DNA from: Leucobacter rhizosphaerae
GTDB lineage: Bacteria; Actinomycetota; Actinomycetes; Actinomycetales; Microbacteriaceae
NCBI RefSeq assembly: GCF_022919175.1
Contig: NZ_CP095043.1
Location: 2,294,001-2,358,000, forward strand
Direction of reading: 5' to 3'
DNA: 64,000 bases
Part shown: positions 1 to 64,000 of the stretch, one piece after another
How positions within the stretch are numbered: position 1 is the stretch's first letter
Layout: the number at the start of each line of letters is the position of its first letter
Position numbers and translations under genes: made by a program
Notes under the pieces: model-generated
Told to the model about the DNA's origin: nothing
The model's input: the letters and a program-made list of their open reading frames with translations, nothing else
Database searches by the model: none

Positions 1-103
1 CGACGTTCGCGCCCGACGCATCCTGCGCGGAGGCCTGGCACCCGGTGAGGGCGAGGGCGGCGATCCCGATCGTGCCCAGTGCGGTGAGGGAGGTGCGGCG
101 CAT
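1..103 (-). CDS. Lipoprotein, N-terminal fragment (probable ABC substrate-binding protein)
   Basis: Only the first 34 codons are inside the window; the gene runs off the left edge. The ATG at 103 is preceded by a GAAAGG ribosome-binding site. The protein opens with basic residues, a hydrophobic stretch and the lipobox LALTGC (Cys22), so a secreted, lipid-anchored protein is supported. It lies downstream of, and in the same direction as, an amino acid ABC transporter/monooxygenase operon, which makes a second substrate-binding protein plausible, but no domain beyond the signal peptide is visible. Confidence 0.75.
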   Translation of the reverse strand, partial: MRRTSLTALGTIGIAALALTGCQASAQDASGANV

Positions 104-323
104 GGGGAGACCTTTCGAGTTGAGCTGCGGGCGATCCCGATTTCGAGATCAGTTGTATTCAAACTCGGCAAGGTGGCCGGGAATTACGAGACTGCCGTAC
201 TGCGAATGGAACGCTCGGTGAACACCGGGTGTCCGGGGTTCGGGTGCCGGATCCGGGCGCCGCAGCCGACACCCGGCGTCATCTTCGAATCATAAGCTCA
301 CTGAATGGCTACCATAAAACTAT

Positions 324-395
324 CGCGACGATCCGGATGGTTCCGGTGCTCGGGTCATGACCGGGAAGCAGCGGGTTCGAATCCCGCCGTCGCGT
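324..395 (+). tRNA. tRNA-like element, anticodon CAT, atypical D-arm
   Basis: The sequence folds as a cloverleaf: a 7-bp acceptor stem (CGCGACG at 324-330 with CGTCGCG at 388-394), a 4-bp D stem (CCGG/CCGG), a 5-bp anticodon stem with one T-G pair (349-353/361-365), a 7-nt loop with T33 and anticodon CAT (356-358), a 5-nt variable loop, and a canonical T-arm (GCGGG, loop TTCGAAT, CCCGC, 371-387). Odd points are a 6-nt D loop, two bases between D and anticodon stems, and A instead of T at position 8. CCA is not encoded, which is common in Actinobacteria. It could be a divergent tRNA-Met or tRNA-Ile2, a relic, or a tRNA-like structure. Its 3' half is antisense to the end of the neighbouring FAD gene. 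Confidence 0.55.
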
Positions 396-2472
396 CGATG
401 AGGGCCCCGAACGCGTCGGACTCCTGCGCGAGATCGACACGGGATCGCGCCCGCCACACCTCGGCGAGCACCGCTCGCGCGCAGCGATCGTGCACGCGGA
501 ACGGCAGCGAGTTGAGCTGCGGCCGCGTGAACGCGCCACCCGTCGGCAGCGAGGTGAACGGCCCGATCGCGAACTGCGTCGAAGCTCCCGCGAGCCGCCC
601 GTCGAGGGCGACCTCGATCTGACCGGTGCTCCCGGCGAACTCCGTGTCGGACGCCCGCAGTTCGCGCGCGATCCCGCGCGCGACGAGACCCCGGAGGAAG
701 GGGTTGTCGCTCTCGCGAGCCTGCGCCTCGGGCAACCAGGCGTCGATCAGCGTCGTGGCCGCCACGGAACTCTCGGCGACGGTCGAACCCGAACCCGAAC
801 CCGCACCCCCGACCCGCGCCCGACCGGTGGCGACGAACCGGCGTCGGTGCTCGTCCGCCTCGACCGTCAGCTCGCCGCCGAGGAAACGCACGACCCCCGC
901 GTCGGCCAGGGCGAGCAGTTCCTCGAGACGGTGCCCGGGAGGGCCGCTCGCCAGGTAGCTGAAGGTGCGGTGCCAGCGCCCGGGCAGCGACTCGGTGCGG
1001 CTGCGCGCGTTCCACCGCGCGAGGGGGACCTCGGTGATCGACAGATAGCTGAACAGCGCGGTCATGAATAACGCCTGCGTTGCGCTGTGCTCCTGCGAGG
1101 TGCGCTGGCGGAGATCTTGCGCCACGTGGGCGCGCACTCGATCGTGCACCGGATCGGTCGCGCCCGGATCGGTGGCGTCCGGATCGGCGGCGCCCGGATC
1201 GGCGGCGTCAGGATCCGAATCCACCGCGCCCGGTTCAGCCACCGGTTCCGCAACCCCGAGCGGGCGCAGGAACGACGCGAGGTCGAAGCGGTCGTCGGCG
1301 TGCGGCACGTGGGCCTCGATCAGTGCCAGGAGCTCGTCCGAGTCGGCCCCGCCCGGCGCGGCCAGAATCCCGCGCAGCGCGGAGGCGAACGATGCCCAGG
1401 TGCCACGCACCTGCTCGGGGTGCCCGGTGAAGAGCTCGCGGTAATACCCCGTGAGCAGCTCCGCCGAAAGCAGCGGCCACACGTCGGCGTCGAAGTCGAG
1501 CGGCGCGGTGCGCGCGGAGAGGCCGCGGTGGAAGGGCTCACCGAGGTACTCGAGCGTCTGCGGTTCGCCCACCGGGTGGCTCGTGATCTTGGAGCGGTAC
1601 GGCACCCCGCGGCCGGAGCCGAGGTGCAGGATCGGCTCGCGCCCGCTCGGCACGTACGTCAGGCCGCCCGTGGCACGGGGCACGAAGCGGCCGCCCCGCC
1701 CCTCGGTCAGGAGCACCACGAGGTCGGTCGCGGCGAGACCCATGCCGCGCACGATGACGGGTTCGCCGGGGGCGACCCCGCTGAGGTCGACGTCTGCGGT
1801 GAAGGCGGGGGCGATATAGGTGAGATTGTGGCGGCTCGCGACATCCTGCAGGCGGATCGACTCGGCGGTGGGCGCGGATCCCGTGTGCCCGATGGTGTGC
1901 AGTACGACGTCGGCGGCGAGGCTCGCCCCGGCGGCCAGGCGGACGAGATGCCCGGGCTCGGCGTCATCGACCCGCAGTGCACGATCCTCGTGCCACGCGA
2001 CGGTGACGGCGTCGTCGGCGCGACGCACGATCTCCGAATACACCCACGCGAGGTACCCGTTGTTCAGGCGCCGCGTCGGAAAGTCGGAGGGGCCGATGCG
2101 GTCGATCTCCGCATCGAGGAGCGCGTCGTGCCAATCGGGTCGCGGGATCGCGCCGTCGCGCACCAGCTCGACCCACTCCGCGAGCGAGGGGCCCGGGGCG
2201 ACGGGGCCATCAATGGTGCAGGAGTCGTCGGTGAACGCCGTCACGTCGCGCAGCATCGAGTTCAGCTTCAAGAGCGGCGACTGCGCGCGCCGCCAGATCC
2301 GGCCGCCGCCGGGTTCGTGGGGATCCACGAGGTCGATCCGCAGCGGTGCACCGGGGCTGTCCCGCCGGTGGTTCGCGACAAGGCGCTCGAGCAGCATGAC
2401 GCCCGCCGGGCCCGCACCGATGATGACGATGCGGGCCGGGCGGTGATGCGATTCGGAGAGCACCGAGGTCAC
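355..2472 (-). CDS. FAD/NAD(P)-binding protein (PF13454-like)
   Basis: The 705-residue protein has an N-terminal dinucleotide fold (IGAGPAGVML near residue 18) followed by a GGRIW segment typical of the NAD_binding_9 type flavoprotein family. The middle carries an acidic D/A/P-rich linker encoded by degenerate repeats around 1150-1230. The GTG start at 2472 overlaps the TGA of the upstream binding-protein gene (GTGA), so the two are translationally coupled. The last dozen residues (ATAGFEPAASRS) are encoded antisense to a tRNA-like element and the stop lies in its anticodon loop, so the C-terminus is not ordinary family sequence. A redox role in sulfur-compound use is inferred from the operon only. 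Confidence 0.85.
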   Translation of the reverse strand: MTSVLSESHHRPARIVIIGAGPAGVMLLERLVANHRRDSPGAPLRIDLVDPHEPGGGRIWRRAQSPLLKLNSMLRDVTAFTDDSCTIDGPVAPGPSLAEWVELVRDGAIPRPDWHDALLDAEIDRIGPSDFPTRRLNNGYLAWVYSEIVRRADDAVTVAWHEDRALRVDDAEPGHLVRLAAGASLAADVVLHTIGHTGSAPTAESIRLQDVASRHNLTYIAPAFTADVDLSGVAPGEPVIVRGMGLAATDLVVLLTEGRGGRFVPRATGGLTYVPSGREPILHLGSGRGVPYRSKITSHPVGEPQTLEYLGEPFHRGLSARTAPLDFDADVWPLLSAELLTGYYRELFTGHPEQVRGTWASFASALRGILAAPGGADSDELLALIEAHVPHADDRFDLASFLRPLGVAEPVAEPGAVDSDPDAADPGAADPDATDPGATDPVHDRVRAHVAQDLRQRTSQEHSATQALFMTALFSYLSITEVPLARWNARSRTESLPGRWHRTFSYLASGPPGHRLEELLALADAGVVRFLGGELTVEADEHRRRFVATGRARVGGAGSGSGSTVAESSVAATTLIDAWLPEAQARESDNPFLRGLVARGIARELRASDTEFAGSTGQIEVALDGRLAGASTQFAIGPFTSLPTGGAFTRPQLNSLPFRVHDRCARAVLAEVWRARSRVDLAQESDAFGALIDATAGFEPAASRS

Positions 2473-3494
2473 GGCCTCGGCAGTCCGGGCGGGTTGATGA
2501 GCGACTCTTCAACGGCCTCGTCGCTCAGGCCCCAGCGCTCCAGCACCTCGGCGTACTCGCCGCTCTCGATGGTGTGGTTCAGCACGGCGGCCACGGCCTC
2601 GATCAGGCCGTTGTCCTTCGCGGTCGTGACGCCGATCTGCGCGTTCGCGGGGAACCCGCCGTTCAGCGTGCCGACGATCTTCGACTCGCCGCTCACCGCA
2701 GCGCGGAAGGCCGCGGTCGGGTTCGGCCCGAAGTTCACGTCGACGCGACCCGACGCGAGCGCGAGGTTGGCCGCGGCCTGGTCGTCGAAGTAGATCGGCT
2801 CGCCCGGCTCCAGACCGGCCTTCTCGTTCTCGGCGAACCAGTCGAGCAGGATCTTCTCCTGGTTCGTGCCGCTGCCCACGACCACCTTCAGGCCGGCGAC
2901 GTCCGCGGCCTCGGTGATCGAGGTGATGTCGCTGTCGGCGGCGACCGAGAAGGCCAGCACGTCGTTGCGGTGGATCGCGAAGTCGAACAGGTCCTTCCGC
3001 TCCTCGGTCACGGTGACGTTGGAGATCACGGAGTCGTACTTGCCCGACTCGACGCCGAGAGGCCAGTCGGCCCAGGCGACGTTCTCGGCGTCCAGTTCGA
3101 GACCCAGGCCGTCGGCGACGAGCTGCGCGATGTCGGGCTCGACCCCGAGCAGCGTCTGGTTGTCGTCCTCGGCGAGGAAGCTGAGCGGCGGCTCGTACGC
3201 CGAGCTCGCGACCGTGAACTTGCCGGCCTGGATCGGTTCGAAGCCGCTCTCCTCGAGCAGCGCGACGGCCTCGGGCACCGGGTCGATCCGGATCCGGTCG
3301 TCGGCGTTCGCGGAGGTCAGGTCGAACGGCGACTCGGTCGTCTCGGCCTGGCCGCCGGGGACCTCGGCCGCGGCGCCCGTATCGGGTCCGCTGCTGCAGG
3401 CGACGAGACCGCCGAGGGCGAGCAGCACTGCGGAGGCGGTGGCGATCCGGCCCGTGAGCGGGAGCGACCGGCGGAGGGAGGGTGGTGCGGACAT
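2469..3494 (-). CDS. Polar amino acid ABC transporter, substrate-binding lipoprotein
   Basis: The protein has 341 residues with a lipobox LVACSS (Cys33) and a family 3 periplasmic-binding fold: the ligand segment SSAYEPPLSFLAEDD, then LLGVEPDIAQLVADGL, a ligand-contact region around ISNVTVTEERK, and GSGTNQEK. The ATG at 3494 follows an AAGGAA ribosome-binding site; the open frame continues far upstream but without a start suited to a secreted protein. It is the first of three transporter genes by similarity to cystine/S-substituted-cysteine importers, and the stop is shared with the start of the FAD gene. Confidence 0.9.
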   Translation of the reverse strand: MSAPPSLRRSLPLTGRIATASAVLLALGGLVACSSGPDTGAAAEVPGGQAETTESPFDLTSANADDRIRIDPVPEAVALLEESGFEPIQAGKFTVASSAYEPPLSFLAEDDNQTLLGVEPDIAQLVADGLGLELDAENVAWADWPLGVESGKYDSVISNVTVTEERKDLFDFAIHRNDVLAFSVAADSDITSITEAADVAGLKVVVGSGTNQEKILLDWFAENEKAGLEPGEPIYFDDQAAANLALASGRVDVNFGPNPTAAFRAAVSGESKIVGTLNGGFPANAQIGVTTAKDNGLIEAVAAVLNHTIESGEYAEVLERWGLSDEAVEESLINPPGLPRP

Positions 3495-3577
3495 GGTGGG
3501 TTCCTTTGTGTGTGTGGGTGCGGATGATTCGGTGGTCGGTGGGAGAGAGGAGCAGGTGCGGGCGGAGCGGGATCCGG

Positions 3578-4534
<957 letters not shown>

Positions 4535-4544
4535 GGTGGATTCC

Positions 4545-5585
4545 CTACTGCTCGTGATCAGAGGTGGACGTGAGTGCGGCGACGCTCGACGGGGGGAGAG
4601 GCCGTTGCGCGGCCACCCAGGTGCGGCTCACCCAGGCGCGGGCGCGCTGGATCGGGGTGGGCGGCAGTTCCCGCTCCGCACCACGCGCGAAGTGGCGCTC
4701 GATGTAGTACTGCGCGACGCTGAGGATCGTGGTGAAGATCGTGTACCAGGCCGCCGCGACGAGCAGCAGCGGGACGACCTGCTGGTTGCGGTTGTAGATC
4801 ACCTGCGCCGTGTAGAAGAGTTCCGGCAGGGCGACGATGAACACGACCGAGGTGCCCTTCAGGAGGCCGATGACCTCGTTGAAGGCGTTCGGCAGGATCG
4901 CGCGGGCGGCCTGCGGCAGGGTGATCCGGAAGAAGCGGCGGCTGCGCGGGATCCCGAGCGCCTTCGCCGCCTCGATCTGTCCCTGGTCGACCGACAGCAG
5001 CCCGCCGCGGATGATCTCGGCCGAGTACGCCGCCTGGTGCAGCGACAGTCCGAGGATCGCGGCGACCGTGGACGAGATGAGGCGCACGGTGTCGAACTCG
5101 ACGAACCAGAAGTCGTAGGTGAACGGCCAGCCGATCCCGAGCGTCGGGAAGAGGTATCCGAGGTTGTACCAGATGACCAGTTGCACGACGAGCGGCACGG
5201 AGCGGAAGAACCAGATGAACGTCCAGGCGAACGAGTTGAGGAGCGGGGATCCGGACATCCGCGCGAGCGCCAGGAGCCCGCCGAGCACAAAGCCGATGAC
5301 GGCCGACGACACGGTGAGCCACAGCGTCAGCCAGAGGCCGCGGATGATCGCGTCGTTGAAGAAGTACTCGGCGAACACTCCCCAGCGCCACTGCGGGTTG
5401 GTGAAGAAGGTCCACACCAGTTGGGCGAGCAGGAAGACGGCGACGGCGCTGAGTCCCCAGCGGAGCCAGTGGCGCAGGGGGACGACCTCGGGGGCGGTGG
5501 GGCGCTCGGCGTCACCGGATCCCGGCCCGCCGGCCGCGGGCGTCGTCGGGGCATCGGTGGACGGCGCGGGTGCGGTGGTGGTCAT
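4545..5585 (-). CDS. Amino acid ABC transporter, permease
   Basis: The 346-residue integral membrane protein belongs to the HisM/GlnP family. A Pro/Ala-rich cytosolic N-terminus of about 45 residues precedes hydrophobic helices, and the EAA loop (EAAKALGIPRSRRFFRITLP) that contacts the ATPase is intact. The ATG at 5585 overlaps the TGA of the acetyltransferase gene (ATGA). With the ATPase and binding protein it forms one complete importer. Confidence 0.92.
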   Translation of the reverse strand: MTTTAPAPSTDAPTTPAAGGPGSGDAERPTAPEVVPLRHWLRWGLSAVAVFLLAQLVWTFFTNPQWRWGVFAEYFFNDAIIRGLWLTLWLTVSSAVIGFVLGGLLALARMSGSPLLNSFAWTFIWFFRSVPLVVQLVIWYNLGYLFPTLGIGWPFTYDFWFVEFDTVRLISSTVAAILGLSLHQAAYSAEIIRGGLLSVDQGQIEAAKALGIPRSRRFFRITLPQAARAILPNAFNEVIGLLKGTSVVFIVALPELFYTAQVIYNRNQQVVPLLLVAAAWYTIFTTILSVAQYYIERHFARGAERELPPTPIQRARAWVSRTWVAAQRPLPPSSVAALTSTSDHEQ

Positions 5586-6199
5586 GACGATGCTCCTGAG
5601 AGGGTGGGCGGACTCGCGGGGTGCAGGTCCTTCTCGAACGGGTGCGCGCCGATCTCCTCGGCGGGGATCGCGGGGTCGTAGAGCGCGGTGTAGCCGGAGC
5701 CGAGGTACAGCGCGACGGCCTCGGGTTGGCGCGGCCCGGTGGTGAGGTACACCCGCTCGTAGCCGAGCACTCGGGCCCGCGCCTCGAGCTCCCGCAGCAC
5801 GACCTTCGCGAGCCCCTGGCCGCGGTGGTCGCTGCGGGTCCAGATGCGCTTGAACTCGGCCGTGCGCTCGTCGTAGCGCATGAACGCCCCGCCCGAGATC
5901 GGAACGCCGTGGTGGAGGAGCACCAGGAACGCACCGCTCGGCGCCGCGAAGGCCTCGACCGGGTAGCGGGTGATCTCGACGATCGCCGGTTCGCCGAAGA
6001 CCGCCACCCCGTAGCGGGCGTCGTACTCGCGCTCGAGATCCTGCAGGAGCGGCGCGGCGAGCGGATCGCTCGCGAGCAGGTGCACCACCTCGAGCTCCGT
6101 GTGGTCGATGCGCGGGGTGGTCGCGTTTGCGGCAGTGGCAGCGGCAGTGGCAGCGGTCGCGTCGGCGGCGCGCGGCGAGTGAGTCTCGAGGGTGCTCAT
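5582..6199 (-). CDS. GNAT family N-acetyltransferase
   Basis: The protein has 205 residues with the acetyl-CoA pyrophosphate-binding motif R-G-Q-G-L at about 126-130, followed by the helix AKVVLRELEA and the C-terminal strand YERVYLTTG. The first 30 residues are Ala/Thr-rich and probably disordered. Start and stop both overlap neighbours by ATGA. In the Bacillus pathway for S-substituted cysteines an acetyltransferase (SnaB) N-acetylates the substrate before a flavin monooxygenase removes the S-group. Position between monooxygenases and a cystine-type transporter suggests the same job here, as inference. Confidence 0.87.
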   Translation of the reverse strand: MSTLETHSPRAADATAATAAATAANATTPRIDHTELEVVHLLASDPLAAPLLQDLEREYDARYGVAVFGEPAIVEITRYPVEAFAAPSGAFLVLLHHGVPISGGAFMRYDERTAEFKRIWTRSDHRGQGLAKVVLRELEARARVLGYERVYLTTGPRQPEAVALYLGSGYTALYDPAIPAEEIGAHPFEKDLHPASPPTLSGASS

Positions 6200-7623
6200 G
6201 CGGATGCCCCCTCGCTGCTCGAGACGACCGCGTCGACGAGCTCCACCCCGCTGATCGCACCGAGCCCGGGGGGATCCGGCAACCCGAGCGTCTGCCGCAG
6301 GGTCGGATTCGGGATCCCGGCGGATCCGTAGGCCGTGCGGAACACCCCTCGCTCCTGGAGCAGCGGCACGACCCGGTCGACGAACTCGTCGAGGCCGTGG
6401 GGCGTGAGGTGCGGAACGAGCACAAACCCGTCGGAGGCCCGCCCCTGCACGTGGCGGTCGAGCTCCGCGGCGACGTGCTCCGGTGTGCCGACGAACGAGT
6501 GCGCGGCGGTCTCCGCGACGACCAGCTCCCGCACGCTCAGGTGCTCGGCCGCCGCGCGCGCCCGCAGCTGCTCGGCGCGGGCGATGCGGTCGTCGACCCG
6601 GGTCGACACCTGCCCCTGGCGCTGCTCGGTGTCGCCGGGCTGCGTCGTGGGCAATGGCCCATCGGGATCCAGCCCCGGAAGCTCGCGACCCCAAATGGCC
6701 TCGACCCACGCGATCGCGGTCTGCGGGCTGGTCTGGGCGAAGCCGATCTCGCGCGAGCGCTCGTGGGCGTCGGCCGCGGAGTCGCCGAGCACGACCGAGG
6801 CGCCCGGCAGGATCAGGAGGGAGTCCTCGCTGCGGCCGGCCGCGGGTAGGCGGCCCTTCACGTCGCGGTAGAACTGCTGCCCGTCGGCGAAGCCGGTGTG
6901 CCGGGAGAAGATGATCTCGGCGTTCGCGGCCGCGAACCCGCGCCCCGCAGGGGAGTCGCCGGCCTGCACAATGACGGGGTACCGCTGCGGGCTGCGCGGC
7001 ACGGTGCTCGTCGCGGCGACATCGAACTGCGGGCCGTCGTGGGTGACGCCGCGGACGGCCTCGGGATCGACGAAGCGTCCGCTCGACCGATCCGCCAGCA
7101 CGGCGTCCGCGCCCCAGGAGTCCCAGAGCTGCTTGGCGAGCCGCACGAACTCCTCCGCGCGCAGGTACCGGTCCGCATACGGCAAGAACCCGCCACGGCG
7201 GAAGTTGCCGCCGTGGAACGCGTCGGGGGAGGTAACAACGTTCCACCCGGCGCGGCCGCCCGAGAGGTGGTCGAGCGAGGCGAGCTGCCGCGCGAGCTCG
7301 ACGGGCTCGTTGAACGTGCTCGACAGCGTGCCGACGACCCCGATGTGGCGGGTGATCGAGGCGATCGCGGTAAGCACGGCGAGGGTCGCGGGGCGCCCCG
7401 CGACGTCGAGGTCGTGGATCCGCCCGCCGTGCTCGCGCACCCGCAGGCCCTCGGCGAGGAAGATGTAGTCGAACAGGCCGCGCTCGGCGGTCTCCGCGAA
7501 GCGGCGGAACGAATCGAAGTCGATCTGGCTGCCGGCCGATGGGTCGGTCCATACGGTCGTGCTGTTCACGCCGGGGAAGTGGGCGACGAGGTGGATCTGC
7601 CGCTTCGGCTCGGGGGTGCTCAT
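6196..7623 (-). CDS. FMN-dependent monooxygenase, NtaA/SnaA/DszA type
   Basis: At 475 residues this fits the NtaA/CmoJ subgroup of luciferase-like flavin monooxygenases. Family landmarks are WTDPSAGSQIDF, HIGVVGTLSSTFNEPVELAR, the conserved GWNVVTSPDA, the insertion YADRYLRAEEFV and VIVQAGDSPAGR. Such enzymes use reduced FMN supplied by a separate reductase to oxidise nitrogen- or sulfur-bearing substrates. Two flavin reductase genes lie divergently at 9272-10512, fitting a two-component system. The ATG at 7623 overlaps the stop of the second monooxygenase. Confidence 0.92.
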   Translation of the reverse strand: MSTPEPKRQIHLVAHFPGVNSTTVWTDPSAGSQIDFDSFRRFAETAERGLFDYIFLAEGLRVREHGGRIHDLDVAGRPATLAVLTAIASITRHIGVVGTLSSTFNEPVELARQLASLDHLSGGRAGWNVVTSPDAFHGGNFRRGGFLPYADRYLRAEEFVRLAKQLWDSWGADAVLADRSSGRFVDPEAVRGVTHDGPQFDVAATSTVPRSPQRYPVIVQAGDSPAGRGFAAANAEIIFSRHTGFADGQQFYRDVKGRLPAAGRSEDSLLILPGASVVLGDSAADAHERSREIGFAQTSPQTAIAWVEAIWGRELPGLDPDGPLPTTQPGDTEQRQGQVSTRVDDRIARAEQLRARAAAEHLSVRELVVAETAAHSFVGTPEHVAAELDRHVQGRASDGFVLVPHLTPHGLDEFVDRVVPLLQERGVFRTAYGSAGIPNPTLRQTLGLPDPPGLGAISGVELVDAVVSSSEGASA

Positions 7624-8984
7624 GCGGGGGCCTCCGTCGTGGTGGTGGATGGTGCGGGCGTCGTCGCGGATCCCGCGCGGGCTGCGGCGTGGCGGTTCAC
7701 GGCGACGCCGAGTCCGAAGCGGCCGCGGAGGTCGCGGCTCCCCTCGGGCTGGGGGTCGGCCGCGGGGAGGATCCCGCGCTCCCGCAGCAGGGGGAGGAGC
7801 GTCTCGCCGATGGCCGTGAGATCGTTCGGCAGCGAGAGCGGTCGGAGCCGCACGCCGTCGACCCCCGCCCGATGCCACGCGCCGATCAGGTCGGCGGCGT
7901 CGGATGCGCCGCCGACGAACACCCGGGTGTCGCTCTCGTACGGGGATCCCGCGAGGGTGTTGAGTCGATCGAGCCGGTCGGCGGCCGATTCCGCCGCGGT
8001 GTCGAGCCCGATGACGAGGTCGGCGACGATGCGCAGCGGGGCGAACCCGCGTGCCGCGCGATCCGAGGCCGCTTCGGCCGCCCGCACCGCCGCCACGAGC
8101 TCCGCGACGCCGCGGCCGCGCGAGGCGCCGGCGCGCTGCGACACGCTGTCGGGCGTGATGAACATGACGTCCGCGATGTCTGCGGCGAGGGCGTAGATGG
8201 GAGCGGCGTGCGCGAGCAGCGTGATCGGCAGCTGCCCCTGCGGTGCGCGCGGCACGATGGACGGGCCCGCGACCGAGAAGCGCTCGCCCGCGAAGTCGAT
8301 GCGGTGCACGCGATCGCGATCGAGGAAGCGGCCGGTGGCGACGTCGCGGATGATCGCGTCGTCCTCCCAGCTGTCCCACAGCGCCCGGGCGACCTCGCCG
8401 ACCTCGGCGGCCTCTCCGATGAGCTCGGCGAGACCCGGATCCGGGCGTCCCGCGAGCACCGCGGCGAGGTCGATCTCCGGTGCCGGCTTCCGGCCGAAGG
8501 CGGCGGCGTCGACCGCGCCAGGCGAGAACCGGAGCTGCCAGCCGGCGCGACCCTCCGAGACGAAGTCGAGGGTCTGCAGGGCCGTGGCGAGGTGGAAGGG
8601 CTCGGTGTGCGTGGTGGTGACGGTCGGGATCACCCCGATGCCGCGGGTGCGGGGGGCGATCCAGCTGGCCACGAGCAGGGCGTCGAGGCGACCCTCGACG
8701 ATGCCGGGCCGCACGCGCGGCGGGAGCTCCGGGTCGGCGACGCCGAGGGGCCCGGTGAGGTCCGCGCCCTGCACGTGGAGGGAATCCTCGAGCGTGAGGT
8801 AGTCGACGCCCGCGGTGTCCGCGGACACCGCGAGTGCCGTCCAATACGCGGCCGTGAAGAGGGCGGCGGGATCGGCGCTCGGCTCGCGCCAGGCGGCCGG
8901 ATGCCACCCGGCGCCGTCGAGGGCGACGCCGACGGTGAACCGGGGATCGATGCCCCCGGTCGGAGCGGTGTGATGATGAGACAT
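7620..8984 (-). CDS. Luciferase-like (LLM class) flavin-dependent oxidoreductase
   Basis: This 454-residue protein has the LLM fold (FTVGVALDG, DYLTLEDSLHVQ, GVIPTVTTTHTEPFHLATALQTLD, RAGWQLRFSP) but differs from its neighbour by a Gly/Ala-rich C-terminus. It is the first gene of the minus-strand operon; the ATG at 8984 lies next to an AT-rich upstream region. Pairing of two different LLM enzymes with one transporter recalls ytmO plus ytnJ in the Bacillus ytmI operon. The substrate cannot be told from sequence. Confidence 0.9.
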   Translation of the reverse strand: MSHHHTAPTGGIDPRFTVGVALDGAGWHPAAWREPSADPAALFTAAYWTALAVSADTAGVDYLTLEDSLHVQGADLTGPLGVADPELPPRVRPGIVEGRLDALLVASWIAPRTRGIGVIPTVTTTHTEPFHLATALQTLDFVSEGRAGWQLRFSPGAVDAAAFGRKPAPEIDLAAVLAGRPDPGLAELIGEAAEVGEVARALWDSWEDDAIIRDVATGRFLDRDRVHRIDFAGERFSVAGPSIVPRAPQGQLPITLLAHAAPIYALAADIADVMFITPDSVSQRAGASRGRGVAELVAAVRAAEAASDRAARGFAPLRIVADLVIGLDTAAESAADRLDRLNTLAGSPYESDTRVFVGGASDAADLIGAWHRAGVDGVRLRPLSLPNDLTAIGETLLPLLRERGILPAADPQPEGSRDLRGRFGLGVAVNRHAAARAGSATTPAPSTTTTEAPA

Positions 8985-9271
8985 GCCTGGAGCTTATGTT
9001 TGCCATAATCAAAGGTGAAAGGTGTGTGACGGAAAATGACTGCGCTGATCCCGACCCCGGTCCATTACGCACTGTGTCGGCGGGGCCTCGGACCCGAGAA
9101 GTTCGCCCGTAGGCTGACAGCAGTCCGCCGGATGAGATCCGGGGGCGACTCCGCGACACCACACCGTGGATCATGACCTCGTCAGTCTGCGACGACTGCG
9201 CCCGGACCCGCCGACGCTGCGCCCGCGTTCGCGTCGACCACCGCGGCGTCGCCATCTCTGAAGGGACCGCA
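8985..9271. promoter_or_regulatory. Divergent intergenic region of the flavin enzyme operons
   Basis: These 287 bases separate the minus-strand monooxygenase/transporter operon from the plus-strand flavin reductases and must hold both promoters. The stretch 8990-9045 is the most AT-rich and contains CATAAG-like and TTTCAC-like hexamers 16 nt apart on the minus strand, a candidate but weak promoter. No convincing riboswitch fold or regulator operator was recognised in the GC-rich remainder. Confidence 0.45.
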
Positions 9272-9829
9272 TTGTCCACCATCGCCGTCATCGTCGGAAA
9301 CCCGAAACCGCACTCCCGCACGCGTCAGATCGCCGAGGAGCTCGCGGCGCGCATCGCCGCGGTCACGGGGGCCGAGATCCTGCCCACCGTCGACCTCATC
9401 GACCACGCGTCCCAGCTCTTCAGCTGGCCCGCCCCCGAGATCGATGCCGTCAGCGAGCAACTGCGCGCCGCCACCTTCGCGGTGATCGCCACCCCCACCT
9501 ACAAGGCGAGCTACACGGGTCTGCTCAAGGCGTTCCTCGACCGGTATCCGGCGCAGGGGCTCTCGGGGGTCACCGCCGTGCCGGTGTTCACCATTGCATC
9601 GGAGGAGCACACGCTCGCGGTCGACGTCACCCTGCGTCCGCTCCTCGTCGAACTCGGCGCGAGTGTCCCCACGCAGGGGCTCGCGTTCGTCACGCCGAAG
9701 TTCGACCGCCGGGAGCTCATCCTCGATGAGTGGATCGCGAGCCAGGGCCACCTGCTCGCGGCCGTCGGATCCGCCCCCGCCCCCGCACGTTCCCCGCTCA
9801 CCGATCAGTCCTCGGAGGCCTCCGCATGA
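9272..9829 (+). CDS. NADPH-dependent FMN reductase (SsuE/MsuE-like)
   Basis: With 185 residues, it shows the flavodoxin-like signature STIAVIVGNPKPHSRT and the conserved TPTYKASYTGLLKAFLD segment of SsuE-type reductases. The TTG at 9272 is chosen because GAAGGGA lies 6 nt upstream and the protein then begins exactly at the first strand; the frame is open further upstream but the added residues look non-coding. It would supply reduced FMN to the divergent monooxygenases. The end overlaps the next start by ATGA. Confidence 0.88.
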   Translation: MSTIAVIVGNPKPHSRTRQIAEELAARIAAVTGAEILPTVDLIDHASQLFSWPAPEIDAVSEQLRAATFAVIATPTYKASYTGLLKAFLDRYPAQGLSGVTAVPVFTIASEEHTLAVDVTLRPLLVELGASVPTQGLAFVTPKFDRRELILDEWIASQGHLLAAVGSAPAPARSPLTDQSSEASA

Positions 9830-10512
9830 CCAGCCCCTCGCACCTCACCCTGGTGATCGATCCCGATTCGGACACCGCTGCGCCGGCAGCCGGTCCCGCG
9901 TCGGACGCACCCGAACCTGCTGGCGCCGAGTCGCCGGCTGCGGAGTCGCCGGCTGCGGAATCGCCCATTGCCGAGTCGCCGTCTGCTGAGTCGCCAAGTG
10001 CCGAGTCGCCGGACGCCCTCACCCCCGTGCCCTTCGACGAGCGCGAATACCGCGACGCCGTCGGCGCCTTCGCCTCCGGCGTCACCGTCATCACCACGCA
10101 CGGCGCGGACGGTCCGGTCGGCTTCACGTGCCAGTCCTTCTACAGCGTCTCGATCGATCCGCCCCTCGTGTCGTTCTCGATCGCCCGCACGTCGAAGAGT
10201 CTCGAGGCCGTGCGCGCGCACCGCCAGGTCGTCGTGAACTTCCTCGGCGCGGCGCAGCAGCAGCTGAGCGGGCAGTTCGCCCGATCCGGCACCGACAAGT
10301 GGCAGGGGGTGGCCTGGCACCCGTCCGCGCTCAACGGCGCCCCGACGCTCGACGGCGTCATCGGCTGGGTGGCCGGCGAGATCGAGCAGGAGATCGAGGC
10401 GGGTGACCACCTCATCTTCCTGGTGCGGGTCGCGGGGCTCTCGACCGACCCCCAGCACGCGCCGCTCGTCTTCTACCGCGGCAAGTACCACGACATCGAG
10501 TACCAGATCTAG
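9826..10512 (+). CDS. Flavin reductase family protein (HpaC-like)
   Basis: The protein has 228 residues. The C-terminal 160 form the split-barrel flavin reductase domain (YRDAVGAFASGVTVITT, PPLVSFSIARTSKSLEAV, VNFLGAAQQQLS, LVFYRGKYH). The first 65 residues are low complexity with several AESP-type tetrapeptide repeats encoded by near-identical DNA repeats at about 9925-10010, probably an unstructured tail that varies between strains. It is coupled to the FMN reductase by ATGA, so the strain appears to encode two different flavin reductases for one pathway. Confidence 0.9.
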   Translation: MTSPSHLTLVIDPDSDTAAPAAGPASDAPEPAGAESPAAESPAAESPIAESPSAESPSAESPDALTPVPFDEREYRDAVGAFASGVTVITTHGADGPVGFTCQSFYSVSIDPPLVSFSIARTSKSLEAVRAHRQVVVNFLGAAQQQLSGQFARSGTDKWQGVAWHPSALNGAPTLDGVIGWVAGEIEQEIEAGDHLIFLVRVAGLSTDPQHAPLVFYRGKYHDIEYQI

Positions 10513-10776
10513 CCTGCTGGGCTGGGTTGGGTTGGGTTGGGCTGCGATGGGCTGCGCTGAGCGAGTTCACATCGGTGACCTGCCATCCTCTCGCCGACCT
10601 GCCATGTGCTCGGGCTCTGTGAGGTGGCAGGTCGGCGACACGGTGGCAGGTCGGCGACACGGTGCCAGGTCGGCGGAACGCGCGGCAGGTCGGCGGAACG
10701 CGCGGCAGCAAGGGGCTCGGCCCGGACCGCGCGAGCACCGCTGGCGCTCCGGGTCGGCGCGGCCTACGCTGGCAGC
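10513..10776. repeat. Intergenic region: G-quadruplex run plus 19-20-nt interspersed array
   Basis: No gene is supported here. Five GGG runs spaced by two bases lie at 10519-10541, an ideal quadruplex motif on the plus strand, just after the flavin reductase stop. From 10577 to 10708 the octamer GGCAGGTC or its complement recurs about every 19-20 nt: twice inverted (10577 and 10596), then directly at 10625, 10644 and 10683, with a one-base variant at 10663 and a truncated copy at the end. The regular period and inversion suggest a slippage-derived repeat or a protein-binding array. Confidence 0.75.
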
Positions 10777-11430
10777 ATGTGCGCGAGTTATGGCCTCGGC
10801 GGTGGCCCGTATGGCGGTGGAATCCCAGCGGATCTCCCGCCCCTCGACGAGCGCGAGGTCGCGGAGGATCTTGCGCGGTGGGCGGCCGAGCACCGCAACA
10901 CCGCCCGCATCACGGGTAAACGCGCCCGCAACGTCAACCCCCTGATCCGCGACACCGGATCGGGCCGCGAGCTGCATTACGGCTGGTGGTGGCTGTGGGT
11001 CGGCGGGGCTCCGGCGAAGTTCAGCGCGTTCAACTCGCGCGACGACGCGCTCACCCGGCGGTGGCGGGGCGCCTTCCAGACCCGCGCGCTCCTGCCCGCG
11101 ACCTGGTACATCGAGAAGAAGCAGCACTTCGCCCTCGAGGACGGCGCGCTGTTCGGGATCGCCGCCATCACCACGGAGGCCGACGACGCCGATGGCAGCC
11201 CGCTGACCAGCTACTCCATGGTGACGCGGCACGGGGTCGGCGACGCCGAGCACGTGCTCTCGGATCGCGGGGAGGCGCGCATGCCGCTCATTCTGCCGCG
11301 CGAGTTCCACGACACCTGGCTGGATCCCGAGCGTGCCGGCGATGCGGCGCTGATCGCGGATGCGGTCGCGGCCTCCGAGGAGATCTGCCGCGCGGCGAAG
11401 AATCTGGGGTCGGTGCCGGGCTCCGAGTGA
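10777..11430 (+). CDS. SRAP (SOS response-associated peptidase, HMCES/YedK) family protein
   Basis: The 217-residue protein begins M-C-A-S-Y-G, giving the conserved Cys2 that is exposed after Met removal and crosslinks to abasic sites in this family. The Asn segment AFNSRDD and a Glu in ATWYIEKK fit other active-site elements. The usual HDRMP motif is altered to SDRGEARMPLIL, with the only nearby His a few residues earlier, so the catalytic His is uncertain. The ATG at 10777 is fixed by the need for Cys2. The likely role is sensing or protecting abasic sites in single-stranded DNA. Confidence 0.85.
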   Translation: MCASYGLGGGPYGGGIPADLPPLDEREVAEDLARWAAEHRNTARITGKRARNVNPLIRDTGSGRELHYGWWWLWVGGAPAKFSAFNSRDDALTRRWRGAFQTRALLPATWYIEKKQHFALEDGALFGIAAITTEADDADGSPLTSYSMVTRHGVGDAEHVLSDRGEARMPLILPREFHDTWLDPERAGDAALIADAVAASEEICRAAKNLGSVPGSE

Positions 11431-11468
11431 GCGGGTGCGCCCGTCGCGCCTTGCTCGGGTGAATCGCT

Positions 11469-12377
11469 ATGAGCAGCCTGCAGCCGACCACGGTCGTCAC
11501 CGGCGGATCGCGCGGGATCGGCCGCGCCATCGCTCTCCGGCTCGCCTCCGAGGGCCACGACCTCGTGCTCGCGGCGGCCGACGCGCCGATCACGGGGATC
11601 GTCGCCAACGCCGGCGCGATCCGGGCGACCGGCCGCCTCGTCGATCTCGACCCGGCCGATATCGACCCGGCCGATATCGAGGCCGACCTGCGGGTCGATC
11701 TACTCGGCACGATCCTCACCTGCCAGGCGGCGATCCCGGCGCTCGCCGAGACCCGCGGGGCGATCGTCACGATCGGATCCGGCGCGGTGTCGAGCGGCAG
11801 TCCGGGCACGTATGTGCACGACGCCGCGGCGAAGGCGGGGGTCGCGGTGTTCACCGAGGGGGCCGGGATCGATAGGGCCGGGATCGCGATCCTGCTGCTG
11901 AGGCGACGCACGGTGCCGGGCACCATTCGAGTATCGCGGGATCGGCTGGAACTGCAGTGGGGAGAGCAGGCGATGCAGGTGCGACTGGCCGACATTGCCG
12001 CACTGCGCTGTCGGAGTGACAGCGAGTACGCGCGGGTCGTGCTCGTGGCGCCCGGGCGCACGGTGTCGCTGATCGCCGGGCTCGCCCGTGTACCGAAAGG
12101 CGTGCGGTCGCAATCGTCGCAAGTGCCGCAAGTGCCGCAAGTGCCGCAAGTGCCGCCGTTGCCGAAGCTGCCGGCGGAGGTGGTGGAGCGGCTGGAGCGC
12201 GCCGGGCTGAAGCGGGAGGTGTCTCGCCGCGGTGTGGTGATTTTTGCGCGCGTCGCAAGCACTGTCGTCTCTGACGCCCCTTCCACCACTGACACCCCTG
12301 ACGCCCCTGACGCCCCTGACACCCCTGACGCCCCTGACGCCCCTGACGCCCCTGCTGCCCCTGACGCACCCGCCTGA
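11469..12377 (+). CDS. Decayed SDR fragment fused to a PH-like segment with repeat tail
   Basis: The first 25 residues carry an intact SDR nucleotide motif (VVTGGSRGIGRAIALRLASEGHD without interruption to LVLAAA), then jump to the NAG motif, losing about 50 residues that should lie between. The catalytic YxxxK is disrupted (TYVHDAAAKAG). From about residue 150 the protein changes to a beta-rich segment (PGTIRVSRDRLELQW...) resembling a bacterial PH-like domain. The tail holds VPQ repeats and nine D-A/T-P triplets, both encoded by 9-nt tandem repeats. It is probably a remodelled pseudogene rather than an enzyme. Confidence 0.55.
   Translation: MSSLQPTTVVTGGSRGIGRAIALRLASEGHDLVLAAADAPITGIVANAGAIRATGRLVDLDPADIDPADIEADLRVDLLGTILTCQAAIPALAETRGAIVTIGSGAVSSGSPGTYVHDAAAKAGVAVFTEGAGIDRAGIAILLLRRRTVPGTIRVSRDRLELQWGEQAMQVRLADIAALRCRSDSEYARVVLVAPGRTVSLIAGLARVPKGVRSQSSQVPQVPQVPQVPPLPKLPAEVVERLERAGLKREVSRRGVVIFARVASTVVSDAPSTTDTPDAPDAPDTPDAPDAPDAPAAPDAPA
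12121..12156. repeat. 9-nt tandem repeat, AAGTGCCGC x4
   Basis: Four perfect copies of AAGTGCCGC encode the VPQ repeats in the decayed SDR chimera. Because the unit is three codons, copy-number change would not alter frame. Confidence 0.9.
12291..12371. repeat. 9-nt tandem repeat, GACGCCCCT x9
   Basis: Nine consecutive 9-nt units (mostly GACGCCCCT, with GACACCCCT, GCTGCCCCT and a final GACGCACCC) encode the acidic/proline tail of the SDR chimera right up to its stop codon. Slippage would change length in steps of three residues. Confidence 0.92.
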
Positions 12378-12408
12378 ACCCATCCGAGTGAACACACCCC
12401 GTCAACAA

Positions 12409-12476
12409 CTGCGGAGATCTCACTCCTGCAGGAGCGAAAAGGGGGAAATGCTCCTGCGGGAGTGAGATCTCCGCAG
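12409..12476. repeat. 68-nt palindrome, copy A (near-perfect hairpin)
   Basis: Outer arms CTGCGGAGATCTCACTC (12409-12425) and their complement (12460-12476) are followed inward by GCAGGAGC/GCTCCTGC (12428-12435/12450-12457), giving a 27-bp stem with one T-G pair and a 14-nt purine-rich loop. It lies between two convergent genes and shares the GGAGATCTCAC arm with three other copies at 29010, 29816 and 41560. There is no T tract, so it is not a standard intrinsic terminator. Confidence 0.93.
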
Positions 12477-12556
12477 TGTGTGACCCTGCGGGCCAATGGA
12501 ATGGGGCTGGAAGCGTGCTGGAGCGAGCCGCACTCAGCACTCACCACCCCACACCC

Positions 12557-14062
12557 CTACCCCGCCAGCTGCAGCACCCCGTCGACCCGCCGCGGCACGG
12601 AGCGGTCGCCCTCGCGCAGCTCGGCCGGCAGCACTGCTTCGGGCGCGTCCTGCCACACCATGGGCCGCAGGAACCGCCGGATCGCCGTCACCCCCACCGA
12701 GGTGTGGAGCGAGTTCGTCGCGGGCCACGGTCCGCCGTGGTGCTGCGCCCAGGAGACGCGCACCCCGGTCGGGAACCCCCCAAACAGCAGCCGCCCGGCG
12801 ATCGGCGCCACGAGCTCCGCGATCCGCGCGGTGAGCTCGGCCTCATCGGCGGCCGCGTGGATCGTCGCGGTGAGGGATCCCGGAACCACACGCAGCCCGG
12901 CCTCGACCTGGCTGACGTCGGTGTAGCGCACCAGCACCACGAGCGGCCCGAACGCCTCCTCGGTGTGGTCGACGGAGAAGTCGTCGATGCCGACGCTCAG
13001 CACCGCCGCGGCGCTCGAGTACCCGTGCCCGCCGGACTCGCCGCGGGCCAGCTCCGTGACCCCGGCCGCCGACTGCAGCTCGCCGCGCACGCGCTCGAAG
13101 TTCTCGTGCACCCGCTCGCCGAGCAGCACGTGCGGCGGCTGAGCGCCGATCGCCGCGGCGAGCGTCTCCGCGAATCGATCGCCCGCCTCGCCCTCCGGCA
13201 GGAAGACCAGACCGGGCTTCGTGCAGAGTTGCCCGCCCGATCCCGTGACGGACCCAGCGAGACCGGCAGAGAGCGCCTCGCCGTTCGCGGTGAGCGCCCC
13301 GGCGGTCACGATCACGGGGTTCACACTCTGCAGTTCGCCGTAGAGCGGGATCGGGATCTCGCGCCCGTCGATGATCTGCTGCAGCCGCTGGGCGGCCCCG
13401 AGCGAGCCGGTGAAGCCGACGGCGCGGATCGCCGGGTGCGCGACGAGCGCCGCACCCGCGGACTGGCCGTACACGATGCCGACGGTGCCGGCGGGCGCTC
13501 CGACGCGCTCGGCGCCGGCCCGCAGCGCCTCGAACGCGAGCCGCGAGGTGAGCAGGTGCGCGCTGTGCGCCTTGACGACGACGGGGTTCCCCGCGGCCAG
13601 CGCTGAGGCGGTGTCGCCGCCCGGTACGGAGAACGCGAAGGGGAAGTTGCTCGAACCGAAGACCGCGACCGGCCCGAGCGGGATCAGCAGGCGGCGCACG
13701 TCGGGTCCGGGCCCGAGGGGCGTGTCGCCCGCGTGGTCGATCATGGCCTCGAGGAACCCGCCCTCGCGCACGGCCTCGGCGAAGAGGCGCAGTTGGAACG
13801 CGGTGCGGCTGAGTTCGCCGTTCAGGCGCGGATCGCCGAGCCCGGTCTCCTGCCGCGCGACGTCGACGAGGTCGGCTCGGCGCTCCTCGAGCGCGTCGGC
13901 CATCGATTCGAGCAGGGAGGCGCGCCAGTCGCGGTCGCGGCGGGCGAGCTCCGGGGCGGCGGCCGCGGCGGCCGCGGTGATCGCGTCGAGCTCGGCATCG
14001 GTGGTGAGGACGATGCCGGCGTCGGTCGTGACGCCGGTGGTCGGGTTGGTGGTGGACAGCAT
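12557..14062 (-). CDS. 2,5-dioxovalerate (alpha-ketoglutarate semialdehyde) dehydrogenase
   Basis: The 501-residue aldehyde dehydrogenase shows KGSADH-type features: FGSSNFPFAFSVPGGDTASALAAGNPV in the cofactor domain, VGFTGS, the general-base Glu in GELQSVNPV, and the catalytic Cys in GSGGQLCTKPG. The C-terminal HTSVGVTAIRRFLRP is typical of this branch. It oxidises alpha-ketoglutarate semialdehyde, the last step of non-phosphorylative pentose or hexarate pathways. It is the last gene of a long minus-strand sugar locus, with a LacI gene just upstream. Confidence 0.88.
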   Translation of the reverse strand: MLSTTNPTTGVTTDAGIVLTTDAELDAITAAAAAAAPELARRDRDWRASLLESMADALEERRADLVDVARQETGLGDPRLNGELSRTAFQLRLFAEAVREGGFLEAMIDHAGDTPLGPGPDVRRLLIPLGPVAVFGSSNFPFAFSVPGGDTASALAAGNPVVVKAHSAHLLTSRLAFEALRAGAERVGAPAGTVGIVYGQSAGAALVAHPAIRAVGFTGSLGAAQRLQQIIDGREIPIPLYGELQSVNPVIVTAGALTANGEALSAGLAGSVTGSGGQLCTKPGLVFLPEGEAGDRFAETLAAAIGAQPPHVLLGERVHENFERVRGELQSAAGVTELARGESGGHGYSSAAAVLSVGIDDFSVDHTEEAFGPLVVLVRYTDVSQVEAGLRVVPGSLTATIHAAADEAELTARIAELVAPIAGRLLFGGFPTGVRVSWAQHHGGPWPATNSLHTSVGVTAIRRFLRPMVWQDAPEAVLPAELREGDRSVPRRVDGVLQLAG

Positions 14063-14138
14063 GGTGCTCCTGTCGGGTGGGGGTGGAGGGAACGAGCGAG
14101 CGCGCGAGTACGGCAGTGCGGAACCGCAGAAGCGCGAA

Positions 14139-15158
14139 CTACGCCGAGTCGCGCGCCGCGAGCGAAAAGCCGAGGTCGAGCGACGTCGGCTCGGCGGTCT
14201 CGCCGTGCATGCGGCTCAGCAGCAGTTCGCCGGCGCGGCGGCCGATCTCGAGGTTCGGGGTGCTCACGGTGGTGAGCGCGGGGCTGAGGTGCCGACTGAG
14301 CTCGAAGTCGCCGAAGCCGCAGATCGCGAGGCGATCCGGCACCGCGATGCCGCGCGACTGGGCCTCGAGCAGCGCACCGGTCGCGAAGATGTCGCTCGCG
14401 CAGAGCAGCACATCGGTCTCGGGGTGCTCCCGCAGCGCGCGATCGAGGAGTGCCCGGCCCGCCGCGATGCTGATGCCGTCGGCACCCGAGTCGACGACCC
14501 GGATCGGTTCGCCCGGGTAGAGCTCGCGCGTGCGCTGCTCGAACGCGAGGCGCCGGTCGAGCGCGCGCGAGTCGGAGCCGGTGAGCCAGCCCGCGAACGT
14601 CGGGTGCCGGTAGCCGCGGGAGTGCACGTAGTCGACGACGGCCGTGATGGCCTCGCGGTTCGAGAATCCGACGAGCGAGTCGATGGGCTCATCGGTCCAG
14701 CTCCAGGTCTCGACGACCGGCACCTTGGCGCCCGCGAGCATGGCCCGCGCCGCCGGGGTGTGCTCCGTGCCGACGACGATGATCCCGTCGGGGCGCCGCC
14801 CCAGGAACGCGCGGATCAGCTCCTCCTCGCGATCGGCGTCGTAGTCGGTCGACCCGATGAAGAGGTGGTACCCCTTCGAAGCCAGCACGGCGTCGAGACC
14901 GTGGATCGTCTCCGCGAACACCGAGTACGACACGGCCGGCACGAGCGCCGCGACCGTCATGCTGCGATTCGAGGCGAGGTTGCTCGCGGCCAGGTTCGGC
15001 ACGTAGCCGGTCTCGGCGATCGAGGTGCGCACGACGGCGAGGGTCGATTCCGACACGAGATTGGGCATCCGGATCGCGCGTGACACCGTCTGCGGGGAGA
15101 CCCCCGCGTGCGCCGCGACGTCGTGCAGCGTCACAGAGTTCGTGCTTCTGCGTGTCAC
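14139..15158 (-). CDS. LacI family transcriptional regulator (GntR-type)
   Basis: The 339-residue protein begins with a LacI-type helix-turn-helix (VTLHDVAAHAGVSPQTVSRAIR), a hinge (NLAASNLASNRS) and a sugar-binding periplasmic-like core. The start is GTG at 15158 with GAAGGGCGG upstream. Candidate targets are the divergent promoters near 23773-24186, where TAGCGCTA dyads occur. It likely represses the sugar locus until its inducer, a sugar or sugar acid, is present (inference from context). Confidence 0.9.
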   Translation of the reverse strand: MTRRSTNSVTLHDVAAHAGVSPQTVSRAIRMPNLVSESTLAVVRTSIAETGYVPNLAASNLASNRSMTVAALVPAVSYSVFAETIHGLDAVLASKGYHLFIGSTDYDADREEELIRAFLGRRPDGIIVVGTEHTPAARAMLAGAKVPVVETWSWTDEPIDSLVGFSNREAITAVVDYVHSRGYRHPTFAGWLTGSDSRALDRRLAFEQRTRELYPGEPIRVVDSGADGISIAAGRALLDRALREHPETDVLLCASDIFATGALLEAQSRGIAVPDRLAICGFGDFELSRHLSPALTTVSTPNLEIGRRAGELLLSRMHGETAEPTSLDLGFSLAARDSA

Positions 15159-15191
15159 GCTGTCCGCCCTTCTGAGCGCTCGATCCTCGGA

Positions 15192-16397
15192 TCATAGTAG
15201 TCCACGGCCGGCCAGGTTTCTCATGAGGTCGGTCAGCCCGAACGTCCACGGTGCGCACTCCTCGCTGAGCTGCACCCGGTTGACCAGGGTGCCGATCAGG
15301 GGGGAGTGGATCTCCACGACGTCGCCCACCTGGTGGGTGAAGCCCTTGCCGGCCTCGCCCCGGTCGTCCACCGGCGCGAACAGGGTGCCGAGGAACAGCA
15401 GGGCCCCGTCGGGGTACTGGTGGTGCGGGCCGATCAGCTGGGCGACGAGCGACTCGGGATCCCGGCTGATCTGCGACATGTCCGAGGCGGCCTCGAGCAC
15501 GTAGCCGTCCTCCCCGCGCACGGTGAGACGCACCTCCATGGCGTGGACGTCGTCGAGCGTGAAGCCCGCGTCGAAGAGCCGGATCAGCGGCCCGGTCGCG
15601 CTCGACGCGTTGTTGTCCTTCGCCTTCGGCAGCAGCAGCGCGCTGCGCCCTTCGATGTCGCGGAGGTTGACGTCGTTGCCGAGGGTCGCGCCGACGATCC
15701 GGCCGTCCGAGCTCACGACGAGCACGGCCTCGGGCTCCGGGTTGTTCCAGTTCGAGGCCGCGAGCACGCCGATCTCGGCGCCGACCCCGACCGACGCGAG
15801 CGGCAGCGCCTTGCTGAAGATCTCGGCGTCGGGGCCGATGCCGACCTCCAGGTACTGGGACCACATGCCGCGCTCGACGAGATAGCTCTTCAGCTCTGCC
15901 GCGCGCAGGGAACCGGGTCGGAGCGAGCGGAGATCCCCGCCGATCTGCTCGGTGATCTGCTCGCGGAGCGCGGCCGCCTGCTCCTGGTCGCCGCCCGCGC
16001 GCTCCTCGATGACCCGCTCGACCATCGACACGGCGAACGTCACCCCGGCGGCCTTCACGGCGTGGAGATCGTGCGGGGCCAGCAGCCAGGGGGTCGCCGG
16101 ATCGCGCCGGCCGTGCTGGCTGTTCGCGTGGATCTCGGCGAACGAGCCGAGGTGGGCACCCTTCGCCGCGCGCGCCGCCGTCGCGGGATCGGGCTGCTCG
16201 GTCAGGTCGCTCACCGTCGCGAAGCGCGGGGTGAGCGCGTAGACCTCGCCCGCCTCGACGAGCACCGGGGTGGGGCCGTCCGCAGCCGGCTCGAACACGC
16301 GGCCCACGAGGGTGCCGGCGCCGGCGGCGGGCAGACCCGCGGACGCGGCGCCGATCCAGTCGGCGGGCTGGTCGGGTGCGGGGGCGTGTGCCGTCAT
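15192..16397 (-). CDS. Fumarylacetoacetate hydrolase family protein (keto-deoxy sugar acid dehydratase-like)
   Basis: This 401-residue protein has the FAH fold in its C-terminal half: EIGVLAASNWNNPEPEAVLVV, GATLGNDVNLRDIEGRSALLL, a Lys in PKAKDNN and a late FTHQVGDVVEIHSP. In Weimberg-type pathways the FAH-family dehydratase XylX makes alpha-ketoglutarate semialdehyde, the substrate of the dehydrogenase encoded two genes away, so a 2-keto-3-deoxy-sugar-acid dehydratase is the best guess. The upstream leader contains a 15-nt direct repeat (16421 and 16437). Confidence 0.82.
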   Translation of the reverse strand: MTAHAPAPDQPADWIGAASAGLPAAGAGTLVGRVFEPAADGPTPVLVEAGEVYALTPRFATVSDLTEQPDPATAARAAKGAHLGSFAEIHANSQHGRRDPATPWLLAPHDLHAVKAAGVTFAVSMVERVIEERAGGDQEQAAALREQITEQIGGDLRSLRPGSLRAAELKSYLVERGMWSQYLEVGIGPDAEIFSKALPLASVGVGAEIGVLAASNWNNPEPEAVLVVSSDGRIVGATLGNDVNLRDIEGRSALLLPKAKDNNASSATGPLIRLFDAGFTLDDVHAMEVRLTVRGEDGYVLEAASDMSQISRDPESLVAQLIGPHHQYPDGALLFLGTLFAPVDDRGEAGKGFTHQVGDVVEIHSPLIGTLVNRVQLSEECAPWTFGLTDLMRNLAGRGLL

Positions 16398-16420
16398 CGT
16401 GGCTCCTGTGGGGTGCGAGG

Positions 16421-16451
16421 GGTGAGGGTGTCAGTCGGTGAGGGTGTCAGT
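16421..16451. repeat. 15-nt direct repeat, period 16
   Basis: GGTGAGGGTGTCAGT occurs at 16421-16435 and 16437-16451, in the 94-base gap between the crotonase and FAH-family genes. No function is apparent. Confidence 0.85.
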
Positions 16452-16491
16452 GGGTGAGGGAGTGGAGTGGGCCGGGGAGCGCCGCGCGGGA

Positions 16492-17274
16492 TCAGCGTCC
16501 GGTGAACGAGGCCGCGCGCTTCTCGGCGAAGGCCGCCCGGCCCTCGGCCGCGTCCTCGGTGGCGAAGCAGATCGTCTGCAGGTCGCGCTCGTACGCCATC
16601 GCCTGGTCGAACGGCATCGTGTGCGCCGCCCGCAGGTTCGCCTTCGCGGTCTCGATGGCGATGGGCGGGCGGCTCGCGATGATCGCCGCGAGCTCCTGGG
16701 CGCGGGGGAGCAGTGCCTCCGGTTCGAGCACCTCGCTGACCAGGCCGAACCGCAGCGCCGTCTCGGCGTCGATGGGGTCTCCGGTCAGCAGCATGAGCGC
16801 GGCATTGCTCGCACCGGCGGAGTGGGCGAGGAAGGCGCTCATGCCGCCGCCGCCGATCCAGCCGAGCTTGACCTCGGGCGCCGCGAGCCGGGCCGCGGTG
16901 CTCGCCAGCCGGATGTCGCAGATCATCGCGGTCTCGAGGCCGCCGCCGAAGGCGAAGCCGTTGACCGCGGCGACGATGGGCTTGCGGAGCTCCCGCAGCG
17001 CATCGCAGTAGTCGACCCGGTTCCGGAACTCCCACGGGGTCGTGTACTTGTCGAGCGAGCGGATGTCGCTCCCGGCGGAGAAGGCGCGGTCGCCCGCCCC
17101 GGTGAGCACGACGGCGCGCACGGAGCCGTCGTCGTTGATGACGTGGGCGAGACGCGTGAGCTCCGCCGACATCTCCTGGGTCACGGCGTTGAGCTTCTCG
17201 GGGCGGTTGATCGTGATCGTCACGACGTGACCGTCCTGCTCGGCGAGGATCTGCTCGCACTCGCTGAGGATCAT
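16492..17274 (-). CDS. Enoyl-CoA hydratase/isomerase family protein
   Basis: The 260-residue crotonase-fold protein has the oxyanion-hole segments RAFSAGSDIRSL and NGFAFGGGLETAMICD, a Glu in APEVKLGWIGGGG, and a C-terminal RAAFAEKRAASFTGR tail. It starts at ATG 17274, overlapping the stop of the upstream gene by ATGA. Together with the CoA-transferase encoded two genes upstream it implies that a CoA thioester is formed and hydrated or isomerised, which is unusual for a sugar locus. Substrate not identifiable. Confidence 0.9.
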   Translation of the reverse strand: MILSECEQILAEQDGHVVTITINRPEKLNAVTQEMSAELTRLAHVINDDGSVRAVVLTGAGDRAFSAGSDIRSLDKYTTPWEFRNRVDYCDALRELRKPIVAAVNGFAFGGGLETAMICDIRLASTAARLAAPEVKLGWIGGGGMSAFLAHSAGASNAALMLLTGDPIDAETALRFGLVSEVLEPEALLPRAQELAAIIASRPPIAIETAKANLRAAHTMPFDQAMAYERDLQTICFATEDAAEGRAAFAEKRAASFTGR

Positions 17275-18524
17275 GGGGTCGCTCCTGTCTGCGTGAGGTG
17301 GGCGGCGCTCGTGAGCGCGGTGAGATACGCGGCCTCGAGGCGTGCGAGGGTCGCGGCGGGATCGAACCCCGGGAACCCGAGCCCGTCGCGGACGATGGCG
17401 GAGGCCTCGGTCTGGAACGCGGTGTACCCGGCGAAGCGCGGCCGCACCCACGAGTCGTCGAGGGTGCGACGGGTACCGCGGTAGAAGTCGGCGCTCGGGG
17501 CGTTAACCGCCTCCGCCTCCCAGGCGGAGATGCGGGACGGCTGGCCGTCGTGCTGCGGAATGAACCCCTCCTGCGCCTCCGCCGAGAGCAACCAGCCGAG
17601 GTGGGCCACGAGCTCCGGGGTGACCCGGGTGCCCGCGCTGATCGCGATCCCGGTGCCGCCGATGGTGCTGCCCGGTCGTCCGCCGCGCACGGCCGCCGGG
17701 GCGTCGACGAAGCGGACGCGCGATCCCGGAGTCGACGCGGTGCTCGCCGCCGAGTAGTTCACGTAGCCGTAGACGAGCGGGATGTACGCGATGTCGTCGC
17801 TCGCGCGCATGCGGTCGAGGAGCCCGATCGGGTTCAGCGCCGCGGTGCCGGCCGGAGCCCGCTCCGCGAGCTCGTGCAGCAGGGCGAGCGCGGTGACCGC
17901 GGCGTCGCGGTCGAAGAGCGGTGCCGGATCCGCCTCGAACTCTGGGCGGGGCGCCAGTGAGCGCGGTTCCGCTCCGAGCGACACCGCGATCGAGCAGAGG
18001 CTGAGGAAGGCGTGGGGCCCCGCGAGCGAGAGGGCGACGGAAGCACGGGATCCCGAACCGCCGCGCGCGAGCTCCCGCACCTCGTCCCAGGTCGAGGGCG
18101 TGTGATCCACCAGATCCTCGCGCACGGCGGCGACCTGGGTCGCTGCGTCGAGCGGCAGCGCCCAGAGGTGGCCCTCGGCCGAGTACGACGTGTAGGAGGG
18201 GCCGACGGAGTGGGCGGCGAGGTCCGCGAGCAGCTCCGCGGGGAGCACCGCGTCGAGCGGCTGCAGCGCACCCTGCGCGATGGCGTCGCCGAGGTGCGGG
18301 TGGTCGATCACCAGCAGGTCGTAGCGCGAGGCGAGCTCGCCGATCGGGGCCGACTCGAAGCCCTCCAGCGGCTGCGCGTCCCAGCGCAGCGACACCGGTG
18401 CGCCGAGGGTCTCGGCCTGCTCAGCCGCGGCCCGCAGGGCGTGCACCCCGCGCGGGTGATCCCAGGTGAGGCCCCGGAATCCCGCGGTTGCGGCTGCAGC
18501 GTCGGCATCGTCCCCCGTGCGCAT
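17271..18524 (-). CDS. Extracellular-solute-binding-like protein without signal peptide
   Basis: The 417-residue protein resembles family 1 sugar-binding proteins (GLTWDHPRGVHAL, SRYDLLVIDHPHLGDAIAQG, LPLDAATQVAAVREDL, STWDEVRELARGG, GGTGIAISAGT) but begins MRTGDDADAAAATAGF with no hydrophobic segment or lipobox, so it should stay in the cytoplasm. It is embedded between CoA-transferase and crotonase genes and not next to any permease. It could be an intracellular binding protein for a pathway intermediate. An upstream start encoding a signal is excluded by the adjacent stop of the preceding gene one base away. Confidence 0.8.
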   Translation of the reverse strand: MRTGDDADAAAATAGFRGLTWDHPRGVHALRAAAEQAETLGAPVSLRWDAQPLEGFESAPIGELASRYDLLVIDHPHLGDAIAQGALQPLDAVLPAELLADLAAHSVGPSYTSYSAEGHLWALPLDAATQVAAVREDLVDHTPSTWDEVRELARGGSGSRASVALSLAGPHAFLSLCSIAVSLGAEPRSLAPRPEFEADPAPLFDRDAAVTALALLHELAERAPAGTAALNPIGLLDRMRASDDIAYIPLVYGYVNYSAASTASTPGSRVRFVDAPAAVRGGRPGSTIGGTGIAISAGTRVTPELVAHLGWLLSAEAQEGFIPQHDGQPSRISAWEAEAVNAPSADFYRGTRRTLDDSWVRPRFAGYTAFQTEASAIVRDGLGFPGFDPAATLARLEAAYLTALTSAAHLTQTGATP

Positions 18525-18525
18525 C

Positions 18526-19740
18526 TCAGCTCCCGACGGTCTCGACGACGACGCCGCGCTCGACCAGCGCCGCGAACTGCGCGTCAGTGACCCCGAGCTC
18601 GTGCGCGATCTCGCTGCTGTGCTCGCCGACGCGCGGCGCTCCGCGATCGATGCGCGCGGGGGTGGCCGAGAACGCGTAGGGGAACCCGGGCGTCTTGACC
18701 GGCCCCTCGATCGGGTGCTCGTACTCGACGAACGTGCCGTTGTGCGCGATCTGGGGATCCGCCACGAGATCGGCGTAGCCGTACACCGGACCGACCCAGA
18801 TCCCGGCCTCCCCGAGCACCTGCACCCAGTGCGCCGTGCTCTGCTTCGCGAGGCCGGCCGCGGTCTTCGCGAAGATCTCGTCGCGCCGGGTCCAGCCGTC
18901 GACCTCGTCGTTCAGATCCTCGAACGACGGCTCACCGATGAGGCGGCCGAGCGTCTTGAGGTCCGGCATCGCGAGCGCGAGGTACCCATCGGTGGTCGCG
19001 AAGGTGCCGTAGGGCGAGCGGATGTAGACGTGGGCGTGCGGCTGCTCGCTGCGCTGCTGCGGCAGGCTACCCATCAGGTACACCGAGAGCTCCTGCATCT
19101 GCAGCGTGGTGATGGCGTCGAGCATGTTCACCGACACCTTCTGCCCCTCGCCCGTGCGCTCGCGGTGCAGCAGCGCGGCGAGCGCCCCCTCGAACGCCGT
19201 CGACGCGGTGATGGCGTCGACCAGGTACTGCCCCGCCGCCTGGGGCGGCGTGCCGTGCGCCCCCGCCGACAGCATCGCCCCGCTCATGGCCTGCAGCAGC
19301 AGATCCTGCCCCGGGCGATCCCGGTACGGACCGTCCTCGCCGTAGCCCGAGATCGAGACGTAGACGAGCTTCGGGTTGATCTTCCGCAGCGACTCGTAGT
19401 CCACGCCCAGCCGCTCGGCCACACCGGGCCGGTAGTTCTGGAGGAAGACGTCGGCGGAGCGCACCAGGTCGAAGAGCAGCTGGCGCCCCTCGTCGTCTTT
19501 GAGATTCACCGCGAGCGACCGCTTGTTGCGGTTCAGCGACAGGAAGGAGACGTTGATCTCCTTGCCGGTGGCACCGCCCGCGGGGGCGTGGCGCTGCCAC
19601 TCGCCGCTCGTCGGCTCGACCTTGATCACATCGGCGCCGAGGTCGCCGAGCCGCTGGGCGGCGAACGGGCCGGCCATCGCGATGGAGCAGTCGATCACCC
19701 GGTATCCGGAGAGGATTCCGGGAGTGGCTGTCGCGTTCAT
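18526..19740 (-). CDS. CaiB/BaiF family CoA-transferase
   Basis: The 404-residue family III CoA-transferase has the N-terminal GYRVIDCSIAMAGPFAAQRLGDLGADVIKVE, NRNKRSLAVNLKDDEGRQLL, FLQNYRPGVAERLGVDYE and ISGYGEDGPYRDRPGQDLL motifs. Such enzymes move CoA between carboxylic acids, as in formyl-, carnitine- or mesaconyl-CoA metabolism. It is followed after one base by the signal-less binding protein and then the crotonase, so the three form one module. Confidence 0.92.
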   Translation of the reverse strand: MNATATPGILSGYRVIDCSIAMAGPFAAQRLGDLGADVIKVEPTSGEWQRHAPAGGATGKEINVSFLSLNRNKRSLAVNLKDDEGRQLLFDLVRSADVFLQNYRPGVAERLGVDYESLRKINPKLVYVSISGYGEDGPYRDRPGQDLLLQAMSGAMLSAGAHGTPPQAAGQYLVDAITASTAFEGALAALLHRERTGEGQKVSVNMLDAITTLQMQELSVYLMGSLPQQRSEQPHAHVYIRSPYGTFATTDGYLALAMPDLKTLGRLIGEPSFEDLNDEVDGWTRRDEIFAKTAAGLAKQSTAHWVQVLGEAGIWVGPVYGYADLVADPQIAHNGTFVEYEHPIEGPVKTPGFPYAFSATPARIDRGAPRVGEHSSEIAHELGVTDAQFAALVERGVVVETVGS

Positions 19741-19750
19741 GGGGGTTCCT

Positions 19751-20863
19751 TTACAGCGGGATGTTGGTGATGGCGTCCACGGAGCCCGTGATCGCGTCGG
19801 GAGTGTGCAGGATCTTGACGGCGAGGCGGTAGTCGCGGCGCTCGCCGTGCTCCAGCCAGGTCAGTTCGCCGGTGTCGCGGGCGTGCTGCTCGCCCTCGAC
19901 GTGGTTCGAGGAGGGCTCGAGGCCGAGGCCGTACTGGCCGGCGCGCATGTTCTGCCACTCGAAGAAGTTCGGCATGGTGCGCGCGTCCCAGCTCACCTCG
20001 ATGCCGAGCTCGCGATCCGGGCGGATCAGCGCGACGCGGTGGTCGCCGTCGGCGCCGGCCTGGAGCTCGTGCTCCCAGACCTGCTCGACGAACCCGGTGA
20101 TCGGTGCCGGCATCGGGGTGTGCGGCACCCCCTGCTCCGTCGTCGAGTCGGAGGCCCAGAGCTGGCGCCGGATCGGGGCGACGAGCTCGCTGCCCTCGTC
20201 GACGAACGGCCAGCCGAGGTTCAGGTGGTACAGGAACATGTGCGGGGTGCGCTCGAAGCCGAGGTTGTCGACCGTGTCGTGCACGCGCACCTCGTCGCCG
20301 AAGATGTCGATCTCGACCGTGCGGGTGAGGCGGAGGTGCTCGCCGAACGAGGTCGCCTGGATCACCTCGCCGCGCACGCGCAGCACACCGCCGACGTCGT
20401 GCCAGTCCTCCTCGATGGAGAGCAGGCGGCCCGGGATCGCCGTGAGCCGGCCGTGCAGGCCGTGGGTGACGGTCTGCTTGGGCGGGTAGGCGTAGTGGCT
20501 CGCGTCGTACTCGCCGCCGAAGAGCGCGTGGTCCAGCCCGCCGGTGACGAGCAGCCCGTCGAGCGCGCGGAGCCACGACAGCCCGCCCTCGGCGTCGGCC
20601 TCGTGCAGCCCGGGGTGGCGGAAGCCGTTGCCGGAGCGCCACCCGAAGGGGAGGCCGCGCCAGCGCGCGCCGCCGAGATCGAAGCCGCGGTCGATCAGCA
20701 CCTCGACCTCGAGGCCCGAGGCGTTGCGGAGCACGAGCGAGCGCACGCCGCGCTCGCTGCCGTTGTCGAGCACAGTCTCGCGGATCCCGGCGATCGCGGA
20801 GAGGTCGCCGGTGCGGCGCCGGAGCTCCGCCGTCGGGATCGGGGTGTCGAAGAAGGTCGTCAT
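19751..20863 (-). CDS. DUF4432 (aldose-1-epimerase-like) family protein
   Basis: The 370-residue protein has the galactose-mutarotase-like beta sandwich pattern with conserved segments LIDRGFDLGGARWRGLPFGW, HGLHGRLTAIPG, MFLYHLNLGWPF and FFEWQNMRAGQYGLGLEPSSN. DUF4432 proteins sit in many sugar loci and are thought to interconvert anomers or epimers. The ATG at 20863 is two bases after the SDR stop. It follows the SDR and a xylose-isomerase-like protein, fitting processing of an unusual sugar. Confidence 0.87.
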   Translation of the reverse strand: MTTFFDTPIPTAELRRRTGDLSAIAGIRETVLDNGSERGVRSLVLRNASGLEVEVLIDRGFDLGGARWRGLPFGWRSGNGFRHPGLHEADAEGGLSWLRALDGLLVTGGLDHALFGGEYDASHYAYPPKQTVTHGLHGRLTAIPGRLLSIEEDWHDVGGVLRVRGEVIQATSFGEHLRLTRTVEIDIFGDEVRVHDTVDNLGFERTPHMFLYHLNLGWPFVDEGSELVAPIRRQLWASDSTTEQGVPHTPMPAPITGFVEQVWEHELQAGADGDHRVALIRPDRELGIEVSWDARTMPNFFEWQNMRAGQYGLGLEPSSNHVEGEQHARDTGELTWLEHGERRDYRLAVKILHTPDAITGSVDAITNIPL

Positions 20864-20865
20864 GG

Positions 20866-21657
20866 TTACTCCATCACCCATCCGCCGTCGACGTTCAACG
20901 TCTGGCCGGTCAGGAAGCTCGAATCGGGGCCGACGAGGAACGAGATCACGGAGGCGAGCTCCTCGTTGCCGCCGCGTCGCTTGAGCGACTGGCGGTCGAG
21001 CACCCACTGCGTGTACTGCTCGGGGTTCTCGTGGATCTCCTCGGCCTTCGTCGGGAAGGCGCCGGGGGAGACCGCGTTCACGCGGATCCCGGACCCGCCG
21101 AGTTCACGCGCGAGGGCGCGGGTCAGGCCGACGGACGCACCCTTGGTGGAGACGTAGCTCGCGAGGTTCGCCCAGCCGCCGTGGAACGTGATGGAGCTCA
21201 CGTTGACGATCGCACCGGCGCCGCGGGGCACCATGCGCTTCGCCGACTCCTGGGCGACCAGGAAGTAGCCGGTCTGGTTGACGCGCACCACGTCCTCGTA
21301 CTCCGCGAGCGGGATCTCGAGGAACGGGGTGGGCGGGTAGATCGCCGCGTTGTTGATCACCGCGGTGAGGGGACCGAGCTCGCGCTCGACCTCGTCCACG
21401 GCCGCGGCGATGCTCGCCGGTTCGCGGAGGTCGCACACCACGGTGTGCCCGCGATGCCCGGCATCGGCGAGGAGCGTCGCGGTCTCGCGCAGCTCCTCGC
21501 TCTCGCGGCCGAGCACGGCGACGGCGAACCCGTCGGCCGCCAACCGCAGCGCGGTGGCGCGACCGAGCGCCCCGCCCGCTCCGGTGATGAGTGCCGCCCC
21601 CCGAGGGGCGTCGTGCGACGCCCCGGTGGAGGACGCCGACGGATTCGTCGTTGCCAT
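20866..21657 (-). CDS. SDR family oxidoreductase (classical type)
   Basis: The 263-residue short-chain dehydrogenase has TGAGGALGRA near residue 25, the NNAA motif, catalytic Ser in VSSITFHGG, and YVSTKGA (Tyr and Lys correctly spaced), ending with LTGQTLNVDGGW typical of tetrameric sugar or polyol dehydrogenases. It likely oxidises the imported sugar or a derived alcohol using NAD(P). Confidence 0.92.
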   Translation of the reverse strand: MATTNPSASSTGASHDAPRGAALITGAGGALGRATALRLAADGFAVAVLGRESEELRETATLLADAGHRGHTVVCDLREPASIAAAVDEVERELGPLTAVINNAAIYPPTPFLEIPLAEYEDVVRVNQTGYFLVAQESAKRMVPRGAGAIVNVSSITFHGGWANLASYVSTKGASVGLTRALARELGGSGIRVNAVSPGAFPTKAEEIHENPEQYTQWVLDRQSLKRRGGNEELASVISFLVGPDSSFLTGQTLNVDGGWVME

Positions 21658-21662
21658 GTGGA

Positions 21663-22577
21663 TCAGACCCCGTTCCGCTTCAGCACGTCGTCGATGAAGC
21701 GCTTGGCGCGCGGCACATCGGACTCGTCGAGGTGCTCGATGATGAGCGGGACGTTCGGCGACTTCTCGGACAGGCGCTGCACGTAGTAGTCGTAGTCCAG
21801 CTCGCCGAGGCCCGCGGCGGGCAGCTCGATCTCACCGACGCCGCGGAAGGTGTGCGACTCGGCGGCGGAGCTGTCGCCGATGTCGGCGTGCTTCTCGCTC
21901 TTGTCGTCGCCCGAGCGCTTCACGTCCTTGGCGTGCGCGATCTTCACGCGATCGCCGAGGCTGTCGAAGACCGCGCCGAGCACGTCCTGCTGCTGGTCGA
22001 TGTTGTGGGTCTCGAAGTAGTTCGTCGGGTCCATCAGCAGCTCGATGCCGGGGTGCTGGAGATCCTTGAATACGCGCTCGGTCTCCTCGAGCGAGCCGAT
22101 GACGTTGTTGACGTAGGTCTCGAGCAGGAAGACCGAGCCGTGGTCGTAGGCCGTCTGCGCGAGATCGGTGAGCACCTCGAGGGCGGTCTGGTACCCCTCC
22201 TCGGTCTTGTTCTTCTCGTGGTGTACCCAGTCGCTCTCGGTGTTGAACGTGCCCGACTCGGAGATCACGTACGGGGTGCCGAACTGGCGTGCGTTGCGCA
22301 GGATCTCCTTGAGGTAGTCCACGCGACGGCGACGCTCGTCGACGTCCGGGTGCACGATGTTGGTGTACGCCGAGATGGCGCAGATCGGCAGGTCGTGATC
22401 GCGGAAGGTGTCGCGCACGCGCTTCGCCTTGGCGTCGGTGATCTGCCCCGCAGAGAGGTCGATGTCCGTGAAGTGGAGGTCGAGCTGCACGGTGTTGAAT
22501 CCGAGATCGCGGATCTTGGTCGCCGTGGTCTCGAGGTCGTAGGGGAAGTACCCCGAGAAGATTCCTACCTGGATCAT
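21663..22577 (-). CDS. Sugar phosphate isomerase/epimerase (xylose isomerase-like TIM barrel)
   Basis: With 304 residues and an AP endonuclease 2-like barrel, it shows metal-site acids in ISESGTFN, LLETYVNN, LLMDPTNYF and the HAKDVKR loop, ending with IIEHLDE. It sits between SDR and Gfo/Idh/MocA genes, a trio that commonly handles inositol-like or rare sugars. Metal-dependent isomerisation is expected. Confidence 0.88.
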   Translation of the reverse strand: MIQVGIFSGYFPYDLETTATKIRDLGFNTVQLDLHFTDIDLSAGQITDAKAKRVRDTFRDHDLPICAISAYTNIVHPDVDERRRRVDYLKEILRNARQFGTPYVISESGTFNTESDWVHHEKNKTEEGYQTALEVLTDLAQTAYDHGSVFLLETYVNNVIGSLEETERVFKDLQHPGIELLMDPTNYFETHNIDQQQDVLGAVFDSLGDRVKIAHAKDVKRSGDDKSEKHADIGDSSAAESHTFRGVGEIELPAAGLGELDYDYYVQRLSEKSPNVPLIIEHLDESDVPRAKRFIDDVLKRNGV

Positions 22578-22677
22578 GTGCGTTGAGCTCCTTTGCTGCT
22601 ATTTCTGGGTGGGTGGTGAATCGTGGGGTGCGGATCGGCGGGTGCGGGATCGGCGATCGCGCACCTCGGCCGTCGCG

Positions 22678-23772
22678 CTACTCGGCGAACTCGTCGAGCC
22701 GCACCGGGCGGTTCTCGGCGATCGAGCGGTAGCCCGCTTCGACGAGCGCCATGGTCTGCACGTTGTCAGCGACCGACAGGGCCGGCGCCGTGCCGGTGGC
22801 GAGGGCGTACTGGAGCTGCTCCATCACGCCGATGAAGGCGTGCGGGAACCACTCGGTGGTCCAGGTGGGGGTCTCCCACTTGCCGCCGGTCGTCAGGTTC
22901 GAGGCGTAGGTGAGCGTCGAGGGGGAGCCGTCGGGCCAGCCGATCGTGCCCTTCGCGACCCCTTCCGTGCCCTCGACCCGCCACTTGATGAAGAAGTCGG
23001 ACTCGAAGGTGTCGTCGCGCGGGCTGCCCCAGACGTCTTCGAGCGAGATCGCGAGCAGTCCGCTCGGGAACGTCAGCGTCGAGGCGACCACCCCGTCGGT
23101 GTGCTCGAATGCGGTACGGGGATCGGTGCGCACGGCGGTGTATATCTGCTCAGGCTCGCCGAAGAGGAAGCGGAGCGCGTCGAGGTGGTGCACGCTCATG
23201 TTCGCGAGCGTGAGCCGGTCGTACTCCTCGAGGAAGGTCTGCCAGTGCGGCACGGCCCGCATCTCGATCGTGGCGATCACGGGGGTGCCGAGTGCGCCCT
23301 GGTCGAGCAGCTGCGACAGCACCCGGATCGATTGGTCGTAGCGCATGTTCTGGTTGACGGAGAGCACCTTGCCGGCGGCGGCGGCCTCGTCGCGCAGGGC
23401 GCGGGCCTCGTCGAGCGTGAGGGCGAGCGGCTTCTGGGCGAGGATCCCCTTGACGTGCGGCTGCGCGAGCGCGTGGCGGATCAGAGCGGGCTGCTGATCC
23501 GGCGGGTACGCGATGTCGATGATGTCGATGCTCGGGTCCTCGATGAGCTCGGTCGGGGTGTCGTGCACGACCGGGATGCCGTAGCGCTCCGCGAGTGCCG
23601 CGGCCTTCGACGTCGTGCGCGAGGCGATGGCCGCGACCGTGAAACCGGCCTGCCGGTAAGCCTCGAGGTGGACGTCGGCCATGATCATGCCGGCGCCGAT
23701 GGCTCCGATGCGGAACTCACGGGTGCGGATGGTGACATCCGGCTCGAGCCCGATTTCGCCGTTGAAATCCAT
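22678..23772 (-). CDS. Gfo/Idh/MocA family oxidoreductase
   Basis: The 364-residue protein has the N-terminal nucleotide fold (IGAIGAGMIMADVHLEAY), the LAQKPLALTLDEARAL motif containing the catalytic EKP-type Lys (here QKP), and HHLDALRFLFG with the catalytic His region. The ATG at 23772 is preferred, with AGGA 6-10 nt upstream, because a longer in-frame extension would run into the TAGCGCTA operators. It is the first gene of the minus sugar operon and is divergent from the ABC transporter. Confidence 0.9.
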   Translation of the reverse strand: MDFNGEIGLEPDVTIRTREFRIGAIGAGMIMADVHLEAYRQAGFTVAAIASRTTSKAAALAERYGIPVVHDTPTELIEDPSIDIIDIAYPPDQQPALIRHALAQPHVKGILAQKPLALTLDEARALRDEAAAAGKVLSVNQNMRYDQSIRVLSQLLDQGALGTPVIATIEMRAVPHWQTFLEEYDRLTLANMSVHHLDALRFLFGEPEQIYTAVRTDPRTAFEHTDGVVASTLTFPSGLLAISLEDVWGSPRDDTFESDFFIKWRVEGTEGVAKGTIGWPDGSPSTLTYASNLTTGGKWETPTWTTEWFPHAFIGVMEQLQYALATGTAPALSVADNVQTMALVEAGYRSIAENRPVRLDEFAE

Positions 23773-23825
23773 GCGGGATCCTGTTCGTTGTGCGGCCGAT
23801 CCTGCCGGCCGATGTGACGTGCTGT

Positions 23826-23845
23826 TAGCGCTAGCAGTAGCGCTA
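23826..23845. promoter_or_regulatory. Tandem LacI-type operators, TAGCGCTA x2
   Basis: Two perfect 8-bp palindromes with 12-bp spacing lie 54-73 bp upstream of the Gfo/Idh/MocA start codon. The half-site recurs at 24040-24059. The LacI-family protein encoded at 14139-15158 is the likely binder. Confidence 0.65.
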
Positions 23846-24034
23846 TCAAGCACGTTACCCGCGGAGGCGGGAGTTCGTCAAGTCCTCTCGCCGACGGTCT
23901 CCGGTGATGCGCTACTTCGTTGAACTTCCGCGGATGCCGGCGAGAAAAAGAATTCTTGTCCCCGCCTCCCACCCTATCGATCCAGTCGTCGAATGGGATC
24001 GAAGCCCATCGTGGCGGGCGTGACATCGAATTGT

Positions 24035-24059
24035 TATGATAGCGCTCCTGGCACCGCTA
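24035..24059 (+). promoter_or_regulatory. Candidate -10 box and overlapping TAGCG/CGCTA operator
   Basis: TATGAT at 24035-24040 overlaps TAGCG-N10-CGCTA (24040-24059), which would place a repressor across the promoter of the sugar ABC transporter. A good -35 hexamer is not evident. Confidence 0.55.
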
Positions 24060-24186
24060 ACATTTTTGCGCTACTGTGCATTTCAGCACCCGTGTGCGCC
24101 GCGCTCAACGCCGAGCCTCACCGTTCGGAACGAGCCACACCCGGTTGTCACCGTTCACCGAATCGAAGATTTCAAGGGAGAAATCA

Positions 24187-25272
24187 ATGCATGCTCATGC
24201 CACCACCAGCCGTCGACGCCTGAAGCAGGCGGGGGCGGTCCTCGCAGGAGCAGCGCTCCTGTTCACCGCCGCGTGCAGCTCCGCACCGGCGGACGCCGGC
24301 GGATCCTCCGAGGGCGCATCGGGCGAGGGCGAGAAGTTCGTCATCGGCTTCCAGCAGCCCCTCGGCGGGCAGGCGTGGCGCGAGACCGGTCTCGCTGCGA
24401 TGCAGGCGCTCGTCGCCCGCGACTACGCCGACACCGTCGAGCTCAAGATCGTGCGCACCAACGACAACGACGCCGCGCAGCAGAACGCGGCGATCCAGAA
24501 TCTCATCGCCGATGGTGTCGATGCGATCCTCTTCGATCCCGCCTCCTCGACGGGCGCCGACGCCGCCATCACGCAGGCGAAGGCCGCGGGGATCCCCGTC
24601 ATCGCGAACGGCGGCCCGTACGACAACGACTACGTCTACACGGTCTCCACCGACTGGGGCAGTGCGGGCACCGTCGGTGCCGAGTGGCTGCTCGAGAACC
24701 TGGGCGACGACAAGAACGTCGCCGTGCTCGAAGGCCTCGCAGGTGTGCCGCTCAATGACGGCACGATGCCCGGCGTCGAGGAGCTCCTCACCTCCGAGGG
24801 CGCCACGATCGTCGCGCAGGGCACGAATGGCTGGAACGAGGCCGACGCCCAGGAGGCGATGGCCAAGATCCTGCAGTCGAACCCCGACGTGGGCGGCGTG
24901 TACTCCTTCCTCACCGGCGGCCAGGGAGTGCCCGCGGCGTTCGCCGATGCCGGCATCCCGTTCGTGCCGGTCGTGGGCGGCTCGGGCTACAACGGCGAGG
25001 CGTGCACGCTCGTCGAGTACAAGGATCAGGGCCTGAAGGGCAACATGGTCTTCGGTCAGCCGGCGATCTACGCGAAGGGCCTGGAGCAGGCCGTGCTGCT
25101 GCTCGAGGGCGAGGACATCGAAAAGGAGCAGCTGTTCGCTCCGCTCGAGATCACCGAGGAGAACGCCGAGGACTTCTGCTACCCGGACATGCCCGACAAC
25201 TTCCAGCTCGGCTTCGACTTCCCGGGCCTCGACCTGACGCTCGACGAAGTGCTCGAGTTCTACCAGAGCTAG
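24187..25272 (+). CDS. Sugar ABC transporter substrate-binding lipoprotein (RbsB/XylF type)
   Basis: The 361-residue lipoprotein (lipobox FTAACS, Cys30) has the ribose-type fold: FVIGFQQPLGGQAWRETG, RTNDNDAAQQNAAIQNLIADGVDAILFDPAS and AAGIPVIANGG. The ATG at 24187 follows a GGGAG ribosome-binding site. It captures the sugar for the following ATPase and two permeases. Specificity is not readable from sequence, though the neighbouring pathway suggests a pentose, cyclitol or sugar acid. Confidence 0.92.
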   Translation: MHAHATTSRRRLKQAGAVLAGAALLFTAACSSAPADAGGSSEGASGEGEKFVIGFQQPLGGQAWRETGLAAMQALVARDYADTVELKIVRTNDNDAAQQNAAIQNLIADGVDAILFDPASSTGADAAITQAKAAGIPVIANGGPYDNDYVYTVSTDWGSAGTVGAEWLLENLGDDKNVAVLEGLAGVPLNDGTMPGVEELLTSEGATIVAQGTNGWNEADAQEAMAKILQSNPDVGGVYSFLTGGQGVPAAFADAGIPFVPVVGGSGYNGEACTLVEYKDQGLKGNMVFGQPAIYAKGLEQAVLLLEGEDIEKEQLFAPLEITEENAEDFCYPDMPDNFQLGFDFPGLDLTLDEVLEFYQS

Positions 25273-25315
25273 TCGCCGCAGTCGGACCACGGATCAGGGA
25301 AAGCAGGAGAGCATC

Positions 25316-26869
25316 GTGACGCGCACCGCGCAGGACACCATCACCCCGCTGGGCGGTGAGCCCAGCACCGCCCACGACATCATCCTCGATGTCACGGACC
25401 TCGTGAAGCACTACGGTGCCGTGCGAGCGCTCGACAAGGCCACGTTCACGTGCCGCCGGGGCGAAGTGCTCGCCCTCGTGGGCGAGAACGGCGCCGGCAA
25501 GAGCACGGTGTCGAAGATCCTCGCGGGGGCCGTCCGGCCCACCTCGGGCACGATCCTCGTGAACGGTCAGCCGTTCACGCCGGGGAGCATCGCCGAGGCG
25601 CGGGAGCACGGGGTGGTGTGCGCGTTCCAGGAGCTCGCGCTCGTGCCCGAGTGGACCGTCGCGGAGAACCTGATCCTGCCGAGCCGCCACGGGCGCGGCG
25701 GCTTCTCCCAGCGCACCGCGCTGCGGGAGGCCGCCGCGATCCTGGAGGGCCTGGAACTCACCCACATCGACCCGGGGGCGCCGCTCAGCTCGCTCATCCT
25801 GGCCGACCAGCAGCTCGTCGAGATCGCCCGCGCGATCGCGGCGGAACCGCAGGTGCTCATCCTCGATGAGGCCTCGTCGGCGCTGAACCCGCTCGGGGTG
25901 CGCTGGCTGTTCGAACGCATCGAGGATCTCACCGCGCGCGGGGTCGCCATCATCTACGTCTCCCACCGGCTCTCCGAGCTCGCGACCGTCGCCGACCACG
26001 GCGTGGTGCTGCGCGACGGCGATGCCGTGGGCACCTTCACTCGTGGATCCTGGACCGAGGACGAGCTCGTCTCGATGATGGCGGGCCGCGACACGCAGAA
26101 GATCTTCCCGAGCCCGGGGCCGATCGATCCCACGGCCGCACCCGTCCTGGACATCACCGGGCTCACCTCCGCCGGTATTCACGGCATCGACGTCCGCCTC
26201 GCGCCGGGCGAGATCCTCGGCATCGGCGGACTGCAGGGGCACGGGCAGACCGAACTGCTGCGCGCGCTCTACGGCGCCTCGCCCGCGTCGGCCACGAGCT
26301 GGCAGGTCGCCGGCAAGCCGGTGCGGCACCTGAACCCGGTGCGCGCGGTCGCCGCGGGGCTCGGATTTGTGCCCGAGGATCGAAAGACCGAGGGGCTCGC
26401 ACTGACCCTCGGCGTGGGCGAGAATCTGCTCGCGCCGTGGCTGAAGCCGTTCGGTGCGGGCGGACCCCCGCTCGAGCGCCGCGAGTCCGGGTGGATGACC
26501 GGCGTGCTCGAGTCGCTCAGCGTCCGCACCCGCGGGCCGCGCGAGGAGGCCGCCGCGCTCTCGGGCGGCAACCAGCAGAAGCTCGTGTTCGGGCGCTGGC
26601 TGGAGCGGGATCGCAAGGTTCTGCTGCTGCACGATCCCACGCGCGGCATCGACGTGCGCGCGAAGCAGGAGCTGTACGCCGCGATGATGCGCCTCTCCGC
26701 GGAGGGGGTCGCCATCGTGTGGTTCTCGACCGAGGTCGAGGAGCTCGTGCACATGTGCCACCGCGTCGCGGTGCTCTACCGGGGCACCGTCGCCGCCGAG
26801 CTCGAGGGCGAGCTCATCACCCCAGACAACGTGGTCGGCGCCGCCGTCGGCACGAGGAGCGAATCATGA
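25316..26869 (+). CDS. Sugar ABC transporter ATP-binding protein (RbsA/XylG type)
   Basis: The 517-residue protein has two fused ATPase domains. The first has Walker A GENGAGKST and Walker B LILDEASSAL but a modified signature (LILADQQLVEIARAI). The second has a degenerate Walker A (GLQGHGQTELL) and a normal signature (LSGGNQQK), as in other ribose-type transporters. GTG start at 25316 follows AGGAGA. Confidence 0.93.
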   Translation: MTRTAQDTITPLGGEPSTAHDIILDVTDLVKHYGAVRALDKATFTCRRGEVLALVGENGAGKSTVSKILAGAVRPTSGTILVNGQPFTPGSIAEAREHGVVCAFQELALVPEWTVAENLILPSRHGRGGFSQRTALREAAAILEGLELTHIDPGAPLSSLILADQQLVEIARAIAAEPQVLILDEASSALNPLGVRWLFERIEDLTARGVAIIYVSHRLSELATVADHGVVLRDGDAVGTFTRGSWTEDELVSMMAGRDTQKIFPSPGPIDPTAAPVLDITGLTSAGIHGIDVRLAPGEILGIGGLQGHGQTELLRALYGASPASATSWQVAGKPVRHLNPVRAVAAGLGFVPEDRKTEGLALTLGVGENLLAPWLKPFGAGGPPLERRESGWMTGVLESLSVRTRGPREEAAALSGGNQQKLVFGRWLERDRKVLLLHDPTRGIDVRAKQELYAAMMRLSAEGVAIVWFSTEVEELVHMCHRVAVLYRGTVAAELEGELITPDNVVGAAVGTRSES

Positions 26870-27882
26870 CCCAGACCACCACGGTCCGGCTCGAGAACAC
26901 CATCTCGGCGGGCCCCATTGCACTCGGAATCCAGCGGATCCGGCGCGAGGGGGCGCTGGCCCCGATCCTCGCGTTCGTCGCGTTCTTCGCGATCTACATC
27001 GCGGTCAATCCCGGGCTGCTGTCGCGCTTCCAGCTGCAGTCGGCCGCGAACCTCGTCGTGCCGCTCGCGATCGTCGCGCTGGCGCAGCTCATCATCGTCA
27101 TCACCGGCGGCATCGACATCTCGATCGGCGCGATGATGAGCCTCTGCAACGTCGTGTTCGCGACGCAATACGCGCAGCTGTCACCGCCCGTCGCGATCCT
27201 GCTCGCCCTGGCCACGGGAGCGCTGTGCGGACTCTTCAACGGGGTGCTGGTCTCGTATCTCAGGCTGCCCGCGATCGCCGTGACGCTGGCCAGCTCGTTC
27301 ATCTTCGCCGCGCTCGCCCGGCAGATCCTCGACCGACCGGGCGGCACGCTCGGCGAGGCCGTCTACTTCGCCACGAGCGGTGAGCTCTTCCCGTTCTTCC
27401 CGATCGCACTCATGTGGCTGATCATCGCCGCGGTGCTCGTCTGGCTCTACCTGCAGCGCACCCCGCTCGGGCGGCAGGTGTACGGCGTCGGATCGAACCG
27501 CCAGGCCGTGCAGGCCGCGGGCCTCAACTCGCGGCTCACGACGCTCATCGCCTTCACGGTGGCGGGCACGCTCGTCGGCTACGCATCGATCCTGCTCGCC
27601 GGATCGACCATGACGGGCGACCCGCGCAGCGGCGACTCCTACCTGCTCACCTCGATCGCCGCCGTCGCGCTCTCGGGCGCACTCTTCTCCGGTGGTCGCG
27701 GCAGTGTGCTCGGCACGGTGCTCGCTGCGATCACCCTCGGCATGGTGGGCAATCTGCTCTTCTTCGCCGGCATCAACTCGTACTGGCAGTACGTCATCAA
27801 CGCCCTGATCATCCTCGCGGTGGTGGCGATCCCCGTGATCGCGAACCGCAGCTTCACCGCGCTGAGAGGAGCACGGAAATGA
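26866..27882 (+). CDS. Sugar ABC transporter permease 1 (RbsC type)
   Basis: The 338-residue membrane protein has the family signature ITGGIDISIGAMMSL and GLFNGVLVSYLRLPAIAVTLAS, then VGSNRQAVQAAGLN and GGRGSVLGTVLAA. It is coupled to the ATPase by ATGA and likely pairs with the next gene as a heterodimeric channel. Confidence 0.93.
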   Translation: MTQTTTVRLENTISAGPIALGIQRIRREGALAPILAFVAFFAIYIAVNPGLLSRFQLQSAANLVVPLAIVALAQLIIVITGGIDISIGAMMSLCNVVFATQYAQLSPPVAILLALATGALCGLFNGVLVSYLRLPAIAVTLASSFIFAALARQILDRPGGTLGEAVYFATSGELFPFFPIALMWLIIAAVLVWLYLQRTPLGRQVYGVGSNRQAVQAAGLNSRLTTLIAFTVAGTLVGYASILLAGSTMTGDPRSGDSYLLTSIAAVALSGALFSGGRGSVLGTVLAAITLGMVGNLLFFAGINSYWQYVINALIILAVVAIPVIANRSFTALRGARK

Positions 27883-28910
27883 CCGCAACCATCGAATCCG
27901 CACCGGGGAGCTCCGCCCCCGGCTCCGGTGAGGGCCTCGGCGGCGAGTCGCCGACCCCCTCGCGTCTCTCGAAGAACGTGCTGTCGCGGGTGCCCCGCGC
28001 CGGCTGGTCGATGCTCATCTTCGTGCTGCTGTTCGTCGTGGGCGGGATCATCAAGCCCAACCTCTTCACGGTCGAGGGGCTCATCAGCACCGCGACGTTC
28101 GCGGCGATCCTCGCGATCGCCTCGTACGGCCAGACCATCGCCGTGATCCAGGGCGGCATCGACCTCTCGGTGCCGAACACGATCGCGTTCTCCGCCCTCG
28201 GATTCCTTACCTGGGCGGGGTCGCTCGGCACGATCCCGGCGCTGCTCTTGGCGCTCGCGTTCGGCGCGATCATCGGCATGGTGAACGGTCTCATCGTGGC
28301 GAAACTGGGGCTCACCCCCATCGTGACGACGATCGCGATGAACGGACTGCTCTTCGGCGTCGTGCTGCTGAACTTCAGCCTCTCCGAGCTGACCGTGGTG
28401 CCGGCCGGGCTGAAGGCGATCACCTCCGCGAAGTTCGAGCTGCTGGGGTACCAGATCGCGTGGGTGCTGCCCATCGCACTGCTGCTGATGGTGCTGCTGC
28501 AGATGCTGCTGAGCTACACCGGATGGGGTCGCTCGCTCTTCCTCGTCGGCACCTCGGAGCACACGGCCCGGCTCGCGGGGCAGCCGGTGGCACGGATCCG
28601 GATCGCCGGCTACGCGCTGAGCGGCCTGCTGTCGGCCTCCGCCGGCATCATCATCGTCGGCTACTACTCGCAGGCCGAGGCGAACATGGGCGCGCAGTAC
28701 TTGCTGGGGTCCGTCGCCGCGGTGGTGGTCGGCGGTGCGTCGATCTTCGGCGGCCGCGGATCGATGATCGGCACGTTCGTCGGGGCGCTCGTGCTCGGAC
28801 AGGTGGCCACGCTGGTCGCCGTGTTCAACCTGGGCGCGACGGTGCAGAACCTCATCTACGGCGTGATCATCCTGGCGGTGGTCGCGGCCTACGGGCGCGA
28901 GAAGGAGTAG
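27879..28910 (+). CDS. Sugar ABC transporter permease 2 (RbsC type)
   Basis: The 343-residue permease has IQGGIDLSVPNTIAFSALG, GMVNGLIVAKLGLTPIVTTIA, VGTSEHTARLAGQPV and GGASIFGGRGSMIGT. A Ser/Gly/Pro-rich N-terminus of about 35 residues precedes the first helix. It is coupled to permease 1 by ATGA and ends the transporter operon. Confidence 0.93.
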   Translation: MTATIESAPGSSAPGSGEGLGGESPTPSRLSKNVLSRVPRAGWSMLIFVLLFVVGGIIKPNLFTVEGLISTATFAAILAIASYGQTIAVIQGGIDLSVPNTIAFSALGFLTWAGSLGTIPALLLALAFGAIIGMVNGLIVAKLGLTPIVTTIAMNGLLFGVVLLNFSLSELTVVPAGLKAITSAKFELLGYQIAWVLPIALLLMVLLQMLLSYTGWGRSLFLVGTSEHTARLAGQPVARIRIAGYALSGLLSASAGIIIVGYYSQAEANMGAQYLLGSVAAVVVGGASIFGGRGSMIGTFVGALVLGQVATLVAVFNLGATVQNLIYGVIILAVVAAYGREKE

Positions 28911-29009
28911 AGGGGCGCGGCGCCTGGCGCTGCGCCCGCCCCGGCGCCGCCACTGCCCCGGCGCCGCGCCACTTCCTTCTTCCCCTCTTCCCCTTCCCAC
29001 CCCCACTTC

Positions 29010-29077
29010 CGGCGGAGATCTCACGTATAACGGACCATTCCCGGCGAATCGCTCCTCCATACGTGAGATCTCCGCCG
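29010..29077. repeat. 68-nt palindrome, copy B
   Basis: A 19-bp perfect inverted repeat (arms 29010-29028 and 29059-29077, core GGAGATCTCACGTAT) surrounds a 30-nt interior containing CATTCCCGGCGAATCG and TCCTCC, shared with copies C and D. It lies in the 281-base gap after the sugar transporter; the rest of that gap is pyrimidine-rich low-complexity DNA. Confidence 0.93.
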
Positions 29078-29191
29078 TTATTGCGCCGGGGTTCGGCGCG
29101 GCGGCTCAGATCGCCCTCTGATCGAGCGCACCCAAGCTGATCGAGCGAGCGCGACGAGTCGACCTCACCCTCGCGAACATATGCTGGTCGC

Positions 29192-29710
29192 GTGAATACC
29201 CGCGACATCGTCCACGGAGATGAGCCGGCAGAGGCGCGCGCCGAGCTCCTGAAGGAGCGCATCTACCTCTCCTTCACGTCACTCGCTGTGCTCCTCGCGA
29301 TGAGCTCGCACAGCGCGGAGCTCGGGCCTGCAGAAGCACTCACCACCCTGCTCATCACGAACGCCGGCACGCTGCTCGCGGTGTTCCTGGCCGACGTGAT
29401 CTCGGGCATCGCGATCCACGGGCGTCTGCCGACCGGGCCCGAGCTGCGGCACAAGATGCGGGTGAGCTTCGGCGCGATCGGCGCGATCATCACCCCGATC
29501 GCTCTGCTGTCCGTGTCGGTGTTCGGCGGCTGGAGCCTGCAGGTCGGCCTGCGCGCCGCCGCGATCGCACTGGTGGTGGGCCTGGTCGTCGTGACCCGGA
29601 TCGCCATCAAGCGCGTCAAGATGTCGTGGTGGATGAACCTCCTCGTGCTGAGCGCGGCGGCGCTGCTCGGGATCGCGGTTATCGGCCTCGAGCTGCTCGC
29701 CCACGGGTAA
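29192..29710 (+). CDS. Hypothetical four-helix membrane protein
   Basis: This 172-residue protein is not recognised. It has a short charged N-terminus, then about four hydrophobic helices separated by short loops, including AGTLLAVFLADVISGIAIHG and a C-terminal LLGIAVIGLELLA. The GTG at 29192 lies 6 bases after TATGCT, so the transcript may be leaderless. The gene stands alone between palindromes B and C, which end and begin 114 bp and 105 bp away. Confidence 0.75.
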   Translation: MNTRDIVHGDEPAEARAELLKERIYLSFTSLAVLLAMSSHSAELGPAEALTTLLITNAGTLLAVFLADVISGIAIHGRLPTGPELRHKMRVSFGAIGAIITPIALLSVSVFGGWSLQVGLRAAAIALVVGLVVVTRIAIKRVKMSWWMNLLVLSAAALLGIAVIGLELLAHG

Positions 29711-29815
29711 GCCCCGTGCCTGCCGCGCTGCACGTTGCTGCGCCGGTGCCTGCCCTGCCCTGCCCTGCCATGCCCTGCTCCGCATGCCCCGCCCCGCCAT
29801 GCCCCGCGTCACTTC

Positions 29816-29883
29816 CGACGGAGATCTCACCAACAACGGGGCATTCCCGGCGAATCGCTCCTGCGCGCGTGAGATCTCCGTCG
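29816..29883. repeat. 68-nt palindrome, copy C
   Basis: Perfect 15-bp arms, CGACGGAGATCTCAC (29816-29830) and complement (29869-29883), enclose the shared interior CATTCCCGGCGAATCGCTCC. Flanks (CACTTC before, ATTGCGC after) also match copy B. It lies downstream of the membrane gene and upstream of the catabolic island; CCTGCC-type low-complexity DNA precedes it. Confidence 0.93.
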
Positions 29884-29921
29884 CAATTGCGCGCCACACG
29901 GTCCCAGCGCCACAGAGGGGC

Positions 29922-29958
29922 TTGCGCTCACAAATGTAAACGTATACAGTAAACGTAT
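29922..29958 (+). promoter_or_regulatory. Promoter and LacI-type operator of the catabolic island
   Basis: TTGCGC (29922-29927), a 17-bp spacer and TACAGT (29945-29950) form a sigma-70-like promoter. Overlapping it, TGTAAACGTATACA (29935-29948) is a 12/14 palindrome with central CG, as bound by LacI-family proteins, and TAAACGTAT is repeated at 29937 and 29950. The region is strikingly AT-rich for this genome. The LacI-type gene at 34455 is the obvious candidate regulator. Confidence 0.65.
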
Positions 29959-29989
29959 TCATTACCTCGCGACGATGAAGGGCGGCACG

Positions 29990-31506
29990 ATGAACACCAC
30001 TGCAGGAAGCTTCTCGGAACGATTCGAGAATCGATTCACCTCGTATGTCGGTGGGGTGTTCGTAGACGCTTCCGGTGACTCCGTGCAGGTGATCGATCCC
30101 GCGGACGGAGAGCAGTGGGCCGAGCTGGCGGTCGACCCCAGTGTGGTGTCTCGAGCGGTGTCGGCGGCGGCGTTCGCACAGACCGATCCGGCGTGGACCG
30201 GGGATCCCCTGCGACGAGCAGGGGTGTTGCGCAGCATTGCGGACCTCGTGGACGGCAATGCCCAGGAGCTCGCCGAACTCGAGACCATCGCCACCGGCAA
30301 GCCGATCGCGGCAACTCGGGCGGAGATCCATTATGCCGCCACCTGGTACCGCTACTACGCTTCCGCTCTGGAGACTGAGCGTGAGCAGCTGGTCGCGCTG
30401 ACCCGCACGAAGTCGGCGCAGATCCGCCACGAACCGGTGGGAGTGGTTGGAGCCATCACCCCGTTCAACGGAGCATTCTCACTCGGTACCTGGAAGTTCG
30501 CCCCCGCCCTCGCGGCGGGTAACACCATCGTGGCGAAGCCTCCGGTCGCGTCGAGTGTCAGCACCCTGTTTCTTGCCGAACTCATGGCAGAGGCAGGGGT
30601 GCCGACCGGAGCATTCAACGTCGTGCTCGGGGATCGGGAGGTCGGTGAGCTCCTAGTGGAGGACTCGCGTGTTGCGATGGTGACGTTCACTGGCAGCACC
30701 GCTGCAGGCCGTGCCATCGGTTCCCAGGTTGCTGGCCGCATGGGCCGATTCGTGTGCGAGGCGGGTGGAAAGTCGGCGCACATCGTGATGGACGACGCTG
30801 ACCTCGACAGCGCTGTGATCGCCGCGACGCAGGGCGTCTTCAGCGGCACCGGTCAAACTTGTGTCGCGGGATCCAGACTCATCGTCCACGCGGATGTGTA
30901 CGAAGAATTCCTGGGCCGGTTCATCGCGCACGCCAACCAGCTCGTGGTGGGGGATCCGATGCGTGACGACGTGCACCTGGGGCCGATCGCGACTGCGCAG
31001 CAGTACGACCGGGTCGTGTCGTTGATTGACGAGGCCGTGCGCGACGGTGCTCGCGCCGAACTCGACGGGAGGCACCCGGAGCGGCGGTCGGGGGCGAGGG
31101 CGGCTACTGGGTGGGGCCCACGATCCTCACCGGTGCGGCGGCCGACTCCATGATCTGCCGAACGGAGGTGTTCGGACCCGTCGTCACCGTGCTGCGTGTC
31201 GAATCGTTCGAAGAGGCCCTCGAGGTCGCGAACGCCAGTGACTACGGTCTCGCCGCAGGGATTTGGACGGGATCACAGGCGCGAGCGCATGAGGCCTCGC
31301 AGCGTCTTGCCGCCGGCACGGTCTGGGTCAACACCTACCGGGGGATGGATTGGAGAACCCCCTTCGGCGGGGTCAAGATGTCGGGGATCGGCCGGGAAAA
31401 CGGCCTCGAATCCCTGCAAGAGTTCCGCCACGTCAAGACCGTGGTGCAAGACGTGGCACCAGCTGTCGATCCCTTCGGCCTGGCCGCACCCACCGTAGAG
31501 AATTGA
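29990..31506 (+). pseudogene. Aldehyde dehydrogenase family, interrupted by one frameshift
   Basis: The first part (to about 31090) encodes a typical NAD(P)-dependent aldehyde dehydrogenase with PVGVVGAITPFNGAF, FTGSTAAGRAIG, the general-base Glu in VCEAGGKSAH and the catalytic Cys in GTGQTCVAGS. The last 130 residues (VGPTILTG, EVFGPVVTV, GGVKMSGIGRENG) lie in the -1 frame. Adding one G to the run GGGGG at 31090-31094 restores a continuous protein of about 505 residues. All catalytic residues are before the break. It may be an assembly error or a real inactivating deletion. The ATG at 29990 follows GAAGGG. Confidence 0.88.
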
Positions 31507-31518
31507 GGAGTACGAAGC

Positions 31519-32523
31519 ATGTCAGATCATCTCGTCGTTGATTGCCTGGAATACAGTGCACCGAATCGAGACCGGTTCCTCGAGTGGCAGCGCGGCAGGG
31601 TCGGATGCGTCCACGTCACCCTGTCGGTCTGGGAGAACACGCGGGAGACGCTGTCGGTGATCGGCCAGTGGAACGACCTGTTCGCTGAGCACGCGGACCT
31701 CATCGAATTGGCACGCACGGTCGATGACATCCGCCGCATCAGCGGCAGCGGGCGCACGGCGGTGGTCTTCGGATTCCAGAACACGGCCGCACTCGAGGAC
31801 GACATTCGTCTCGTACAGGTCTTCCACGACCTCGGAGTGCGGATCATGCAGTTGACGTACAACACCCAGAACAGCATCGCCGCAGGCTGCTGGGAGAACG
31901 AGGACTCGGGCCTCAGCACTCACGTCGGTCGTGGCTTCGTGCGCGAGATGAATCAGACGGGTGTGCTCATCGACCTCTCGCACTGCTCGGAGAAGACCTG
32001 CCTCGACACCATCGAATACAGCGAGCGGCCGGTCGCCGTCACCCACGCGAATCCTCTGGAGTTCGTGGGGTCGGATGTCGAGCTGAATCGCCGACCGAAG
32101 TCGACGACCGTGCTGAAGGAACTCGCGAGTGCAGGCGGTGTCGTCGGCCTGAGTCCGTACGTCCGGATGCTCAAGGGCGGGAAGCACGCCACCCTGCAGA
32201 GCTTCGTCGACATGACCCTGTGGACGATCGATCAGATCGGCATCGATCATGTCGCCTTCGGCACCGACTTCTACACCGGCTACGACGTCTCCATGGTGAA
32301 GTGGTGGCGCGCCGGTCGGTGGGGCCGCGAGAGTCCGGTACCGATCGACGAGCATGCCCCCGTCGTCGAGTGGCCGGTGTGGTTCGAATCCCCGGAGGCG
32401 TTCCCGGGAGTGATCGACGCCCTGGCGGGCTCCGGTGTGGACGACGAGAGCCTCGGAAAGCTGCTCGGTGGCAATTGGCTCCGTCTCTTCGACCAGACCT
32501 TCGCGCCCCGGGCAGGAGCGTAG
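31519..32523 (+). CDS. M19 (renal/membrane dipeptidase) family protein
   Basis: The 334-residue protein has the M19 barrel pattern: VVFGFQNTAALEDD, LGVRIMQLTYNTQNSIAAGC, IDLSHCSEKTCLD (metal His), VTHANPLEF (metal His), and HVAFGTDFYTGYD with the catalytic Asp. The N-terminal HxD ligand pair of characterised members is absent (VDCLEYS) and the bridging Glu position reads FQN, so metal binding is likely reduced or different. It may act on a non-peptide amide or lactone in the pathway. It follows the aldehyde dehydrogenase directly. Confidence 0.82.
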   Translation: MSDHLVVDCLEYSAPNRDRFLEWQRGRVGCVHVTLSVWENTRETLSVIGQWNDLFAEHADLIELARTVDDIRRISGSGRTAVVFGFQNTAALEDDIRLVQVFHDLGVRIMQLTYNTQNSIAAGCWENEDSGLSTHVGRGFVREMNQTGVLIDLSHCSEKTCLDTIEYSERPVAVTHANPLEFVGSDVELNRRPKSTTVLKELASAGGVVGLSPYVRMLKGGKHATLQSFVDMTLWTIDQIGIDHVAFGTDFYTGYDVSMVKWWRAGRWGRESPVPIDEHAPVVEWPVWFESPEAFPGVIDALAGSGVDDESLGKLLGGNWLRLFDQTFAPRAGA

Positions 32524-32526
32524 GCG

Positions 32527-34122
32527 ATGCCGGTGTCACGTCGAGTCGTGGTGGTCGGGGGTGGCCACAACGGTCTGGTGGCCTCCGCCTACCTCGCGCG
32601 CGCCGGCGTAGACACGGTCCTTGTCGAACGCCGATCGCGTCTCGGGGGAGTCGTCGGTTCCTTCGACTACTTCCCCGGGTACCGAGCCGCTATCACGAAT
32701 TCGCCCGGATCATTCGAGAGTCGGGTGATGGTCGAGCTCGAGCTGGAACGTCATGGTCTTCGATTCCATCGCCCGTCGATCACGGTGGCTCAGCGCTTCG
32801 GGGATCGTACCTTTCTCGGATTCCGTGACCGGGATCGCATCGCCGCTCAGATCGAGGCGTTCGCAGAGGGGGAGTACCAGCGCTACCGGCAGCTCATCGA
32901 TGATCTGAACAGCGTCGGGGCAGCGTCCGGGCTCTCGGTCTGGCGCGCGCCCGACTCCGTCGATCGGATCCGCGAGCGCCTGGGAGCAGGTGCGAAGCGG
33001 GAGCTGTTCGACCGGGTGATCTCTGGGTCCCTGATGGACCTCCTCGACGACCGGCTGCGCTCCCCGCAGGCCAAGGCGCTACTGATGATGCTGGCGCTGC
33101 CGGGCACGCGGCAGTCGCCTCGGGATCCTGGTTCGGCGCTGGGACTGCTGCTGCGGCCGATATCCATGGCCTCGTTGCGCCCGGACGAGGACAGTACCGC
33201 GGTGAATCTCCCACTTCGGGGATCAGTGGGAACCCCGATCGGATCCATGTCCGCGATCATCGACGCGCTTGAGCGGTCTGCGGTGGCAGCGGGTGCCAGG
33301 ATCCTCCGAGACCGCTCGGTCGAACGTATTCTCACCGAGGACGGTCGTGTCTCCGGCGTGCGTCTCGGCGACGGCGAGGAGATCCCGGCGGATGCGGTGC
33401 TCTCGACGATCGAGCCGAGTCTCCTCCAGCACGATCTGCTGGAGGATCCCGACGACCTCGTTCCGGGTCGGTCTGTGGAGCCCCCGCAAGGTGGCGCATT
33501 CAAACTCGCACTCGCACTCGATGGCCTGCCGACCGTTCCGGGGCTGCCCGAGGACGTCTCCGCCGCACAGGTGCTCGAGTCGCAGATCCGCATCGGGTCC
33601 AGCCCGGAGCACATCGAGTCCGCGATCGAGGCGGGCATCGCCGGCGACGTCTCCGATCGTCCGATCATGTGGGGGATGGTCCCCTCGTTGGCCTCGCCGG
33701 AACTCGCTCCATCCGGTACGCATCTCTTCAGCGTCAACGTCTGGCATGCCCCGTACTCACTGGGGGAAAGCTACTGGACGACGCACCGGGATGCGTTCGC
33801 GCAACGGTGCATTGCGCAACTCGACGAGCAGCTCCCCGGCCTGCGCGACCGGATCACCGATGTTCGGGCGCTCTCCCCGTTCGATCTGGAACAGGAGTTC
33901 TCCTTGACCGGGAGCAATATCACGCATGGCGAGATGACGGTCGATCGATTCTTCGATCGCCGGCCACTTGCGGGACTCTCCCAGGGAAAGGCATCGCTTT
34001 CCGGCCTGTACCTCGGGGGCTCGGGAAGCTGGCCTGGCGGCTACGTCACCGGCGCTCCCGGCCGAAATGCAGCGCACTCAATCGTCCATGACCTGGCTCT
34101 TTCGTCAAGCACCGCAGCGTAA
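32527..34122 (+). CDS. Phytoene-dehydrogenase-like FAD-dependent oxidoreductase
   Basis: The 531-residue flavoprotein has the N-terminal VVVVGGGHNGLVASAYLARAG fold and ERRSRLGGVVGS, a central SGSLMDLLDDRL region, and the C-terminal flavin-contact motif GLYLGGSGSWPGGYVTGAPGRNAA. It resembles the CrtI/PYROXD2-like family, which removes hydrogens from unsaturated or amine substrates. No carotenoid genes are nearby, so pigment synthesis is unlikely. It starts three bases after the M19 stop. Confidence 0.88.
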   Translation: MPVSRRVVVVGGGHNGLVASAYLARAGVDTVLVERRSRLGGVVGSFDYFPGYRAAITNSPGSFESRVMVELELERHGLRFHRPSITVAQRFGDRTFLGFRDRDRIAAQIEAFAEGEYQRYRQLIDDLNSVGAASGLSVWRAPDSVDRIRERLGAGAKRELFDRVISGSLMDLLDDRLRSPQAKALLMMLALPGTRQSPRDPGSALGLLLRPISMASLRPDEDSTAVNLPLRGSVGTPIGSMSAIIDALERSAVAAGARILRDRSVERILTEDGRVSGVRLGDGEEIPADAVLSTIEPSLLQHDLLEDPDDLVPGRSVEPPQGGAFKLALALDGLPTVPGLPEDVSAAQVLESQIRIGSSPEHIESAIEAGIAGDVSDRPIMWGMVPSLASPELAPSGTHLFSVNVWHAPYSLGESYWTTHRDAFAQRCIAQLDEQLPGLRDRITDVRALSPFDLEQEFSLTGSNITHGEMTVDRFFDRRPLAGLSQGKASLSGLYLGGSGSWPGGYVTGAPGRNAAHSIVHDLALSSSTAA

Positions 34123-34130
34123 GGAATACG

Positions 34131-34433
34131 ATGGAATTTCTCATCAATATCAACATCACCTGGCCGGAATCACTGAGCGAGGAACGGATCGCCGAGATCT
34201 CAGCCGCCGAGCGCGCGATGGCCGCGGAGCTCGGTGCGCGCGGGACGCTCGTGCGCATGTGGCGGGTGCCGGGACGTCGAGAGAACTGGGGGCTGTGGCG
34301 TGCCGCCACACCGACGGAGATGCATGACGTCATCTCGGCGCTCCCCGTTTGGCCGTACATGGAAGTCCAGATCATCCCCCTCGCGGTGCATCCGGTCGAC
34401 CCAGCTGCTGCTTCTGGTGAGATCCCTGACTGA
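34131..34433 (+). CDS. Muconolactone delta-isomerase-like small protein
   Basis: The 100-residue protein matches the CatC/MLI family in length and pattern: MEFLINININITW-type first strand, ERAMAAELGARGTLVRMWRVPG, WRAATPTEMHDVISALPVWPYM and IIPLAVHPVD. Known members isomerise muconolactone in the beta-ketoadipate pathway, but none of the other catechol genes is present, so a related lactone or a binding role is possible. AAGGAA precedes the ATG at 34131. Confidence 0.83.
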   Translation: MEFLININITWPESLSEERIAEISAAERAMAAELGARGTLVRMWRVPGRRENWGLWRAATPTEMHDVISALPVWPYMEVQIIPLAVHPVDPAAASGEIPD

Positions 34434-34454
34434 CCCGAACACGAGGAGTGAAGA

Positions 34455-35516
34455 ATGGACGAGCTGAAGGCATCACCCAAGCCGCGAGTGAAACGGAATT
34501 CTGAGCCGAGCATCACTGAAGTTGCGCAGGCCGCCGGAGTATCCATCGCCACGGTGTCACGGGTGTTGAATCAACCCCAGGTCGTGAGCGCGAAGACGCG
34601 CGAACGCGTGCAGGCTGCGATGAAGGAATTGAACTTCCACCTGAACCCCGCGGCCTCAGCACTGCGGCGCGGTCACGGCAACGTGATCACCGTGCTCGCG
34701 GCGAGCCTGGCTCAGCCCTGGTACACCAAGCTGATGCGTGCGCTCAAAGTGGAGATCGAAGCGCGCGGGTTCACGGTGATGCTCGTCGACCTGCAGCACG
34801 ACCCAGAGGTGCTTCGTCAGGCGCTCCTGCCGAACAGTCAGCACCTCCCGACCGGCATGGTGCTCGCGACCGGCGATCTCCTGGCTGACACGGAGACGTT
34901 CGAGGCGATTCGTGCCGCACACGCCACTCGACCCATGGTGGTCATCGGCCAGCACGTGCCTGATGCGGAATGGCCGACGGTCCAATTCACCGATGAGGAG
35001 TGGGCGTATCGGGCGACGCGCGAGATGCTGCAGCACGCCGACTCCGTCGCGTTCCTCGGTCAGCTCGAGGGCTCCTATCTCGCGACGGAGCGACTGGCGG
35101 GGTATCTTCGCGCGGTTCGTGAGGTCGGACTCGACGAGGAGCGCTGGGTGTGGCCGATCGCGACGAGGGGATACGAAGCCGGACTCGAGGCGGTGCATCG
35201 CCGTATCGATGCGGGCGAGATCCCCGGCGCGATCCTCGCCATCAACGATGAGCTCGCGCTCGGCGGATCGCGGGCCCTGTTGACTCGAGGCCTCCGGATC
35301 CCCGAGGACGTCGCGGTCATGGGTTTCGGAAATACCGACTTCCTCGACTACGTCACCCCCACCCTGTCCTCGGTTGATGGTTCGGCGACCGAGGCCGCCC
35401 GGGTCGCCATCGACGCGCTCTGGGCTCAGTTCGAGGAACAGCCGTTCCCCGAACTCACCGTTCTGGAGCGCACGCTCGTGCACCGGGAATCGACTCGGAA
35501 CTCAGAGCCCGCCTGA
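34455..35516 (+). CDS. LacI family transcriptional regulator
   Basis: The 353-residue protein has an N-terminal extension of 18 residues, the helix-turn-helix SITEVAQAAGVSIATVSRVLN, a hinge FHLNPAASALRRG and the periplasmic-like effector domain (VITVLAASLAQPWYTKLMRA, AILAINDELALGG, VMGFGNTDFLDYVTP). It probably binds the TGTAAACGTATACA operator before the aldehyde dehydrogenase and so controls the island it sits in. Confidence 0.92.
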   Translation: MDELKASPKPRVKRNSEPSITEVAQAAGVSIATVSRVLNQPQVVSAKTRERVQAAMKELNFHLNPAASALRRGHGNVITVLAASLAQPWYTKLMRALKVEIEARGFTVMLVDLQHDPEVLRQALLPNSQHLPTGMVLATGDLLADTETFEAIRAAHATRPMVVIGQHVPDAEWPTVQFTDEEWAYRATREMLQHADSVAFLGQLEGSYLATERLAGYLRAVREVGLDEERWVWPIATRGYEAGLEAVHRRIDAGEIPGAILAINDELALGGSRALLTRGLRIPEDVAVMGFGNTDFLDYVTPTLSSVDGSATEAARVAIDALWAQFEEQPFPELTVLERTLVHRESTRNSEPA

Positions 35517-35556
35517 TCCACCACGTAGATATGCACGGCACAAAGGAGTGAAGCAC

Positions 35557-37176
35557 ATGAATACACGGAAACGAGCGATGAGGGGTCTCCTCGGCTGCCT
35601 CATCCTCGTCCCACTCGCCCTATCCGGGTGCGCGGCACACAGCGGAGCCGGTTCAGGTTCCGCCGGGGCGGCGGAAACGATCGTCCTTGCGGCGCAGGGC
35701 GAGGTCCCCCCGATGGATCCGCATCGGATGACCGGCACCATCGGACTCCGCGTCTCCGACGCACTGTATGACACGCTGGTCCGAGAGGATCTCGCGGCCA
35801 CCACAGCGGGGGCGGCCGAGCTGCAGCCGGCGCTCGCCGAGTCGTGGGTGATCTCGGAGGACGGTCTCCAGTACGACTTCGTCATCCGCGAGGGGGTCGA
35901 GTTCCACGACGGTGCGGTCCTCGATGCCGCGGCGGTCAAACTCAACTTCGACCGGATCCTGGATGAATCCTCACCGGTCTTCTCCGAGGCCGCTGCGGCG
36001 AACATGAAGTACTTGACGCGCTGGATCGCCGCGACCGAAGTCACTCCCGAGGGAACCTTCCGAGTGACGCTGTTGCAGCCGTTCCCGGAGTTCGAGAATC
36101 TGTTGATCGATCGGCGCATGGGCATCATCAGCCCGACCCTCCTGGAGTCCGCTGATGACGACACGATCGCCGCGAGCCCGAGCGGCACCGGCCCGTACAC
36201 GAGTGAGGGCATCGCCCAGGGGAAGGACATCACCCTGACGCGAAACGAGGACTACTGGCGGGGCGTCCCCGAAACCCCACAGCTGCTGTTCACGACCATC
36301 TCAGACGCGAACACGATGGTGTCCGCCCTGCAGACCGGGCAGATCGATGTGATCCTGAGCGCTGGAGCCGGCCAGATCTCGCAGCTCGAGGGATCCGACA
36401 CTGTGACGATCCAATACCCCGAGCCGGCCAACTCCTACTTCATCCGACTGAACACCCAGGCGGAGGGCATCAGTGATCCGCGAGTGCGCCAGGCCCTCAA
36501 CTTCGCGGTCGACCGTGAGGGCATCGCAGCGGTCACGAATGGACAGGCGTTGCCTCTTACCGGCGCGATTCCCCAGGGGAATGCTGCGTGGGAGGACGGC
36601 GTCAGCTCGGAGTACGACTACGACCCTGAGCGTGCCAGAGAACTTCTCGCGGAGGCGGGCGTGGAGACGCCGTTCTCGATCTCACTCATGGCGCCGAGCG
36701 AGGGCCCCGGCTTCTCGCAGTCTCGGGAGGTGATGTCGCTCGTGCAGGAGGACTTCGCTGATGTCGGGGTCGACCTCGACGTGCAGTTCATGGAGTTCAC
36801 GTCGATGGTGGCGCTCGAGGCGCCCGGGTACACCCCCGATATCGCCGGCTCCTTCAACGGCTGGACCACGGGAACGGACCTGGCGTACTGGCTCGAGAAT
36901 ATGTTCAGCCCCGCCCTCGTTCCGCCGACCGGTGTGAACCGTGGATGGTACGACGATCCCGCACTCACGGACATCTTCGCCGCGGGTCGCGCGGAGCAGG
37001 ATCCCGAGGCGCGTGCTGACATCTACCGCCAGGCTGGAGCGATCATCGACGACGGCGCCCCGTGGGTCTTCCTCTATCAGGATCGGCTGCCGCGCGCGTT
37101 CTCAAGCAGCGTTTCCGGTCCGGTCGAAGCCCCCAGTGTGTTCTTCGACTACACCACGCTGCAGAAGTCCGCTTGA
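35557..37176 (+). CDS. Oligopeptide-type ABC transporter substrate-binding lipoprotein (family 5)
   Basis: The 539-residue lipoprotein (lipobox ALSGCA, Cys25) has family 5 landmarks: MDPHRMTGTIGLRVSDALYDTL, LAESWVISEDGLQYDFVIREGVEFHDG, NEDYWRG, and RLNTQAEGISDPRVRQALNFAVDREG. AAGGAG precedes the ATG at 35557. It feeds the two permeases and the double ATPase downstream. Despite the family name, many members carry opines, glutathione or aromatic-derived acids. Confidence 0.93.
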   Translation: MNTRKRAMRGLLGCLILVPLALSGCAAHSGAGSGSAGAAETIVLAAQGEVPPMDPHRMTGTIGLRVSDALYDTLVREDLAATTAGAAELQPALAESWVISEDGLQYDFVIREGVEFHDGAVLDAAAVKLNFDRILDESSPVFSEAAAANMKYLTRWIAATEVTPEGTFRVTLLQPFPEFENLLIDRRMGIISPTLLESADDDTIAASPSGTGPYTSEGIAQGKDITLTRNEDYWRGVPETPQLLFTTISDANTMVSALQTGQIDVILSAGAGQISQLEGSDTVTIQYPEPANSYFIRLNTQAEGISDPRVRQALNFAVDREGIAAVTNGQALPLTGAIPQGNAAWEDGVSSEYDYDPERARELLAEAGVETPFSISLMAPSEGPGFSQSREVMSLVQEDFADVGVDLDVQFMEFTSMVALEAPGYTPDIAGSFNGWTTGTDLAYWLENMFSPALVPPTGVNRGWYDDPALTDIFAAGRAEQDPEARADIYRQAGAIIDDGAPWVFLYQDRLPRAFSSSVSGPVEAPSVFFDYTTLQKSA

Positions 37177-37250
37177 CCAGAGGCGGGGGTGCTCGCCACC
37201 CCCGCCGGCTCATCGCCTCGACCCGGGGCCCACACGAAGGAGAAACACGC

Positions 37251-37973
37251 ATGATGCTCGGATGGCGCGCAAAGATTGGACAGATTCGACCCGCGACCGC
37301 GATCGAGGGCGCAGAGGAGTGGCGCCAACTCACACTCCCCGGTGTCGCCTTCGCGGACGCTCGGACGATCGTCCCGAAGGTGGACCGCGACGGCCTGCAG
37401 GTGATGATGTCCCAGGTCCTGGAGGCGTCGCGACAGCTCGCCACGTCGAAGGTTGACCTGATCGTGCAGTGCGGTGCCCCCGGCACCTTCCTCGAAGGAC
37501 CGGCTGCTGATGAGCGCATCAAGCGCGAGATCTTCGACGCTGTCGGGATCCCGGCGATCACCATGCAGGAGGCCGCAGTGAAAGCGCTCAAGGCGCTTGA
37601 CGTCACCACGATTGCCCTGGGCTCGATCTACACCGATGACGTCAACGAGGCGCTCGCGACGAGCCTCGAGGCTCAGGGCTTCCGGGTAACCGCGATGGAG
37701 GGGCTCGGCCTTGACGACCCGTACGAGGCGAGCTTGCACGACATCGACAGCGCCTACCGCCTGGGACGTTCCGTCTACCGGAAGTCGGGCAACGCCGATG
37801 TCACACTCATCTCCTGCGGTACCTACCGGACCTTCGGGATGTTGAAGTACCTCGAGATGGATACGGGCGCACCCGTGATCAGCAGCAATCAATCCACACT
37901 GTGGCACGCATTCCGGACGCTCGGGATGCCTGACGTCATTCCGGAGCTCGGAGCGCTCTGGTCCGCTGCGTAA
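37251..37973 (+). CDS. Maleate isomerase/arylmalonate decarboxylase-like (Asp/Glu racemase superfamily)
   Basis: The 240-residue protein has both candidate catalytic cysteines of the superfamily, one in LIVQCGAPGTFLEG and one in LISCGTYRTF, as in maleate cis-trans isomerase rather than the single-Cys arylmalonate decarboxylases. GAAGGAGA precedes the ATG at 37251. It sits inside an ABC transporter operon, between the binding protein and permeases, which suggests that the imported substrate or its early product is a dicarboxylate or malonate derivative. Confidence 0.78.
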   Translation: MMLGWRAKIGQIRPATAIEGAEEWRQLTLPGVAFADARTIVPKVDRDGLQVMMSQVLEASRQLATSKVDLIVQCGAPGTFLEGPAADERIKREIFDAVGIPAITMQEAAVKALKALDVTTIALGSIYTDDVNEALATSLEAQGFRVTAMEGLGLDDPYEASLHDIDSAYRLGRSVYRKSGNADVTLISCGTYRTFGMLKYLEMDTGAPVISSNQSTLWHAFRTLGMPDVIPELGALWSAA

Positions 37974-38016
37974 GCACCCTGAGCCTGACGACACATAACG
38001 CATTGAGGAGTCACGC

Positions 38017-38946
38017 ATGAACCCGGCACCTGCAGCTGCACCCCCAACGGGGCCGTTCCGCGCCCTCGCTCGTCGATCGAGCGCCACTCCCCGCCCGCGT
38101 GGTCGGGGGATCAACTGGGGAAACTGGTTGGGGTTCATCATTCTCATCGTCGTGGCGGTGCTCGCGGCGGGAGCGCAGTGGCTCGCGCCCTACGATCCCG
38201 CCGCGACGGACCCGCTCGAGAAACTCCTCCCGCCGCTGACCGACGGACACCTGCTCGGCACCGACGAACTCGGTCGGGACATGCTGAGTCGGCTGATCTA
38301 CGGGGCGCGGTTTGCGCTCTTCGTCGCGGTGGTTCCGACGCTGATCTCCGCCGTCCTCGGAAGTGTGATCGGGATTCTCGCCGGGTACATCGGCGGTTGG
38401 TTCGACGCGCTCGTCATGCGCATCTTCGATGTGATGTTCTCGTTCCCCGGAATCCTGCTGGCCCTCGGCATCGGAGCCGCCCTCGGCGCGGGAACCGGGT
38501 CGATGATCACGGCGATGGTGGTGGTCACGATCCCCGAGATGGGTCGTGTCGTGAGAGGCGCCGTGATCGCCGTCCGGGAGGAGCCCTACGTCGAATCCGC
38601 ACAGACGCTCGGGCTGGGGCGAGGTGCGATCATCACCCGGCACGTCGCACCGAACGTACTCAACCCGTTGATCGTCATGGCGTCGTTGCAAACGGGCAAC
38701 AACGTGATCCTTGCCGCCAGCCTGAGTTTTCTCGGGCTGGGCGCGAAACCGCCCACGGCCGACTGGGGCGGCATGCTCAGCGGCGGGAAGGCGGTCATGC
38801 TCACGGCGCCCCACGTGGCGACGCTCTCGGGAATCGCGATCGTGATCCTGGCGGTGGGTTTCAACCTTGCGGGAGACGCGATCCGCGACCGGCTGGATCC
38901 GCGTTCCCGGGTTCGCGCCGTCCGGACCCTGGGAGGTCTCAAATGA
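38017..38946 (+). CDS. Oligopeptide-type ABC transporter permease (DppC/OppC)
   Basis: The 309-residue permease has an N-terminal Pro-rich cytosolic stretch, the DppC-type HLLGTDELGRDMLSRLIYGAR, and the EAA loop region ESAQTLGLGRGAIITRHVAPN. GAGG precedes the ATG at 38017. The downstream gene overlaps by ATGA. Confidence 0.93.
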   Translation: MNPAPAAAPPTGPFRALARRSSATPRPRGRGINWGNWLGFIILIVVAVLAAGAQWLAPYDPAATDPLEKLLPPLTDGHLLGTDELGRDMLSRLIYGARFALFVAVVPTLISAVLGSVIGILAGYIGGWFDALVMRIFDVMFSFPGILLALGIGAALGAGTGSMITAMVVVTIPEMGRVVRGAVIAVREEPYVESAQTLGLGRGAIITRHVAPNVLNPLIVMASLQTGNNVILAASLSFLGLGAKPPTADWGGMLSGGKAVMLTAPHVATLSGIAIVILAVGFNLAGDAIRDRLDPRSRVRAVRTLGGLK

Positions 38947-39893
38947 TCAACTTCATCCTCAAACGACTCGGGCAGCTCGTTCCAGTGATCCTGGGAGTGA
39001 CCCTTGCCGTGTTCCTGCTCGGCCAGATCATCCCCGGCGACGCCGTCGACGCGCAGCTCGGCGGCATGGCGTCGGAGGAGGACCGTCAAGCACTGCGGGA
39101 ACAGCTCGGCCTCGAGCAGAACGTCTTCCTGCAGTACTTCTCGTATCTATGGGGCCTCCTGCAGGGTGACCTCGGAAGATCGGCGACCTACAATGCGCCG
39201 GTCCTGGGGATTCTTCTGGAGCGGCTCGGGAACACGGCGATCATCGCATTGCCCGCGGTCGGGCTCGCTGCGGTGGTCGGGGTGGTCGCCGGTGTGTGGG
39301 CGTCGCTGAAGCCGAACAGCCTCCGAGATCGTTCGGTCACCGTGGGGGTGTTGCTGCTCACGAGCATGCCCTCGTTCTGGTTGGGCATGCTCCTCATCAT
39401 CTTGTTCGGCCTGACACTCAGGTGGCTTCCGGTGAGCGGGATGCAGTCGATCGTGGGTGGCGGCGGGCCGATGGACGTGCTGTCCCACGCAATCCTTCCG
39501 ATCCTCACGCTCTCGGCATGGTCGCTCGCGATCATCACTCGGATGACTCGGACATCGATGCTCGGGGTGCTGTCCAGCGACTACGTCCGTTCTGCCGAAG
39601 CACGGGGGCTCTCGAAGCGACAGGTCGTCTACGGTCACGCGCTTCCCAACGCGCTGCCTGCGGTGATCACGGTGATCGGCCTGCAGGCGGGATTCCAGCT
39701 CAGTGGTGCGGTGCTGACCGAGACGGTGTTCTCCTGGCCGGGAATCGGCTACGCCATGGCGCAAGCCATTACGAACCGGGACATGGCGCTGCTGCAAGGC
39801 GGCATTCTGCTGATTGCTGTGATCTTCGTCTTCATCAACTTCCTGGTCGATGTGCTGTATGCCTGGTTCAACCCGAAAGTAAAGGTGTCATGA
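38943..39893 (+). CDS. Oligopeptide-type ABC transporter permease (DppB/OppB)
   Basis: The 316-residue permease begins MINFILKRLGQLVPVILGVT and contains PGDAVDAQLGG, LGRSATYNAPV, and the EAA loop VRSAEARGLSKRQVVYGHALPNALP, typical of DppB. Its order after DppC is reversed compared with most operons. It overlaps both neighbours by ATGA. Confidence 0.93.
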   Translation: MINFILKRLGQLVPVILGVTLAVFLLGQIIPGDAVDAQLGGMASEEDRQALREQLGLEQNVFLQYFSYLWGLLQGDLGRSATYNAPVLGILLERLGNTAIIALPAVGLAAVVGVVAGVWASLKPNSLRDRSVTVGVLLLTSMPSFWLGMLLIILFGLTLRWLPVSGMQSIVGGGGPMDVLSHAILPILTLSAWSLAIITRMTRTSMLGVLSSDYVRSAEARGLSKRQVVYGHALPNALPAVITVIGLQAGFQLSGAVLTETVFSWPGIGYAMAQAITNRDMALLQGGILLIAVIFVFINFLVDVLYAWFNPKVKVS

Positions 39894-41524
39894 TGCGAGC
39901 CACACCGGTGCCGGCGTCGTCTGAGGAAGCGCTGCTGCGCGTGGAGAACCTCACCATCAGTTTCTCGAGTGATCCGAATGCTGCGCCCGCGGTGCTCGGC
40001 GCCGACCTCGAGGTGCGACGGGGAGAAGTCGTCGCGATCGTGGGGGAATCCGGATCAGGGAAGACGACGCTCGCCATGTCGGTGCTCGGGCTGCTCGCGG
40101 GGAACGCACGGATAACGACGGGTTCCATCGGGTTCGGCGGCGCTGATCTCCTCACGCAGTCCCCGAAGCAGCGTGCGGCGATCCGGGGCAGCCGCGTGGG
40201 ACTGGTGCCCCAAGATCCGATGTCGAACCTGAACCCCATGATGCGCATCGGGGATCAACTCGGCGAGGTCCTGCTCCGCCATGGTCGAGCGACGCGGCAG
40301 AATGTGGTGCGGGAATGCTGCCGAGTGCTGGAGCGTGCCGGTATTCCGGATCCCGAGTCGCGGCTCCGCCAGTTCCCGCATCAGCTCTCCGGCGGGTTGC
40401 GGCAGCGTGTGCTCATCGCCATCGGCACCGCCTGCGACCCCGAGCTCCTCATTGCCGATGAACCCACGAGTGCGCTGGATGTGACTGTTGCCGCGCGCAT
40501 CCTCGACCAGATCGCTGAGATCTCCTCGAAGACAGGTATGGCGGTACTGCTGATCACCCATGATCTCGGTCTGGCGGCGGAGCGTGCCGACCGCGTGGTG
40601 GTGATGCAGCACGGTCGGGTGGTGGAGGCGGGACCGGCGGCGCAGATTCTTGAGCACCCGGAGCACCCGTATTCTCGGCAACTCGTGGCCGCGGATCCCG
40701 GAGTTCGGGCGCGGAGCGGGACGTCGCGGATACGGCATCGGGACGTCGATGCCACCGACTGCATCGTCGAGGTTCGCGGAGTGAGTAAGACGTATCAACG
40801 CAAGCGGAGGGACACGCCGGTCCATGCGAACCGTGAGGTGAGCCTGAAGGTTCCTCGAGGCAGCACGGTCGCGATCGTCGGTGAGTCGGGTTCGGGCAAG
40901 ACCACCATCTCCCGCATGATGTTGAAACTCGAGACTCCGAGCAGCGGTTCGATGCTGTTCGAGGGGAACGAGATCGCGACACTGGACCGGCAGAAGACGG
41001 CCGAGTTCCGCAAGCGCGTGCAGCCGGTCTTCCAGGATCCGTATTCGTCGCTCAATCCGATGATGACCGTCCGGGCGATCGTGCGAGAGGGATTGGACCA
41101 CTATCGGATCGGCACCCGCGACGAACGCGAGCGGAAGACCGACGAGCTGCTGGAGCAGGTCGGGCTGTCTGCTGAGATGGGTCGACGGCATCCGGCGCAG
41201 CTCTCCGGCGGCCAACGGCAGCGCGTGGCAATCGCGCGCGCCGTGTCGATGGATCCGGAACTGCTCGTGTGCGACGAGCCCGTGTCGGCGCTCGATGTGC
41301 TGGTGCAGCAGCAGGTGCTCGATCTGTTGCGCGACATGCAGGAGCAGAAAGGGTTGACCTATGTGGTCATCACGCATGACTTGGCCGTTGTCCGTGAGTT
41401 CGCCGACTACGTCTACGTGATGCGCGACGGATCCATCGTCGAGGCCGCAGAGACCGCGCGGCTGTTCGAGGCACCGCAGGAGGAGTACACCCGGCAGTTG
41501 CTGACCGCAGCGGGGGTCGGCTAG
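39890..41524 (+). CDS. Oligopeptide-type ABC transporter, fused double ATPase (DppD-DppF)
   Basis: The 544-residue protein carries two complete ATPase modules. The first has GESGSGKTT at about 52-60 and LSGGLRQR; the second has GESGSGKTT near residue 331 and LSGGQRQR, with Walker B IADEPTSALDV and VCDEPVSALDV. Both sites look active, unlike sugar transporters. The ATG at 39890 overlaps the permease TGA. It ends the catabolic island. Confidence 0.94.
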   Translation: MMRATPVPASSEEALLRVENLTISFSSDPNAAPAVLGADLEVRRGEVVAIVGESGSGKTTLAMSVLGLLAGNARITTGSIGFGGADLLTQSPKQRAAIRGSRVGLVPQDPMSNLNPMMRIGDQLGEVLLRHGRATRQNVVRECCRVLERAGIPDPESRLRQFPHQLSGGLRQRVLIAIGTACDPELLIADEPTSALDVTVAARILDQIAEISSKTGMAVLLITHDLGLAAERADRVVVMQHGRVVEAGPAAQILEHPEHPYSRQLVAADPGVRARSGTSRIRHRDVDATDCIVEVRGVSKTYQRKRRDTPVHANREVSLKVPRGSTVAIVGESGSGKTTISRMMLKLETPSSGSMLFEGNEIATLDRQKTAEFRKRVQPVFQDPYSSLNPMMTVRAIVREGLDHYRIGTRDERERKTDELLEQVGLSAEMGRRHPAQLSGGQRQRVAIARAVSMDPELLVCDEPVSALDVLVQQQVLDLLRDMQEQKGLTYVVITHDLAVVREFADYVYVMRDGSIVEAAETARLFEAPQEEYTRQLLTAAGVG

Positions 41525-41559
41525 CGGTCGCGCGGAGGACACCCCCACGGCGCCACTCC

Positions 41560-41627
41560 CAGCGGAGATCTCACGAAAAGCGGAGCATTCCCGGCGAATC
41601 GGTCCTGCATACGTGAGATCTCCGTCA
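41560..41627. repeat. 68-nt palindrome, copy D
   Basis: Arms CGGAGATCTCACG (41563-41575) and CGTGAGATCTCCG (41612-41624) enclose the conserved interior GGAGCATTCCCGGCGAATCG followed by GTCCTGCAT. Outer CACTCC and GGAGTG also pair. It lies 36 bp after the last gene of the island. The rest of the gap to 41794 is C/A-rich low-complexity DNA (GCACCACC-type) with no gene. Confidence 0.92.
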
Positions 41628-41794
41628 GGAGTGGGCAGCGTCAGGTGTGGGCAGCACCAGGCTCGCGGAGTACAGTGCAGGTGCGGACCCGACCCGGATC
41701 CCGCACCACCGCACCACCGCACCAGGGCACCCCAAGCCCACCGCCGCACCGGGGCACCGCCATGCCCCGAGCGCACCGCACCGAAGGAGCACAC

Positions 41795-42817
41795 ATGCGA
41801 GCCGTCATCCTGCACGCCCCCGGCGACATCCGCGTGGAAGAGGTCGCCACGTCGACCATCGTCGAGGCGACCGACGCCGTCATCCGCGTCACCGCGAGCT
41901 GCATCTGCGGGTCCGATCTGTGGCCGTATCGGGGCATTTCACCGGTCAACGGGCCGTCCCCGATGGGCCACGAGTACGTCGGTGTCGTCGAGCAGATCGG
42001 GGCTGACGTGCGGAGCATCGCCGTCGGCGACCTGGTCGTGGGCTCGTTCATCGCCTCCGACAACACCTGCGAGATCTGTGAAGCCGGGTACCAGTCGCGC
42101 TGCGTGCACCAGGTCTCGATGGGTGGGATCGGCACCCAGTCCGAGTACGCCCGGGTCCCGCTCGCCGACGGCACGCTCGTGCGCGTGCCCGGCACCCCGA
42201 CCCCCGAGCAGGCCCGGAGCCTGCTCGCCGCCTCCGACGTGCTCGGCACCGGCTGGTTCGCCGCGGTGGCCGCCGAGGCCGGACCGGGCAAGACCGTGGC
42301 CGTGGTCGGCGACGGGGCGGTCGGACTGCTGGGGATCCTCGCCGCGAAGCACCTCGGCGCCGAGCGGATCATCGCGATGTCGCGCCATGAGGACCGCCAG
42401 GCGCTCGCACGCCGGTTCGGCGCGACCGACATCGTCGAGGAGCGCGGGGACGACGGGGTCGCGAAGGTCAAGGAGCTCACGGACGGACTCGGCGCGCACT
42501 CGACCATCGAGGCGGTCGGCACCCAGGAGTCGATGATGCAGGCGATCCACTCCACCCGTCCCGGCGGGCACGTCGGCTTCGTGGGCGTCTCGCACGGGGT
42601 GACGATCGACGGCCTCGGGCTCTTCATCTCCTCCGTGCACCTGCACGGCGGGCCGGCGCCCGTGCGGCGCTTCCTGCCGGAGCTCATCGACCTCATCATG
42701 ACCGATCAGATCGATCCCGGCGCCGTGTTCGACCTCACGCTGCCGCTCGACGAGGCCGCCGAGGGCTACCGCGCGATGGACGAGCGCCGCGCGACGAAGG
42801 TGCTGCTCACGCCGTAG
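41795..42817 (+). CDS. Zinc-dependent alcohol dehydrogenase (MDR family)
   Basis: The 340-residue enzyme has catalytic zinc ligands in CICGSDLWPYRG and GHEYVGVVEQIG, a region DNTCEICEAGYQSRC resembling the structural-zinc loop but with three cysteines, and the nucleotide motif VVGDGAVGLLGILAAKHLGA. GAAGGAG precedes the ATG at 41795. It is a single-gene unit. The substrate is unknown; the family oxidises alcohols or reduces aldehydes and quinones. Confidence 0.93.
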   Translation: MRAVILHAPGDIRVEEVATSTIVEATDAVIRVTASCICGSDLWPYRGISPVNGPSPMGHEYVGVVEQIGADVRSIAVGDLVVGSFIASDNTCEICEAGYQSRCVHQVSMGGIGTQSEYARVPLADGTLVRVPGTPTPEQARSLLAASDVLGTGWFAAVAAEAGPGKTVAVVGDGAVGLLGILAAKHLGAERIIAMSRHEDRQALARRFGATDIVEERGDDGVAKVKELTDGLGAHSTIEAVGTQESMMQAIHSTRPGGHVGFVGVSHGVTIDGLGLFISSVHLHGGPAPVRRFLPELIDLIMTDQIDPGAVFDLTLPLDEAAEGYRAMDERRATKVLLTP

Positions 42818-42879
42818 TCGGCGGTGCGGGATCCGGCGACGGATCGGGCCGGGGGTCGAACCCGGGATCAGGCGCGGTG

Positions 42880-43278
42880 TCAGGCCCGGGATCGAACCGG
42901 CCCGCAAGCCCCCGAGGCCGACCGGTCGTAGAGTTCACGTGACTCGAGCACATCCGACATGTGGCTCTCGGCCCAGGCCTCCAGTGCCCGCAGCGGTTCC
43001 TGAAGGGTGCGACCGGCGGGGGAGAGCTCGTACTCGACCCGGGGCGGCACCTGCGGGTAGAGGGTCCGGATCACGAGTCCGTCGCGCTCGAGGCCGCGGA
43101 GCGTCTGCGTGAGCATCTTCTGGGAGATGCCGTCGATCCGGCGCGCGATCTCCCCGAAGCGAAGCGGACCGCGGTCGAGCGTGCCGACGATGAGCACGGT
43201 CCAGCGGTCGCCGATGCGGTCGAGCAGCCGCCGGGTCGGGCAATTGCGGTCGTAGACATCCCAGTCCTCGGTGCTCAT
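42880..43278 (-). CDS. HxlR family transcriptional regulator
   Basis: The 132-residue winged helix protein has an N-terminal Cys in DRNCPTRRLLDRIGDRWTVLIV, the position used for redox or electrophile sensing in YodB/HypR-type members, and the wing region SQKMLTQTLRGLERDGLVIRTLYPQVPPRVEYELS. It is divergent from an NAD(P)-binding protein, which it probably represses. The start is repeated four times in tandem upstream; the ATG at 43278 is the only one in frame without a stop. Confidence 0.93.
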   Translation of the reverse strand: MSTEDWDVYDRNCPTRRLLDRIGDRWTVLIVGTLDRGPLRFGEIARRIDGISQKMLTQTLRGLERDGLVIRTLYPQVPPRVEYELSPAGRTLQEPLRALEAWAESHMSDVLESRELYDRSASGACGPVRSRA

Positions 43279-43341
43279 CGAACGTCCTCCGTGCTCATCG
43301 ACCGTCCTCGGTACTCATCGATCCTCCAGGGTGCTCATCAA
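43262..43341 (-). repeat. Four tandem 20-nt copies of a translation start
   Basis: On the minus strand, ATG codons at 43338, 43318, 43298 and 43278 are spaced exactly 20 nt apart, each within the unit ATGAGCACSGAGGACG or close variants, and each unit has a GGAGG/GAGGAC stretch that can serve as the ribosome-binding site for the next ATG. The unit is not a multiple of three, so each start is in a different frame until the third repeat. Only the last gives the HxlR protein in a direct open frame. Confidence 0.9.
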
Positions 43342-43367
43342 TGCTGGTCAGGCACCGCGCCGGGAGT

Positions 43368-43383
43368 CACTTACTCGAAAGTG
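43368..43383. promoter_or_regulatory. Dyad CACTT-N6-AAGTG
   Basis: A 5-bp inverted repeat with 6-bp spacing in the HxlR divergent gap; a second dyad lies 22 bp further right. The pair is a plausible operator set. Confidence 0.5.
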
Positions 43384-43404
43384 CCTACTCCCCATCCGGG
43401 TGTT

Positions 43405-43421
43405 AGTTACCTATAGTAAGT
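43405..43421. promoter_or_regulatory. HxlR-type operator dyad, TTAC-CTATA-GTAA
   Basis: The inverted repeat AGTTAC-N5-GTAAGT (one mismatch) with AT-rich centre lies 44-60 bp before the start of the NAD(P)-binding protein gene. Short spaced dyads of this size are typical of HxlR-family sites. It contains TATAGT, a good -10 match, so binding would block transcription. Confidence 0.6.
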
Positions 43422-43464
43422 GTCAACCGCACAGTGCGGAACCCCGACTGAGAGGATCACACCC

Positions 43465-44109
43465 ATGGCACGCATCACCGTCTTCGGAGGCACCGGATAC
43501 GCCGGAGGCCACATCGTCCGCGAAGCCGCATCGCGCGGGCACGAGGTGACCGCCGTCTCCCGGAGCGTCCCGGCCGAGCAGGTCGATGGCGTCACCTACG
43601 TCGCCGCCGACGTGCAGGATCCGGCCGCCCTCTCCGGGGTCGTCGAGGGCGCCGACGTGGTCATCGGCGCGCTCGCACCGCGCGGCCCCCTTGAGGGCAA
43701 GTTCGAGGCCATCGTCGCCGACCTCGCCGAGGCGGCGCGGGTCGCGGGTGCGCGGTTCGGGATCGTGGGCGGTGCGGGATCGCTGCTCGTCGCACCCGAG
43801 GGACCGGCCTTCGTCGACACCCCCGAGTTCTCGGACGACTACAAGCCGGAGGCGCGCACGATGGTGACGATTCTCGGGGAGCTTCGCGCCTCGGACGAGT
43901 CGCTCGACTGGTTCATGGTGAGCCCGGCCGGCGACTTCGGCCCGTGGGTCGAGGGCGAGCACACGGGCACGTTCCGCCTGGGCGGCGACGTGATCCTGAC
44001 CGACGAGGACGGCAAGTCCGCGATCTCAGGCGCCGACTTCGCGCAGGCGTTCGTGGACGAGATCGAGCAGCCCGCGCACCGCCGGGCGCGGTTCACCGTC
44101 GCGTACTAG
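43465..44109 (+). CDS. NAD(P)-binding (NmrA/YwnB-like) epimerase-family protein
   Basis: The 214-residue protein has ARITVFGGTGYAGGHIVREAASRGHEV at its start (NADP fold), VIGALAPRG, GIVGGAGSLLVAPEG and a C-terminal GKSAISGADFAQAFVDEIEQPAHRR. This single-Rossmann family senses or reduces NAD(P)-linked substrates. The ATG at 43465 gives the fold its normal beginning; the frame extends 15 codons upstream across the control region. Its stop overlaps that of the next gene. Confidence 0.88.
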   Translation: MARITVFGGTGYAGGHIVREAASRGHEVTAVSRSVPAEQVDGVTYVAADVQDPAALSGVVEGADVVIGALAPRGPLEGKFEAIVADLAEAARVAGARFGIVGGAGSLLVAPEGPAFVDTPEFSDDYKPEARTMVTILGELRASDESLDWFMVSPAGDFGPWVEGEHTGTFRLGGDVILTDEDGKSAISGADFAQAFVDEIEQPAHRRARFTVAY

Positions 44110-44750
44110 GCGACGGGCGAGCCCGGGGCCGAGTCCGAGTCCGAGCCCGAGCCCGGGGCCGAGTCCGAGGCCGAGCCCCGCACGACCCCGCGGTCCTTCG
44201 GGCGGTACACCCGCCCGAAGGACCGCTCCGCTCCCGCGATCGTCTCCCCGAGCTCCCAGTCGACGCGGCGGCCCCCGGGGACGTCGAAGATCCTCGTCCC
44301 GTCGCCGAGGAACACCGGGGCCGTGAACACCTGCAGCTCGTCGATGAGGTCGTGCTCCAGCGCCTGGCGGGCGATGTCCGCACTGATGATCTGCACGTCC
44401 CGGTCACCGGCGATCGCCCGCGCGCGCTCGATCGCCTCGACGACGTCGCAGTTCAGGGCGATGACGGCGGGATCACCGGCGAGCTCCTCCGGGCGGTGCG
44501 TGAGGATGAACTCCGTGCCCGACCACGCACCGCCGTAGGCCTCGCTCGTCTGCGCGTCGCGCTCGTCGCGCTGCGCGAGCGCCGCGTCGTACCCGGCGCG
44601 ACCGGAGATGATGACGGCGACTCGACTCGCCATCTGCTCGGTGAGACCCTCCGCGAGCGGCTCACCGACCGACATCCAGCTCATGTCGTGGTTCGGGCCG
44701 GCGATGAACCCGTCGATCGACGAGGTGAATCCCCAGGTGACCTTGCCCAT
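44106..44750 (-). CDS. Dihydrofolate reductase/RibD C-terminal family protein
   Basis: The 214-residue protein starts MGKVTWGFTSSIDGFIAGPNHDMSW, the DHFR/RibD fold signature, with FILTHRPEE, DVQIISADIARQALEHDLIDELQVFTAPVFLGDGTRIF. The last 20 residues are Ser/Asp/Pro-Gly repeats from GAGTCCGAGCCC-type DNA. Its TAG overlaps the TAG of the convergent gene by two bases. GGAGG precedes the ATG. Members act as reductases of unknown substrates; a true DHFR role is unlikely. Confidence 0.88.
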   Translation of the reverse strand: MGKVTWGFTSSIDGFIAGPNHDMSWMSVGEPLAEGLTEQMASRVAVIISGRAGYDAALAQRDERDAQTSEAYGGAWSGTEFILTHRPEELAGDPAVIALNCDVVEAIERARAIAGDRDVQIISADIARQALEHDLIDELQVFTAPVFLGDGTRIFDVPGGRRVDWELGETIAGAERSFGRVYRPKDRGVVRGSASDSAPGSGSDSDSAPGSPVA

Positions 44751-44796
44751 GGTGGCCTCCAGCCTGCGCGAGCCGATCGGTGTGCCTCCAGACTAG

Positions 44797-45705
44797 TCAG
44801 TGCCCGAGTGCGGCCTCCAGCTCCAGTTCGTCAGCGACGGACGCGACACGGGCCCGCTGCTCGACCGTGAGCCCCTGGATCGGCAGCGGTAGCGAGCGCT
44901 CCGGCACCAGACCGAGGTGCTCGGCGAGCGCCGCCACCACCCGCAGGCTGCCCCCGAACTCCGCGTACAGCCCCCAGAGCGGGGCGAGTCGGTCCGACTC
45001 GGCGAGCGCCGCATCGATCCGGCCGGCGAGCGCGGCGCGGGTGATCCGGAGCGCCGGATCCGGCAGCGCACCGCCGAGCACCGAGTACCAGATGTCGCAG
45101 CCCGCGGCGAGCCCGGCGGCCGCGAAGCCGTCACCGGCAACCCCGATGGTGACGTGGGGTGGGATCCGATCCCGAATCGACTGCACCCGCGCCCGCGCCT
45201 CATCGGGATCCACGGGAACGCCGGGAATCTTGATGGAGGCGATGCCGGGCAGCTCGGCGATGCGGGCGGTGAGGTCCGCGGTGAAGGTGAAGTGGGTCGT
45301 GGCGGGGTTGTCGTAGACGATCACCGGCAGTTCGGTCGACTCCGTCACCGAGCGGAACAGCTCGAAGACGTCGTCGCCCGTGAGCGGCTGGTAGGAGACC
45401 GGCGCAAGCAGGATCCCGTGCGCACCGGCCGCCTCCGCGCTCCGCACATTGGCCAGGACGTCGGAGGTGCGCAGCGCGCCGACGCCGACGAACACCGGGG
45501 TGCCGCCCGCGTAGTCCACGGCGAGCGTCGCGACGCGGGCGCGCTCCGCCGTGCTCAGGTACGCGTAGCTCCCGGTGGACCCCAGGGCGGTGATGGAGTC
45601 GACGTCCGAGGCCGCCAGCCGCTCGATGAGCCCCACGAACGCGCGTTCGTCGAGTGCGTCGTGCGGCAGCGGAGTCAGGGGGAATGCGCTGAGGCCGGTG
45701 AACAT
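44797..45705 (-). CDS. Dihydrodipicolinate synthase/N-acetylneuraminate lyase family protein
   Basis: The 302-residue TIM barrel has the Schiff-base Lys in IASIKIPG, Tyr in IVYDNPATT and the TALGSTGSYAYLSTAER substrate loop. It is a DapA-superfamily aldolase, but as the organism should have a housekeeping dapA and this gene is in a transporter operon, a keto-acid aldolase is more likely. The ribosome-binding site CAGGAGTAA overlaps the stop of the EamA gene. Confidence 0.9.
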   Translation of the reverse strand: MFTGLSAFPLTPLPHDALDERAFVGLIERLAASDVDSITALGSTGSYAYLSTAERARVATLAVDYAGGTPVFVGVGALRTSDVLANVRSAEAAGAHGILLAPVSYQPLTGDDVFELFRSVTESTELPVIVYDNPATTHFTFTADLTARIAELPGIASIKIPGVPVDPDEARARVQSIRDRIPPHVTIGVAGDGFAAAGLAAGCDIWYSVLGGALPDPALRITRAALAGRIDAALAESDRLAPLWGLYAEFGGSLRVVAALAEHLGLVPERSLPLPIQGLTVEQRARVASVADELELEAALGH

Positions 45706-45710
45706 GCGAG

Positions 45711-46691
45711 TTACTCCTGAGGTCGGTCGCGTCGGGGATCGGGATCCGGTTCGGGTGCGCGAGCAGGATCCGGGGGAAGGCCAGGGTCAGGATCCGTGCC
45801 GGGATCCGGCTCCGACCCCGTGCCGCCGATCGGGTCGGGCAGCGGCTCCCGCCGACCGCCGAGCTGCGCCCCGGCACCGGCGAGCACGACGCACACGATC
45901 CCCGCGATCTGGAACGCCGTCGGAACCTGCTGCAGCACGACGAGGCCGAGCAGCACCCCGAACGCGGGTTCGAGCGCCATGAGGGTGCCGAACGCCGTGT
46001 GCGTCATGCGCCGGAGCGCGAGCATCTCGAGGCCGAACGGCAGCACCGGCGCGAGCAGCGCGAGTCCGGCGGCGACCAGCAGCATCCGCCAGTCGAGGTG
46101 CCCGACGAGCTGCGGCACCCCGACGAACGCGTAGATGATCGCGGCGATCGGCAGCGTGAGCGACAGCGCGCTCACGCCGGAGAACCGGTCCCCGACCCGC
46201 TGCGTCAGCAGCATGTACGTGCCCCAACCGACCCCGGCGAGCAGTGCGAACCCCACCCCGAGCAGATCGATGGCGCCGTGCCAGGGTTCCGTCATGAGCA
46301 CCACGCCCACGAACGCGAGCGCAGGCCAGATCAGCATGCGGCGACTGCCGCTCCGGATCGCCGCGACGGTGAGCGGCCCGAGGAACTCGATGGCGACGGC
46401 GGTGCCGAGCGGGATCCGATCGATCGCAGAGAGGAACGCGATCATCATGAGACCCGTGGCCGCACCGAGCCCGATGATCGCCGGGATGTCGCGGCGGCGG
46501 ATGAGGTGGAGCGGCGGACGGGCGATGAGGAGGAAGATCAGCGCGCCGAGGCTGAGCCGGAGCCACGCGGTGCCGGGGGCGCCGAGCTCCGCGATCAGGC
46601 CGACGGACAGCGCGCTGCTGAGCTGGATGAGCAGCATCGCCGTGACGGCGAGGGACCAGGGCGGGGCCGCTGAGAAGCGCTGGCGGATCAT
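45711..46691 (-). CDS. EamA/RhtA family drug/metabolite transporter
   Basis: The 326-residue protein has ten predicted helices in two EamA repeats and RhtA-like motifs LRLSLGALIFLLIARPP, IPLGTAVAIEFLGPL and GTLMALEPAFGVLLGL. RhtA exports threonine and homoserine. The tail is a D/P-rich, charged repeat. Coupled by ATGA to the XRE-cupin regulator upstream, it probably exports an amino acid-like compound when the regulator senses it. Confidence 0.9.
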   Translation of the reverse strand: MIRQRFSAAPPWSLAVTAMLLIQLSSALSVGLIAELGAPGTAWLRLSLGALIFLLIARPPLHLIRRRDIPAIIGLGAATGLMMIAFLSAIDRIPLGTAVAIEFLGPLTVAAIRSGSRRMLIWPALAFVGVVLMTEPWHGAIDLLGVGFALLAGVGWGTYMLLTQRVGDRFSGVSALSLTLPIAAIIYAFVGVPQLVGHLDWRMLLVAAGLALLAPVLPFGLEMLALRRMTHTAFGTLMALEPAFGVLLGLVVLQQVPTAFQIAGIVCVVLAGAGAQLGGRREPLPDPIGGTGSEPDPGTDPDPGLPPDPARAPEPDPDPRRDRPQE

Positions 46692-47293
46692 GCGTGGGTC
46701 GCTGATCGCTGCGCGCCGAGGCCGACCCCGGGCTCGAACACCGCGAGCGTGAACCGGGTCGGAACGTCGCCCGGATTCGTGTGGACGTGGTCGACGTCCC
46801 CCGGGAAGCTGAGGGCGTCGCCGGGGCCGAGGGTCACGGATTCCCCGTCGACCGTCATGACCAGGGTGCCGGCCGACACCTGGAGCAGCTCGCGGGTGCC
46901 GTCGGCGTGGGCGTCGCTCGTGTGGGATTCTCCGGGCTGCAGCGTCCAGTCCCACAGCTCGAGCACGTCGGGGGATTCGGTGCCCGCGACGAGCACTCCC
47001 CGCCCTCCGTGCGCACCGGACCACAGCACCGCGCCGTCGCCCTGCCGCGTGACGCGCGGCTGCGCTGACACGGGCGGCTCGACGAGCGCCGGAAGGCCTA
47101 CCCCGAGGGCGTCGCTCAGGCGCAGCAGGGTGCCGACGCTCGGGTTCACCGATCCTTGCTCGACGTTCACGACCATGCGCCGGCTCACCCCTGCGGCCTC
47201 CGCGAGCTGATCGAGCGTCCAGCGCCGATCCTGGCGCTCCTGCCGCACGCGCTCGCCGATGCTGCGGGCGAGCGCTTCCATTTCTCCGTCCAT
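46688..47293 (-). CDS. XRE-cupin transcriptional regulator
   Basis: The protein has 201 residues: an XRE helix-turn-helix (RWTLDQLAEAAGVSRRMVVNVEQGSVNPSVGTLLRLSDALGV), then a C-terminal cupin domain (LQPGESHTSDAHADGTRELLQVSAGTL, LGPGDALSFPGDVDHVHTN) that binds a small ligand. The start is uncertain: ATG 47293 is chosen, with ATG 47281 and GTG 47311 also possible. GTGCA(C) repeats at 47296-47322, 10-11 bp apart, directly upstream may be its own operator. Confidence 0.88.
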   Translation of the reverse strand: MDGEMEALARSIGERVRQERQDRRWTLDQLAEAAGVSRRMVVNVEQGSVNPSVGTLLRLSDALGVGLPALVEPPVSAQPRVTRQGDGAVLWSGAHGGRGVLVAGTESPDVLELWDWTLQPGESHTSDAHADGTRELLQVSAGTLVMTVDGESVTLGPGDALSFPGDVDHVHTNPGDVPTRFTLAVFEPGVGLGAQRSATHA

Positions 47294-47295
47294 CA

Positions 47296-47322
47296 GTGCA
47301 GCATAGTGCACGGGTGGTGCAC
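47296..47322. promoter_or_regulatory. Helically phased GTGCA(C) sites
   Basis: GTGCA at 47296, GTGCAC at 47306 and GTGCAC at 47317 are 10-11 bp apart in the 33-base gap between the amidase stop and the XRE-cupin start. Such phasing suggests autoregulation by the XRE-cupin protein. Confidence 0.5.
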
Positions 47323-47326
47323 TTTT

Positions 47327-48823
47327 CTAGGTCAGCAGTGCGGGGAACTCCGGCATCTCGACGAGCGACTCGATGGCCGACCCGACGCGGAAGACCATCG
47401 CCTCGTCGAAGGGGTGGCCGACGACCTGGATCCCGGTGGGCACACCGACACTCGACATCCCACTGGGCACGGAGAGCACGGGGCATCGATTCGCGACGTT
47501 GAACGGGCTCGTCATGTGCGCTTCCCAGTAGTGACCGAGGTGCCGGGGAGCTCCGTCCGCGTCGAAGACGTCGATACCGTCGAGGTAGTCGGCGCTCGCC
47601 GCGAGCATCTCGACGGCCTGCGTCGGCGTCAGCAGTGCGTCGAGACCCGACATCGCTGCAGCGAGATCGTGCTGGATCCGGGCGTCGAGTGCCAGGGACT
47701 CGGGCGGCGTCGTCGTCTGCGCCGCCGCCGCGGCATCCGCGATGAATCGCCGGGTGTAGGCCGCCAGCCGATCCTCGGTTCCAGCCGTGAGCGCCGCCAT
47801 GGCGGGGCCCAGGATGTGGCCGAAGTGCGCGAAGATCGTTCGGGTGATCAATTCCGTGGTCCACGGCAGCGATACCGGCACGATCTCCGCCCCGGCACCC
47901 TCGAGTGCACGGGCGAGCCGCTCGGTATTGGCTCGGATGCTCGGTGCCACGGGATAGTCGCCGAGGGTGAGGTCGAGTCCGATGCGCAGACCTCTGACGG
48001 CGTCCGGGCCGGAGGTCGCGATCGCGTCGGGCCGCACGCCGTGCGCGCCCCAGGAGCCGTGGTCGATCGGGTGCCGTCCGCTCATGACGGCCGCGAGGAG
48101 AGCGGTGTCGGCGACCGTGCGACCCATCGGGCCATCGCCGCGGTACCAGTCAGCCGCCAGCGGGGGCAGCCCCGGGATGCGGCCGAACGGTGCCTTGTAC
48201 CCGACGGTGCCGGTGAACCCGGCCGGAATGCGTGTGCTGCCGGCGATGTCGGACGCGGTGGCGAGGGAGGTCATCCCCGCTGCGAGCGCCGCGCCCGCTC
48301 CGCCGGACGACCCGCCGGGGGAGGCAGCCGTGTTCCAGGGGTTGCGGGTGATTCCCCACGCGGGCGAGTGCGTGACCGTCGCGCAGGAGAACTCGGGCGA
48401 GGTGGTGCGCGCGTGGATGATGCCACCCGCGTCGAGGATCCGATCCACGACCGGATGGTTCGCCGCCGCGATCTCGCCACGCGTCGCGGCGAGCCCCTGT
48501 TCGAGGGTGCGCCCGGCGAGCCCGTGCTTCTCCTTCGTGGCGACCGGGAGGCCGAGGAGCACGGCAACCGGGGCGTCCTCGCGGCGGGCGGATGTGTAGG
48601 CGTCATCCGCCCGCCGCGCAGCGCGCCGCGCGTCGTCGGCAAGGATCTCGGAGAAGGCGTTGATGCCAGTCTGCGCATCGCCGTTCACGCTCCGGATCCG
48701 CGCCAGCGTGGCGTCCAGTACCTCGCTCGGCGAGAAGTCCCCGGCTCGGAACCCCGCGAGGGAGTCCGTTGCGCTCAGCGAGGTCAGTTCGACGCTGGAG
48801 TCCGCGGACGACGACGCGGTCAC
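47327..48823 (-). CDS. Amidase (amidase signature family)
   Basis: The 498-residue protein has the Ser-cisSer-Lys triad: Lys in PVATKEKHG, cis-Ser in SPGGSSGGAGAALAAGM and the nucleophile in DIAGSTRIPAGFTGTVGYK (a T replaces the usual I after the Ser). GTG start at 48823 overlaps the stop of the M20 gene (GTGA). It likely hydrolyses an amide or carbamoyl compound in the same pathway. Confidence 0.92.
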   Translation of the reverse strand: MTASSSADSSVELTSLSATDSLAGFRAGDFSPSEVLDATLARIRSVNGDAQTGINAFSEILADDARRAARRADDAYTSARREDAPVAVLLGLPVATKEKHGLAGRTLEQGLAATRGEIAAANHPVVDRILDAGGIIHARTTSPEFSCATVTHSPAWGITRNPWNTAASPGGSSGGAGAALAAGMTSLATASDIAGSTRIPAGFTGTVGYKAPFGRIPGLPPLAADWYRGDGPMGRTVADTALLAAVMSGRHPIDHGSWGAHGVRPDAIATSGPDAVRGLRIGLDLTLGDYPVAPSIRANTERLARALEGAGAEIVPVSLPWTTELITRTIFAHFGHILGPAMAALTAGTEDRLAAYTRRFIADAAAAAQTTTPPESLALDARIQHDLAAAMSGLDALLTPTQAVEMLAASADYLDGIDVFDADGAPRHLGHYWEAHMTSPFNVANRCPVLSVPSGMSSVGVPTGIQVVGHPFDEAMVFRVGSAIESLVEMPEFPALLT

Positions 48824-50100
48824 CTCGGCACCGGAGCCGTGATCGCCGAGTGCGCGGGCTCCGGCGCATCGTGCAGGGCCCCGTGCAGCATGCGCCAGGC
48901 CACTTCGGTGAGCACGTCGACCCCGGCTGCCATGTCGTCGTCTCGGCTGAACTCGCGCTCGCAGTGGCTCACGCCGTCGACCGACGGGATGAAGAGCATG
49001 ACGGTGGGGGCGATCCGGTTCATCGCGACGGAGTCGTGCCCGGCCATCGTGCGGATCCGGCGCACGCCGAACCCGAGATCCGCCGATACGGACTCCGCGA
49101 GGCCGATGCCGTTCTCGGGGTAGTACTGGTTGTCGCGCACATCGAAGTCGCGCACGTTGATCGTGAGCCCGGCGGCGTCCGCGATCTCGGCGATCTCCTC
49201 GAGCAGCCGCGCTCGAGCGGCGAGCACGATGTCCTTCTCGGCCGCACGGAGATCGGCGACGAGGTGGACCCGGCGGGCGACCACGATCGGCGAGTTCGGC
49301 TCGAGCGTGAGCTGCCCGACCGAGGAGACGAGTGCTTCGGGCTCGAACCCGTCGGTGACCTCGTGCACCTTGACGATGATCTTGGCCGCACCCACGAGCG
49401 CGTCGTGACGATCGGCCATCGCGGTTGCGCCGGTGTGCGACTGCTCGCCCAGCACTTCGATGTCCAGCTTCTGCGTGTACCAGCTGAAGTCGACCGCTCC
49501 GATCGCCGTCGCCTCCCGCTCGAGGATCCGGCCCTGCTCGATGTGGATCTCCGCGTATCCGGCGATGTCGGGGCGCGCATCCGTGCCGAGGTATCCGATC
49601 GCGGCGAGGGCCTCCTCGACGCTGACTCCGGAGAGGTCGCGCACCGCCAGCATCTGCGTCTCGTCCATCAACCCCGCGAAGACCGAGCTGCCCATGATCG
49701 AGGGCGCGAAGCGTCCACCCTCCTCGTTGAACCAGTTCACCACGGCGAGGTTCACCGGCGGCGGGGGGTCGCCCGCCGCGACCCGCCGCACAATACGCTC
49801 CGCCGCGTGGAGCCCGGCGATGACGCCGTACGCACCGTCGAAGCGCCCGCCGAGTGGCTGCGAGTCGAGGTGTGACCCGAGCAGGATGTGCGGTGCGCCC
49901 GGTGCGAATTCGATGAGCGCCATCTGATTGCCGATGCCGTCGACCCGCACCTCCCAGCCGCGCTCCACGGCGAAGGCGCGGAACCACTCGCGGGTCTGCC
50001 GATCCTCCTCGGTGGCCGCCTGGCGATCGACGCCCTGATGCTCGGTGGCTCCGATCTCTGCGACGGCGTGGAAATCAGCGAGGAATGCGGACGAGCTCAT
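48820..50100 (-). CDS. M20 family hydantoinase/carbamoylase (N-carbamoyl-amino-acid hydrolase-like)
   Basis: The 426-residue zinc hydrolase matches the AmaB/HyuC/allantoate amidohydrolase group: GSHLDSQPLGGRFDGAYGVIAG (His and Asp), NEEGGRFAPSIMGSSVFAG, YAEIHIEQGRILE and a C-terminal GVSHCEREF. It is coupled to the MFS gene by ATGA. Together with the amidase it suggests breakdown of ureido or amide compounds such as hydantoins or carbamoyl amino acids. Confidence 0.92.
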   Translation of the reverse strand: MSSSAFLADFHAVAEIGATEHQGVDRQAATEEDRQTREWFRAFAVERGWEVRVDGIGNQMALIEFAPGAPHILLGSHLDSQPLGGRFDGAYGVIAGLHAAERIVRRVAAGDPPPPVNLAVVNWFNEEGGRFAPSIMGSSVFAGLMDETQMLAVRDLSGVSVEEALAAIGYLGTDARPDIAGYAEIHIEQGRILEREATAIGAVDFSWYTQKLDIEVLGEQSHTGATAMADRHDALVGAAKIIVKVHEVTDGFEPEALVSSVGQLTLEPNSPIVVARRVHLVADLRAAEKDIVLAARARLLEEIAEIADAAGLTINVRDFDVRDNQYYPENGIGLAESVSADLGFGVRRIRTMAGHDSVAMNRIAPTVMLFIPSVDGVSHCEREFSRDDDMAAGVDVLTEVAWRMLHGALHDAPEPAHSAITAPVPR

Positions 50101-51506
50101 GCGTTCGCTCCTTTCGGTGCGCGTCCCTTGAGCGGGTGGGTCTCGGGGACATTGGTGAATACGAGGACGAGGAAGACGATGGCGGCGGCGCTCGCGACGT
50201 AGATGCCCGGGCTCGCGTTCATGCCGGTCGCGTCGACGAGCCAGGTGCCGATGAACGGCGCGGTCCCGCCGAAGATCGCGTATCCCACGTTGTAGCTGAT
50301 CGCAGCCGAGGTGAACCGGGTGCGGGTCGTGAAGATCTCGACGAAGAACGTGTAGCACCCGCCACCATAGAGGCAGATGCAGAGCACGAAGAGGGACTGG
50401 CCGAGCAGCGCGAGGAGGAGCGACCCCGACGTCACCAGCATGAAGGACGGCACCGCGAGAATCGCGATGGCGAGCGCCCCGGCGATGAGCATCGGCTTGC
50501 GACCGACCTTGTCTCCGATCATGCCGCCGATCGGGAGCACGAGCGTGTAGAGCAGCATGGCCGCGGCGTTGATGAGGAGCGATTGCTCGCGGCTGAGGGC
50601 GCCTGCGGTCTGCACGTACGAGACGAAGTAGCCGGTGAGGAAGTAGAACCCCATTGCGGTGAGGCCCATGACCAGGATCACCTGCAGCATCTTGAGCCAG
50701 TTCTCGCGGAACGCGTCGCGGATCGGGGTGTGCTCCGCGTTGCCGCGCTTCGCCTGCACCTCCTTGAAGGCGTCCGACTCCTCGGTGCGCGACCGGATCC
50801 ACAGACCGAACAGCGCGAGCGGAAGCGCGAGCAGGAACGGAATGCGCCAGCCCCAGGCTTCGAAGGCCTCCGCGCTCATGCTCGTCGAGAGCACCAGGAT
50901 CAGCGTTCCGCCGACCACCGAGGGCAGGGCGGTCGCGGCGAGGGTGATGTTCAGCCAGAAGCCGCGGCGGTGCTTCGGAGCGTGCTCGAAGACGAACGCG
51001 GGAGCGCCGACGGACTCACCGCCGGCCGAAAACCCCTGCAGGAGGCGGCAGAGTACGAGCAGCATCGGAGCGATGACGCCGATCTGGGCGAAGGTCGGGA
51101 GCAATCCGATCGCCGCCGTCGCGATGCCGATGGTGAGCAGTGTGATGTAGAGCACGGGTCGACGCCCGTAGCGATCGCCCAGCGCCCCGAAGAACAGGCC
51201 CCCCAGCGGGCGGATCAGGAAGGCGACGCCGAACGTGGCGAAGGTGGCGAGGAGCGCGGCGACCGGGCTCTCGCCGGGGAAGAAGAGACGGGAGAGGGTA
51301 ATCGCCGACAGTCCGTAGAGGCTGAAATCGTAGAACTCGATGAACTGACCGACGCTGCCCGCGAGGAGCACTCGCCGCTTTTTGCTGTCCAGCGCGCGGC
51401 GCTCGACGACGGGGAGCGGACCGGTCGGGATGTTGACGGGATCCGTGTCGACGGCGGTGGCGGACCCCGCCAGCGATCCGCGGGATGGATCGGATTGGTG
51501 CGTCAT
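50097..51506 (-). CDS. MHS family MFS transporter (ProP-like)
   Basis: The 469-residue protein has twelve predicted helices and MHS signatures GQFIEFYDFSLYGLSA, RPLGGLFFGALGDRYGRRPVL, RLLQGFSAGGESVGAPAFVFE and GKVGRK-type loops (GDKVGRKPML). The ATG at 51506 is preceded by AGGAGG. It likely imports the substrate of the downstream M20 hydrolase and amidase by proton symport. Confidence 0.93.
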   Translation of the reverse strand: MTHQSDPSRGSLAGSATAVDTDPVNIPTGPLPVVERRALDSKKRRVLLAGSVGQFIEFYDFSLYGLSAITLSRLFFPGESPVAALLATFATFGVAFLIRPLGGLFFGALGDRYGRRPVLYITLLTIGIATAAIGLLPTFAQIGVIAPMLLVLCRLLQGFSAGGESVGAPAFVFEHAPKHRRGFWLNITLAATALPSVVGGTLILVLSTSMSAEAFEAWGWRIPFLLALPLALFGLWIRSRTEESDAFKEVQAKRGNAEHTPIRDAFRENWLKMLQVILVMGLTAMGFYFLTGYFVSYVQTAGALSREQSLLINAAAMLLYTLVLPIGGMIGDKVGRKPMLIAGALAIAILAVPSFMLVTSGSLLLALLGQSLFVLCICLYGGGCYTFFVEIFTTRTRFTSAAISYNVGYAIFGGTAPFIGTWLVDATGMNASPGIYVASAAAIVFLVLVFTNVPETHPLKGRAPKGANA

Positions 51507-51574
51507 TGCGTCCTCCTGATCGGTACCTGCTGCGGCGGCACCCGGCATCGTTGCCGGACCGCAGGTGAGTGACT

Positions 51575-51591
51575 GCCTCAATCATTGAGGC
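51575..51591. promoter_or_regulatory. Perfect dyad GCCTCAAT-C-ATTGAGGC
   Basis: A perfect 8-bp inverted repeat with one central base lies 69-85 bp upstream of the MFS start, next to the LysR gene end. It is the best candidate binding site for the LysR-type regulator. Confidence 0.65.
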
Positions 51592-51629
51592 CGGGGAGGC
51601 GCGCGTCTAATGGAGACTTTCGTTGCTTC

Positions 51630-52613
51630 TCATCGATTCGTTCGATGCGAAGCTTCGATGGCGACAGTCGGAACCGTTGAATAACCGGGATCCACGGCCG
51701 AGGTTCGGCGCTCCGCGAGCGAGAGGCACACCGCCTCGAACGCCCGCGATTTCCGTGTGGGGCGGATCCCGGCGAGGCGGACGAGCGACGCCTCGGTCGG
51801 CGGCAGCTTGTCGGTCAGACGGATCGGCACGACGTGCGCTCCGGCGTAGGTCATCCCGTGGTCGACCCACTGGTTCAGCACCGAATACCCGTGGCCGAGC
51901 GCCACGAAGGAGCGCACGGTTTCGTATCCCAGCGACACGTGGCGGACCCGGGGAGCGATGCCCAACTGCTTGAACAGTCCGAGGTAGTACTCGCGGGTGT
52001 GCGGCAGATTGAGCAGGATCAGCGGCTCCTCGGCGAACTCCTCAAGGCTCGCTTCGCTCCGGCCGGCGAGCGCGAGCGGGTGGTGCGCGGGCACGATGAC
52101 GTGGGGCGGGATCTGCTCGATGATCTGTCGGTGGAAGCGCTCGCCCACCCCCAGGTCGTACATGAGCGCGACCTCGCAGTGGCCGTCGAGCAGGGCCTGC
52201 TGCAGCGTGCCCTGGTCGCCCTCCAAGAACACCAGGTTGACCTCGGGGTGCTCGCTCGTGAACTGCTGCAGCAGCACCGGGGCGCGGAACGGGGCGAGCG
52301 GTGCGTAGATCCCGACAACGAGATCTCCGCTGAGCACGGTCGTGTCCTCGCGCACGGAACGGGAGATCAGCTCGGCCTCCTCGAGGAACGCGGCACTGCG
52401 CGCGAGGAGCGTGTGACCCGCCGGGGTGAGCCGTAGACCGCGACGCGGCAATCGATCGAACAGCGGCACTCCGAACTCCAGTTCGAGCTGTGCGATCGCG
52501 CTCGAGAGGGTCGACTGCGTGACGTTCAGCTCGGCCGCGGCGGCCGTCATGTGTTCCAACCGGGCGACGGTGGCGAAGTAGCGGAGCTGGACCAGGGTGA
52601 ACGCCGGTGTCAT
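51630..52613 (-). CDS. LysR family transcriptional regulator
   Basis: The 327-residue protein has the LysR helix-turn-helix (LVQLRYFATVARLEHMTAAAAELNVTQSTLSSAIAQLE) and a periplasmic-like effector domain (GDLVVGIYAPLAP, HCEVALMYD, HPLALAGRSEASLEEF). ATG at 52613 is chosen; an ATG nine bases earlier is equally possible. It precedes and probably controls the MFS/M20/amidase genes, whose promoter has a strong dyad. Confidence 0.92.
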   Translation of the reverse strand: MTPAFTLVQLRYFATVARLEHMTAAAAELNVTQSTLSSAIAQLELEFGVPLFDRLPRRGLRLTPAGHTLLARSAAFLEEAELISRSVREDTTVLSGDLVVGIYAPLAPFRAPVLLQQFTSEHPEVNLVFLEGDQGTLQQALLDGHCEVALMYDLGVGERFHRQIIEQIPPHVIVPAHHPLALAGRSEASLEEFAEEPLILLNLPHTREYYLGLFKQLGIAPRVRHVSLGYETVRSFVALGHGYSVLNQWVDHGMTYAGAHVVPIRLTDKLPPTEASLVRLAGIRPTRKSRAFEAVCLSLAERRTSAVDPGYSTVPTVAIEASHRTNR

Positions 52614-52739
52614 GTCCCTCATTCTTCCAGGGTGCCCGCTGTGTTCCGCGATAGCCCCCCGAACGATCGGGGTCAAGCCCCTGCGCTCGCAGCTGGAGGA
52701 GCGAGACACTGAGGCCACCCGCACCTCGAGGAGAACACT

Positions 52740-53852
52740 GTGCCCCACGCCCCCACCGCCGTCGCTCGGACCGATCACGCTCGGCCCGACGGTCTGCCAT
52801 TCCCCGCCCGCGGGCCCCTGAGCCGGGCGGTGCTGCAGCGCCTCGTCGGCGGGGAGGATCTCGAATACGCGTCCTGGGACGAGCTCGTCGACCAGGCGGT
52901 GTCGGGATCCCGCAGCATCGCCGAGGATGAGGACATCCAGCTCGCGCTGTTCGCCCTGTACGCCTCCGCCTACGGGTCGATCCCGGAGTTCTCGGCGGAG
53001 CTCGAGTGGGAGCCGCAGCTGCTGCGCGTGCGCCGATCGCTCGAGGCCGCGTTCGAGGCCGAGCTCCGCACCGCGGTGCCGATGCCCGAGCTTCCCGAGC
53101 CGAACGCCGACGCCGTCGCGCGGGCCCTGTTCGCGCTGACTGGCGCCGACTCCGGCCCGAGTGTGTCGCGGTACCTCGCCAAGAAGGCGACGGCCGAGCA
53201 GGCGCGCGAGTTCTTGATCCAGCGCTCGATCTACACTCTGCGCGAGGCGGATCCGCACTCCTGGGCGATCCCGCGCCTCCACGGTCGGCCCAAGGCGGCC
53301 CTCGTCGAGATCCAGTCCGACGAGTACGGCGGTGGCCGACCCGAGCGGGTGCACGCCACCCTCTTCGCGGCGGCGATGCGGGGTGCCGGGCTCGATGACC
53401 GCTACGGCGCCTATCTCGACGCCGCCCCGGCGGCCACCCTCGCGTCGCTCAACACGATGTCGATGTTCGGCCTGAATCGCCGGCTCCTGGGCGCGATCGT
53501 CGGGCACCTCGCGGCGTTCGAGATGACGTCCTCGATTCCGAGCCGGCTGGTCGGCGACGGGCTGAAGCGACTCGGGTTCGGCCCCGAGGTCACCGACTAC
53601 TTCGACGAGCACGTCGAGGCGGATGCGGTGCACGAGCAGATCGCCGCGCGGGATCTCGCGGGCGCGCTCGCCGAGGATCATCCCGAGCTGCTGCCCGACA
53701 TCATCTTCGGGGCGGCGGCCTGCCTCGCGGTCGACGGCTGGATGGGGCGGCATCAGTTCGACGCCTGGACGGCGGGCGGATCCTCGCTCCGGGCAGGGGC
53801 GACCGGTGCGGGTGCCAGTGCCGGTGCTGAACCTGTGGGGGCCGACGCATGA
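52740..53852 (+). CDS. Iron-containing redox enzyme (haem-oxygenase-like diiron family)
   Basis: The 370-residue helical protein has the spaced Glu/His motifs of this family (ALFALYASAYGSIPEF, EIQSDEYGGGRPERVHATLFAAAM, DEHVEADAVHEQIAARDLAGALAED), suggesting a diiron or iron centre. The GTG at 52740 follows GAGGAGA. The family includes UndA-like and N-oxygenase-like enzymes. It is coupled by ATGA to a CDGSH protein, which probably passes electrons to it. Confidence 0.85.
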   Translation: MPHAPTAVARTDHARPDGLPFPARGPLSRAVLQRLVGGEDLEYASWDELVDQAVSGSRSIAEDEDIQLALFALYASAYGSIPEFSAELEWEPQLLRVRRSLEAAFEAELRTAVPMPELPEPNADAVARALFALTGADSGPSVSRYLAKKATAEQAREFLIQRSIYTLREADPHSWAIPRLHGRPKAALVEIQSDEYGGGRPERVHATLFAAAMRGAGLDDRYGAYLDAAPAATLASLNTMSMFGLNRRLLGAIVGHLAAFEMTSSIPSRLVGDGLKRLGFGPEVTDYFDEHVEADAVHEQIAARDLAGALAEDHPELLPDIIFGAAACLAVDGWMGRHQFDAWTAGGSSLRAGATGAGASAGAEPVGADA

Positions 53853-54049
53853 GCGACGAGCCCGCGAGCATCACGCCGTACCCGGACGGCCCGCTGATCG
53901 TGCGCGGGGACGTGGTGCTCGAGACGGTCGACGGCGAGCGGATCGAGCGGAACCGCCGCACGATGGCGCTGTGCCGGTGCGGACTCTCCACGATCAAACC
54001 GTTCTGCGACGGCACCCACAAGCCGGCGGGCTTCCGCACGGAGGACTGA
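53849..54049 (+). CDS. CDGSH iron-sulfur domain protein
   Basis: The 66-residue protein carries the 2Fe-2S binding set C42-x-C44-x8-C53-DGT-H57 (CRCGLSTIKPFCDGTH). Such small proteins are redox-active electron carriers. The ATG overlaps the stop of the haem-oxygenase-like gene, so the two are made together. About 120 bases follow before the next start. Confidence 0.95.
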   Translation: MSDEPASITPYPDGPLIVRGDVVLETVDGERIERNRRTMALCRCGLSTIKPFCDGTHKPAGFRTED

Positions 54050-54188
54050 GGGGCGTCGATCTCGTCCACGTTCTCCGCGCCACTTTTCCGATTCGAGCAC
54101 GATGTCGATACCTTGGGGGAGTCGGGTCGGCGTCCAGTCGCGGCCCTCGCACGTCCTGCAACGGGTGACGATGGAGTTGAAACGAATC

Positions 54189-55153
54189 ATGAAGACCGCG
54201 ACGCTCGACACGGACATCGCCGACTGCCTCCAGGTCAACGGACGCGCGAGCTGGACCCTCATCGCCGACGTGATCGGGCAGCCAGAGCGCACGGTCGCCC
54301 GCCGCGGGCAGCAACTGCTCGACGCCGGTCTCGTGCGCATCTCCGCCTACCTCGACGAAGCCCGCTTGGGCGCCGTTGACGCCTTGCTCATGCGTGTCGA
54401 TGTGCGTCAGGGGGTACGGCGAGCGTTGCCGAGCACTTGGCGCAGCGCAGGGACGCCTACTCCGTCACGGCGTTCCCCGGGTCGAACCGAGTGGAGGGGC
54501 TCTTCCTCCCGGTCGGGCCGGACGCCGTCGACGAGATCGCCAACGACCTCCTGCCTGAGATCGACGGGGTGATCGGCAGTGAACTGGCGCGGATCACGCG
54601 CCCCTACCGGCGCGGGCACCAGTGGCACGGCGGTCGGCTCGACGCCGGGGCGCGGCAGCGGCTCCTGAAGGACATCGCCGCGGAGGGGGGCGCCGACGCC
54701 GGCATCGTCGAACTGACGGCGCAGGATCGGATCATCACCGAAACCCTGGAGCGCGACGGCCGCACTCCCGCCAAGGAGGTCGCGGAGGCCGCGGGGGTCA
54801 CGAGCCAGTTCATCGGGCGCCGCATGCGGGCGCTCTTCCGCAGCGGACTGCTGCAGATGCGCACGGAGGTCTCGCCCGAGGTCTCCGGTCTGGCACTCGA
54901 GGCCCACCTCCGCTTCACCGTCGATGCCGCCCGCGTCGATGCGCTGGGGCAGCATCTCGCCGCGGACCCGTCGATCATGTACTGTGTTGCGACCACGGGA
55001 TCGCACCCGCTCGAGTGCATCGTGAAGCTGCCCCGCCTGTCGGACCTGCACGCGTGGACGACCGGTACCCTCGCGGACTTCTCCGGGGTCGTGGTGGCGG
55101 AGTGCGAGACGGAGCCGCGCCAGGTGCGGCGCGCGAACATCCGATTTCCCTAG
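54189..55153 (+). pseudogene. Lrp/AsnC family regulator, one frameshift
   Basis: The first 75 codons give an AsnC helix-turn-helix (TDIADCLQVNGRASWTLIADVIGQPERTVARRGQQLLDAGLVRI). From 54410 the protein continues in the -1 frame with GGTASVAEHLAQRRD, a second AsnC DNA-binding domain (DGRTPAKEVAEAAGVTSQFIGRRMRALFRSGLL) and its effector domain. One extra G in the GGGGG run at 54410-54414 joins them into a roughly 320-residue two-unit regulator. ATG at 54189 is preferred; ATG 54171 is in frame too. It likely controls the divergent or downstream genes. Confidence 0.85.
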
Positions 55154-55208
55154 ATCACTGTTTCGTGCCCCATGCCACCTAGATGTGGCGAATATGAAAC
55201 TAAAGAAA

Positions 55209-55237
55209 TTGAATAGTGGCGAAAACTGTGTCATGAT
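55209..55237 (+). promoter_or_regulatory. Sigma-70-like promoter of the NitT/TauT operon
   Basis: TTGAAT (55209-55214), a 17-bp spacer and CATGAT (55232-55237) lie 48 bp before the lipoprotein start in an unusually AT-rich stretch. The gap 55154-55284 holds nothing else. Confidence 0.6.
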
Positions 55238-55284
55238 GATGCCGGGGCGCGCGAGTGCACGATCCCGAATCGAGGAGGATTCCC

Positions 55285-56397
55285 ATGACTATTCGCAACA
55301 GGGCACTGCGGCGCGCAGCCGCAGTCGCCGTGGCGCTCGGGCTCGCCGCCGGCGCGGTCGCGTGCTCGCCCACGTCCGGCAACGGTGACGGCTCGGGGTC
55401 GTCCGAGCTCACCAAGGTTCGTTTCGGCCTCCCATCTGTCATGGGTGCCAACAATTCGCCACTTGCCGTGGCGGTAGCCGGAGGGTACTTCGAGCAGGAG
55501 GGCCTCGACGTCGAGATCGTGAACACGACGTCGGCATCCGAGGGGCAGGCCCTCATGACCGGCAAGGTCGACATCGAGAGCGCCACCCCGGGCCCGATCC
55601 TGCAGCTGCAGGAGTCCGGTCAGGAGTTCGTGATGGTCTACAACTACCTGCGCGCCCCTACCGGCAGCATCGCGGTGCTCGAGGACAGCCCGATCGCGTC
55701 CCTCGAGGACTTCGCGGGCACCACGATCGGCGCGGACGCCCTCGGCAGCGGCAACATCCTGCTTACCGACGGCATCCTGGCGAGTGTGGATCTCGCGCCG
55801 GGTCGCGACTACGAGCACCTCGCCGTCGGGGTGGGTGCACAGGCCATCCACGCGCTCGAGAGTGGTCGCGTCGACGCGCTCGAGCTCTGGGACACCGAGT
55901 ACGCCGCGATCGAGGCGAACGGGGTGCCCCTGCGCACCTTCAGCAGCGACAGCGCCGAGCAGCTCTTCTCCACCACCTACATGACCTCGCGGACCTACGC
56001 CGACGCGCACGGCGACACCATCGAACGGTTCGGCCGAGCCATGGCGCAGGCGAGTCTCTTCACGGCGACGAACCCCGAGGCGGCGCTCACCATGATGTAC
56101 GGGGCATTCCCCGAGACGCGGATCGCCGGAACGGCCGAGGAGGAGCAGCTGGCCTCGGACACGATCGCCCTCCAGGCGCGGCTCGGGATCCTCACCGCGG
56201 GCGATCCGGCGACCGAGGGCACCTGGGGCGCCTACTCGCCCGAGGCCGTTGCGGAGTGGGTGAGCTTCGCCCAGAACTCCGGGGTCATCAGCACGCCGCT
56301 CGACGCGGAGACGCTCTTCACGAACGAGTTCTCGGAGGCGTACAACGACTTCGACGACGCCGAGGTCATCGCGGAGGCGGAGCAGTGGAAGCCGTAG
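55285..56397 (+). CDS. NitT/TauT-type ABC transporter substrate-binding lipoprotein
   Basis: The 370-residue lipoprotein (lipobox GAVACS, Cys27) has the NMT1/SsuA-type fold: AVAVAGGYFEQEGLDVEIVNT, GKVDIESATPGPILQLQ and ASLEDFAGTTIGADALGSG. GAGGAGGA precedes the ATG at 55285. This class binds sulfonates, nitrate, taurine, pyrimidine precursors or riboflavin. With the downstream peptidase the ligand may be an amide or dipeptide-like compound. Confidence 0.9.
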   Translation: MTIRNRALRRAAAVAVALGLAAGAVACSPTSGNGDGSGSSELTKVRFGLPSVMGANNSPLAVAVAGGYFEQEGLDVEIVNTTSASEGQALMTGKVDIESATPGPILQLQESGQEFVMVYNYLRAPTGSIAVLEDSPIASLEDFAGTTIGADALGSGNILLTDGILASVDLAPGRDYEHLAVGVGAQAIHALESGRVDALELWDTEYAAIEANGVPLRTFSSDSAEQLFSTTYMTSRTYADAHGDTIERFGRAMAQASLFTATNPEAALTMMYGAFPETRIAGTAEEEQLASDTIALQARLGILTAGDPATEGTWGAYSPEAVAEWVSFAQNSGVISTPLDAETLFTNEFSEAYNDFDDAEVIAEAEQWKP

Positions 56398-56450
56398 TCG
56401 GCAGATCTCCGTCTCCCGCCGATCGCTCGGCCCCGGGACGGACGGACGCC

Positions 56451-57212
56451 ATGATCCACATCGAGCAGGTCTCGAAGACGTTCGCATCGCGCGGAGGAGC
56501 GGTGCTCGCCGTCGATCGCGTCGACCTGGACGTCGAGCCGGGCGGGTTCGTCGCGATCGTCGGACCGAGCGGCTGCGGCAAGACCACCCTGCTGCGCATG
56601 ATGGCCGGACTCGAGACCCTGAGCGACGGGCGGATCCTCGTGGACGGCGACGCGGTCGTCGGCCCGAGCCCGAAGCTCGGCGTCGTCTTCCAGCGTCCGG
56701 TGCTGCTCGAGTGGCGCACGATCCTGCAGAACCTCCTCCTCCCCATCGAACTGCGACGCCGGCCCAACGACGCCGATCGCGAGAACGCGAAGCGACTGCT
56801 CGCCATGGTCGGCCTCACGGACTTCGCGGATCGGTATCCCCGAGAACTGTCGGGCGGCATGCAGCAGCGGGCCTCCATCTGCCGCGCACTGATCGCCGAC
56901 CCGGAGGTGATTCTGCTCGACGAGCCGTTCGGCGCACTCGACGCACTCACCCGTGAGCACCTCCACCTCGAGTTCAACGAGCTCTGGCGCTCGACGGGGA
57001 AGACGGTGGTCATGATCACCCACGACATCCCCGAGGCCGTGTTCCTCGCGGAGCGTGTGGTGGTCATGGGCCCGCGACCCGGCCGCATCATCGAGACGTT
57101 CGACGTGCCGTTCGGCCCCGAGCGCGACGAGCGCGTGCAGGCCGATCCGAGATTCGGTCAGCTCGTGCTGCGCATCCGCGAATCACTCGAGGCGAAGGAG
57201 ACGACCCGATGA
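56451..57212 (+). CDS. NitT/TauT-type ABC transporter ATP-binding protein
   Basis: The 253-residue ATPase has GPSGCGKTT, the Q-loop VVFQRPVLLEWRT, LSGGMQQR and LLDEPFGALDALTREHLH, all typical of SsuB/TauB. The ATG at 56451 has only a weak GGACGGACG upstream, but it begins the protein at the first strand; earlier frames read into the binding-protein gene. It overlaps the permease by ATGA. Confidence 0.92.
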   Translation: MIHIEQVSKTFASRGGAVLAVDRVDLDVEPGGFVAIVGPSGCGKTTLLRMMAGLETLSDGRILVDGDAVVGPSPKLGVVFQRPVLLEWRTILQNLLLPIELRRRPNDADRENAKRLLAMVGLTDFADRYPRELSGGMQQRASICRALIADPEVILLDEPFGALDALTREHLHLEFNELWRSTGKTVVMITHDIPEAVFLAERVVVMGPRPGRIIETFDVPFGPERDERVQADPRFGQLVLRIRESLEAKETTR

Positions 57213-58078
57213 GCGTCACCCGATCGATTGCGGTCGAAACCGCGCCGGCCGCCCCGCGTGCGGCCGCCTCCACCCCCGCACCGCGCGCCGGGCGCACCCG
57301 GCGCAGCCTGTCGAGGCTGGTCTATCCGCTGGCCTTCCTGGTGTTCGCGCTCGCCATGTGGGAGATCATCCCTCGGGCGTTCGACGTCCCGACGATCTAC
57401 TTCCCGTCCCTGTCGGCGGTGCTGCAGGCGCTGCTCGATCCCGCCGCCGTGCCGCTCTACTTCCAGAACAGTCTCGTCACCCTCGGGGAGGCGATGGCGG
57501 GTCTCGCGATCGGTGCCTTCCTCGGGTTCCTCTTCGGCATCCTGCTGGCGGAGGTCGAGGTCTTCCGGCGCACGTTTTACCCCTACATCGTGGCGTTCGA
57601 GTCGATCCCGAAGGTCGCGATCGCACCCCTTCTGCTGATCTGGTTCGGCTTCGGCATCGAATCGAAGATCGTCGTGGTGGCGCTCCTCACGTTCTTCCCG
57701 CTCCTCATCAACACGATGTCGGGGTTCAAGAACGTCGATCCGGCGCAGATCGAGATGATGCGGGTGAACGGCGCGACCCGGGGACAGATCCGCCGCAAGG
57801 TCGTGCTCCCCTCCGCGCTGCCGCAGATCTTCACCGGGTTCGAGGTCGCGGTGGTGCTCTCCACGCTCGGTGCGATCGTGGCCGAGTTCGTGGGTGGACA
57901 GAGCGGCCTCGGGGTCCTCATTGTCCAGGCCCAGTTCCAGATGAACACGCCCGCGGTGTTCGCGCTCCTGCTCATCCTCGGGGCCATCGGCATCGTGCTC
58001 AACATGCTCGTCCGGCTGCTGCGACGCAGGCTCATCCACTGGGTGGCCGCGGAACAGACCACTGAGGCCACGGCGTAG
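57209..58078 (+). CDS. NitT/TauT-type ABC transporter permease
   Basis: The 289-residue membrane protein has an Ala/Pro-rich N-terminus, LAMWEIIPRAFDVPTIYFPS, PKVAIAPLLLIWFGFGIESK and the EAA loop VNGATRGQIRRKVVLPSALP. One permease is expected to form a homodimer in this class. It is followed after 31 bases by the amidohydrolase. Confidence 0.93.
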   Translation: MSVTRSIAVETAPAAPRAAASTPAPRAGRTRRSLSRLVYPLAFLVFALAMWEIIPRAFDVPTIYFPSLSAVLQALLDPAAVPLYFQNSLVTLGEAMAGLAIGAFLGFLFGILLAEVEVFRRTFYPYIVAFESIPKVAIAPLLLIWFGFGIESKIVVVALLTFFPLLINTMSGFKNVDPAQIEMMRVNGATRGQIRRKVVLPSALPQIFTGFEVAVVLSTLGAIVAEFVGGQSGLGVLIVQAQFQMNTPAVFALLLILGAIGIVLNMLVRLLRRRLIHWVAAEQTTEATA

Positions 58079-58109
58079 CCCCTCCACCCGCTGACGAAAG
58101 ACTGCAGAC

Positions 58110-59390
58110 ATGACCCACTACTTCGACCACGAAGCTCCCGCGATCCTGATCCGTGATGCCGAGGTCCACGCCCCCGAGTCGCTCGGCCGCCGCGACGTGC
58201 TGATGCACCACGGGCGGGTCAGCGCCATCGCCGATCGTATCGACCCGGTGCCACCGGGCACGCGCGTCATCGAGGCCGAGGGCCGGATCCTCATCCCCGG
58301 ATTCATCGATTCCCACCTGCACATCACCGGGGGCGGGAGCATCGGCGCCGGGCCGATCTCGCGCGAGCCCGAGTTCACCTTCGGCGACATCGTCGCCGCG
58401 GGGATCACGACGGCGATCAGCCCCAAGGGCGCCGACTCGATCTCCCGCTCCTACGAGGCGATGCTGCAGAAGGCGCGTGCGCTCGCCGCGGAGGGGCTCG
58501 ACACGCGGCTCTGGAGCAACGGCTTCGGCAACCCGCCGCAGTCGCTCACCGAGAGCGTGACCCGAGACCTGTTCCTTATCCCGGAGTTCGTCGGCGCCAA
58601 GATCGCCCTCTCCGACTTCCTCGCCCCGCCGTGGACACCGGACGAGCTGCACCGCCTGCTCTGGCAGGTGCTCTCGGGGTCGCAGATGGCGGGCAAACTC
58701 GGGATCATCCACGTGCACGCCGGGATCCTGCCCGGCGGGCTGGGCGTCATCGAGGACGTCGTGCACCGCTACGACTTCACCGGCACCGATGAGAACGCCC
58801 GTCACGGTGCGTCGCGGAGCGTGGGTGGCCACTTCCAGATCACCCACTGCAACTGGAACGAGGGGCTGCTCGACGAGACGATGCGCGTGACCCGGCTCGG
58901 CGGCTACGCGGACATCACCGCCGGGATGCCGGATCGCAGCGGGTTCGGCAGCGAGATCCCCGGTGACGAGGCGATCATGTACCTGCTGCGCGAGGGGGTC
59001 GACGCATCGCGGATCACGATCAGCTCCGATGCGGGCGGCAATGAGGCGTACCTCGACGAGTTCCGCCGGGTCGAGACCCTGATCCGGCTGATCCCGCCGC
59101 GGATCGACGAGGTCTTCCGCAACCTGATCGTGCGCCAGGGGCTCAGTGTCGGTCAGGCGGTGCGCATGGCGTCCACGAACGTCGCGGAGATGTTCGACTG
59201 GCCCTACAAAGGTCGCGTGATGGTGGGTGGCGCGGCGGATCTCGTGCTGCTCGACGCCGACTACGGCGTGGCATCCGTGATCACTGCCGGGCGCCTCGTG
59301 GTCGAGGACGGCCGGGTGCTCGAGTCCGGGCTCACGAGCGGTGATCTCGAGCTGGTTCGGCGCACCGCGCGCGAGGTGGAGCCGGCCTAG
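58110..59390 (+). CDS. Amidohydrolase (isoaspartyl dipeptidase-like)
   Basis: The 426-residue metal-dependent hydrolase has HxH in PGFIDSHLHITGGG, HVHAG and HCNWNEG metal-site residues, the Asp in ISSDAGGNEA and a C-terminal beta-sandwich (GGAADLVLLDADYGV). The order and HIxGGGS-type sequence recall beta-aspartyl peptidase (IadA), which cleaves isoaspartyl dipeptides, though other amide hydrolases share the fold. It directly follows the transporter and may act on what it imports. Confidence 0.85.
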   Translation: MTHYFDHEAPAILIRDAEVHAPESLGRRDVLMHHGRVSAIADRIDPVPPGTRVIEAEGRILIPGFIDSHLHITGGGSIGAGPISREPEFTFGDIVAAGITTAISPKGADSISRSYEAMLQKARALAAEGLDTRLWSNGFGNPPQSLTESVTRDLFLIPEFVGAKIALSDFLAPPWTPDELHRLLWQVLSGSQMAGKLGIIHVHAGILPGGLGVIEDVVHRYDFTGTDENARHGASRSVGGHFQITHCNWNEGLLDETMRVTRLGGYADITAGMPDRSGFGSEIPGDEAIMYLLREGVDASRITISSDAGGNEAYLDEFRRVETLIRLIPPRIDEVFRNLIVRQGLSVGQAVRMASTNVAEMFDWPYKGRVMVGGAADLVLLDADYGVASVITAGRLVVEDGRVLESGLTSGDLELVRRTAREVEPA

Positions 59391-59433
59391 GCGGAGGCGC
59401 ATCGATTCCTCACGCGCCCCGCGCAGGGCGGGC

Positions 59434-60144
59434 TCAGAACCGCTCGTCGAGGATCGCGGGCAGCACGATCTCCCGAAGGTACGCCGCGGGTGACAGTCCG
59501 ATCGCGGTGCGCACCACCTCGACCACGTCGTGGAGAGGGATCAGTGCGCCGTCCCCGCGCGCCGCGGCCATCTCGACCGGCACGTCGAGCGCATCCACGG
59601 TGTTCAGGTTGCCGAGCTGGAGCGTCGTCACGGCCAGCCGGCGATCGCGGTAGTGCTCGCGCAATGCGTCGGCGATCCCGGTGAGCGCGAACTTCGAGGC
59701 TCCGAAGGCGAGCTCCGGTCGTCCGCTGCGCGGCAGCCCCGATGTCGACCCCGTCAGGAGCAGGCGCGGCGCGGCGGACTCGAGCAGGCGGGGGAGCAGC
59801 CGGCGGAGCAGCAGGAGGGGCCCCGCGATGTTCGTCGCCACGAGGTCGAGGGTGGTCGCGTCCTGCTCGTCGGCGAAGTCATAGGCCTCGGAGAACGCGT
59901 CGGGCTCCCAGATGCCGAGGTTGTAGATCACCACGTCGAGGGTTGCGGGGGCACTCGCGGCGACGGCCTCGGCGGCGGCCGCCGGGTCTCCGAAATCCGC
60001 GGCGATCCAACGCGCCGCGAGCACGGCGCCGAGATCCTCCGGCACCGTGCGCGACACCCCGACCACCTCGTGGCCGTCGTCGGAGAGCGCCTCCACCAGT
60101 GCCCGGCCGAGCCCACGGCTCGCACCCACGATCAGTACTCGCAT
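59434..60144 (-). CDS. SDR family oxidoreductase
   Basis: The 236-residue protein has VLIVGASRGLGRALVEAL, the YNLGIW variant of the NAG motif, catalytic Ser in LLLTGSTSGLPRS and FGASKFALTG, in which the usual Tyr is replaced by Phe. That loss of the catalytic Tyr suggests reduced or altered activity. The ATG at 60144 gives the usual start at the first strand. It is a single gene, convergent with the amidohydrolase. Confidence 0.82.
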   Translation of the reverse strand: MRVLIVGASRGLGRALVEALSDDGHEVVGVSRTVPEDLGAVLAARWIAADFGDPAAAAEAVAASAPATLDVVIYNLGIWEPDAFSEAYDFADEQDATTLDLVATNIAGPLLLLRRLLPRLLESAAPRLLLTGSTSGLPRSGRPELAFGASKFALTGIADALREHYRDRRLAVTTLQLGNLNTVDALDVPVEMAAARGDGALIPLHDVVEVVRTAIGLSPAAYLREIVLPAILDERF

Positions 60145-60218
60145 ATCCGCAGTATGGCACGCTGCAACCATCGCGACCTCGGACCGACCGCATCCGCCGC
60201 ATCCGGCGCACGCACGAC

Positions 60219-60260
60219 AGCGGGGCCGGCCCGATCCCGAAGGATCAGACCGGCCCCGCT
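60219..60260. terminator. Hairpin terminator near fasciclin gene end
   Basis: A perfect 11-bp stem, AGCGGGGCCGG (60219-60229) with CCGGCCCCGCT (60250-60260), follows the fasciclin stop on the minus strand by about 25 bp. No T tract follows, as is usual in high-GC Actinobacteria. Confidence 0.7.
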
Positions 60261-60285
60261 CGGCGCACTCCGTGCGCGGTCGGCA

Positions 60286-60948
60286 TTACGCAGCCGGCGG
60301 CATCAGCACCGTGTCGACGAGGTAGACCGTGGCGTTGGCGGTCTGCACGCCACCGCACACGACGGTCGCGTCGTTGACCATCAGCTCGTCGCCCGAGCCG
60401 GTCACCTCAACGGTGCCGCCCTGCACCGTCTCGTGGCTGCCCACGATGTCATCGGGCTCGATCTGGCCGGGAACCACGTGGTAGGTCAGGATCGAGGTCA
60501 GCAGGTCGCTGTCGGTCTTCAGGGTGTCGATGGTGCCCGCGTCGATCTTGGCGAAGGCGTCATCGACCGGCGCGAAGACGGTGAACTCGCTCCCGTTCAG
60601 CGTGTCGACGAGGTTCACATCGGGGTTCAGCTGTCCGCTCACCGCCGAGACGAGGGTCTTCAGCATCGGGTTGTTCGAGGCGGCCACGGCCACCGGATCC
60701 TGGGACATGCCCATGATCGAGCCCGCGCCGTCCGGCACGGCCTCGGCGTACGCCGCGCAGCCGGGTCCGACGAGATTCGCGGCCGGGTCCATGGCCTCGG
60801 TCTCCATCTCCTCGGTCTGGCTCGTGTCGGGCATCGACTCCGTCTCCGCGGGAGCCGACGTGTCGTCCATCGAGCAACCGGTGAGTACGAAGGCGCTTGC
60901 GACGGTCAGAGCGAAAGCGGCGGTGAGGGTCTTCCGGGTGGTAAACAT
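60286..60948 (-). CDS. Fasciclin (FAS1) domain lipoprotein (MPT83/MPT70-like)
   Basis: The 220-residue lipoprotein (lipobox VLTGCS, Cys25) has a Glu/Thr/Met-rich linker, then one FAS1 domain: [38 protein letters not shown] and a C-terminal [10 protein letters not shown]. It resembles mycobacterial MPT83/MPT70, surface proteins in the SigK regulon. AGGAGG precedes the ATG at 60948. A SigK-like promoter lies 50-77 bp upstream. Confidence 0.92.
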
Positions 60949-60997
60949 GACGTTCCTCCTCAGTATGTGGCACCACGGCGTTCCGCGGCTTGTGAAT

Positions 60998-61025
60998 GAT
61001 TCGGAGCCCTCCGTCGATCGGATGG
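60998..61025 (-). promoter_or_regulatory. SigK-like promoter of fasciclin gene, CCATCC-N16-CGAATC
   Basis: On the minus strand CCATCC (61025-61020), 16 bases and CGAATC (61003-60998) lie about 50 bp before the fasciclin start. This resembles the CCATCC/CGAAT-type promoter recalled for mycobacterial SigK targets. A matching site controls dipZ divergently. Confidence 0.75.
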
Positions 61026-61091
61026 GAAAAAGTTCGAAAAAGTTTTGCGGGGTCGGATCCGGGCGCCGGATCGGGGTCGGAGCGGGGCGCC

Positions 61092-61141
61092 GGATCCCGC
61101 ACGAGAATCCGCCCGCCCGGGTCGGATCCCGCGCGAGAATC
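61092..61141. repeat. 18-nt direct repeat before dipZ
   Basis: GGATCCCGCACGAGAATC (61092-61109) recurs with one change at 61124-61141, period 32. The second copy abuts the -35 element of the dipZ promoter, so it might bind a regulator or be incidental in this low-complexity region. Confidence 0.8.
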
Positions 61142-61168
61142 AATCCGATCGGGCGTGCGTTCCGAATA
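61141..61168 (+). promoter_or_regulatory. SigK-like promoter of dipZ, CAATCC-N16-CGAATA
   Basis: CAATCC (61141-61146), 16 bases and CGAATA (61163-61168) lie 24 bp before the dipZ start. It has the same spacing as the fasciclin promoter and one mismatch in each hexamer relative to it. Confidence 0.72.
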
Positions 61169-61191
61169 CCTCTGTGACAGGGAGGAACCCC

Positions 61192-62910
61192 ATGGATACA
61201 GTTCTGATCGGCCTGCTGGGTGGGCTCATCACCGGCATCTCGCCGTGCATACTGCCGGTGCTGCCGGTGATCTTTCTCACCGCGGGTGCGCAGTCGGCGG
61301 GCAAGGGCCAGAAGCCAGAGGTGATCGAGGCTCCGCGCAGTCGACCGTACTTCGTGATCGCGGGGCTGGTGACGAGCTTCACGATCGTGACGCTGATCGG
61401 TTCCCTCCTGCTCGGGCTCCTCAACCTCCCGCAGGACGCGATCCGCTGGGCGGGTGTCGCGGTGCTGCTCATCATCGGTGTGGGCATGCTGATCCCGCGA
61501 TTCGAGCAGCTGCTCGAGAAGCCGTTCCAGTGGATCCCGAAACGCAAGGTGAATGAGAAGGGCAACGGCTTCGGCATGGGGCTCGCTCTGGGCACGGTGT
61601 TCGTGCCGTGCGCCGGCCCGGTGCTGGCCGCGATCATCGTCGCCGGGGCGACCGGCTCGATCGGTGCCGGCACGGTGCTCCTCACCGTCTCCTTCGCGAT
61701 CGGTGTGGCCCTCCCGCTGCTGATCTTCGCGCTCGCCGGACGCGGGCTCGTCGAGCGGATCAAGTTCTTCCGCAGCAAGGAGCGGGGGATCCGGATCGCC
61801 GCGGGCATCGCCATGATCGCGCTCGCGATCGGGCTGGTCTTCAACGTGCCGCAGGTGCTGCAGCGCATGCTTCCGGACTACACGGCCGGGCTGCAGCAGG
61901 ATCTCGCCACGAGTGAGGCCGGAGAGCGCGCGCTGAACCTCGGCGGGCTCGTGACCGACGAGAACCGCGAGCTCGATCAGTGCACCAACGGTGCAGAGGA
62001 GCTGGAGTCGTGCGGCACGGCGCCGAGCATCCGCGGCATCGAGTCGTGGATCAACACCCCTGACGGGGCGGCCGTCGACCTCGAGGAGCTGCGGGGCCAG
62101 GTGGTGCTCATCGACTTCTGGGCCTACTCCTGCATCAACTGCCAGCGCTCGATCCCGCACGTGGTCGCCTGGGACGAGACCTACCGTGATGCCGGACTGC
62201 AGGTCATCGGCGTCCACTCGCCCGAGTACGCGTTCGAGAAGGAGCGGGCGAACGTGCAGGCCGGGGTCGACGACTTCGGGATCGAATACCCGGTGGCGCT
62301 CGACAACACGCTCTCCACCTGGACGAACTACCGGAACCGGTACTGGCCGGCGCACTACCTCATCGACGCCTCCGGCACGGTGCGCCACATCTCGTTCGGG
62401 GAGGGCAACTACGCCGCGACCGAGAAGCTGATCCGCGAGTTGCTCGAGGACGCCGACCCCGAGGTCGACCTGCCGTCGGCGACCGATGTCGACGACACGA
62501 CCCCCGAGATGGGAGCCACCACCCCGGAGACCTTCCTCGGATCCTCGAAGGATCTGAACTTCGCCGGACCCGGCAAGTACCGCGCGGGCGAGGGGGAGTA
62601 CCGCTTCCCCGATGACCAGCAGGCCGATACGTTCGCGCTGGACGGCACCTGGGACATCGCGACCCAGGCGGCGACGCCCGTGGGTGACTCCGGGACGATC
62701 AGGCTCCAGTTCAAGGGCGAGGAGGTCAGGATCGTGGTCGCGGGTGAGGGCACGCTCTCGGTCAGCCGCGACGGGAACGCCGCGCGCGAGATCGAGGTGA
62801 GCGGCACCCCGCGATCCTACGAACTCCAGGCCGGAGAGGGCTCACTCGACGGGGTGATCGAGGTCGAGGTGCCACCCGGCATCGAGGTCTACTCGTTCAC
62901 CTTCGGGTAG
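61192..62910 (+). CDS. dipZ: DipZ-type cytochrome c biogenesis/thioredoxin fusion protein
   Basis: The 572-residue protein has a CcdA/DsbD-like membrane domain with redox Cys19 (SPCILPVLP) and Cys140 (VPCAGPV), then an extracytoplasmic thioredoxin-like domain with C314-INC-317 ([11 protein letters not shown]), and a C-terminal beta-rich domain ([17 protein letters not shown]), as in mycobacterial DipZ. It moves electrons across the membrane to exported thiols. GGAGGA precedes the ATG at 61192. Confidence 0.93.
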
Positions 62911-62961
62911 GGAACCCGAGACACAGGGCAGAGCGATCGGTGCGGAGGAGGTGTATAGGGC

Positions 62962-63561
62962 ATGCTTATGGAGATGGTGATCGACGGAGTGGAGATATCG
63001 GGGGACGCGGACGGCGTCGACCCTGCCGACGCCGCGCTCACGCGCACCGCGTCGGGAGACCAGTCGGCGTTCGCGGAGCTGTACGACATGCTCTCCGGCC
63101 GGGTCTTCGGACTGATCGTCCGGGTCCTCGTCGATCGCTCGCAGAGCGAGGAGGTGCTCCAGGAGGTCTTCCTGGAGGTGTGGCAGTCCGCGCGGTCGTT
63201 CGACGGCTCCCGCGGTCACGCCCGCTCCTGGGTGCTCACCATCGCCCATCGACGCGCGGTCGACCGGGTGCGCTCCGCCGAGGCGCGGATCCGTCGGGAC
63301 ACGCGGGTCGGGTTGCAGGAAGTGCACACCCCGGTGTCGTCGGTGGAGGAGCACGTGCAGCTGCTCGTCGACGGCTCGCGGGCGACGCGGGCGCTCGACA
63401 CTCTTCCGGAGTCGCAGCGGCAGACGATCGTGCTCGCCTACTTCGGCGGGTACAGCCAGCGGGAGATCGCGGCGCTCTTGGGAGCCCCGCTCGGAACGGT
63501 CAAGACTCGGATGCGTGACGGCCTGTCACGTCTGAGAACAGAGATGGAGGTGACGCGATGA
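62962..63561 (+). CDS. sigK: ECF sigma factor (SigK-like)
   Basis: The 199-residue sigma factor has region 2 (FAELYDMLSGRVFGLIVRVLVDRSQSEEVLQEVFLEVWQSARSF) and region 4 (LPESQRQTIVLAYFGGYSQREIAALLGAPLGTVKTRMRDGLSRLR). GGAGGAG lies upstream; ATG 62962 is used, ATG 62968 is an in-frame alternative. Placement next to fasciclin, dipZ and an anti-sigma gene matches the mycobacterial SigK regulon, which is the basis for the name. Confidence 0.85.
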   Translation: MLMEMVIDGVEISGDADGVDPADAALTRTASGDQSAFAELYDMLSGRVFGLIVRVLVDRSQSEEVLQEVFLEVWQSARSFDGSRGHARSWVLTIAHRRAVDRVRSAEARIRRDTRVGLQEVHTPVSSVEEHVQLLVDGSRATRALDTLPESQRQTIVLAYFGGYSQREIAALLGAPLGTVKTRMRDGLSRLRTEMEVTR

Positions 63562-64000
63562 ATCAGCAGGAGTTCCGAGAGCTCTCGGCCGGTCACGCGT
63601 TACGCGCGTTGACCTCCGACGAGGAGCGTGCGTTCGCCGCCGCGCTCGCAGAGCATCCCGAGTGGCAGCGGATCGTCGACGAGGATCTCGCCGCGGCCTC
63701 GGGCCTCGGTCGCAGCATTCCCGAGATCCCGCCGCCCGCCGCGCTCCGCGACCAGATCCTCGGTGCCATCACCGGCGTGCCGCAGCTGGATCCCGAGCCG
63801 GGCGACGCGGTGGACGAGGATCCCGCGCCGGCCCTCGACGAGATCGAGGCCGAGGGATCCGCCACGCAGCGGCAGGCGTCGCGCGCCTGGCGGATCGGTG
63901 CCTTCGCGCTCGCCGCCTCCGTCGTGCTGCTCACCACGGTGATGTTCGGGCCGAGGATCATCGAGTCCTTCGCGCCCCAGGATCCCGCGGTCGTCGCCCT
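63558..64000 (+). CDS. rskA: Anti-sigma factor (RskA-like), partial
   Basis: The ATG at 63558 overlaps the sigma factor stop by ATGA. The visible 147 codons have a cytosolic N-terminal anti-sigma domain (ELSAGHALRALTSDEERAFAAALAEHPEWQ), an acidic linker, a membrane helix (IGAFALAASVVLLTTVMFG) and the beginning of an outer domain, cut by the window edge. RskA holds SigK at the membrane until a redox signal frees it. Confidence 0.87.
   Translation, partial: MNQQEFRELSAGHALRALTSDEERAFAAALAEHPEWQRIVDEDLAAASGLGRSIPEIPPPAALRDQILGAITGVPQLDPEPGDAVDEDPAPALDEIEAEGSATQRQASRAWRIGAFALAASVVLLTTVMFGPRIIESFAPQDPAVVA

Follow-up and report, generated by a model that had tools for sequence, protein, structure and literature searches.

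Among the enzymes that act as partners of REP-like palindromes, the HUH RAYTs form one well-known class. The systems they make up, the REPtrons (REP with RAYT, or TnpA-REP), consist of dispersed intergenic palindromes and an enzyme gene flanked by cognate palindromes; enzyme and palindrome co-evolve, and the palindromes are biased towards gene ends (PMC3733652, PMC8266576). Some repeat families have no known enzyme, for instance the CGTC repeats (PMC3733652).

The palindrome family of Leucobacter rhizosphaerae described here is also dispersed, intergenic and palindromic, with 30 copies at up to three mismatches. The gene that it brackets is of another kind. It encodes a DUF559 protein combining a Vsr-type nuclease with an AbiEi-like domain, while the REPtron enzyme is an HUH Y1 transposase; a search of the L. 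rhizosphaerae genome for RAYT-type (Y1) transposases using PF01797 gave no matches. The palindromes are 86 bp long with two motifs in each arm, while REPs are tagged hairpins of 20-40 bp. The REP tag, an unpaired GTAG or CGTC, has no counterpart here, as the symmetry spans almost the full 86 bp and takes in the CGYCA of the outer end. The palindrome-nuclease system works like a REPtron yet is not one, and the REPtron is its nearest analogue.

The EDxHD homing endonuclease I-Bth0305I has the catalytic fold in common with the DUF559 protein. However, the loci examined show no intron or intein context, whole palindromes flank the nuclease gene instead of an insertion splitting the target, and the nuclease has an AbiEi-like N-terminal domain. 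Compared with the AbiEi antitoxin of the type IV toxin-antitoxin systems, the AbiEi-like domain is here fused to a nuclease domain, and there are many dispersed sites instead of one promoter site. AbiE systems have an adjacent AbiEii toxin gene; the neighbours of the DUF559 genes vary between loci according to the gene calls. Of Vsr endonuclease and Caulobacter VsrA (DUF559), the latter is tied to cytosine methylation, and the word palindrome is absent from the main text of the VsrA paper. No description of DUF559 or Vsr-like nucleases bracketed by palindromes was found among the titles and abstract openings of the open-licence PMC papers retrieved, though one may be in print elsewhere. Since the REPtron enzyme is missing, size and tag differ, no intron or intein context was noticed and no paper joining such nucleases to palindromes was found, we rate this as a putative separate kind of system, with cutting and mobility presumed.

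The Palindrome Family of L. rhizosphaerae

The chromosome is a single contig of 3,337,834 bases. The stretch of DNA that was analysed, below called the window, comprises the 64,000 nucleotides at 2294001-2358000 and contains four copies (window positions; E values are those of matches to a covariance model of the family):

Copy A, 12400..12485, no strand assigned: 86-bp quasi-palindrome with exact 11-bp arms; model match E 2.9e-22; between the convergent genes 11469-12377 (+) and 12557-14062 (-), as called by our own script
Copy B, 29001..29086, no strand assigned: 86-bp quasi-palindrome with tandem genes either side; model match E 6.7e-21
Copy C, 29807..29892, no strand assigned: 86-bp quasi-palindrome with tandem genes either side; model match E 5.0e-18
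Copy D, 41551..41636, no strand assigned: 86-bp quasi-palindrome with tandem genes either side; model match E 7.3e-19

An initial annotation had described these as four dispersed palindromes of about 68 nt belonging to one family. The family is real: the 11-bp arms GGAGATCTCAC and GTGAGATCTCC are exact in all four copies, 60 bp end to end from GGAG to CTCC, and at up to one mismatch the window contains nine arm matches against a chance mean of 2.34 (nine or more in 0/100 shuffles). The 3.34 Mb genome contains nine exact copies and 30 at up to three mismatches, while the pattern read backwards gave none at either stringency. Both the number and the length of the copies had been put too low, as there are 30 near copies, and conservation and symmetry reach 13 bp outside the GGAG...CTCC core before dropping to the background level, making the element 86 bp. 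The interior said to be common to B, C and D is indeed found in all three (CATTCCCGGCGAATCG). Copies B and C bracket an ORF of 172 amino acids (29192-29710, + strand) that has no Pfam match and is not a DUF559 gene. At 10572-10671 the window also contains overlapping inverted repeats of the TGGCAGGTCGGCGA type, apparently unrelated to the 86-bp family.

At E <= 0.01 the covariance model, for which the 30 copies were used, has matches at 38 distinct places in the genome. Three of these (484117, 1449718 and 1609649) belong to another palindrome family, leaving 35, of which five are additional to the 30 near copies; the sequence was read for one of the five, at 30020. All 30 copies are intergenic as placed by our own simple gene caller, one of them overlapping a called gene by 5 bp. 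They favour gene ends, with 10 in convergent, 16 in tandem and 4 in divergent settings, compared with 1, 15 and 5, respectively, for the 21 window spacers of at least 86 bp.

The exact pattern is present in two of 398 genomes of Microbacteriaceae, and the model has matches in 25 of 41 Leucobacter genomes. A looser pattern, searched in one genome per species, matched 54 stretches; the titles of 52 name Microbacterium, Leucobacter or Microbacteriaceae, and the other two are from an Actinomycetota MAG and a Spirosoma. The latter, from Spirosoma arboris (Bacteroidota; L124:3947-4004), is a palindrome with repeated ACGGAGA units, and could represent a remote case of the same design or a repeat with no relation to it. 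Copies often form groups at intervals of about 140-250 bp, which contain no called gene (L099, L101, L106, L129 and L138).

Architecture and Arm Complementarity

The palindromes have the layout M-M-centre-M'-M', where a short motif is directly repeated in each arm at a distance of 18 bp. In L. rhizosphaerae the half-element is approximately CGYCAMTYNYGGCGGAGATSTCACNNATGMMGGA, that is, two TCAC-N6-MGGA-like motifs 18 bp apart, followed by a variable centre and the mirror image. Two Microbacteriaceae genomes display the design plainly as TCACCGAGACAGGA-GATC-TCACCGAGACAGGA.

It had been stated that changes in the arms are compensated so that the stem is preserved. Compensation is real and incomplete. 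Among the 30 copies 72.0% of the cells are paired versus 68.8% after shuffling, and 99 cells display two-sided changes versus 75.5, neither value being reached in 500 shuffles. Further pair types are unremarkable (68 versus 65.4, reached by 133 of 500 shuffles), and at many variable positions no more than about half of the copies are paired. The signal is strong in related palindromes from two other genomes (17 full-length of 21 copies examined), with 77.6% paired versus 65.1% and 87 two-sided changes versus 39 (0/500 in both cases). The shuffles keep the kinship among copies, and the signal would be the same if copies had recently arisen as perfect palindromes. Arm complementarity is partly maintained by paired changes. 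A lack of further genomic copies or of covariation among the copies had been named beforehand as refuting the family; further copies and covariation are both present. In a comparison of 97 copies no offset stood out as a target-site duplication, which old copies may have lost.

A DUF559 Nuclease Gene between Palindromes

A search for a REP-associated nuclease had been recommended, and the family does bracket a gene for a nuclease. Two model matches at chromosome positions 28988 and 30020, both diverged (E 5e-13 and 3e-9), lie on either side of a DUF559 (PF04480) gene. This family-1 unit of palindrome, nuclease gene and palindrome occupies chromosome positions 28988-30105, about 1.1 kb, outside the window. 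The family-1 ORF (29181-30077) runs with its 3' end into the right palindrome (30020-30105), and the gene may therefore be altered.

The product is predicted to have an AbiEi-like domain N-terminally and a nuclease domain of the Vsr / I-Bth0305I type C-terminally. The latter displays the fold of Vsr-type catalytic domains and conserved acidic and histidine residues that presumably correspond to theirs, the motif known as EDxHD. The nuclease residues show no variation (40 of 40). When six of the nuclease proteins were analysed, NCBIfam assigned no family, and PADLOC gave weak AbiEi matches in two.

Using a clade member as query (E <= 1e-10), three full-length clade genes are found in the genome, and every one of them is bracketed by palindromes, which differ in sequence and have a common design. 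The family of the gene at 2980770 has 17 copies at up to three mismatches (control 0). The core of the family belonging to the gene at 373213 has 14 matches (control 1), of which some look unrelated and five were read in context. A DUF559 match at 2764733 (E 2.7e-4) falls outside the clade search and is flanked by a palindrome on a single side. Beside the fourth, weak DUF559 match of L. rhizosphaerae lies a quasi-palindrome of 56 bp, at L144:1761-1816, one arm of which is GGTCACTTTGGTGGGG. One gene is bracketed by two pairs of copies in L099 and L114, and another by two copies in L090; these bracketed genes all belong to PF04480 (DUF559) and make up three of nine scanned neighbours. L088 is a further bracketed DUF559 case, and the gene adjoining the copy in L107 is also DUF559 (two of 10 scanned).

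Distribution in the Genus and the Class

DUF559 matches were found in 47 of 54 genomes of the genus, 112 in all, and 60 of these loci, mostly the strongest matches, were examined with wide flanks. Similar quasi-palindromes sharing at least ten 9-mers are found on both sides of 16 of the 60 loci and at none of 215 other positions taken from those stretches; requiring at least one shared 9-mer, the numbers are 20 of 60 and 6 of 215. Local alignment of the flanking pairs in both orientations at a score of at least 20 identified 18 of 50 clade-A genes, none of 10 clade-B genes and none of 400 controls. The corresponding numbers are 20, 1 and 3 at a score of at least 18, and 27, 1 and 38 at a score of at least 15. 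About a third of clade A is clearly bracketed. The 32 clade-A genes with no clear flanking pair at the strict threshold may have decayed, been domesticated or fall below detection. The idea that palindromes accompany every PF04480 protein was rejected, since clade B (SRMETLLR type, n=10, sorted by eye) has none at a score of 20 and one at 18.

The palindrome sequences differ widely between the clade loci. Among 98 arms from 26 chosen loci, 67 contain a clear internal direct repeat, with a period of 18 in 50 of these and of 19 in seven; a period of 18 was seen in 3 of 490 shuffled arms. When the class was searched with a clade member, matches were found in 9 of 118 genomes, L. rhizosphaerae among them. 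In a raw, uncontrolled count, nine of 18 loci examined outside the genus score at least 20 in both orientations; eight are from other genera of Microbacteriaceae and one (L242) is from another family.

Pairing of Nuclease and Palindrome, and Locus Turnover

One dispersed palindrome copy per genome was compared with the best DUF559 flank, giving 39 same-genome pairs. In 10 of 21 genomes the same-genome flank scores above the 99th percentile of the 1410 other-genome pairs, and in eight of the 21 it is better than the flank of every other genome. Family 1 of L. rhizosphaerae does not pass this test, at 16 against 18, owing to the divergence of its flanking copies. The flank test replaced an earlier one based on shared 11-mers (24/29 versus 400/2161), which did not compare like with like. 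Across 25 loci, protein identity tracks palindrome similarity (Mantel rho 0.29, 0/999), a signal due in part to a small number of close pairs, of which some share their chromosomal place. The presence of a DUF559 gene, set against model matches genome by genome, is weakly informative. The pairing of nuclease and palindrome is well supported.

The gene nusG was found in 50 of 54 genomes, and of 30 nusG loci examined 13 have rplK within the stretch. In seven of these 13 the nusG-rplK spacer is 192-308 bp, G408 and G398 containing a lone near-perfect palindrome of other sequence, and in four it is 391-670 bp. In G435 and G096 it is 1325 and 1340 bp and contains a DUF559 gene. DUF559-bearing spacers of 1405-1559 bp are found in G253, G405, G429, G323, G208 and G417; G419 and G440 have longer filled gaps. 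Among the palindrome pairs at the nuclease gene, those of G253, G405 and G429 are clear and that of G323 is weaker; in the rest no clear pair is seen at the threshold. This shows that the nuclease gene has been gained or lost between nusG and rplK across species, by whatever mechanism.

Depending on the species, the same spacer (L315-L344) contains DUF559 genes, solitary palindromes with a different sequence (G408, G398 and G409) or other genes, and it looks like a hot spot. Four units found there (L177, L187, L216 and L220) have the outer motif CACCGAT in common and differ in the inner motif, as if recognition were shifting stepwise.

When 81 proteins neighbouring copies in relatives were compared with 60 in L. 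rhizosphaerae, two strong matches were obtained (77% and 88% identity). Most copy places differ between species, and two may be common. Between two near-identical genomes, nine locus pairs, picked for carrying a copy in both, display three length differences of at least 25 bp, none of which is a palindrome; insertion polymorphism was thus not observed among these pairs.

A Proposed Two-Part Element and Its Alternatives

The palindrome copies are probably the non-autonomous part of a two-part selfish element, which is REPtron-like and uses an unrelated nuclease. The copies, their architecture, the bracketing of genes, the matching within genomes and the variable occurrence of the nuclease gene, present or absent, at a single conserved site were all computed. 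As to binding, cutting, mobility and the repair route, we infer the following. The autonomous unit would consist of a palindrome, the nuclease gene and a second palindrome. In each arm the AbiEi-like domain would bind two TCAC-N6-MGGA motifs lying side by side at the 18-bp distance, probably with four protein subunits on one palindrome. The Vsr/EDxHD-type domain would then cut within or beside the palindrome. Repair of the break would copy palindromes or the entire unit into new intergenic places, and would tend to restore the complementarity between the arms. Several findings tell against this reading: neither a target-site duplication nor an insertion polymorphism stood out, 32 clade-A genes have no clear pair at the strict threshold, the ORF between copies B and C is not DUF559, family 1 did not pass the flank test, and its right palindrome overlaps the ORF.

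The best of the alternatives is that the DUF559 protein binds DNA as an AbiEi-type regulator or autorepressor, with the palindromes as operators and the nuclease domain incidental. The AbiEi protein binds to an inverted repeat within its own promoter (PMC3985639), and the DUF559 protein has an AbiEi-like fold and a gene flanked by palindromes. The preference of the 30 copies for gene ends, the position of palindromes on both sides of the gene, the invariant nuclease residues and the variation of palindrome families and places from genome to genome make this explanation unlikely.

It is distinctly improbable that the system is a defence or addiction device in which the nuclease attacks DNA while the genomic palindromes serve as decoys, protected sites or anchors. 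AbiEi relatives do occur in abortive-infection systems, in line with the weak PADLOC matches in two of six proteins, and Vsr-type nuclease domains are known from defence proteins (PMC3710099). However, no partner gene was seen to come back from locus to locus, the neighbours varying in the gene calls, and the rapid change of families and their intergenic scatter suit selfish spread better.

Ordinary MITEs moved by an unrelated DDE transposase, where the DUF559 gene is a passenger between two copies, would also be short, palindromic, intergenic and multi-copy. This explanation is very improbable in view of one gene clade being repeatedly bracketed by unrelated palindrome sequences of a single design, and of the correlation between nuclease similarity and palindrome similarity. 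A target-site duplication, which old copies may have lost, did not stand out in the 97 copies, and no transposase was seen among the scanned proteins adjoining copies, the genome-wide search covering Y1 only.

A family of structural RNAs or bidirectional transcription terminators is scarcely credible despite the strong hairpins predicted for the window copies (-34.5 to -57.2 kcal/mol), the gene-end bias and the covariation, as an RNA needs neither nuclease bracketing nor two motifs per arm at an exact 18-bp spacing, the conserved part is four motif copies at fixed spacing, many variable stem positions are unpaired in L. rhizosphaerae, and Rfam has no match in the window at gathering thresholds. 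The initial annotation had left the choice between a REP/MITE family and a conserved RNA structure; the family-bracketed nuclease gene favours the former, and the RNA half of the suggestion is unsupported.

Returning to the two-part element, a wider reading can be offered tentatively. The system may represent an undescribed class of mobile DNA, where a fast-evolving AbiEi-EDxHD nuclease reads 18-bp-spaced motif pairs in a four-site palindrome, and copies the palindromes and itself through cutting and fold-back or recombinational repair, thereby renewing the symmetry of the arms. Such a class would comprise many specificities, several of them in one genome, and extend to more than one family of Actinomycetes.

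A nuclease unrelated to the RAYTs is linked here to palindromes of its own, with a simple geometric rule of 18 bp that recurs over unrelated sequences. The loci offer candidate natural pairs of nuclease and site with long recognition sequences, which are directly testable. They also suggest a role for a subgroup of DUF559 proteins, and would connect REP-like repeats to both homing endonucleases and AbiEi binding domains.
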